DNA from: a virus
Length of the DNA: 25,114 nt
IMG/VR virus record: IMGVR_UViG_3300009170_000029
Span: 1-25,114 of that record
Reading direction: 5' to 3' (one strand)
Part shown: positions 1 through 25,114 of the stretch, piece by piece
Layout of the letters: every line of letters begins with the position of its first letter
How positions within the stretch are numbered: position 1 is the first letter of the stretch
The notes under the pieces: model-generated
Seen by the model: only the letters and a program-made list of their open reading frames with translations
Told to the model about the DNA's origin: nothing
Databases searched by the model: none
Program-made: the position numbers and the translations under genes

Positions 1-135
1 CTGCACCACTTTTTTGGAAGCCCGCTTTTTTCGCTCGTATTCATTTCGCTTCTCTCGTTTGTACTGGACAGATTTTTCAATCCTGCGTTCATCAAGCGTC
101 TGCGGTATGGTGTTTACATACTCCGCCCAATTCAT
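1..135 (-). CDS. Partial small basic protein, C-terminus off window
   Basis: An open frame starts at ATG 135 and stays open for 45 codons to the left edge, so the C-terminus is missing. The visible protein begins MNWAEYVNTI and becomes very rich in Lys, Arg and Glu (EKSVQYKREKRNEYERKK), which suggests a charged helix or coiled coil and perhaps nucleic-acid contact (inference). The ATG overlaps the stop of the upstream gene as ATGA, and a GAGG Shine-Dalgarno lies about 8 nt upstream. It is the last visible gene of the leftward operon. I do not recognise a family. Confidence 0.6.
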   Translation of the reverse strand, partial: MNWAEYVNTIPQTLDERRIEKSVQYKREKRNEYERKKRASKKVVQ

Positions 136-353
136 GCCATTACCCTCAAGAGAAACATTGTGAAGTCGCTAGGCTCAAACTCATCCCACCATACGTCGCC
201 TTCGTGCGTACCAAAAAAACTTTCATTGCCTGGGCTGCGTTGCCAGCCACGTTCGTCGTAATAAATCAGCGTCGGACTTGCTGCAAACTCGCCCCATTCA
301 ACAACGTACCAGCCAGGCTTAATGGGTTCCTCTTTCGTTGCGCTGACCTTCAT
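132..353 (-). CDS. Hypothetical phage protein, 73 aa
   Basis: Unrecognised small acidic protein rich in aromatic residues (GWYVVEWGEF, LIYYDERGWQ, DVWWDEFEP). This composition is common in small soluble phage early proteins and gives no catalytic clue. No membrane segment is visible. ATG 353 has a good SD (GGGAG, 7 nt away) and lies inside the end of the upstream gene with about 35 nt of overlap. Its stop overlaps the next start as ATGA, so translation is probably coupled along the operon. Function unknown. Confidence 0.7.
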   Translation of the reverse strand: MKVSATKEEPIKPGWYVVEWGEFAASPTLIYYDERGWQRSPGNESFFGTHEGDVWWDEFEPSDFTMFLLRVMA

Positions 354-762
354 TTTCCGCTCCCTGTTTTTGCCGCCATTCTTTCAAAGCAATGTATGCG
401 GCGCGGTACAACGATCCAGACTGCCGGTTCCAAAAGTCATTTGATATATCGACCAACATTGCCAACGCGTTTAGCTCTTCTTGTTCTGACTTGAACGCGC
501 CGTTGTAGCTGTCTTGGATGTTCGCCAGCGCGATGTTTGCTGCGCGGCAAACTGCCATGACTCCTTCATCATCTTTCGCGCTTGCACCCAACAGCAGCAA
601 GTCTCTGGTGTCCAACATGACGTCAAAATGCGTAGGTGTAGCCCACCCCTCAACAAACGCATTTAAAGCCGTCAGAAGCGTTATCTGCGAGTCAGGCACT
701 ATCTGACTCAGTACGAGACACGGAATCTCTATCGGACGCGGTTTGCGTTTGCGAGAAGCCAT
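319..762 (-). CDS. Hypothetical phage protein, 147 aa
   Basis: Soluble, helix-rich protein with a basic N-terminus (MASRKRKPRP). The central part is Ala/Leu rich and the C-terminal third is charged (ALKEWRQKQGAENEGQRNERGTH). The reading frame could begin at GTG 795. ATG 762 is preferred because GGGGGA lies 6 nt upstream and because 795 would intrude further into the small gene at 729-878. I recall similar unannotated proteins beside replication genes in other phages, but I cannot name a domain. Function unknown. Confidence 0.65.
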   Translation of the reverse strand: MASRKRKPRPIEIPCLVLSQIVPDSQITLLTALNAFVEGWATPTHFDVMLDTRDLLLLGASAKDDEGVMAVCRAANIALANIQDSYNGAFKSEQEELNALAMLVDISNDFWNRQSGSLYRAAYIALKEWRQKQGAENEGQRNERGTH

Positions 763-878
763 TTGTCCCCCAGAGTCAGCATTGAACGCAGCCACGCCTT
801 ACGGACGTGAATTACAGCTTGTCGTGTTGTGTAGTCTTTAAACGGGAACAACTTTACAGCCCTGCGTGCTAACTTCAT
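729..878 (-). CDS. Small basic protein, 49 aa
   Basis: Short gene with strong translation signals: AAGGAGG lies 10 nt before ATG 878, and the ATG overlaps the stop of the upstream gene as ATGA. The product starts MKLARRAVKLFPFKDYTTRQ and continues with a VRKAWLRSM segment. It is strongly basic and probably one or two amphipathic helices. Its 3' end overlaps the next gene by 34 nt in another frame. No family is recognised. The start signals and coupling are the main evidence that it is real. Confidence 0.6.
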   Translation of the reverse strand: MKLARRAVKLFPFKDYTTRQAVIHVRKAWLRSMLTLGDKWLLANANRVR

Positions 879-1066
879 GGTGCTTTCGCCTCCTTAAGTA
901 GTTCGATGCGTTCCCTGCTCGCGCGAAGCGCGCAGTACCGTTGATGCAACCGCTCCAAGAACGTAACGCGGCAAAGGTTCTCGCGCTCAAAAGTCAGCAG
1001 TTCCAAAACTTCTTCTTCTGTTTTGGACGCCAGTACATCATTAAGAACTCGCCAGGTTATGTTCAA
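875..1066 (-). CDS. Small helical phage protein, TTG start, 63 aa
   Basis: Product begins MNITWRVLNDVLASKTEEEV and ends in an Arg/Glu-rich helix (LRASRERIELLKEAKAP). The pattern of an opening W-x-x-L-N, an acidic helix, then a basic R-x-x-F-L-E-R-L-H-x-R-Y segment recurs in small phage proteins of unknown function (recollection of the family). The frame is open back to another TTG at 1099. TTG 1066 is preferred because GGAG sits 7 nt before it. It overlaps the 53-aa gene upstream and ends in ATGA with the 49-aa gene. Confidence 0.65.
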   Translation of the reverse strand: MNITWRVLNDVLASKTEEEVLELLTFERENLCRVTFLERLHQRYCALRASRERIELLKEAKAP

Positions 1067-1202
1067 TTTTTTGCTCCAGTTTTTCAATCTTCTCTTCAAG
1101 TTTGCGCAGGCTTCGCGCAGCGGCGTTAGATGCCCGCCGCCGCATGGGAAGTTCCGCCTTTGCTGCTTTCAACAGCGTTCTCCAATGATCCAGTCTTTTC
1201 AC
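1041..1202 (-). CDS. Small coiled-coil protein, GTG start, 53 aa
   Basis: Begins MKRLDHWRTLLKAAKAEL; the second half is a heptad-like run of Lys, Glu and Leu (SLRKLEEKIEKLEQKIEH), so a short coiled coil is likely. The GTG start overlaps the stop of the helicase gene as GTGA, and GGAGG lies 7 nt upstream, which is strong evidence for translation. The frame closes at TAA 1041-1043. It may oligomerise or act as an adaptor to a partner protein (inference). No family is recognised. Confidence 0.6.
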   Translation of the reverse strand: MKRLDHWRTLLKAAKAELPMRRRASNAAARSLRKLEEKIEKLEQKIEHNLASS

Positions 1203-2530
1203 TTCAGTGCCTCCAGTGCAATATCCGATATGGTCCGTTTGTTATGTAGTCCGGCCCATATCTTTTCATCGACGGTCTTGTTGGTTAGCATGACGTAACA
1301 CCACACATCATGCCGTTGGCCGCTTCGATGTAGTCTCCCTACCGTTTGTTCGTACAGTTCCAGCGACCAAGGCAACGAAAGAAATACCATGTTGCAGCCG
1401 CCATGCTGGAGATTAAGACCATGACCGGCAGACTTTGGATGGACAAGCAGTAGCTCAACACGTCCAGCATTCCAGCGTTCGATTGCGTTGGGATCTTCGA
1501 GGGTGACTGCATGTGGGTATCTCCGTTTCAGTTCTGCCAACTCTTCTTGGTACGTGTAGGCGATGATGGTATTCGCCCGTTGGTTTTCTTCTAACAAATC
1601 GTCCAGCGCATCAAACTTGTGCGCGCTGAATCGCACCGGGATCTGCGTTACAATGAACTTGCCCGGCTTATCGGGATGGGGTTTCTTTGTCGTCTCATAG
1701 ACAAACCCCGACGCCATCTGCTGTAATTTGCCCGCAGCGACCCCCGCGTTTACCGCCGTAATACCTTCAAACACGAAGTCTTTCTTCATCTTGTTGTACG
1801 GCGTCATTTCCATGTCGCAACGCACTTCAACGGCATGCAACGGCGGCAGCGTGTCCTTGTATTCGCCCGGCTCCAGCAGGTACGTCGCCGGCTTGATCTT
1901 CTGCATGACCCGATCAAGCGAGCCAGGACGCGGCGCCCACTCGCCGTAGTCGGCATTAATCAGCACAAAGTACGTCTGCATGAACGCGCCCTTGCTGCGC
2001 CCAAGCAGGTTCTGGTCAATGATCTTGCACTGGCCGAACACGTCCTCAAGCCCGTTACTGGTAAAGCTGCCAGTCAAACCCCAACGCACACGCATGGGTT
2101 CAATGACTTTCAGCAGCGCCTTGTAACGTGCGCCTGACGGATTCTTGAGGCGCGTCAGTTCATCAAACACAACGCCGTCAAAGTCCAGCTTTTGATTCGC
2201 CAGCCATAACAAATTGTCATAGTTGGTGACGACCACACTTGCGCCGCTGTTCAGCGCAGTCAGCCGCTGTTCAGGCGTGCCGACCGCCACGGCCATAGTG
2301 ATGTATGGCGACCAGATAAGACGCTCTACAGGCCATACGTCGGTGCAGACACGCTTAGGTGCCAACACCAAGAATCGTTTGACTACGCCGTCGCTAATCG
2401 CGTCTTGCATGGCTGTCAGCGTGGTTGCTGTCTTACCCGCACCGACTGGCGCGAGAATCATTGCGCGGTCGTGCTCGTAAATAAAATCAGCCGCTTCGTT
2501 TTGATACGACCTAAGTGTTGGCCCACTCAT
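1199..2530 (-). CDS. SNF2-type DEAD-like helicase/ATPase, 443 aa
   Basis: Superfamily 2 ATPase that probably translocates on or remodels DNA during phage replication or recombination. Visible motifs, counted from ATG 2530: RSYQ near residue 7; Walker A PVGAGKT at 28-34; motif II D123-E124-L-T, a DELT variant of DEAH; motif III GLTGSFTSNG at 151-160; and late in the protein motif V (AGHGLNLQ) and motif VI (QTVGRLHRSGQ), the SNF2-like arginine-finger region. A start at 2560 is possible. 2530 is chosen for its AAGGA SD and smaller overlap with the VRR-NUC gene. Single-protein phage SNF2 helicases of about 450 aa commonly sit beside VRR-NUC, as here. Confidence 0.92.
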   Translation of the reverse strand: MSGPTLRSYQNEAADFIYEHDRAMILAPVGAGKTATTLTAMQDAISDGVVKRFLVLAPKRVCTDVWPVERLIWSPYITMAVAVGTPEQRLTALNSGASVVVTNYDNLLWLANQKLDFDGVVFDELTRLKNPSGARYKALLKVIEPMRVRWGLTGSFTSNGLEDVFGQCKIIDQNLLGRSKGAFMQTYFVLINADYGEWAPRPGSLDRVMQKIKPATYLLEPGEYKDTLPPLHAVEVRCDMEMTPYNKMKKDFVFEGITAVNAGVAAGKLQQMASGFVYETTKKPHPDKPGKFIVTQIPVRFSAHKFDALDDLLEENQRANTIIAYTYQEELAELKRRYPHAVTLEDPNAIERWNAGRVELLLVHPKSAGHGLNLQHGGCNMVFLSLPWSLELYEQTVGRLHRSGQRHDVWCYVMLTNKTVDEKIWAGLHNKRTISDIALEALK

Positions 2531-2780
2531 CAATCTGTTCCTTAGTCCAGAGGCACGCATAGTTTTGACCTAAGCTGCGCATGTCTCGTGCGTACAATTT
2601 TTGGAGTTCTGACAAGCGCCCGCCTTTGGTTTTAAGTTCAACAAACCAAGTTTGGCCGTTCGGCAGACACGCAATCCGGTCAGCGACGCCGCGATGGGAT
2701 GGGCTTTTAAACTTGTATGTCAGCCCGCCTTGCATCTCGACTACCCAGACAAAGTAACTTTCTATCTCGTGTTCTTTCAT
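2511..2780 (-). CDS. VRR-NUC domain nuclease, 89 aa
   Basis: Minimal PD-(D/E)XK nuclease of the VRR-NUC family, likely acting on branched or flapped DNA intermediates. Signature residues: SPSHRGVADRI with catalytic D34, then TWFVELK with E48 and K50, followed by GRLSELQ, the Q being typical of the family. The whole chain is one domain, the usual length for phage versions. It is the first gene of the leftward operon and overlaps the SNF2 helicase by 20 nt, a pairing repeated in many phages. ATG 2780 is the only start before an in-frame stop and has no convincing SD. The predicted promoter would start RNA at about this ATG, so the mRNA may be leaderless. Confidence 0.92.
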   Translation of the reverse strand: MKEHEIESYFVWVVEMQGGLTYKFKSPSHRGVADRIACLPNGQTWFVELKTKGGRLSELQKLYARDMRSLGQNYACLWTKEQIDEWANT

Positions 2781-2786
2781 GGACTC

Positions 2787-2814
2787 ACTCTAGCATGAAA
2801 AATTAGGTTGTCAA
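2787..2814 (-). promoter_or_regulatory. Leftward sigma70-like promoter for the VRR-NUC operon
   Basis: Read leftward: a perfect -35 TTGACA (2814-2809), a 16-bp spacer and -10 TAGAGT (2792-2787). RNA would start about 7 nt beyond the -10, at or beside ATG 2780. The -35 overlaps that of the rightward promoter by five bases on the opposite strand. Confidence 0.6.
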
Positions 2815-2835
2815 AAACTTTTTTTCAATTATTAT
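2808..2835 (+). promoter_or_regulatory. Rightward sigma70-like promoter for the replication operon
   Basis: -35 TTGTCA (2808-2813), 16-bp spacer, -10 TATTAT (2830-2835); each hexamer matches consensus at five of six positions. RNA would start near 2842, giving a leader of about 20 nt with the strong SD CGGAGGAAA before ATG 2861. Confidence 0.6.
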
Positions 2836-2860
2836 TCAGCCTGAAACGGAGGAAACACAA

Positions 2861-3985
2861 ATGCAACACAGTAAAGTAGTCGGCGGTAGCACCGCCAAGC
2901 GAGTGATGGCGTGCCCCGGTAGCGTGGCGTTGGTCAATAAGATGCCGCCGCAACTGTCTAGCAAGTACGCAGATGAAGGCACGCTGTTGCACAACGTAAT
3001 CGCCGACATATTGGACAAATCGCTGCCGGTGGATTCGTTCCTAGGCATGAAGTATCAAGACATTGAACTTACCCAGGAACTGATAGATGACAAGTTACTA
3101 CCGGCGCTCGCGGCTCTCGACGAAATCGACCCGACGAAACAAATGGAATTCGCTGTCGAAACCCGAGTGGGTTTTGGTGATTTTTTACCTGACGTTTTTG
3201 GCTCTACTGACCTATTGGGTCGCATTGGAACTAAGGCTCTGGTAATTGACTGGAAGTTTGGCGACGGCGTGCTGGTGACAGCGGAAGAGAATCCACAACT
3301 GCTGTTCTACGCTGCCGCTGCGATGCGCACCCCTGAAGTGCAGTGGGTGTTTAAGGGTGCAACAGAAATCGAGTGCGTGATTGTCCAGCCGACCAAAGGC
3401 GTTAGCCGCTGGGTGACTACGCCGGAGCGCATCAAGGCGTTCGAACATGAGCTGGCGATGGCGGTACGCGAAGCACAGAAACCTGACGCCAACCTGAGCG
3501 CGGGCGACCACTGCCGCTGGTGTGCCGCAAAACCCATTTGCCCCAAAATGACGGGCGCAGTTGATCGCGCGCTTAAGACGTCGCTGCAAGACCTGGACGC
3601 AGCGCAGATCAGCGCCTATCTTAAAAATGCCGATGTACTAGAGGGGTGGATTACAGATCTCCGCGCGCTGGCGTTTCAGATGCTGGAGAAGGGGATCAAA
3701 CTGCCTGAGCATAAGCTGGTTGCCAAGCGTGCCGTCCGGCGTTGGACGGATGAAGATGCTGCGCGCGCTGCACTGTCGGAACACCTGTTGGAAGAGTACA
3801 TTTATGACCGCGTTCTGATCTCACCCGCCAAGGCAGAAAAGATGTTAAAAAATCTTGGACAACCGTTGCCGGATTGTGTAGCATCAACTTCGTCGGGTAG
3901 CACTCTCGCTCATGTGAGTGATGCCCGGCCTGAAGTGTTGCAAATCGGACAGCAATTGACTGCTGCCCTCTCTAAACTGATCTAA
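2861..3985 (+). CDS. DUF2800-type RecB-like Fe-S nuclease, 374 aa
   Basis: Predicted PD-(D/E)XK exonuclease of the DUF2800 group, related in layout to Cas4 and AddB. In order: an N-terminal cysteine in MACPGS (C18); an ADEGTLLHN segment with H44; an acidic residue in GSTDLLG (D117); the core motif VIDWKFG with D130 and K132; a helix containing the Q of NPQLLFY; and near residue 218 a C-x2-C-x5-C group (C218, C221, C227). C18 plus these three cysteines is the arrangement that holds a 4Fe-4S cluster in that nuclease clan. The C-terminal third is helical without known motifs. First gene of the rightward replication operon, with strong SD GGAGG. Likely role: resection or processing of DNA ends (inference from family). 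Confidence 0.88.
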   Translation: MQHSKVVGGSTAKRVMACPGSVALVNKMPPQLSSKYADEGTLLHNVIADILDKSLPVDSFLGMKYQDIELTQELIDDKLLPALAALDEIDPTKQMEFAVETRVGFGDFLPDVFGSTDLLGRIGTKALVIDWKFGDGVLVTAEENPQLLFYAAAAMRTPEVQWVFKGATEIECVIVQPTKGVSRWVTTPERIKAFEHELAMAVREAQKPDANLSAGDHCRWCAAKPICPKMTGAVDRALKTSLQDLDAAQISAYLKNADVLEGWITDLRALAFQMLEKGIKLPEHKLVAKRAVRRWTDEDAARAALSEHLLEEYIYDRVLISPAKAEKMLKNLGQPLPDCVASTSSGSTLAHVSDARPEVLQIGQQLTAALSKLI

Positions 3986-3991
3986 AGGAAA
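3973..3991 (+). repeat. 19-bp leader repeat, copy 1
   Basis: TAAACTGATCTAAAGGAAA; matches 4861-4879 at 18 of 19 positions. It carries the stop codon of the DUF2800 gene and the SD (AAAGGA) of the next gene. Confidence 0.7.
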
Positions 3992-3995
3992 AACT

Positions 3996-4643
3996 ATGTC
4001 TAATCTTGTCGCTTTCGCTGGTGCAAACCTTCCCGCAGTTGCTTCGCTTTCAACCGCTTTGCGTTCTATCGCGTCCGATGTTGGCCCGACTGGTTCCGTC
4101 ATTATCAAGATGGACAAGACCGGCCACTGGGTGTTCGGCGCGGATCAAACCGAAGTAGAAGATGACAGCCTGTGGGCAGTGAATCCGTTCTCCTTCGTGC
4201 ATGGTTTCATTGCATGGGGCGACGGGGAAGTGCTGGGCGAAAAGATGGTGCCCGTTGCTGAACCGCTGCCGGAAGTCGGCCCTGCGCCTGCTGCCGCTAA
4301 ACGCGGTTGGGAGACGCAAGTCGGTATGTCGCTTAAGTGCATCAAGGGCGAAGATGTTGGGATGGAAGCGCGCTATAACGTGACCTCGGTCGGCGGTAAG
4401 CGTGCAGTGCAAGAACTGGCTGTGGCGATTGCCACTCAGGTTGATGCCGACCAGACCAAGCCTGTGCCTGTCGTGCGTCTGAAGAAGGAGCATTATCAGC
4501 ACAAGTCGTATGGCCGTATCTATACTCCGATCTTCGATATTGTCGAATTCGTGAGCATGGAAGCAGAACCGGAAGCGCCCGCTGAAGGGGATGCTGAAGC
4601 AGTGCAAGAATCAACGCCGGGTCGTCGCCGTCGTAGCGTGTAA
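3996..4643 (+). CDS. Conserved phage replication-neighbourhood protein, 215 aa
   Basis: I do not recognise a named domain. The central part (GWETQVGMSLKCIKGEDVGM, then VTSVGGKRAVQEL, VPVVRLKKEHYQHKSYGRIYTPIFDIVEFV) is beta-rich and resembles an unannotated family I recall next to DUF2800 genes in other phages. Residues about 85-105 are a Pro/Ala linker, and the tail is acidic followed by a short Arg-rich end (GRRRRSV). A single-stranded DNA-binding role would fit its place between a nuclease and the polymerase, but that is a guess from context. SD AAAGGA precedes ATG 3996. Its stop is followed 6 nt later by the pseudoknot described separately. Confidence 0.8.
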   Translation: MSNLVAFAGANLPAVASLSTALRSIASDVGPTGSVIIKMDKTGHWVFGADQTEVEDDSLWAVNPFSFVHGFIAWGDGEVLGEKMVPVAEPLPEVGPAPAAAKRGWETQVGMSLKCIKGEDVGMEARYNVTSVGGKRAVQELAVAIATQVDADQTKPVPVVRLKKEHYQHKSYGRIYTPIFDIVEFVSMEAEPEAPAEGDAEAVQESTPGRRRRSV

Positions 4644-4649
4644 GTAGTA

Positions 4650-4683
4650 CCTGCGAACCGGGGCGCAGGCTGATTTTCCCCGG
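4650..4683 (+). ncRNA. Predicted H-type RNA pseudoknot
   Basis: Stem 1 pairs CCTGCG (4650-4655) with CGCAGG (4664-4669). The loop between them is AA plus CCGGGG (4658-4663), which pairs with CCCCGG (4678-4683) to form stem 2. Both stems are perfect 6-bp helices. Loops are 2, 0 and 8 nt, which fits the geometry of a classic H-type pseudoknot. It lies 6 nt after the stop codon of the preceding gene. All reading frames close within a few codons, so recoding is unlikely. No function is assigned. Confidence 0.65.
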
Positions 4684-4763
4684 ACCAACAGATAAGCAAA
4701 TCGGGAATTCCTAACTTTCATGGGGATGGAAACTCGGTGTTCTCGGTTTGCTTTTCTGTTGGT
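4684..4763 (+). ncRNA. Long RNA hairpin between pseudoknot and tRNA
   Basis: ACCAACAGATAAGCAAA (4684-4700) pairs with 4747-4763 at 16 of 17 positions (one T-T mismatch), starting directly after the pseudoknot. With three G-U pairs the helix continues to 4708/4739, about 25 bp in all. A small apical helix (4716-4719 with 4729-4732) is possible. There is no T-run after it, so it is not an intrinsic terminator. It ends 18 nt before tRNA-Thr. RNase P cutting at the tRNA 5' end would release pseudoknot and hairpin as one RNA (inference). Confidence 0.65.
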
Positions 4764-4781
4764 GCAATATCAACAGCCTGT

Positions 4782-4857
4782 GCTGGCGTAGCTCAGTTGG
4801 TAGAGCAACCGCCTTGTAAGCGGTAGGTCGTCAGTTCGAATCCGACCGTCAGCACCA
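4782..4857 (+). tRNA. tRNA-Thr, anticodon TGT
   Basis: Complete 76-nt cloverleaf with encoded CCA. The acceptor GCTGGCG pairs with CGTCAGC (one G-T). D-arm GCTC/GAGC. Anticodon stem ACCGC/GCGGT with loop CTTGTAA, giving anticodon TGT, which reads ACA threonine codons. T-loop TTCGAAT. The T-stem GTCAG/CCGAC has one A-C mismatch. It lies inside the rightward operon between two protein genes and is probably released from the operon transcript by host RNases. Confidence 0.95.
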
Positions 4858-4860
4858 CAC

Positions 4861-4879
4861 TAAACTAATCTAAAGGAAA
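4861..4879 (+). repeat. 19-bp leader repeat, copy 2
   Basis: TAAACTAATCTAAAGGAAA; 18 of 19 positions match 3973-3991. It supplies the SD for the membrane peptide at 4885. The two copies bracket the 215-aa gene, the structured RNA and the tRNA. Confidence 0.7.
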
Positions 4880-4884
4880 CGAAG

Positions 4885-5001
4885 ATGGACTTCTGGGCAT
4901 TCGCAACATTCTGCACTTTCGTGGGTTGGCTCGCTGGTGGTGGTACAGGCGCGGCTATTGGCTGCGTGTTGGCATTCCTTATTGGATGCATAAGCGAATG
5001 A
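4885..5001 (+). CDS. Small membrane peptide, 38 aa
   Basis: Begins MDFWAFATFCTFVGWLAGGG and continues TGAAIGCVLAFLIGCISE. Almost the whole chain is hydrophobic, with a Gly-rich middle (GWLAGGGTGAAIG) of the kind that packs transmembrane helices, so one or two short membrane passes are expected. SD AAAGGA lies upstream of ATG 4885. The stop overlaps the polymerase ATG as ATGA, which shows coupling and fixes the polymerase start. It could be a superinfection-exclusion peptide, a membrane anchor or a host modulator; the sequence does not decide. Confidence 0.7.
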   Translation: MDFWAFATFCTFVGWLAGGGTGAAIGCVLAFLIGCISE

Positions 5002-6929
5002 TCCTTTATGTCGACTTCGAAACCCGTAGCCGCTGCGACTTGCGCGCTAAGGGCGTCTACAACTACGCGCAGGACGCCAGCACCGACGTGCTGTGTATGT
5101 CCTACGCGTTTGACGATGAGGACGTGCAGACATGGACGCCAGATCAACCTTTTCCTGGACGTATCTTGGCGCATGAGGGCCAGATACGCGCGCACAACGC
5201 CGCTTTCGAGCGGCTTATCTTTTGGTACGTCCTTCAGATCAACTTTCACCCGGAGCAGTTCTATTGCACCGCTGCACAGGCACGCGCTAATTGCTTGCCC
5301 GGCTCGCTTGAGGACGTGGGACGCGCGCTGTCCAGCGTGATGCGTAAGGATCACCGAGGCAGCCAACTGATTCGGCTGCTATCCGTACCCCAGGCCGACG
5401 GATCGTTCCGCCAGGACGCTAAATTGATGGCCGAAATGATCGCCTATTGCGAGCAGGACGTGCTCGCCATGCGTGCCGTCTCCAAAGGTATGCGTGACCT
5501 GAGCGCCGACGAACTTAGTGACTACCAGACCAACGAGCGCATCAACGACCGGGGCGTGTTGGTAGACGTTCCGCTGTGCTTGGCCGCTGTGCGGTATTCC
5601 GAAGCCGAAGTGGAAGAGATCCAGGCGAAGGTAGTCGAAGCGACAGACGGCGAGATCCGCAGTGTGCGCTCACCTAAGATGCGTGAATGGGTACTAGCGC
5701 GGGTAGGCGAGCAGGCGAAGAAGCTCATGTGGACGGGCGAGAAGTATTCAATCGACAAGACCGTCCGGGCGAATTTGCTGACGATTGATAACGTCGAGGA
5801 GGTGCCGCCGCATGTCCAAGAAGTCATTCAGTGTGCAGATGATCTGTGGGCGTCGTCGGTTGCTAAGTTCAGCCGCCTTGCTGCGCTGGCAGATGATGAA
5901 GATCACCGAGTCCGGGGAGCCTTCGTTTTTGCTGGCGGATCAGCGACTGGCCGAGCTAGTAGCTACGGCGCGCAGGTGCATAACTTCACCCGAAAATGCG
6001 CCGCAGAACCTGACGCCGTTCGAGCAAGAATGGTTTCAGGCGGTTCAGTGGTGCCTGAGTTTGGAAAACGGGTTACAGACGTCTTAAAGGCCATGCTGCG
6101 CCCGGCGATCATTCCCGCTAAGGGGAAGGTGTTGGTCGTGGCGGATTGGGCGGGTATCGAGGCGCGGGTGAATCCGTGGGCGTCCAACTGTCGCGCAGGT
6201 ACTGCCAAGCTGGAACTGTTCGAGCGTGGCGAGGACGTTTATAAGGTGAATGCTTCCGCGACGTTCCACGTGCCATATGAGCAGATCGACAAAGAGCAGC
6301 GCCAGATCGGGAAGGTGCAGGAACTCGCCTGTGGATTCGCTGGCGGCGTGGGCGCATTCGCTGCGATGGGCCGCGTCTATGGCGTGCATCTGCCCGAGTC
6401 GGACGCTCGGCGCATGGTCGATGGTTGGCGACGGGCGAATCCGTGGGCTGTACCGTACTGGCAAGATCTGGAAGAAGCCTATACGCGAGCGATGCGAAAC
6501 AAGGGCCACGAGTTCCACGCAGGGCGTGTCGTTTATTTGTTTGACGGACTGCACCTTTGGTATGCACTGCCCTCTGGCCGTGTGTTGTGCTATCCCTTTG
6601 CGCGGAATGAAGCCGAAGGCGTGACCTATGCAAAAGCCGCATGGAAGCCTACGGCAGACGCAAAAGAATGGCCGCGTGCGCGTTTGTGGAAGGGACTGGC
6701 GTGCGAGAATATCACGCAGGCAATTGCGAATGATCTGCTGCGCTATTCGCTCCGACAGGTCGACGCGGTGTTGCATGTGCATGACGAAATTGTTTTAGAA
6801 GTAGATGCAACGGCGGCTGATTCCGCGATGGAACGGCTCGCCGAGATTATGAAAACGCCGCCTGTATGGGCGAAAGAGTTGCCTTTGGATGTAGAAGTAC
6901 ATTCAATGACGCGCTACGGGAAAGGTTGA
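4998..6929 (+). CDS. Family A DNA polymerase with 3'-5' exonuclease, 643 aa
   Basis: Replicative polymerase of the phage Pol I family. Exonuclease domain: Exo I YVDFET (D6, E8); Exo II HNAAFE (N67-F70); Exo III Y150-C-E-Q-D154. Polymerase domain: motif A VVADWAGIEAR with D383 and E388; motif B R435-x3-K439 followed by LACGFAGG, a phage variant of the O-helix; motif C HVHDE at 593-597 with D596. All catalytic acidic residues are present. No 5' nuclease domain, typical of phage versions. The frame could open at 4926, but ATG 4998 overlaps the membrane-peptide stop as ATGA and puts the Exo I motif at the N-terminus as usual. No intein or intron is visible. Confidence 0.96.
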   Translation: MILYVDFETRSRCDLRAKGVYNYAQDASTDVLCMSYAFDDEDVQTWTPDQPFPGRILAHEGQIRAHNAAFERLIFWYVLQINFHPEQFYCTAAQARANCLPGSLEDVGRALSSVMRKDHRGSQLIRLLSVPQADGSFRQDAKLMAEMIAYCEQDVLAMRAVSKGMRDLSADELSDYQTNERINDRGVLVDVPLCLAAVRYSEAEVEEIQAKVVEATDGEIRSVRSPKMREWVLARVGEQAKKLMWTGEKYSIDKTVRANLLTIDNVEEVPPHVQEVIQCADDLWASSVAKFSRLAALADDEDHRVRGAFVFAGGSATGRASSYGAQVHNFTRKCAAEPDAVRARMVSGGSVVPEFGKRVTDVLKAMLRPAIIPAKGKVLVVADWAGIEARVNPWASNCRAGTAKLELFERGEDVYKVNASATFHVPYEQIDKEQRQIGKVQELACGFAGGVGAFAAMGRVYGVHLPESDARRMVDGWRRANPWAVPYWQDLEEAYTRAMRNKGHEFHAGRVVYLFDGLHLWYALPSGRVLCYPFARNEAEGVTYAKAAWKPTADAKEWPRARLWKGLACENITQAIANDLLRYSLRQVDAVLHVHDEIVLEVDATAADSAMERLAEIMKTPPVWAKELPLDVEVHSMTRYGKG

Positions 6930-6931
6930 AC

Positions 6932-7315
6932 ATGGAAATTTGGACTTCAATTCCCGGCTATGAGGGTTTTTACGAAGTAAGTAATTTTGGAAATGTTCGG
7001 TCGCTTACGCGGTCTGTGCCTTATGGCCGTCACCAAGGCATGACGTATAAGGGCAAAGACATTAAACAGTTTGTTTCCAATACTTATTTAAGCGTCAAAC
7101 TTTCGCGTGCCGGTGTCACAAAAACAACTTACACGCATGAATTAGTGTTGTTAGCGTTTGAAGGATATCGTCCGTCGATGGATGAGCGTTGTGAAATTCG
7201 ACATTTGGATGGCAACAAATTCAACAACGCTCTAAGTAATCTTAAATACGGAACGATTAGCGAAAATGCCGCAGACAGAAAGTTACACAATAAGGGGTTG
7301 ATTGCAGTTAAATAA
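6932..7315 (+). CDS. NUMOD4/HNH homing endonuclease, 127 aa
   Basis: Free-standing homing endonuclease. The N-terminal NUMOD4 motif (MEIWTSIPGYEGFYEVSNFG) is followed by a DNA-contact stretch and an HNH nuclease core: THELVLLAFEGY, then CEIRHLDGNKFNN, with conserved H, D and N residues, and LSNLKYGTISEN. It begins 2 nt after the polymerase stop, between polymerase and primase, with little SD. It is visibly more AT-rich than its neighbours, which is usual for mobile HNH genes. It probably cuts a homologous site in phages lacking it (family knowledge). No intron or split gene is associated. Confidence 0.9.
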   Translation: MEIWTSIPGYEGFYEVSNFGNVRSLTRSVPYGRHQGMTYKGKDIKQFVSNTYLSVKLSRAGVTKTTYTHELVLLAFEGYRPSMDERCEIRHLDGNKFNNALSNLKYGTISENAADRKLHNKGLIAVK

Positions 7316-7318
7316 AAA

Positions 7319-7343
7319 TCCCCCTAGTAGTGAGCTAGGGGGA
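7319..7343 (-). terminator. Hairpin with T-tract only for leftward transcription
   Basis: TCCCCCTAG (7319-7327) pairs perfectly with CTAGGGGGA (7335-7343) around a 7-nt loop. Read leftward the hairpin is followed by TTTTTATTT, the form of an intrinsic terminator. Read rightward it is followed by ACGAATTT with no T-run. Genes on both sides run rightward, so it may stop antisense RNA or mark the edge of the HNH insertion. Confidence 0.5.
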
Positions 7344-7367
7344 CGAATTTCCTTGGGAGGAAATGAA

Positions 7368-9659
7368 ATGCAATTTCTTGATTTTATCACGTCTCTGGCG
7401 GGTGAAGGTGAAACCGCTTTGATTGTCAAGCAGAAGCCAAATAAAAACGGTGAAAAACACGCCGATGGCGCAGTGAAATGCAGTTGGCCCGCTTACTTGC
7501 CTTCCGCATGGAAGCCGGGACACGCTTGGTACGGCAACACCGGGGCGTTTGTCGTGTCTCGTTTTAAGGATGGCAAACCGTCTGCGTCTGCGGCTAACGC
7601 TGATTTCGTGATCGTTATGGTGCTGGATGATGTAGGCACGAAATCCGAAGTACCGCCGCTAGAACCGACTTGGAAGATGGAAACTTCACCGGGTAACTTC
7701 CAGTGGGGTTACGTGTTCAGCGAACAACCAACAGCGGGCGAGTTCAGCGCCGCGATCAAGGCAATTGCTGATGCCGGATACACCGACAAGGGCGCAATCA
7801 ATCCTGTGCGCAACTTCCGCCTGCCCGGGTCAATCAATCTCAAGCCGGGGCGGGAAGGGTTTGAGTCCAAACTAGTAGAGTTTGCGCCCGAGCGTGAATA
7901 CACCCTTGAGCAGATCTGCGAAGCCCTTCAGGTGGTGCCCGCCGAGGCTGACACCGCCCGCGTGCGCCGTGTGGCGCTTGAGGATGATGGCAAAGACGTG
8001 GTGCTGGCGTGGGTACGTGCGCAGGGGCAGTTGATTTCCGAACGTAACCCTGAAGGTTGGTCGGGCGTGGTCTGTCCGAATGCCGCCGAACATACAGACG
8101 GCAACCCCGAAGGCCGTTACCATGCGGTTAATCGCGCTTACGTGTGCCTGCACGCGCATTGCTGCGATTGGGACAGTACTCGGTATCTCGCGTGGGTGGC
8201 CGCCGAAGGTGGCCCTACTTGCGCGCCGGGCTTGCGCGAGGAGCTGCTTGCCCAGGTGATGGGCGACATGCGCGCCAAGATCGCCCCGACCGAAGCATAT
8301 CCAGACGCCGCCGCCGCAGTGGTGGCCGAAGTGGATCGCAAAGAACTGGGGCGGATCGATAAGGCGGGCTGGTATGACCGTTTCGCGTACGTGATGACCG
8401 AGGATGCCTACTTTGACCTGATCGAGCGCCGAGTGTTAACGCGTCGTGCCTTTGACGCCCTTTATCGTCACGTGTCCTGTAAGAGCATTCACACAGGCGG
8501 CAAAATCGAGGCCAGTGGCTGTTACGACCAGAACCGCCAGGCGATGGGTGCGCGGGTGTTGGATGGTCTGACCTACGCCGCCGGCGAGTCGATCCTGGTG
8601 GCACGTGAGGGTCGGGTGTATGGTAACCGTTGGCAAGATGCCCGCCCCGGTACGGCTGTTGCCGACGTCTCCCCGTGGCTCGCGCACCTGCACCGCATGG
8701 TCCCCGAGGATTATGAGCGCGAACACCTGCTCAACGTGCTGGCGCATAAGGTGCAACACGCCAACATCAAGATCAACCACGCAGTGCTGTTCGGCGGCAA
8801 TCCCGGTTCGGGGAAGGATACGCTTTTCGCGCCGTTCTTTCGTGCCATTGGCGGTTCCGCCCTGCACAATTGTTCGCTGGTACGCACCGAGGAAATCGCC
8901 TCCCAATGGGGTTATGCGCTCGAATGCGAAGTAATGCAGATATCGGAGTTGCGCCAAGCGGAAGCGAAAGACAGACGCGCGTTGGAAAACCAGCTTAAGC
9001 CTATCATCGCTGCCCCGCCCGAGTATCTAACTATCCAGCGCAAAGGCTTGCCCCCATACGACGCGGTTAATCGCGTGTTCGTGGTCGCGTTTTCTAATGA
9101 GCGTGCTGCCATCACGATACCTAGTGACGATCGCCGGTGGTTTTGTTTGTGGTCGGACGCGGGGCGTCTTGCTGAGCGTGAGGCTAGTGCGCTGTGGTCG
9201 TGGTATCAGTCAGGTGGGTTTGAGGCCGTGGCGGGCTTCCTGGCCGCCCGTGACGTGAGTAAGTGGAACCCTGCCGCGCCCCCACCTATGACCGAGGCGA
9301 AAGCGATCATGGTGCAGACTGGCAGATCGGGTGTTGAGTCGCATTTGGTGGAATTGATGGAACGGCGCTTAGGTGAGTTTGCGAAGGGCGTGGTGGGTGC
9401 GCCGTGGCACGCGCTGGCGGATAGGTTATCAGGTAGCGTTGCCAGCGGGGTGAGGGTGCATCAAGCAGCTATATTCGCAGCTTTAAAAGATGCGGGTTGG
9501 GTCGATATGGGGCGCCTTACATCAACCGAATTCAAGACGAAGAAACACGTTTTCGCTGCGCCTGAGATGCTTGCTTTGCATAGCAAGTCAGACTTGCGGC
9601 GCATGGTGGAGGACGCGCCTCCGGGTGTAGTGGGCGGGGCGCTTAGGCAGGTGAAGTAG
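7368..9659 (+). CDS. Primase-helicase (AEP/RepB-like primase plus SF3-type helicase), 763 aa
   Basis: Two-domain replication protein. The N-terminal half has the archaeo-eukaryotic-primase-like pattern seen in phage RepB-like primases: VIVMVLDDVGTK with D87-D88, METSPGNFQWGY, and VRNFRLPGSINLKPG at about 147-161. A Cys/His group (CPNAAEH, CLHAHCCDW) may bind zinc. The C-terminal half has Walker A GGNPGSGKD (476-484), a QISEL segment, and an SDDRRWF stretch typical of the DUF5906/SF3 helicase family. It would unwind DNA and prime synthesis for the polymerase upstream. The frame opens at 7302, but ATG 7368 with GGGAGG 7 nt upstream is the likely start. Last gene of the rightward replication operon. 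Confidence 0.9.
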   Translation: MQFLDFITSLAGEGETALIVKQKPNKNGEKHADGAVKCSWPAYLPSAWKPGHAWYGNTGAFVVSRFKDGKPSASAANADFVIVMVLDDVGTKSEVPPLEPTWKMETSPGNFQWGYVFSEQPTAGEFSAAIKAIADAGYTDKGAINPVRNFRLPGSINLKPGREGFESKLVEFAPEREYTLEQICEALQVVPAEADTARVRRVALEDDGKDVVLAWVRAQGQLISERNPEGWSGVVCPNAAEHTDGNPEGRYHAVNRAYVCLHAHCCDWDSTRYLAWVAAEGGPTCAPGLREELLAQVMGDMRAKIAPTEAYPDAAAAVVAEVDRKELGRIDKAGWYDRFAYVMTEDAYFDLIERRVLTRRAFDALYRHVSCKSIHTGGKIEASGCYDQNRQAMGARVLDGLTYAAGESILVAREGRVYGNRWQDARPGTAVADVSPWLAHLHRMVPEDYEREHLLNVLAHKVQHANIKINHAVLFGGNPGSGKDTLFAPFFRAIGGSALHNCSLVRTEEIASQWGYALECEVMQISELRQAEAKDRRALENQLKPIIAAPPEYLTIQRKGLPPYDAVNRVFVVAFSNERAAITIPSDDRRWFCLWSDAGRLAEREASALWSWYQSGGFEAVAGFLAARDVSKWNPAAPPPMTEAKAIMVQTGRSGVESHLVELMERRLGEFAKGVVGAPWHALADRLSGSVASGVRVHQAAIFAALKDAGWVDMGRLTSTEFKTKKHVFAAPEMLALHSKSDLRRMVEDAPPGVVGGALRQVK

Positions 9660-9668
9660 AGCAATAAC

Positions 9669-9695
9669 AAACGGCCCCAATTAGGGGCCGTTTTT
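9669..9695 (+). terminator. Intrinsic terminator after the replication operon
   Basis: AAACGGCCCC (9669-9678), loop AATTA, GGGGCCGTTT (9684-9693), followed by a T-run to 9695. A perfect 10-bp stem. Leftward the T-tract is weaker (GTTTGTTATT), so it may work in both directions between converging operons. Confidence 0.9.
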
Positions 9696-9763
9696 CATAT
9701 GTCGAGAAGATAAACGATAAGCGCAGCCACTATGACGGCGAGTAGCACTGTAACGCCTCCCAT
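9695..9763 (-). CDS. Membrane micropeptide, 17-22 aa
   Basis: Tiny frame: MGGVTVLLAVIVAALIVYLL then DI, a single transmembrane segment and almost nothing else. ATG 9763 gives 22 aa. GTG 9748 gives 17 aa and has an excellent GGGAGG SD exactly 7 nt upstream, so that start may be the one used. It overlaps the end of the 79-aa gene in another frame, and its stop touches the terminator T-run. Most persuasive are the SD and the hydrophobicity. Length alone makes it uncertain. Confidence 0.45.
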   Translation of the reverse strand: MGGVTVLLAVIVAALIVYLLDI

Positions 9764-9969
9764 TCAATGTCGTCGATCATTGATTGCGTGAGCAGCGGCA
9801 AGATGTCCGTATCCTGAACCTTAGCCTCTAGCAGTTCCATAGTGGCCGGGTAGTCCGGCTCTAAGGGTAACCCACCCATACCGCGCTCGCGTGCGCCTGT
9901 AACGGCTGGTGAGTACTCCAGCAGGCAATCCAACAGGATTCCGTCATATTCGTAGGTGTGGCGAATCAC
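9730..9969 (-). CDS. Hypothetical acidic protein, 79 aa, GTG start
   Basis: Unrecognised small acidic protein (MIRHTYEYDGILLDCLLEYS, later PATMELLEAKVQDTDILPLL). Soluble and probably mostly helical. GTG 9969 overlaps the stop of the upstream gene as GTGA, so it is likely translated by coupling. It is near the end of the leftward small-gene cassette. No function can be assigned. Confidence 0.65.
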   Translation of the reverse strand: MIRHTYEYDGILLDCLLEYSPAVTGARERGMGGLPLEPDYPATMELLEAKVQDTDILPLLTQSMIDDIEWEALQCYSPS

Positions 9970-10220
9970 TTTGCGCCTCCTGTAGCCTTAGCGATTGCAG
10001 CGCGGGCTTGCCGTACCACCACAAGCGCCTCGGGGTAGCAAGTAACGCCCGCATCTTTCATCGCCTGAGCATACGCGTCGGTCATTTTTACCAATTCCGC
10101 CAACAACTCGGGCGCGGCTTCAAGCAGGGCGGCGGCTTGTTTGCATTCTTCTTGCGTAAATGCGCCGCCGCCGATAAATGCGCCGTCATTCCGGGCCGCG
10201 TGTTTAAGGTTATCAATCAT
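9966..10220 (-). CDS. Small phage protein, Ala-rich helical, 84 aa
   Basis: Contains the motif LLEAAPELLAELVKMTDAYA and an Ala/Arg-rich end (VVVRQARAAIAKATGG), a pattern I recall from many small phage proteins of unknown function. The predicted structure is two helices with a linker carrying a Tyr-Pro. ATG 10220 has GGGGAG 8 nt upstream and overlaps the stop of the 36-aa gene as ATGA. Function unknown. Confidence 0.7.
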   Translation of the reverse strand: MIDNLKHAARNDGAFIGGGAFTQEECKQAAALLEAAPELLAELVKMTDAYAQAMKDAGVTCYPEALVVVRQARAAIAKATGGAK

Positions 10221-10327
10221 TTAAAAAACTCCCCTGTGTTAAGTAGATGATATGGCCCGATCGTGCCCACAACGTAAGCGGCGCCGGTAAGCGTGAGGTG
10301 GTGAGCGTGAGCGCGAGTTATTTGCAT
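10217..10327 (-). CDS. Possible small protein, 36 aa
   Basis: Short frame starting MQITRAHAHHLTLTGAAYVV and ending LLNTGEFFK. His-rich start and a weakly hydrophobic middle, not clearly a membrane segment. ATG 10327 overlaps the end of the upstream gene by 10 nt, and its stop overlaps ATG 10220 as ATGA. A moderate SD (GGGG, 9 nt away) is present. Without it there would be a 97-nt gap in an otherwise gapless gene chain, which supports it. No family recognised. Confidence 0.45.
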   Translation of the reverse strand: MQITRAHAHHLTLTGAAYVVGTIGPYHLLNTGEFFK

Positions 10328-10455
10328 GACCAGTGCCCCATAGCTGTTAGGCGGTACTTGCCCCGCCAGTAAATAACGCGGCCGGCTCTCAGGTGCGCCG
10401 CGATGGTTGCGCGTGTGGCGTACCAGACTGCGCCTTCCTCAAGTGCGTGCAGCAT
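10318..10455 (-). CDS. Small basic protein, 45 aa
   Basis: Begins MLHALEEGAVWYATRATIAA and ends in a basic beta-like stretch (GRVIYWRGKYRLTAMGHWSC). The frame is open further to ATG 10536, but the added N-terminus is an artefact-like Arg/Leu repeat overlapping the membrane peptide. ATG 10455 has a GGGGG SD 7-10 nt upstream and is preferred; ATG 10491 is a second choice. Function unknown. Confidence 0.55.
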   Translation of the reverse strand: MLHALEEGAVWYATRATIAAHLRAGRVIYWRGKYRLTAMGHWSCK

Positions 10456-10466
10456 ATCTGCGCCCC

Positions 10467-10565
10467 CTAGATGAATTGAACGGCTAACCATGCCATGAGC
10501 ACGGCCCATGCGAAGGCGAAGGCGTAATCGCGCCATGTGGTGCGTTGTTCGCGTTCAATTTTCAT
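10467..10565 (-). CDS. Membrane micropeptide, 32 aa
   Basis: Charged head MKIERE-QRTTWRD followed by a single hydrophobic segment YAFAFAWAVLMAWLAVQFI that reaches the C-terminus. The positive/negative head followed by a membrane span suggests an inner-membrane peptide. ATG 10565 overlaps the stop of the upstream gene as ATGA, typical of coupled phage genes. No homology can be claimed at this length. Confidence 0.6.
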   Translation of the reverse strand: MKIEREQRTTWRDYAFAFAWAVLMAWLAVQFI

Positions 10566-10789
10566 TTGTGTAAGCTCACGGATAGGATTTTGTATCCCTC
10601 GCGGGTGAGGTTATCAATCTCAACCTGCCCCCGCCATGCTTCGCATTCGGTAGAACCTGAAGCGTTATCCACTTCCCAGCGGATGCTGATAAGGTCAGAG
10701 GGTGAGCGAATGATCCCGCCAACGTGCAGCATGCCATTCACGGGGGCGATCTTGGTGACGTCGCTACCTTCAATCGGTACTTGTTTCAT
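10562..10789 (-). CDS. Hypothetical protein, 75 aa
   Basis: Begins MKQVPIEGSDVTKIAPVNGM and is beta-strand-rich throughout (GGIIRSPSDLISIRWEVD, REGYKILSVSLHK). The frame could start at TTG 10795, which overlaps the upstream stop. ATG 10789 has AGGGG 7-8 nt upstream and is preferred. It contains one Cys and a WRG motif but no recognised domain. Lies between the 82-aa gene and a membrane micropeptide in the leftward cassette. Confidence 0.65.
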   Translation of the reverse strand: MKQVPIEGSDVTKIAPVNGMLHVGGIIRSPSDLISIRWEVDNASGSTECEAWRGQVEIDNLTREGYKILSVSLHK

Positions 10790-10791
10790 GG

Positions 10792-11040
10792 TCAACCCCT
10801 GCTCAGTGCGTTGTCGAAAACAAAAACGTATGAGTGATCGGGCAACTGCCCACCCAAAAGAGCGTCGTGATCCGACCAGCCTAACTTCGCCGCCAGCGCT
10901 TCCGCTGCCTTACGGTGGCAGGCCTGCCCGCTTAGTTCGTGCGGGTAATCGATAGTTAGCGAGCCAGCCGCACAAGTCGCCTTGATGCGCGAGCCTTTGG
11001 TGTTGGTGGGGCCAAAGTACTTCGTTTGAATTGCTTGCAT
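10792..11040 (-). CDS. Conserved small phage protein, 82 aa
   Basis: The N-terminus MQAIQTKYFGPTNTKGSRIK is characteristic: the YFGPTNTKGSRIKA motif recurs in unannotated proteins of many proteobacterial phages (recollection). A Gly/Asp segment and a hydrophobic C-terminal strand (HSYVFVFDNALS) follow. SD AGGAG lies 10 nt before ATG 11040. Probably an early protein, judging from its place near the promoter end of the cassette. Biochemical role unknown. Confidence 0.75.
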   Translation of the reverse strand: MQAIQTKYFGPTNTKGSRIKATCAAGSLTIDYPHELSGQACHRKAAEALAAKLGWSDHDALLGGQLPDHSYVFVFDNALSRG

Positions 11041-11074
11041 GATTTAACGCTCCTGTGGTCTGGGGGGATAAGCG

Positions 11075-11090
11075 CGCGCCTTTCGGCGCG
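11075..11090 (-). other. GNRA-loop hairpin in leftward leader
   Basis: Read leftward: CGCGCC GAAA GGCGCG, a perfect 6-bp G+C stem with a GAAA tetraloop, between the first micropeptide and the 82-aa gene. No T-run follows, so it may affect mRNA stability or attenuation rather than terminate. Confidence 0.5.
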
Positions 11091-11099
11091 GGGTGTTGA

Positions 11100-11198
11100 T
11101 TAGAAGTAGAGGAAAGCCATCACAACAACAGAAACACCGGCGAAGGCGACGGAAGCAACAACAGCTGAAATCGCGATCTGTTCAAGTTTGTTAGTCAT
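11100..11198 (-). CDS. Membrane micropeptide, 32 aa
   Basis: Sequence starts MTNKLEQIAISAVVASVAFA and continues GVSVVVMAFLYF: a short polar head, then about 24 hydrophobic residues to the C-terminus, so one transmembrane helix. ATG 11198 has only a weak upstream ACGAG as SD. It is the first gene after the leftward promoter (11232-11260) and would be the most strongly transcribed of the cassette. Similar in size and layout to the peptide at 10467-10565 but not obviously related in sequence. Confidence 0.55.
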   Translation of the reverse strand: MTNKLEQIAISAVVASVAFAGVSVVVMAFLYF

Positions 11199-11231
11199 TT
11201 TGTTTTTCTCGTTTCGTTAGTTGATGTAGCT

Positions 11232-11260
11232 AGTGTAAGACCTTTCCGTACATCATGCAA
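11232..11260 (-). promoter_or_regulatory. Leftward sigma70-like promoter of the small-gene cassette
   Basis: Read leftward: -35 TTGCAT (11260-11255), a 17-bp spacer, -10 TACACT (11237-11232). RNA would start near 11225, about 27 nt before the first micropeptide. It lies at the edge of the repeat region; the nearest CACAT motif is about 37 bp upstream of it. Confidence 0.6.
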
Positions 11261-11474
11261 GGGATATTTGAACAAATTCTTCTCATAGTGCTCATTTGAC
11301 ACATCAAAAGAGGTGGCAAATATTGCACATGTGGGGGATGTGTCGTGATGAGTTGCGCATGAGTCGCGATTTTGGGGGTGACGGCACATGGCTAAGTATC
11401 TGAAATTTAACGGTTTCTGGCCCTTATGTGTCAAATGTGTTCTTTTAGTTAGTTAGTCAGAAAAATAATAGAAG

Positions 11475-11494
11475 TACTGTATATATATACAGTA
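11475..11494. promoter_or_regulatory. Perfect LexA (SOS) box
   Basis: The 20-bp palindrome TACTG(TA)5CAGTA is identical to the published E. coli LexA consensus and keeps the CTGT-N8-ACAG core used in beta- and gammaproteobacteria. Immediately to the right is an extended -10-like TGTTATATA (11499-11507). To the left, on the other strand, is TATTAT. LexA bound here would cover either promoter. Confidence 0.75.
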
Positions 11495-11498
11495 GTAG

Positions 11499-11507
11499 TG
11501 TTATATA
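11499..11507 (+). promoter_or_regulatory. Possible extended -10 promoter beside the LexA box
   Basis: TG-T-TATATA begins 5 bp after the palindrome, with no clear -35 because that position is inside the box. A transcript would start near 11514 and run rightward through a region without genes towards terminase. Confidence 0.35.
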
Positions 11508-11937
11508 GCTGGACCGACGACGAAAAGTGACACATTTGACACATCGGGGCGTATTTGGCCGCGTAATCAATTAGTTACGATGTGCCGAACGGTGACACAT
11601 GAGTGACGTATGCAATGACACATCGCCCGCGCACCCACCAACCCCCGCGCATTTAGCCCTCCCCATGTGCCTTATGTGTCTTTTGTTTGCATGGCACATA
11701 TGACACATAGACCTTGCGCCCTAGCGCGACTGCAAACCGACCGCGCAAACGGCACATTGGCACATGTGCATTCTCAGTCATGCAAACAAATGGCACATCT
11801 TGCACATCAGCCGTTAGCCGCCAGCCGCCAGCGCACGCCGTCAGCTCGATGCAGTTTGCAGGCTGCGCAATTGTGCATTGTGCAAACAGGCCCCCGGGTA
11901 GGGCCGGCGCAGGTCGTGGTCAGTTATGGGAGGGGCC

Positions 11938-11969
11938 ACAAAAATTTTGATGTTAGATTGAAAACCGTA
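11938..11969 (+). repeat. 32-bp AT-rich repeat, copy 1
   Basis: ACAAAAATTTTGATGTTA followed by GATTGAAAACCGTA. Matches copy 2 (11984-12015) at 29 of 32 positions; start-to-start distance 46 bp. It contains an A5T4 tract and a -35-like TTGAAA (11958-11963) that pairs with TACACA (11981-11986) at 17-bp spacing. Confidence 0.75.
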
Positions 11970-11983
11970 AAACTTACTGTTAC

Positions 11984-12015
11984 ACAAAAATTTTGATGTT
12001 AAATTGACAACTGTA
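11984..12015 (+). repeat. 32-bp AT-rich repeat, copy 2
   Basis: Second copy, with perfect -35 TTGACA (12004-12009), 17-bp spacer and -10 TACAAA (12027-12032). A third, shorter copy (ACAAAAATTTTGAT, 12028-12041) follows 44 bp downstream, so A5T4 tracts recur about every 45 bp. Confidence 0.75.
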
Positions 12016-12027
12016 CGGCTATCCTTT

Positions 12028-12041
12028 ACAAAAATTTTGAT
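12028..12041 (+). repeat. AT-rich repeat, short copy 3
   Basis: ACAAAAATTTTGAT, identical to the first 14 bases of copies 1 and 2, then diverging. A -10-like TACAAT follows at 12063-12068, but spacing from TTGATA (12037) is 20 bp, too long for a standard promoter. Confidence 0.65.
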
Positions 12042-12069
12042 AAAAGTTATATGGCAATCCCTTACAATC

Positions 12070-12098
12070 TTCACAAGACCCGCGAAAACTGCTATAGA
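12070..12098 (+). promoter_or_regulatory. Candidate promoter directly before the terminase genes
   Basis: -35 TTCACA (12070-12075), 17-bp spacer, -10 TATAGA (12093-12098). The predicted start falls on ATG 12105, which has no SD, so this transcript would be leaderless. Confidence 0.45.
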
Positions 12099-12104
12099 AA
12101 ACGT

Positions 12105-12500
12105 ATGATGCTATCTATTCCAAATTCGACGCGACAACTGCGCGCAACCGAACAGCGATTGCAGGCGATCTATGACGCTGCCGCACTAGGACTCAAAGGC
12201 GACGCATTGGCCCTGGCTGCTGGCATGCTGCCTACTGAATACCGGCAGTTGTGCCAGATGGATCCGATTGCGGAAACAGCCGCGCTAAAGGGCAAAGCCG
12301 ACGCTGAAGTGCGATTGGCTAAGGTGATGCACAACGCAGCAATGGAGGGCGACACTAAAGCGGCGCTGGCGATCCTTCAGAACCGCCACGATTGGACACC
12401 CAAGCAAGAGATCAACGTGGATGTGCATACGCGCATCTCGATCACGCAAGCGCTTCAAGCCGCGCATGAGCGCGTCATTGAAGGTGAGGTTGTACGGTAA
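12105..12500 (+). CDS. Terminase small subunit, 131 aa
   Basis: Probable DNA-recognition subunit of the packaging motor. The N-terminal region (YDAAALGLKGDALALAAGML, then PTEYRQL) reads as a helix-turn-helix of the kind found in small terminases. The middle contains an AEVRLAKVMHNAAMEGDTKA helix and the end a short beta/helix tail used for oligomer contacts (family knowledge). Its stop overlaps the TerL start as TAATG. The frame opens at 12051, but that region carries promoter-like sequence; ATG 12105 (or 12108) gives a normal length. No SD is seen at either. Confidence 0.85.
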   Translation: MMLSIPNSTRQLRATEQRLQAIYDAAALGLKGDALALAAGMLPTEYRQLCQMDPIAETAALKGKADAEVRLAKVMHNAAMEGDTKAALAILQNRHDWTPKQEINVDVHTRISITQALQAAHERVIEGEVVR

Positions 12501-14023
12501 TGCAAAAGCCCCTGTATTCGTCTGACGAAGAAATGATGCTGATGACGCGGCTCTGGTCGCCGAAGGTCAAAGACGACCCGGAAGCGTTTGTGCTGTTCTG
12601 CTTTCCGTGGGGGCAGCCGAACACGCCTTTGGCTAAGTTCAGCGGCCCGCGCAAGTGGCAACGGGAGGTCTTAAGATCCATCGGCGATCACATCAAGGCG
12701 AACGACGGCAAGTTGCAGATGGACACCCTGCGGCAGGCGGTCTCTTCAGGGCGCGGTATCGGTAAGTCAGCGTTAGTCAGTTGGTTGATCCTGTGGATGA
12801 TGACGACGCGCATCGGCGCGACGGTTATCGTCAGCGCCAACAGTGAGGCGCAGCTCCGCAGCGTCACTTGGGGGGAGCTGTCCAAGTGGGCGGCGATGGC
12901 GATCAACGCGCACTGGTGGGAGATCTCGGCGACCAAGCTGCTGCCCGCGCAATGGATCACCGAACTGGTCGAGCGCGATCTGAAGAAGGGCGCACGCTAC
13001 TGGGCGGCGGAGGGCAAGCTGTGGTCGGAAGAGAACCCGGACAGCTACGCCGGGGTGCATAACCACGACGGCATGATGTTGATCTTCGACGAGGCTTCCG
13101 GCATACCGGACGCAATCTGGTCGGTGGGCGCGGGGTTCTTCACCGAGAACATTCTGGATCGGTACTGGTTCGCGTTTAGTAACCCGCGACGCAACACGGG
13201 GTACTTCTTTGAATGCTTCAACTCGAAACGTAACTTCTGGAAGACGCGCAATATTGATGCACGTACGGTAGAAGGTACGGACATACAAGTGTATGAGCAG
13301 ATCATCGCGGAGTATGGCGAGGATTCCAGCCAAGCGCGGATTGAAGTGTATGGCGAGTTCCCCAGCGCGGGTGAGGATCAGTTTATCTCGCCGGTACTGG
13401 TTGATGAGGCGCAAGCGCGGCCACGGTATCAGGACACCAGCGCGCCGATTATCGTAGGGGTGGACCCGGCGCGCAGCGGCGCGGACTCAACGGTGATACT
13501 GGCGCGGCAGGGACGGGACATTATCTCGATCAAACGCTATCAGGGTGAGGACACCATGACGATTGTGGGTCGGGTAATCGAGGCGATTGAGGAATTCCGA
13601 CCTGCGCTGACGGTGATCGACGAAGGTGGGCTGGGTTACGGCATTCTGGATCGTCTGACTGAGCAACGGTATAAGGTCAGAGGCGTCAATTTCGGCTGGA
13701 AGTCGTCCAAACCTATTATGTGGGGCAATCGGCGGGCGGAAATGTGGGGTGCGATGCGCGAATGGCTGAGAACTGCTAGTATTCCCACGGATCGGCAGTT
13801 AAAATCAGACCTTATTGGCCCCACCAAGAAGCCTGATTCCAAAGGGACTATCTTTTTGGAAGGCAAAAAGGAGATGAAAGCCCGAGGGCTGGCTTCTCCT
13901 GATGCGGCAGATGCGTTGGCGGTGACGTTTGCTTTCCCGGTGGCGCATAAAGAGTATGCGGATAAGAATACACCGCGTACTTATCAAGGTAACAGCGTTA
14001 TCAATTCATGGATGGGCGCTTAA
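12500..14023 (+). CDS. Terminase large subunit, 507 aa
   Basis: ATP-driven packaging motor and headful or site-specific nuclease. ATPase domain: Walker A GRGIGKS (84-90), adenine-contact WQREV upstream, Walker B MMLIFDEAS with D197-E198. RNase-H-like nuclease domain: VGVDPARSGADST (D322), TVIDEGGLGYG (D374), SPDAADALAVTF (D468, D471), the expected set of metal-binding acids. Length is normal. The start overlaps the TerS stop (TAATG), and its own stop overlaps the portal start in the same way, so the three are translationally coupled. Confidence 0.96.
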   Translation: MQKPLYSSDEEMMLMTRLWSPKVKDDPEAFVLFCFPWGQPNTPLAKFSGPRKWQREVLRSIGDHIKANDGKLQMDTLRQAVSSGRGIGKSALVSWLILWMMTTRIGATVIVSANSEAQLRSVTWGELSKWAAMAINAHWWEISATKLLPAQWITELVERDLKKGARYWAAEGKLWSEENPDSYAGVHNHDGMMLIFDEASGIPDAIWSVGAGFFTENILDRYWFAFSNPRRNTGYFFECFNSKRNFWKTRNIDARTVEGTDIQVYEQIIAEYGEDSSQARIEVYGEFPSAGEDQFISPVLVDEAQARPRYQDTSAPIIVGVDPARSGADSTVILARQGRDIISIKRYQGEDTMTIVGRVIEAIEEFRPALTVIDEGGLGYGILDRLTEQRYKVRGVNFGWKSSKPIMWGNRRAEMWGAMREWLRTASIPTDRQLKSDLIGPTKKPDSKGTIFLEGKKEMKARGLASPDAADALAVTFAFPVAHKEYADKNTPRTYQGNSVINSWMGA

Positions 14024-16179
14024 TGGCGAAGCAAGACAAAGAACTGCTCTCAACTGCCCGATCCAGGCTCAATCTGGCGATTTCGGCGTATTCCGAAAGC
14101 CGCGAAGATGAACTGGACGATCTGCGGTTCTTCGCAGGCTCGCCGGATAACCACTGGCAGTGGCCTGCGGACGTTCTAGCGACCCGTGGTGCGGTTCAAG
14201 GGCAGACGATCAACGCACGCCCTTGCCTCACCATCAACAAGCTGCCACAGCACGTTAAACAGGTTACGAATGACCAGCGCCAGAACCGCCCTGCGGGAAA
14301 AGTCATTCCTGCTGACGACAAAGCCGACATTGAAGTCGCTGAAATCTTCGACGGCATCGTCCGGCACATTGAGTACATCTCCGACGCCGATGTTGCTTAT
14401 GACACCGCGTGCGAGAATCAAGTTGCGTATGGCGAAGGCTACATCCGTATCCTGACGGAATACTGCGACGAGAACACGTTTGACCAAGACATTAAGATCG
14501 GGCGCGTGCGAAACAGTTTCTCGGTCTATATGGACCCAATGATTCAAGACCCCTGCGGCGCGGACGCCAAGTGGTGTTTTATCACCGAGGACATTACCAA
14601 AGAAGATTACGAGCGCATGTTCCCGGATGCTTCGCCGGTGACAACGCTGCAACAGATGGGCGTGGGCGATCAGTCGATCAACCAGTGGCTGAACGAGAAC
14701 ACCATTCGGATTGCCGAATACTTCTACATTGATCACGAACCTGCCACGCTGAACATGTACCGCGACGGCATGACCGCCTTTGAAGGTACGCCTGAAGATA
14801 AGCAGATGAAGGCGATGGGCATGAAGCCTATCAAGACTCGCCGTGTGGATCGCCAGAAGGTCAAATGGTGCAAGATCAACGGCTACGAAGTGCTGGAAGA
14901 GCAAGAATGGGCTGGCAAGTACATCCCGGTGGTGAAGGTTGTAGGCAACGAATTTGAAGTAGATGGTCGCATCTATATGTCCGGCCTTGTGCGCAACGCC
15001 AAGGACGCGCAGCGTATGTACAACTATTGGGTGAGCCAAGAAGCCGAAATGCTGGCGCTGGCACCCAAGGCACCGTTCATTGGTTACGGCGGTCAGTTTG
15101 AAGGCTACGAACAGCAATGGAAAACGGCTAACACGCAGAATTGGCCCTATCTGGAAGTCAATCCTGACGTCACCGACGGCCAAGGCCAGACTCTGCCGCT
15201 GCCGCAGCGTGCCATGCCGCCGATGGCCCAAACAGGCTTGATTCAAGCCAAAATGGGCGCGTCTGAGGACATCAAATCGACGACTGGACAGTATGACGCC
15301 AGCCTTGGCATGATGGGCAACGAACGCTCTGGCCGGGCTATTCTGGCGCGTGAGAAGCAAGGCGATACGGGTACTTATCACTACGTCGATAATCTGGCCC
15401 GCGCCGTGCGTCATGTAACCCGTCAGATCGTGGATATGATCCCTAAGATCTACGATACGCAGCGAATTGCACGCATCATCGGCATGGACGGCACAACCGA
15501 TATGGCCTCCATTGACCCGACTCAGCAAGAGCCGGTCAAGAAGATCGTGGATGAGACCGGCGTTGTGCTAAAGAAGATCTACAACCCCGGCATCGGCAAG
15601 TACGACGTGTGCGTGACCACTGGCCCCAGCTACATGACCAAGCGTCAGGAAGCTATGGACGCCATGAGTCAGATTCTGCAAGGTAGCCCGCAACTTTGGG
15701 CTGTGGCTGGCGATCTGTTCGTCAAGAACATGGATTGGCCGGGTGCAGATGAACTTGCAGCACGTCTCAAGAAAACAATTGACCCGAAGTTGCTGGAAGA
15801 TGGCGACAAATCGCCGGAGTTGCAGGCCGCCGAACAGCAAATGCAGGCGATGGGTCAAGAACTTGATCAACTGCACCAGATGCTGCAAAACGTCAGCAAG
15901 TCGATGGAAATGCGCGACATTGAAATCAAAGAGTTTGATTCTCAGGTCAAAGCATACCAAGCCGAAACGCAACGTATCAGCGCGGTTCAAGCCAGCATGT
16001 CACCAGAGCAGATTCAGGATATTGTCATGGGCACCGTACATGGCATGATTACTTCGGGTGATTTGATGGCTGAGATGCCGGGACAAGATCTGCCGGGCGA
16101 AGAGATGCAAGATATGGGGCAACAACCTCAAGAAATGATGCCTGAGCAGGCACCGCAACCAATGGAAGGAATGCAATGA
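14023..16179 (+). CDS. Portal protein, P22 gp1-like, 718 aa
   Basis: Dodecameric ring at one capsid vertex through which DNA enters and leaves. The protein is P22-portal-like in length (P22 gp1 is 725 aa) and in sequence: an early LDDLRFFAGSPDNHWQWP segment, the TINKLPQHVKQVTNDQRQNR stretch, and a late helical region with ERSGRAI. The C-terminal 120 residues are rich in Gln and Met with long helices, which could form the barrel seen in P22 (inference). The frame opens at 14008; ATG 14023 overlaps the TerL stop and is preferred. Confidence 0.94.
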   Translation: MAKQDKELLSTARSRLNLAISAYSESREDELDDLRFFAGSPDNHWQWPADVLATRGAVQGQTINARPCLTINKLPQHVKQVTNDQRQNRPAGKVIPADDKADIEVAEIFDGIVRHIEYISDADVAYDTACENQVAYGEGYIRILTEYCDENTFDQDIKIGRVRNSFSVYMDPMIQDPCGADAKWCFITEDITKEDYERMFPDASPVTTLQQMGVGDQSINQWLNENTIRIAEYFYIDHEPATLNMYRDGMTAFEGTPEDKQMKAMGMKPIKTRRVDRQKVKWCKINGYEVLEEQEWAGKYIPVVKVVGNEFEVDGRIYMSGLVRNAKDAQRMYNYWVSQEAEMLALAPKAPFIGYGGQFEGYEQQWKTANTQNWPYLEVNPDVTDGQGQTLPLPQRAMPPMAQTGLIQAKMGASEDIKSTTGQYDASLGMMGNERSGRAILAREKQGDTGTYHYVDNLARAVRHVTRQIVDMIPKIYDTQRIARIIGMDGTTDMASIDPTQQEPVKKIVDETGVVLKKIYNPGIGKYDVCVTTGPSYMTKRQEAMDAMSQILQGSPQLWAVAGDLFVKNMDWPGADELAARLKKTIDPKLLEDGDKSPELQAAEQQMQAMGQELDQLHQMLQNVSKSMEMRDIEIKEFDSQVKAYQAETQRISAVQASMSPEQIQDIVMGTVHGMITSGDLMAEMPGQDLPGEEMQDMGQQPQEMMPEQAPQPMEGMQ

Positions 16180-16538
16180 AAGCCGCTGATTTTGTCGGTC
16201 TGCTATTCCTCGGACGCGACGTAGCCCATTCGGTGCATCTGAATACCCGCAGCTATGCCAAGCACAAGGCTTTGCAGAAGTTCTATAAAAGTATTGTTGA
16301 TTTGGCGGATAACTTTGCCGAAACGTATCAAGGCAAATACGGTCTGATTGGCGGAATTGCCCTGCAACCCGCCAAAAAGACGACTAATATCGTAGAATTC
16401 TTGCAGAACCAAATGGATGAAATTGAGTCTGTACGTTACAAGGTAGTCGATAAGGACTGCACCGCTATCCATAACATCATTGATGAAATTGTCGGGCTTT
16501 ACCTCTCGACACTATACAAACTTCGCTTCTTGGCTTGA
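16176..16538 (+). CDS. DUF5856-like ferritin-fold protein, 120 aa
   Basis: Resembles the DUF5856 family: GRDVAHSVHLNTRSYAKHKA, then LQKFYKSIVDLADNFAETYQ and a C-terminal IIDEIVGLYLSTLYKLRFL helix. The repeated His/Glu/Asp helices suggest a four-helix, Dps/ferritin-like fold, but no metal site or function is established here. ATG 16176 overlaps the portal stop as ATGA. It sits between portal and virion genes, a place where a head-associated or DNA-protecting protein would be possible (inference). Confidence 0.75.
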   Translation: MKAADFVGLLFLGRDVAHSVHLNTRSYAKHKALQKFYKSIVDLADNFAETYQGKYGLIGGIALQPAKKTTNIVEFLQNQMDEIESVRYKVVDKDCTAIHNIIDEIVGLYLSTLYKLRFLA

Positions 16539-16546
16539 GGTAAAAA

Positions 16547-16813
16547 ATGGCTCTCTATAAGCAACTTGCAACAACCAATCAGGTCAAAGTCGGCGCGGGC
16601 AAACTGTTCGGCATTTTTGTTTCTAGCACTACAAGCGGCACTCTTGCTGTTTATGATTCTGCAACTGCCGACACTAATGATCCTAAGATTGCCAACACCA
16701 TTACGGTTACGGCAGGTGCTCAGTACTTGAGTTTCCCCGCAGGCATGTGGTTCAGCAAAGGGCTGTACGTTGTGGCCGCTAACACCATCGAATTCACCGT
16801 CGTTTACGAGTAA
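16547..16813 (+). CDS. Small beta-rich virion-type protein, 88 aa
   Basis: Starts MALYKQLATTNQVKVGAGKL and shows alternating strands (FGIFVSSTTSGTLAVYDS, NTITVTAGAQYLSFPAGM, ITFTVVYE-like end). This is a single small beta-sandwich pattern common in short phage structural proteins, possibly decoration or fibre-linked. SD GAGG lies 6 nt before the ATG. It directly precedes the tailspike gene. Function not established. Confidence 0.7.
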   Translation: MALYKQLATTNQVKVGAGKLFGIFVSSTTSGTLAVYDSATADTNDPKIANTITVTAGAQYLSFPAGMWFSKGLYVVAANTIEFTVVYE

Positions 16814-16819
16814 GCACAC

Positions 16820-18655
16820 ATGGCCGGCACAAAAATCTCCGAACTCCCAGCAGCCACCCTTCCGCTGACTGGCGCCGAACTTGTGCCGGTTGTGCAGAGC
16901 GGCGCGACTGTCCAAACCACGCTTGCCACCATGCCCTACGTGCCAACAGGCACAGGTGCCGTTACGACTACCGTTCAAGCCAAACTTCGTCAGACGGCGA
17001 GCGTCAAAGACTTCGGCGCTGTCGGTGACGGCGTGGCGGATGACACGGCGGCGATTCAAGCTGCCATTACATATTGTCTTTCTAACGGTCTGACGCTTTG
17101 CGCTGAAGGATCGTATCGCGTTACATCATCGATAAATTTTCGATACATTACAGTTGATTTTTCTAACGCATCTATAAATGTTGCACACGCAGGAATCGGC
17201 ATATTTATTGGTGGTAATGCAACAAACGCAAATAACCCAGAGCAAAAATTCTTTAGTGTAACGCGAAGTGTTGGGACAGATTCTTCAGCAACCCCAACGG
17301 TTCGTTGTATTGGTGCAAAAGGCCAGCATATTTATGTTGATAGAGCGACTTATTTTCAAATCTATGCAGACACTGAGCCAGCGGTAAATGCCACAGATTA
17401 TTCATCTGCATACAGCAGTTTTTGGCTTAAGTATGCTGAAACAATTGAGCTAACTAATAACCCTGCAACGACTGGATCTTCTGTCCAGTGGATTAACGAA
17501 AATCAGTTTTATTTAAACCGCACAAGCAACATTTTGATTAATGGGACTTACGCCCATAACCACAATAATTTCTATAGCGGAGCTCTTGAAAATACGGCTT
17601 CAATTAACATTGACCGTGGTTCTGACAATTATTTTTATGGTATGCGGTTTGAAACAGGGCCGACAACCATTGTTTTCGGCACAAACGCAAGCCGAAACAT
17701 CATTCAAAACACTTGGGACAGCAGCGAGTCTATTGGTTTTTTAAGCCCGATTGTAACCGGTACTATTACAGACAACGGTGTAAGCAACGTTGTTTATGAC
17801 TCAAAATCTGTTATTTACAGATCCAATATCGTTGCCGGTGCATCTATTGCAGATGCTATTGTAAATAATAAATCTGGGCAGGCATCTGCAAGATTGCCGC
17901 AATTACAGAGGATTATTGCTGGTAATAATACTGACGCATGTGTATCGGACTTTGTGCAAGCGGTACAAGACGACGTGTATCAGTTTAACTACCGGAACGA
18001 GAACAGCGGAGACACGGTTCGTTACCGCGCTTACGTGGCGTTCTACGACAAAAATCTTGTTGCCGTTACTGCGGTAACTAATTTCCTGACGACAGGAAAT
18101 CTAACTGCAGCATCGGGAAATATACTAACCAACGGAACCGGCGCTAGTTACGCTTACGGACGACTTACTGCTGCGGCGATAACTGCGGGTGTGGCATATG
18201 TTGTTTTAGGGGTACGTTCCTCTAATGGACAACTTGCCAATGCGTTGTCGCGTGATATTGACGTAGTTAGGTACAGCAAGACCACCATAAATAACCCGCT
18301 TGAGGCTAGGTATCAGTCTCCAATGCAGATGGTCACTGCTATACCGACGCAAGGTTTTGTTCCTTTAGGTTGGACTTGTGTAAATACAAATGGCCTTTCG
18401 TTTTACATTTGCATTTTTTCACTTGAAACAACCTTGAGTGCCGGGGCTTTGAGTGGGGCGACTAGCATCACCGTTGCCAACGGGACGGGCACCGCAAACG
18501 GCGACGTAATAGGCATCAATTTAGATAACCGCGACACGCATTGGACTACGATTGCCAGTGGTGGCGGCACAACGTCTATTACATTGACTGCCGGGCTTGC
18601 TGGCAGTGCGGCGTCTGGATCACGCGTAGTCTTTAATCGTTGGGCTACAAAATAA
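16820..18655 (+). CDS. Tailspike with pectate-lyase-type beta-helix, 611 aa
   Basis: Host-recognition protein, probably an enzyme or binder acting on surface polysaccharide. The N-terminus KISELPAATLPLTGAELVPV is a virion-attachment motif frequent in phage fibres. Residues 62-83 (VKDFGAVGDGVADDTAAIQ) are the start of a pectate-lyase-3 beta-helix. The middle has the Asn-rich, short-turn pattern of helix coils, and the end (ALSGATSITVANGTG, GDVIGINLD) is a beta domain typical of trimer-end folds. Catalytic residues cannot be picked out. The central 800 bp is clearly more AT-rich than the two ends, so the receptor part was probably exchanged. Confidence 0.88.
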   Translation: MAGTKISELPAATLPLTGAELVPVVQSGATVQTTLATMPYVPTGTGAVTTTVQAKLRQTASVKDFGAVGDGVADDTAAIQAAITYCLSNGLTLCAEGSYRVTSSINFRYITVDFSNASINVAHAGIGIFIGGNATNANNPEQKFFSVTRSVGTDSSATPTVRCIGAKGQHIYVDRATYFQIYADTEPAVNATDYSSAYSSFWLKYAETIELTNNPATTGSSVQWINENQFYLNRTSNILINGTYAHNHNNFYSGALENTASINIDRGSDNYFYGMRFETGPTTIVFGTNASRNIIQNTWDSSESIGFLSPIVTGTITDNGVSNVVYDSKSVIYRSNIVAGASIADAIVNNKSGQASARLPQLQRIIAGNNTDACVSDFVQAVQDDVYQFNYRNENSGDTVRYRAYVAFYDKNLVAVTAVTNFLTTGNLTAASGNILTNGTGASYAYGRLTAAAITAGVAYVVLGVRSSNGQLANALSRDIDVVRYSKTTINNPLEARYQSPMQMVTAIPTQGFVPLGWTCVNTNGLSFYICIFSLETTLSAGALSGATSITVANGTGTANGDVIGINLDNRDTHWTTIASGGGTTSITLTAGLAGSAASGSRVVFNRWATK

Positions 18656-18663
18656 ACAAAATA

Positions 18664-18682
18664 GTATTAAACTGTATTAAAC
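18664..18682 (+). repeat. GTATTAAAC direct repeat, 10-bp period
   Basis: Two identical copies of GTATTAAAC (18664-18672 and 18674-18682), one helical turn apart, in the short gap before the scaffold gene. Could be a protein site or part of a promoter; no clear hexamers accompany them. Confidence 0.6.
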
Positions 18683-18703
18683 GTACTGGCCCGTTAGACC
18701 AGG

Positions 18704-18718
18704 GATTCCACAGGAATC
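18704..18718 (+). promoter_or_regulatory. Hairpin that hides the scaffold ribosome-binding site
   Basis: GATTCC (18704-18709), loop ACA, GGAATC (18713-18718). The SD AGGAA (18712-18716) of the scaffold gene is inside the 3' arm, 6 nt before ATG 18723, so folding would limit translation. Confidence 0.5.
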
Positions 18719-18722
18719 AACC

Positions 18723-19499
18723 ATGAATGAAGAAGTTGCAGCATTAGCGGAAGCACCCGCGCCGGAACAGGTTGAGACGGCCTCACCTGAACCCGAAGTT
18801 TCGACGCCGGAAGTTGCCGAAACAGTATCCAAGACTTTCACACAGGAAGAACTGGATGCGGCTATCGGTAAAAGGCTTGCAAGAGAACAGCGCAAGTGGG
18901 AACGGGAACAAGCACAACGGACGCAGCAACAAGCGCCTCGTAGTGCGCCAGTGGATTTGCCGCCCGTGGATCAGTTTGAATCTGTTGAAGCGTATGCCGA
19001 AGCATTGGCAGACCGTAAGGCAGAAGAACGACTCCAGCAGCGGGAAGTTCAACGGCAACAGCAAGAAGTGCTGAGTGCCTATCAAGAGCGTGAAGAGCAG
19101 GCCAGGGACAAGTATGAGGACTTCGAGCAAGTCGCATACAACCCCAATCTGCGAATCACCAACGTGATGGCAGAGGCAATTCGATCTTCCGATGCAGGGC
19201 CAGACCTAGCGTATTACCTTGGCTCTAATCCGAAAGAAGCTGACCGTATTTCTCGTTTGTCGCCCCTCGTACAAGCCAAAGAAATTGGTCGGATCGAAGC
19301 TAAGTTAGCTTCTGAGCCGGTCACAAAGAAAACGACTAGTGCTCCGGCACCGATTGCACCTGTTACTGCCCGCTCTACTGGCGGAACTGCTTACGATACA
19401 ACTGACCCACGCTCAACTAAAACCATGAGCGCGTCGGAGTGGATTGAAGCAGAACGTAACCGGCAAATTCGGAAAGCTGAAGCGCAACGCAACCGCTAA
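18723..19499 (+). CDS. Capsid scaffolding protein, 258 aa
   Basis: Assembly chaperone that guides coat protein into procapsids and then leaves. Acidic, Pro/Glu-rich N-terminus, then FTQEELDAAIGKRLAREQRK, a signature found in many phage scaffolds, and a long charged helical region rich in Gln and Glu (QQREVQRQQQEVL). The C-terminus is basic (RNRQIRKAEAQRNR), like the coat-binding end of P22 scaffold (family knowledge). It is immediately upstream of the coat gene, as expected. Translation may be controlled by the hairpin over its SD. Confidence 0.9.
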   Translation: MNEEVAALAEAPAPEQVETASPEPEVSTPEVAETVSKTFTQEELDAAIGKRLAREQRKWEREQAQRTQQQAPRSAPVDLPPVDQFESVEAYAEALADRKAEERLQQREVQRQQQEVLSAYQEREEQARDKYEDFEQVAYNPNLRITNVMAEAIRSSDAGPDLAYYLGSNPKEADRISRLSPLVQAKEIGRIEAKLASEPVTKKTTSAPAPIAPVTARSTGGTAYDTTDPRSTKTMSASEWIEAERNRQIRKAEAQRNR

Positions 19500-19518
19500 C
19501 TTCTTTTAAGGAATCATC

Positions 19519-20721
19519 ATGGCAAATAGCATCCTAACCATCGACATGATTACTCGCAAGGCGCTGGAAATCCTTGAGAATAATCTTGTGCTTACTCGTA
19601 ACGTGAACCGCCAGTACGACGATTCGTTTGCCGTTGAAGGCGCGAAAATCGGCTCCACACTGCGTATCCGTCTGCCCGACCGCGCGCTGGTGACTGACGG
19701 TGCCGCCCTGCAAACTCAGGACGACAACGAACAATTCACCACCTTGTCCGTGGCAAACCAGAAGCATATCGGCATCAACTTCACCTCTGCTGAATTGACC
19801 ATGCAGTTGGATGACTTTGCTGACCGCGTGCTGAAGCCGCGTATCAGCCAACTGGCTTCCTCCATTGATGCTGACGTGGCTAACGCCTACAAGTACATCG
19901 GCAACAGCGTGGGCACCCCCGGCACAACTCCTTCGACTTCGCTGGTTCTGTTGCAAGCTCAACAGAAGCTGAACGAAAACGCGGCTGTTATGTCGCCCCG
20001 TTATGCCACCGTGAACCCAGCCGCTAACGCTGGCCTCGTGGAAGGCATGAAGGGTCTGTTCAACCCCACCGACACCATTTCCAAGCAATTCAAGAATGGC
20101 ATGATGGGCACGGGCGTGTTGGGCTTTGATGAAATCAACATGTCCCAGTCGATCAAACAGCACACCACCGGCGATTGGGGCACCACGATCACCCTCGGCG
20201 CTGCTGTGACTTCCGAAGGCGCTTCGTCGGTTAGCATCTCTTTCACTGGCTCCAGCAAAACATGGAAAGTGGGCGACGTGTTCACCATCGCCGACGTGTA
20301 TGCTGTCAATCCGCAAACCCGCGAATCCACTGGCTCGCTCCAGCAATTCGTCGTGACTGAAGATTTGACCGCATCTAGCTCCGGCACGCTGAAGTTCTAC
20401 CCGTCCCTGTATTCCGCTGCTCACGCTCTGGCGACCGTCAATGTGCTGCCCGCCAGCGGCAAGGCTGTCACCATGCTGGGTTCCGCTGCTTCGCAGTACG
20501 CTCAAAACCTTGTGTATCACAAGGATGCGATCACGTTTGCCACCGCCGACCTTCTCCTGCCGCAAGGCGTGGATATGGCTTCGCGTGCTGTGCATAACGG
20601 CATCTCGCTGCGTGTTGTGCGTCAATACGACATCAACAACGACCGTATGCCCTGCCGTATTGACGTACTCTACGGCTACAGCGCAATTCGTCCGCAAATG
20701 GCTTGCCGTATCTGGGGCTAA
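19519..20721 (+). CDS. Major capsid protein, P22 gp5-like, 400 aa
   Basis: HK97-fold coat protein of the P22 type. The N-terminus MANSILTIDMITRKALEILE and the following NNLVLTRNVNRQYDDSF strand match this family, as does RPQMACRIWG at the end. A central region of about 110 residues (roughly 220-330, VTSEGASSVSISFTGSSKTW onward) is compatible with the inserted I-domain of P22 coat. Length is near that of P22 gp5 (430 aa). SD AAGGA precedes ATG 19519. High-expression signs: strong SD and an own terminator. Confidence 0.95.
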   Translation: MANSILTIDMITRKALEILENNLVLTRNVNRQYDDSFAVEGAKIGSTLRIRLPDRALVTDGAALQTQDDNEQFTTLSVANQKHIGINFTSAELTMQLDDFADRVLKPRISQLASSIDADVANAYKYIGNSVGTPGTTPSTSLVLLQAQQKLNENAAVMSPRYATVNPAANAGLVEGMKGLFNPTDTISKQFKNGMMGTGVLGFDEINMSQSIKQHTTGDWGTTITLGAAVTSEGASSVSISFTGSSKTWKVGDVFTIADVYAVNPQTRESTGSLQQFVVTEDLTASSSGTLKFYPSLYSAAHALATVNVLPASGKAVTMLGSAASQYAQNLVYHKDAITFATADLLLPQGVDMASRAVHNGISLRVVRQYDINNDRMPCRIDVLYGYSAIRPQMACRIWG

Positions 20722-20731
20722 GTTTGCAAAC

Positions 20732-20754
20732 CCCCCGGTTCGCCGGGGGTTTTT
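20732..20754 (+). terminator. TTCG-loop terminator after the coat gene
   Basis: CCCCCGG (20732-20738), loop TTCG, CCGGGGG (20743-20749), then TTTTT. A stable stem with five T residues; partial read-through would still feed the downstream genes. Confidence 0.9.
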
Positions 20755-20775
20755 AACGATTGAAAGGATTACATC

Positions 20776-21180
20776 ATGGCTCTTCCTAATGGTTCGGGTG
20801 GTTATCAAGTTGGCTCCGGCAATAACAACGAAACTATCCTTGGTTACGCTGCCGCCCCTCAAACTGCTACTGACACTGCAACCCTGACGGCTGCTCAAAT
20901 TGTTGGTGGCGTTCTGGTAGCGACTCCTACGGCTAACGCCACACTGACGCTTCCTACTGCCGCTTTGATTGACGCGGCTGTGCCTAGCGCCCGCGTGGGC
21001 AGCACGTTTGATCTGGCGTTGGTGAATGCGGCTGCGGCTACTTACACTGCGGCGTTTGCTCTTAGCACTGGCGTGACCAACGGCGGCAACGCTGTTATTT
21101 CGCTGGCTGCCACTACTAGCGCACTGTTCCGTTTCCGTAAGACTGGCGACGGCGCTTATGTAGTGTACAAAATCGCCTAA
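20776..21180 (+). CDS. Beta-rich virion protein, possible decoration, 134 aa
   Basis: Starts MALPNGSGGYQVGSGNNNET and is dominated by Thr, Ala, Gly and Val with short strands (GGVLVATPTANATLTLPTAA, then GSTFDLALVNAAAATYTAAF), ending FRFRKTGDGAYVVYKI. No enzyme motif. The composition and location right after coat suggest a capsid-surface or head-fibre protein. SD AAAGGA precedes the ATG. It has its own terminator. Confidence 0.75.
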   Translation: MALPNGSGGYQVGSGNNNETILGYAAAPQTATDTATLTAAQIVGGVLVATPTANATLTLPTAALIDAAVPSARVGSTFDLALVNAAAATYTAAFALSTGVTNGGNAVISLAATTSALFRFRKTGDGAYVVYKIA

Positions 21181-21185
21181 AGATT

Positions 21186-21210
21186 AAACGGGGGCTTCGG
21201 CCCCTGTTTT
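21186..21210 (+). terminator. TTCG-loop terminator after the first decoration-type gene
   Basis: AAACGGGGGC (21186-21195), loop TTCG, GCCCCTGTTT (21200-21209), ending in four T. One G-T pair in a 10-bp stem. Next SD follows within 5 nt, so read-through RNA would be translated. Confidence 0.85.
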
Positions 21211-21223
21211 ACAAGGAAAAATT

Positions 21224-21637
21224 ATGACCTCCAATACCAAATCAATTGGCGTTGCCTACGAAGACCAAAACATCATTGGGTCTGACTTTGTGATGTCTGG
21301 TGGCGAGTTGGGTTACGCCGCAGAAGCAAGCGGCGCAGTGACTCAATTGACAAGCAAATCAACTGGCGTGACTTTGAACAAGTCTGCTGGCCAGATTACC
21401 ATGAACAACGCTGAGTTGGCTAACGTCACGAACGTCACGTTCACTTTGACAAACAGCACAATCAGCGCTAAAGATGTTGTGGTTTTAAGTGTTGCATCTG
21501 GTGCTACTGCTGGTGCATACAACTGCTGGGTTTCCGGCAAAGGCGTTGGAAGCTGCACAATTACATTGCGCAACCTTTCAGGCGGCGCGTTGTCTGAAGC
21601 GGTTGTGATCAACTTTGCTGTGATCCACGTACTGTAA
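21224..21637 (+). CDS. Beta-rich virion protein, 137 aa
   Basis: The C-terminal half (GQITMNNAELANVTNVTFTL, then VASGATAGAYNCWVSG and GSCTITLRNLSGGALSEAVV) matches a pattern I recall from unannotated phage structural proteins, often repeated in metagenomic phages. It is beta-sandwich-like, without catalytic motifs. Probably a second capsid decoration or fibre-related protein. SD AAGGA precedes ATG 21224; a TTCG terminator follows. Confidence 0.75.
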   Translation: MTSNTKSIGVAYEDQNIIGSDFVMSGGELGYAAEASGAVTQLTSKSTGVTLNKSAGQITMNNAELANVTNVTFTLTNSTISAKDVVVLSVASGATAGAYNCWVSGKGVGSCTITLRNLSGGALSEAVVINFAVIHVL

Positions 21638-21641
21638 AGCC

Positions 21642-21664
21642 AAACGGGGCTTCGGCCCCGTTTT
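21642..21664 (+). terminator. TTCG-loop terminator after the second decoration-type gene
   Basis: AAACGGGGC (21642-21650), loop TTCG, GCCCCGTTT (21655-21663), then T. A perfect 9-bp stem, near-identical to the one at 21186. Confidence 0.85.
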
Positions 21665-21669
21665 ATCCT

Positions 21670-21852
21670 ATGAATATCTATCTCAAACACGAACGTCACG
21701 GCACCAAGGTCGCTACTATGGAACTTGAGGCTGAGTATGATGAATCACATGGCTGGGTGCGCTATAATCCCGAGAAACCTGTCTCGGAATCCGCGCCAGT
21801 CAATGAACTTGAAGTGAAACGGCGAGGACGACCGCCGAAGATTGCAGCTTAA
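21670..21852 (+). CDS. Small protein with AT-hook-like C-terminus, 60 aa
   Basis: Begins MNIYLKHERHGTKVATMELE, has an acidic/aromatic middle (DESHGWVRYNPEKP) and ends KRRGRPPKIAA; RGRPPK is the AT-hook core that binds the minor groove of AT-rich DNA. I recall similar short proteins near phage capsid genes. No SD is visible for ATG 21670, which begins 6 nt after the terminator. ATG 21718 with AAGG upstream is an alternative start that keeps the motif. DNA contact is inferred from the motif only. Confidence 0.7.
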   Translation: MNIYLKHERHGTKVATMELEAEYDESHGWVRYNPEKPVSESAPVNELEVKRRGRPPKIAA

Positions 21853-21864
21853 AAGGGGAGCCTG

Positions 21865-22575
21865 ATGGCAACTGCTGGTGACTTGATTAACGGCGCGTTG
21901 CGTCTGATTGGGCAGCTTGCCGAAGGTGAGTCACCCTCTGCTGAGACTTCTGCCGACGCCTTGTTTGCCATGAATCAGATGATTGATTCGTGGAACATTG
22001 AACGACTTTCGGTGTTTAGCACTCAGGATCAAGTATTTACTTGGCCTGTTGATGAGATAACGCGAACACTAGGCCCGACGGGAAACTTTGTAGGTAATCG
22101 TCCGGTTAGGTTGGATGATGCTACTTACTACCGCGACCCTAGCACTAACGTGTCGTTTGGCATTAAGTTCATCAATCAGCAGCAATATAACGGCATCGCC
22201 GTCAAAACGGTTACTTCCACGTATCCGCAAGTTATCTTTGTGAATGAAACGTACCCCGACGTTTCGATGTTCATCTACCCGAAACCTACGCGGTCGTTGG
22301 AATGGCACTTCATTTCGGTTGAACCCCTTTCGCAGCCTGCAACGCTGGCAACTGATCTTGCATTTCCCCCTGGCTATCTGCGCGCTTTCCGTTACAACCT
22401 TGCGTGCGAAATTGCGGCTGAGTTTGGTGTAGAGCCTTCGCCGCAGGTCAAACGGATCGCCATGTCTGCCAAGCGCAACATCAAGCGCATCAACAATCCT
22501 GACGACGTTATGAGCCTGCCGTACTCGCTGGTGGCTACTCGCCAACGCTTCAACGTGTATGCAGGGAATTATTGA
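21865..22575 (+). CDS. Tail accessory/adaptor protein, P22 gp4-like, 236 aa
   Basis: Head-completion ring that attaches under the portal and holds DNA in. The N-terminal ATAGDLINGALRLIGQLAEG segment followed by DALFAMNQMIDSWN is the family hallmark. The C-terminus is a helical bundle (VKRIAMSAKRNIKRIN). P22 gp4 is 166 aa, so this version is longer, as in many relatives. SD GGGGAG precedes ATG 21865; the stop overlaps the next start as TGATG. Confidence 0.9.
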   Translation: MATAGDLINGALRLIGQLAEGESPSAETSADALFAMNQMIDSWNIERLSVFSTQDQVFTWPVDEITRTLGPTGNFVGNRPVRLDDATYYRDPSTNVSFGIKFINQQQYNGIAVKTVTSTYPQVIFVNETYPDVSMFIYPKPTRSLEWHFISVEPLSQPATLATDLAFPPGYLRAFRYNLACEIAAEFGVEPSPQVKRIAMSAKRNIKRINNPDDVMSLPYSLVATRQRFNVYAGNY

Positions 22576-22820
22576 TGCTTATTGCACTTGACTACGACAA
22601 AACCTACACCGCCGACCCGGTGTTGTGGGAGGATTTTATCCAGTCGGCGCGTGCCCGTGGTCATACTGTAAAGATTGTCACAATGCGTAGGCCTGATGAA
22701 GTAGTGAGCGACGTTCCAATTGATGTTGTTTACACCAGCCGAAAAGCAAAAGCTTCAATTATAAAAGCTGATATTTGGATTGATGACAGCCCACACTGGA
22801 TTTATCAAGACGCATTATGA
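22575..22820 (+). CDS. Minimal HAD-type phosphatase, 81 aa
   Basis: HAD motif I ALDYDKTYT with D6-x-D8-x-T10 stands at the very N-terminus. A Thr in VTMR can serve as motif II, a Lys in the SRKAKASII stretch as motif III, and DIWIDDSPHW as motif IV. All catalytic positions are present, with no cap domain, so a small substrate or phosphorylated end is likely (inference). ATG 22575 follows the upstream stop as TGATG and is better than TTG 22572. Its 3' end overlaps the gp10-like start. Lying between tail genes, it is out of place for a metabolic enzyme. Confidence 0.8.
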   Translation: MLIALDYDKTYTADPVLWEDFIQSARARGHTVKIVTMRRPDEVVSDVPIDVVYTSRKAKASIIKADIWIDDSPHWIYQDAL

Positions 22821-24343
22821 AAACCCCAATTCTCGGTTCCAGCTATGTAGCCCGCAGCGTCAATGCTGCGGATAGCCGCATGGTGAATCTGTTTCCCGAG
22901 ATGGTGCCGGAAGCGGGCAAAGAGCCTGCGTTTTTGAGTCGCGCGCCAGGGCTGCGTTTGCTTGCCAGCTTGGGCGACGGCCCTGTCCGTGGGTTGTGGC
23001 AGTACGGCGGCTACGGATACGCGGTCAGCGGCACCAATCTTTACCGGATTAGCTCTAGCTGGGCAGTGACACTGCTCGGTACTGTGTCAGGTTCCGGGCC
23101 GGTGTCCATGTCGGATAACGGCAACCAGTTATTTATTGCTTGTAACGGCCCGAGCTACATCTACAATTCTTCCACTTCTGTGTTCCAACAGATTACCGAC
23201 CCCGATTTTCCGGGCGCGGTAACAGTGGGGTACTTAGATGGTTACTTTGTATTCAATGAGCCTAACAGTCAAAAAGTTTGGATTACGAGTCTGCTTGAAG
23301 GCACTCAAGTTGATCCGCTTGATTTTGCCAGCGCGGAAGGGTCGCCCGACGGACTCGTCTCGCTGATCATTGACCACCGCGAAGCGTGGCTGTTTGGTAC
23401 TAATTCAGTAGAAGTTTGGTACGACGCTGGCAACGCCGACTTCCCGTTGGCGCGCATTCAAGGTGCGTTCAACGAGATCGGCTGTGCCGCCGCTTACTCG
23501 GTAGCCAAGCTGGATAACGGCATCTTCTGGCTGGGGTCTGATGCTCGCGGTAACGGCATCGTCTATCGCGCCAATGGCTACACTGGGCAGCGTATTAGCA
23601 CGCACGCCGTAGAATGGCAGATTCAACAATACTCGGATATTTCCGATGCGATTGCTTACACTTACCAGCAAGACGGCCACGCATTCTATGTGCTGGTATT
23701 CCCCACAGCAGGCAAGACGTGGGTGTATGACGTAGCCACACAAGCCTGGCACGAACGCGCCGGGTTCAGCAATGGTCAATTCACGCGGCACCGCAGCAAC
23801 TGCCAAATGAACTTTGGCGGTGAAATTGTCGTGGGCGACTACGCTAATGGCAACATCTATGCCTTTGACCTCACCACGTATTCCGACAACGGCGACATTC
23901 AGAAGTGGCTGCGATCCTGGCGTGCGTTGCCAACCGGCCAGAACAATCTGAATCGTATGGCCCACCACAGCCTTCAGCTTGACTGTGAATCGGGCGTTGG
24001 TCTGGATGGCAATGACGTTTCTACGCTGCTGAACTCGCTTAACACTGAAGTTGGACTGGCTTTGCTGGCTGAAAGCGGCACAACGATTTTGGTGTCGGTC
24101 TCCACGGTTCAGGGTACAGACCCCCAGGTCATGCTCCGCTGGTCGGATGATGCCGGTCATACATGGTCAAACGAGCATTGGCGCAGCATGGGCAAGATTG
24201 GTGAGTATGGCCGACGCGTACTCTGGCGCAGGCTGGGCATGACCATGAAGCTGCGTGATCGAGTCTATGAGGTGTCGGGCACTGACCCGGTAAAGATCGC
24301 CATTATGGGCGCTGAACTTCACTTGTCGCCGACCAATGCCTAG
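22817..24343 (+). CDS. DNA stabilisation/tail plug protein, P22 gp10-like, 508 aa
   Basis: Phage_stabilise-type protein that closes the portal-adaptor channel after packaging. The N-terminus TPILGSSYVARSVNAADSRM with VNLFPEM is the hallmark. The body is a series of beta-propeller-like blades (for example DNGNQLFIACNGPSYIYNSS, REAWLFGTNSVEVWYDAGNA). Length is close to P22 gp10 (472 aa). ATG 22817 overlaps the stop of the HAD gene as ATGA. It follows gp4 and precedes a fibre, the P22 order apart from the inserted HAD gene. Confidence 0.92.
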   Translation: MKTPILGSSYVARSVNAADSRMVNLFPEMVPEAGKEPAFLSRAPGLRLLASLGDGPVRGLWQYGGYGYAVSGTNLYRISSSWAVTLLGTVSGSGPVSMSDNGNQLFIACNGPSYIYNSSTSVFQQITDPDFPGAVTVGYLDGYFVFNEPNSQKVWITSLLEGTQVDPLDFASAEGSPDGLVSLIIDHREAWLFGTNSVEVWYDAGNADFPLARIQGAFNEIGCAAAYSVAKLDNGIFWLGSDARGNGIVYRANGYTGQRISTHAVEWQIQQYSDISDAIAYTYQQDGHAFYVLVFPTAGKTWVYDVATQAWHERAGFSNGQFTRHRSNCQMNFGGEIVVGDYANGNIYAFDLTTYSDNGDIQKWLRSWRALPTGQNNLNRMAHHSLQLDCESGVGLDGNDVSTLLNSLNTEVGLALLAESGTTILVSVSTVQGTDPQVMLRWSDDAGHTWSNEHWRSMGKIGEYGRRVLWRRLGMTMKLRDRVYEVSGTDPVKIAIMGAELHLSPTNA

Positions 24344-25114
24344 CCCGATCAATATCACCAACATCCCCGCGCCGCGCGTTGAGTTCATTGACCCGCGCAC
24401 CGGTCTTATGTCGCGGGAATGGTATCGCTTCTTCTTCAATCTGTTCAATCTGACCGGCGGCGGCGCTAACGACACTTCGCTATCCGATCTTCAGATTGGC
24501 CCACCTGTTTATGATCTGACCGGCCAGATCGCACAAATCAGCGACAGCGCGCAGCTTGCGGCCATGTCAGACCAAGCAGAAGCCGTGCTTGGCCAGCTTG
24601 GCATCGTGTATGACCAAGCTCAGCTTGCGTCAATGATTGCGCAGTACGAGCAAGCGACGCTCAACCTTCAGAATCAATTTGATACGCTTCCGTCCAGACC
24701 TGAACTGGGCACGATTGCATCGTACAACTTGAATGGCTCGCCTACGGCTGGCGGTATTGGTTACGGCACTGGGTCTGCAATTGCCTTTACGCCAGCGGGC
24801 ACCAGCGGTCAATTTCTGACTTCTGCTGCCGCTGGAACACCAACCTGGACAACGCCGTCCAGCGTTGCAGTTACATCATTTAGCGCAGGCACTACAGGGC
24901 TTACGCCTGCAACTGCTACGACTGGCGCGGTGACTTTAGCCGGCACGCTGGCGGCCACCAGCGGGGGCACTGGGCAATCAAGTTATGCCGTGGGCGATCT
25001 GCTCTACGCCTCCACCACCACCGCGCTGTCCAAGCTGGCCGATGTAGCCACGGGCAATGCGCTGATCTCGGGCGGCGTAGGTGTGGCCCCCAGCTACGGC
25101 AAGATCGGCCTGAC
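24336..25114 (+). CDS. Tail fibre/virion protein, partial at right edge
   Basis: Open frame of 259 codons from ATG 24336 to the end of the window, so the C-terminus is missing. N-terminus MPSPINITNIPAPRVEFIDP with an SREWYRFFFNLFNLTGG segment, which I recall from proteins that follow gp10-type genes; a helical stretch about residues 60-110; then Gly/Thr-rich fibre sequence with GTLAATSGGTGQSSYAVGDL and LLYASTTTALSKLADV, typical of phage tail fibres. The ATG overlaps the gp10-like stop by 8 nt. Possibly the needle/fibre or a virion-anchored receptor protein. Confidence 0.8.
   Translation, partial: MPSPINITNIPAPRVEFIDPRTGLMSREWYRFFFNLFNLTGGGANDTSLSDLQIGPPVYDLTGQIAQISDSAQLAAMSDQAEAVLGQLGIVYDQAQLASMIAQYEQATLNLQNQFDTLPSRPELGTIASYNLNGSPTAGGIGYGTGSAIAFTPAGTSGQFLTSAAAGTPTWTTPSSVAVTSFSAGTTGLTPATATTGAVTLAGTLAATSGGTGQSSYAVGDLLYASTTTALSKLADVATGNALISGGVGVAPSYGKIGL

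Follow-up and report, generated by a model that had tools for sequence, protein, structure and literature searches.

Iteron origins served by helicase-type initiators have been described in satellites and plasmids, mostly as single cases. Satellite phage P4 pairs an iteron origin with its alpha protein, a primase-helicase that carries an origin-binding winged helix at its C terminus and a primase domain of the bacterial (Toprim) type (PMC4234260). The Rep proteins of SaPIs and other PICIs are self-loading helicases whose C-terminal domain recognizes the iterons (PMC7581432), and their origins have an AT-rich region between two sets of iterons (PMC6092414). In SCCmec, the isolated C-terminal domain of Cch2 binds direct repeats downstream of its gene (PMC7581432). 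The putative Cch2 origin differs from the locus described here in having only three iterons (AAGTG), and we know of no lineage-specific series of repeat words described for it. In the PLE satellites of Vibrio cholerae, the DNA-binding domain of RepA covaries with the origin, and only cognate pairs function (PMC8263062).

Here we describe an array of short repeats that very probably serves as the replication origin in a freshwater phage. The window covers an entire virus record (25,114 bp), and because its relatives measure 36-40 kb, this contig should represent about two-thirds of the genome. We consider it highly likely that the array is the origin and that the phage's own primase-helicase (7302-9659, + strand) binds the repeats as iterons. 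Both origin activity and binding are inferred from sequence comparisons. A sequence-only reading of this DNA had already proposed an iteron-like origin, and that proposal is well supported by the conserved position of the array, by its covariation with the primase-helicase, and by a common core in which divergent iterons surround an AT-rich gap.

The locus would function much as P4 alpha and SaPI Rep do; the new parts are a rule that relates the wing of the putative initiator to the repeat, and an SOS-type box. As in P4, a primase-helicase is paired with a probable iteron origin, with the winged helix here seen in predicted models only and with middling structural matches. The repeat sequence differs from that in P4. 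P4 also has a second iteron region, crr, and no second iteron cluster was found in the contig, which is about two-thirds of a genome. As in the SaPIs and PICIs, the protein is an SF3/D5-type helicase with a putative DNA-binding domain at its C terminus (from DUF5906, Foldseek matches to 7ola/7pds, and the winged-helix model), and two iteron sets surround an AT-rich region (core at 11426-11544). In contrast to those elements, the array does not lie directly 3' of the initiator gene, as small ORFs on the opposite strand occupy the roughly 1.6 kb from 9659 to 11297, and the phage is not a satellite, since it has its own terminase, portal, scaffold, coat, and connector genes. PLE RepA differs in belonging to the RepA_N initiator family and in having two allele groups, whereas we describe many words and a residue-level rule. 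The roughly 180 related phages that we compared provide as many natural initiator-origin pairs within one widespread uncultured group, and specificity is narrowed to a small number of loop residues, which opens a rule for how a replication initiator recognizes DNA to direct testing. It also becomes possible to place the origins of uncultured phages from genome sequence alone.

The repeat array and its core

The genes of the contig resemble those of a P22-like podovirus. Before the array are genes for an SNF2-type helicase, an exonuclease, a DNA polymerase, an HNH nuclease, and the primase-helicase; after it are the small and large terminase subunits, portal, tail fibre/spike, scaffold, coat, and connector proteins. 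The small subunit, TerS (12051-12500, + strand), itself matched no PHROG or Pfam family and was assigned from its position before TerL and the conserved gene order. TerL (12500-14023, + strand; PHROG terminase large subunit) served as an anchor for finding relatives, which were collected via TerL and via the primase. Elsewhere in the contig, there is a tRNA gene in the early region (4782-4854, Rfam RF00005), and 16176-16538, within the block of virion genes, matches a starvation-inducible transcriptional regulator in PHROG. The first leftward ORF beside the array encodes a hydrophobic peptide of 32 residues (MTNKLEQIAISAVVASVAFAGVSVVVMAFLYF, 11100-11198, - strand).

The array (11297-11807, both strands) is built from TGNC-ACAT words. 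We counted 21 copies of CACAT between 11290 and 11810 (13 on the + strand and 8 on the - strand), of which 19 fit [GT]NCACAT (13 + and 6 -), exactly the numbers of forward and reverse copies given in that reading. The motif is far above chance, as had also been claimed: in first-order Markov simulations of the window, the densest 520 bp contained at most 8 copies of CACAT (mean 4.9). Nor is it equally common elsewhere, with 16 of the 17 matches to GNCACAT falling within 11298-11798, in a contig that is only about two-thirds of a genome of about 38 kb. The reading had five doublets with a spacing of exactly 9 bp in both orientations; spacing and orientations hold, and the number is six (starting at 11531, 11695, and 11794 on the + strand and at 11329, 11426, and 11665 on the - strand). 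All six are inside the array, which also has a CACAT pair at 8 bp (11753/11761). GCAAAC, said to precede several of the motifs, precedes some sites only. Separately, TGCAAAC/GTTTGCA words are clustered at 11683-11892, beside and past the CACAT sites, and the close relative L004 has a similar cluster.

Within the array, two doublets diverge across an AT-rich gap. The left inner doublet lies on the - strand (11426-11440; ATGTGTCAAATGTGT as read on the + strand) and the right inner doublet on the + strand (11529-11544, GACACATTTGACACAT); together they form an inverted repeat with arms of 21 nt that are 90% complementary. The gap between them (11441-11528) is 69% AT, versus 46% for the window, and is our candidate for the melting site. 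Across the family, divergent sites flank the AT-richest gap in 89 of 117 arrays, versus an expectation of 25% (binomial p = 7e-31), so comparison shows that this core architecture is conserved. GC skew gave no origin signal in the window or in two complete relatives.

The AT-rich DNA that was thought to follow the array does exist, as three copies of ACAAAAATTTTGAT that precede terS at 11937-12041, beyond the array, with spacings of 46 and 44 bp, but the AT-rich stretch that appears relevant is the internal one. Similar repeats are present in L004 and in another close relative, L085. They may be accessory, with a promoter, pac, or a second melting element as candidate roles.

By analogy with P4 alpha, SaPI Rep, and Cch2 (PMC4234260, PMC7581432), we propose that the C-terminal domain would bind the iterons, that hexamers would assemble, and that the AT-rich core would melt. 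Each repeat would be read by the winged helix, and the divergent iterons on either side of the core would load two helicase rings in opposite orientations, with 11441-11527 melting first.

Repeat words and the primase-helicase wing

The gene order polymerase, primase-helicase, small genes, array, TerS, TerL is common among the relatives. Both the array and its core are kept, in the same place, in L004 and L085. More distant relatives also have a dense array before terS, with other words (ATTGNCAAT, TTGCCTACAT, TTGTCCACA, TGACCCAA, TGACCGAA, and others), so what is retained among relatives is the position of the array, while the word varies by lineage. Most words begin with TGNC and vary in their 3' half. 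In MW202483.1, a family member from GenBank whose primase is 47% identical, eleven copies of GTTTACA lie between the terminase genes and the small genes. A search of the viral collection with the doublet pattern also returned L153, L155, L180, and L185, which we set aside by eye; their dense doublet matches are in other contexts and appear to be repetitive coding sequence.

A second word, CACTAAC/AAGTTAG, occurs in the arrays of several lineages (for example L239, L260, and L270), whatever the wing. We considered it as an iteron class read by the primase and dropped it because it recurs in lineages that differ in their wings. Arrays of TGACACAT or TGGCACAT occur in otherwise unrelated phages (L191, 783-1200; L214, 1918-2200), and the one in L191 is 3' of a primase-helicase-like gene (1504-3510, - strand). 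In phage DSL-LC05 (L227, OR003940.1), an array of TGACCCA adjoins terS (33312-33915), and the annotated primase/polymerase is of another type.

The sequence-only reading had seen no obvious initiator nearby and had named no binding protein. We propose the primase-helicase, a DUF5906 (SF3-type) protein of 785 residues (PHROG DNA primase; Pfam PF19263) whose gene ends 1.6 kb from the array. A Pfam scan of its N-terminal part gave no match. AlphaFold models predict a C-terminal domain at residues 664-772 (9291-9617, + strand) with the element order H-S-H-H-S-loop-S, which is that of a winged helix; pLDDT was 87 when residues 440-785 were modelled and 84 when only the domain was. With the helicase and the C-terminal part together, the best Foldseek match was the C-terminal region of the primase-polymerase of phage NrS-1 (6k9c, E = 4e-16, 17% identity), and the SaPI5 primase-helicase (7ola/7pds) matched at about 1e-7. 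The domain alone gave middling Z scores against many winged helices, and we therefore use the label as a statement of topology and not of family or specific relative. The wing of this predicted domain, which tracks the repeat word, is our candidate for the specificity element (GRLTSTEFKTKKH, residues 737-749; 9510-9548, + strand). We had considered these residues as a recognition helix and dropped this because the model places them in the wing loop.

Evidence for the wing comes from a sliding-window scan that preceded any definition of word classes. For each stretch of 12 primase residues, sequence identity was compared with the similarity of the arrays, taken from unsupervised 6-mer profiles, and identity over residues 1-600 was controlled for. 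Of 377 windows, the best was residues 735-746 (DMGRLTSTEFKT), with a partial rho of 0.276 (all windows: mean 0.006, standard deviation 0.085), and none of 2,000 permutations matched this peak. When arrays were sorted into word classes, columns 742, 740, and 745 ranked first to third among 896 columns of primase and TerS; the classes were picked with the words already sorted by wing, a bias that only the scan and the frozen rule described below escape. Among loci with R742, those with K740 had CACA words in 21 of 21 cases, while those with other residues at 740 had CACA in 7 and TACA in 10 (Fisher p = 4e-5). A740 together with A, S, or T742 goes with AAT, and G742 goes with C[CGT]AA. T740 with T742 goes with the ACAT of the window, a class that is based on three close relatives.

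We wrote down a prediction rule before fetching new loci, and then applied it to a held-out set of 45 nonredundant loci, which are relatives below 95% identity and not independent lineages. The rule was correct for 34 of 42 predictions, as compared to 20 if CACA were always predicted and to a mean of 13.9 and a maximum of 23 when permuted (0 of 5,000 permutations did as well). Among held-out loci with a clear array, 30 of 34 were predicted correctly. Five of the eight failures were predictions of AAT, every one at a locus with V739, and four of these loci have TGNCC[CGT]AA words, which suggests that residue 739 matters too.

Contrasts between close relatives point to the same residues. Among all columns, 740, 745, 739, and 742 ranked first to fourth across 39 disjoint pairs of close relatives whose words differ, and column 740 differs in 85% of pairs with different words but in only 12-17% of pairs with the same word. 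In leave-one-out prediction of the word, the 13-residue wing was correct for 86% of loci, versus 74% for primase residues 20-640, 71% for residues 750-785, 60% for TerS, and a mean of 53% over 188 windows of 13 residues. L254 and L289 have identical wings and different top words. Comparison across the family shows that the loop of the putative initiator and the repeat word change together, and the covariation is close enough that each can be predicted from the other. We propose that the TGNC half, which is constant in the main lineages, would be the invariant part of the site and that the 3' half would be read by wing residues 739, 740, 742, and 745.

Rival readings of the array

The array lies directly upstream of terS throughout the family, so it might instead serve packaging, as a pac or cosB-like site to which the product of the adjacent gene binds. 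Indeed, a stretch of TerS (PTEYRQLCQMDP) tracked the word in our first correlation, with the primase controlled (partial rho = 0.289). However, the best TerS column ranks only 49th among primase and TerS columns in the close-pair contrasts, ten pairs of phages whose TerS proteins are at least 95% identical carry different words, and TerS predicts the word class less well than the wing does. The close-pair contrasts and the pairs with nearly identical TerS led us to drop TerS as the binder, and we regard a packaging site as very unlikely. It is also very unlikely that the repeats are operators at which a phage repressor or activator controls divergent promoters on either side, even though the array separates leftward small genes from the rightward terS operon and has a LexA-type box within it, and even though the initiator could additionally repress its own region. 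The repeat word follows the wing of the primase; the phrog_3199 protein, which is encoded next to the array, is present in few relatives; and no S24-type repressor was found in 10 near-full-length relatives.

Covariation could also arise if the 3' end of the primase gene and the array were exchanged together by recombination, with no contact between protein and repeat. Only the block of small genes lies between them, and synonymous divergence between two relatives (L010 and L014) grows in the 3' direction along the primase gene, so exchange of linked DNA does contribute. Linkage alone would favour residues 750-785, which are nearer the array than the wing is, and TerS, which is nearer on the other side; yet residues 750-785 perform worse than the wing, both in leave-one-out prediction and in the contrasts (mean z of 0.82 versus 2.16), and TerS predicts worse still. 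The signal is also concentrated on a few residues of one loop. We therefore disfavour linkage alone and consider it very unlikely to be the explanation. Centromeres, too, can hold arrays of short repeats in both orientations, as in the partition sites of phage-plasmids; this reading is extremely unlikely here, as no partition protein was recognized among the scanned proteins of the window and the covariation indicates the primase-helicase.

The SOS-type box

Within the AT-rich gap is a perfect LexA/SOS-type palindrome (TACTGTATATATATACAGTA, 11475-11494) that fits the SOS consensus, CTGT-N8-ACAG, with zero mismatches; none of 100 shuffles matched it. Defining a strict box as CTGT, eight mostly A/T positions, and ACAG, we found 30 in 184 arrays versus 1 in the 1.83 Mb outside the arrays of the same loci. 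If up to 5 mismatches are allowed, 48 of the 184 arrays have a box, as compared to 1 of 184 control pieces. In all 36 of these box-bearing arrays that have at least 6 sites, the box-like sequence sits between iterons, and in 29 of these the nearest sites are divergent.

LexA may bind the box, and it may control melting or a promoter. More speculatively, LexA might gate the origin: it is possible, if on balance doubtful, that this segment of the core doubles as an operator for the host's LexA, which would block opening of the origin until DNA is damaged and might also act on a leftward promoter. If so, the SOS state of the host would gate the replication of a phage with no recognizable integrase or S24 repressor. 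The 10 near-full-length relatives showed neither of the two, a result that does not settle their lifestyle. We found nothing directly relevant in the open-access literature on LexA boxes in phage origins. The strict box is found in many lineages, with differing iteron words, and its recurrence in the core raises the question of whether replication of these phages is tied to DNA damage in the host. As a weak hint to the host, MAG contigs that contain relatives are labelled as Rhodoferax and other betaproteobacteria.

Follow-up and report, generated by a model that had tools for sequence, protein, structure and literature searches.

Direct control of phage genes by the host SOS repressor LexA is, to our knowledge, known mainly from temperate phages. 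The rstA promoter of CTXphi is acted on by the phage repressor RstR and by host LexA, and tum of phage 186 and the antirepressors of N15 and the Gifsy phages are under LexA, the antirepressor countering the phage repressor. In the temperate Bacillus tectivirus GIL01, promoter P1 is governed by host LexA, requires the phage protein gp7, and carries two adjacent LexA sites (PMC4551915). Here, we describe a consensus LexA box in the central control region of an environmental phage and its recurrence among relatives, which suggest that the virus probably reads the DNA-damage state of its host at this region.

The window, i.e., the whole stretch of 25,114 bases analyzed, is the complete IMG/VR record IMGVR_UViG_3300009170_000029, classed as linear. 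It is probably a fragment of a phage genome and lacks about one third of what such a genome would contain. It encodes an SNF2-type helicase, a DUF2800 protein, a family A DNA polymerase, a DUF5906 primase, and a NUMOD4-HNH protein; from 12.1 kb rightward, comparison with annotated relatives places the small and large terminases and P22-like portal, coat, and stabilization proteins. The NUMOD4-HNH gene (6866-7315), which resembles a homing endonuclease gene, sits between those for the DNA polymerase and the primase, and a tRNA-Thr (tgt) lies at 4782-4857 among the replication genes. The terS reading frame opens at 12051; we picked 12105 as its start since the alignment with the relatives L233 and L005 holds from there. 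The named relatives are DSL-LC05 (72% in TerL) and two Manatee Spring genomes. A blastn search of the control region against the named phages gave no match, and the single match of an Rfam scan (E 0.49), far under the gathering score, was dismissed as chance. The features of the region are collected in Table 1.

Table 1. Features in and around the central control region of the window
Feature	Position	Strand	Remark
82-aa leftward gene, phrog_3199	10792..11040	-	Function unknown
32-aa hydrophobic ORF	11100..11198	-	First leftward ORF of the window
Promoter-like TTGCAT-17-TACACT	11232..11260	-	Leftward, apart from the box; by eye; partly conserved in L233 and L005
Array of 16 words G(A/G)CACAT or complement	11298..11798	no strand	Surrounds the box
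Left inverted pair of 9-nt words ATGTGTCAAATGTGT	11426..11440	+	
Perfect LexA (SOS) box TACTGTATATATATACAGTA	11475..11494	no strand	20/20 positions against the consensus
TATATA, -10-like	11502..11507	+	Conserved in L233 and L005; without promoter-scan match
Right inverted pair of words ACACATTTGACACAT	11530..11544	+	Mirrors 11426-11440 across the box
Three copies of ACAAAAATTTTGAT	11938..12041	+	Ahead of terS
Small terminase gene (terS)	12105..12500	+	Annotation of relatives
Large terminase gene (TerL)	12500..14023	+	Query for finding relatives

A preliminary description of this DNA had reported a LexA box identical to the consensus at all 20 positions, and the sequence at 11475-11494 agrees with it exactly, with 0 mismatches. 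The box is a CTGT-N8-ACAG palindrome with an AT-rich center, as expected of a LexA operator of beta- and gammaproteobacteria, and no other site in the 25,114 bases matches with 3 or fewer mismatches; none of 100 dinucleotide shuffles of the window contained such a match. The full 20-mer is far beyond chance. The core CTGT-N8-ACAG occurs once in the window and at least once in 28 of the 100 shuffles, so that the core alone is not significant. The description had also placed the box within a motif array, which is correct, and beside an extended -10-like sequence, which stands in part: TGTTATATA is present at 11499-11507 and TATATAG is kept when L233 and L005 are aligned to it, but the spacing of the TG varies, and a sigma-70 promoter scan found no site at the box or the -10-like element.

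Relatives were pooled from three terminase scans, one word scan, one box scan, one bacterial-genome scan, and three named phages, giving 189 loci with TerL and, among their upstream regions, 119 distinct ones 1000 nt or longer. Leaving out three loci brought in by the box scan, and including the window itself and L233 (found via the word scan), both 9-base arms were perfect in 5 of 116 distinct regions and had at most 2 mismatches in 9 of them; 40 shuffled palindromes averaged 0.0 and 0.025. In the first terminase scan (80 relatives plus the window, 81 records), TACTGT-N8-ACAGTA occurred 5 times in the control region, taken as -1300 to -600 before TerL (44,861 bp), versus 0 times in the remaining 797,285 bp; the looser CTGT-N8-ACAG occurred 6 times in each. 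In the box scan, a TerS relative was present on 6 of 120 stretches among the matches listed (L089, L094, L101, L118, L125, and L197), two of them on known contigs (L089 on that of L040 and L125 on that of L051).

Most relatives lack the box. In a TerL tree with 117 rows, 11 of which have the box, the box label needs 6 changes versus 10.7 in shuffles, and at least 4 are forced by starred branches (two box-ascertained loci included), which indicates that the box phages lie in separate clades, through gain, loss, or exchange. The box is labile among close relatives; L005 (96% in TerL) has TACTGTGTATACGTATAGTA instead, with one core mismatch, L072 has lost the right flank, and L047, whose TerL is identical to that of the box phage L046, has ATTTCACAATGTGAAAT at the box position. 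The inner bases vary among box phages (e.g., GATA, GCTA, GAAT, and GCCG) while the arms are unchanged. L046 and L295 retain TACTGTA...TACAGTA with broken inner pairs, a pattern that fits protein contacts and not a hairpin. The words of the array vary from phage to phage but the box is constant, which points to a host factor. The first leftward ORF also differs among box phages, being the 32-aa hydrophobic ORF in the window (its sole occurrence among the records compared), 196 aa in L233, and 68 aa in L040, so that there is no conserved target gene on the left side; a TisB-like SOS peptide was dropped as a target for the same reason. Elsewhere, L249 and L250 have a cluster of CTGT/ACAG half-sites approximately 650 to 750 nt before TerL, with repeats approximately 40 nt apart and two CTGT-N8-ACAG each, which may be a LexA region with several sites away from the central promoter. 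Rhodoferax phage P26218 is without CTGT-N8-ACAG; the paper on DSL-LC05 links the two phages (PMC10611076).

The array lies in the intergenic stretch that separates the leftward small genes from terS, with one stray copy of the word at 14363. The box is flanked by two tandem word pairs that are inverted relative to each other, with a dyad axis 0.5 nt from the box center. The offset is likewise 0.5 in L005 and L094, and it is 1.5 in L233, 8.5 to 9 in L040, L042, and L072, and 16 in L118; no inverted word pair about the box was obtained in L292, L101, L295, and L046. Each phage has its own word of approximately 9 nt in tandem and inverted pairs, and a repeat spacing of 9 is common in many relatives; primase C-termini and TerS N-termini were listed for 33 loci as candidates for a word-binding, co-varying protein. 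Of the 53 loci that have a usable inverted word pair, 22 without a box have a TATA-rich core (TATATATAGG and similar) that starts 24 to 42 nt after the left word; since the core patterns were picked after viewing the sequences, this comparison describes the loci and does not serve as a test. The box starts 30 to 35 nt after the left word pair, and 20 of the 53 loci have neither core nor box. The start at 35 in L118 was set by eye, the script having picked an earlier TACTGT, and L048, L207, and L287, which match TACTGT elsewhere, were not counted as box phages. The box thus holds the position of the TATA-rich core of box-less loci, as if an operator had been placed on the core of a conserved promoter-like element. 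TATATATAGG reads as a -10 followed by a purine start, which suggests rightward firing; a hexamer histogram does not decide the direction.

Relatives from the bacterial collection are contigs binned with beta- and gammaproteobacteria, including Rhodoferax, and a few other bins. Those binned with Rhodoferax have 68 to 69% TerL identity to the window and are the basis for Rhodoferax as the candidate host, a host that we infer. We searched 80 genomes of the family of the Rhodoferax bin G025, which holds phage relatives, with TACTGTATANNNNTACAGTA and found 14 loci in 11 genomes, versus 0 for the reversed control; in a first look at five bins holding relatives, one had the pattern. Eight of the 14 loci adjoin SOS-type genes: imuA at two (L325 and L327), a PA0069-family radical SAM gene at four (L329, L331, L333, and L334), an error-prone DNA polymerase gene, dnaE2, at one (L336, a truncated match under the cut-off of the model), and a gene for an ImuB-type IMS protein at one (L338). 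The PA0069-type genes are presumably members of SOS regulons. No SOS neighbor was recognizable at the other six loci. Since the pattern lies beside SOS genes in the host family, binding of the box by host LexA is very likely. The LexA operator reading of the preliminary description is thus well supported at the sequence level, by the same place in separate lineages, the kept arms, and the same pattern before SOS genes of candidate hosts.

We therefore favor, as the fairly probable reading, a host LexA operator on the core of a central promoter-like element, which would repress a promoter or origin region until SOS induction. That several relatives, though different in other respects, have this site at the corresponding position is the reason to think that the virus probably reads host DNA damage. 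LexA binding at this site, the resulting repression, rightward firing towards terS, and relief by SOS are steps that we infer. In an undamaged cell, LexA on the box would block the central promoter or, if the AT-rich center is an origin, the melting of that same center; RecA-driven cleavage of LexA would then open the promoter, which would fire rightward, towards terS.

More tentatively, the shared central promoter, flanked by inverted phage-specific words, might have at its core a slot in which operators of host stress regulators can be exchanged. Its occupants include the LexA box in several lineages, a Fur-type site in L017, and the palindrome TTTCAYAATGTGAAA in the divergent phages L028, L047, and L208. 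In L017, ATGAGAATGATTCTCAT, which we take to match the Fur operator, directly follows the TATA-rich core. The Fur-like GANAATNATTNTC is present in 4 of the 119 regions and at the central promoter only in L017; in L008, L016, and L307 the site is at the array's right end. TGAGAATGATTCTCA has 6 sites in 5 of the 80 host-family genomes, the best-matching neighbors being two FeoB, two solute-binding proteins, one TonB plug, and one short-chain dehydrogenase. TTTCAYAATGTGAAA is found in 1 of the 80 genomes, where the match is to L208, a phage contig. Given a single Fur case and a single palindrome of an unnamed regulator, the slot is a lead and not a finding; a brief literature search for Fur or LexA slots in phage promoters yielded no paper on the subject. 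If this holds, strictly lytic-looking phages would gate their development by the physiological state of the host and swap sensors via small local changes.

The palindrome could instead serve as operator for a regulator encoded by the phage, a repressor or activator with LexA-like recognition, host LexA being uninvolved, which we regard as unlikely. The TTTCAYAATGTGAAA palindrome at the same spot, absent from the 80 host-family genomes apart from the phage contig L208, indicates that some palindromes there may serve phage proteins. L118 encodes one helix-turn-helix (winged-helix) protein, recognized among ten proteins scanned and private to this phage; as a general binder of the box it was rejected, being present in 1 of 27 records and absent from the other box phages. 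Against a phage regulator are further the lack of a self-cleaving S24 repressor in all 21 records, several of them fragments, the failure to recognize a DNA-binding regulator among the small genes of the window, and the constancy of a box that equals the host SOS site across phages with differing words.

It is also quite unlikely that the center is a replication origin at which the likeness to LexA is incidental, the inverted words being initiator sites and the TA-rich palindrome an unwinding or cruciform element. The symmetry of the inverted words about the AT-rich center, the strong single-strand fold of 11415-11560 (z -6.6, mainly via the inverted word pairs), and the DUF5906 primase encoded nearby agree with it. 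However, L046 and L295 break the inner pairs but keep the LexA contact bases, matched shuffled palindromes were not found, and GC skew in 1-kb bins has no clear switch at the box. An origin and a LexA operator at the same center do not exclude each other.

The temperate or plasmid-like state that the preliminary description had hinted at is not supported by gene content, the partition and repressor genes that it proposed to look for included. A tyrosine integrase is present in 1 of 21 records (MW202898 only) and not in the window, itself a fragment; the ParA partition ATPase, a phage-plasmid trait, is in none of the 21, several of them fragments, as is true of the S24 repressor. The L118 record, which has the box, is 37,980 bp long with end genes that adjoin as if circularly permuted, and is without integrase, S24 repressor, and ParA. 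The contig of L118 (L320, 5744-6013) encodes, at the distal end of the group of small leftward genes, an 89-aa protein with a match to the anti-CRISPR AcrF31 (E 7.4e-8), so that the leftward genes may be anti-defense genes. That host LexA serves as lysogeny repressor of a temperate or plasmid-like phage, as in GIL01 (PMC4551915), is most improbable, for although a perfect LexA site in the central promoter, the want of an S24 repressor, and that precedent speak for it, integrase and ParA are rare or absent in the records above, DSL-LC05 is predicted virulent by software according to its paper (PMC10611076), and a box easily lost between close relatives is unexpected for a sole lysogeny switch. 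A carrier state like that of GIL01 is conceivable but lacks support, and a lytic phage reading host DNA damage is the simplest view.

If the LexA reading is true, a LexA operator that recurs over the core of the central promoter in phages without a recognizable repressor or integrase, and that is gained or lost among close relatives, would mean that apparently lytic environmental phages condition their development on host DNA damage. The damage-sensing reading is directly testable with L046 and L047, which have identical large terminases, the one with and the other without the box.

As in phage 186, N15, and the Gifsy phages, a LexA box is predicted here to couple a phage gene to DNA damage; unlike in those phages, neither an antirepressor nor a phage repressor was recognized in the window phage. 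CTXphi likewise has host LexA at a phage promoter, as predicted here, but it is a filamentous integrated phage with its own repressor. DSL-LC05 (OR003940) and the IMG/VR relatives belong to the same TerL family as the window; DSL-LC05, unlike the window, has no CTGT-N8-ACAG in the 26,286 bp examined and has a gene annotated as repressor protein C. With GIL01 (PMC4551915), our locus would share a host LexA operator, here predicted, directly in a phage promoter; unlike GIL01, it shows no sign of lysogeny and has one perfect site, in a tailed podovirus-like phage.
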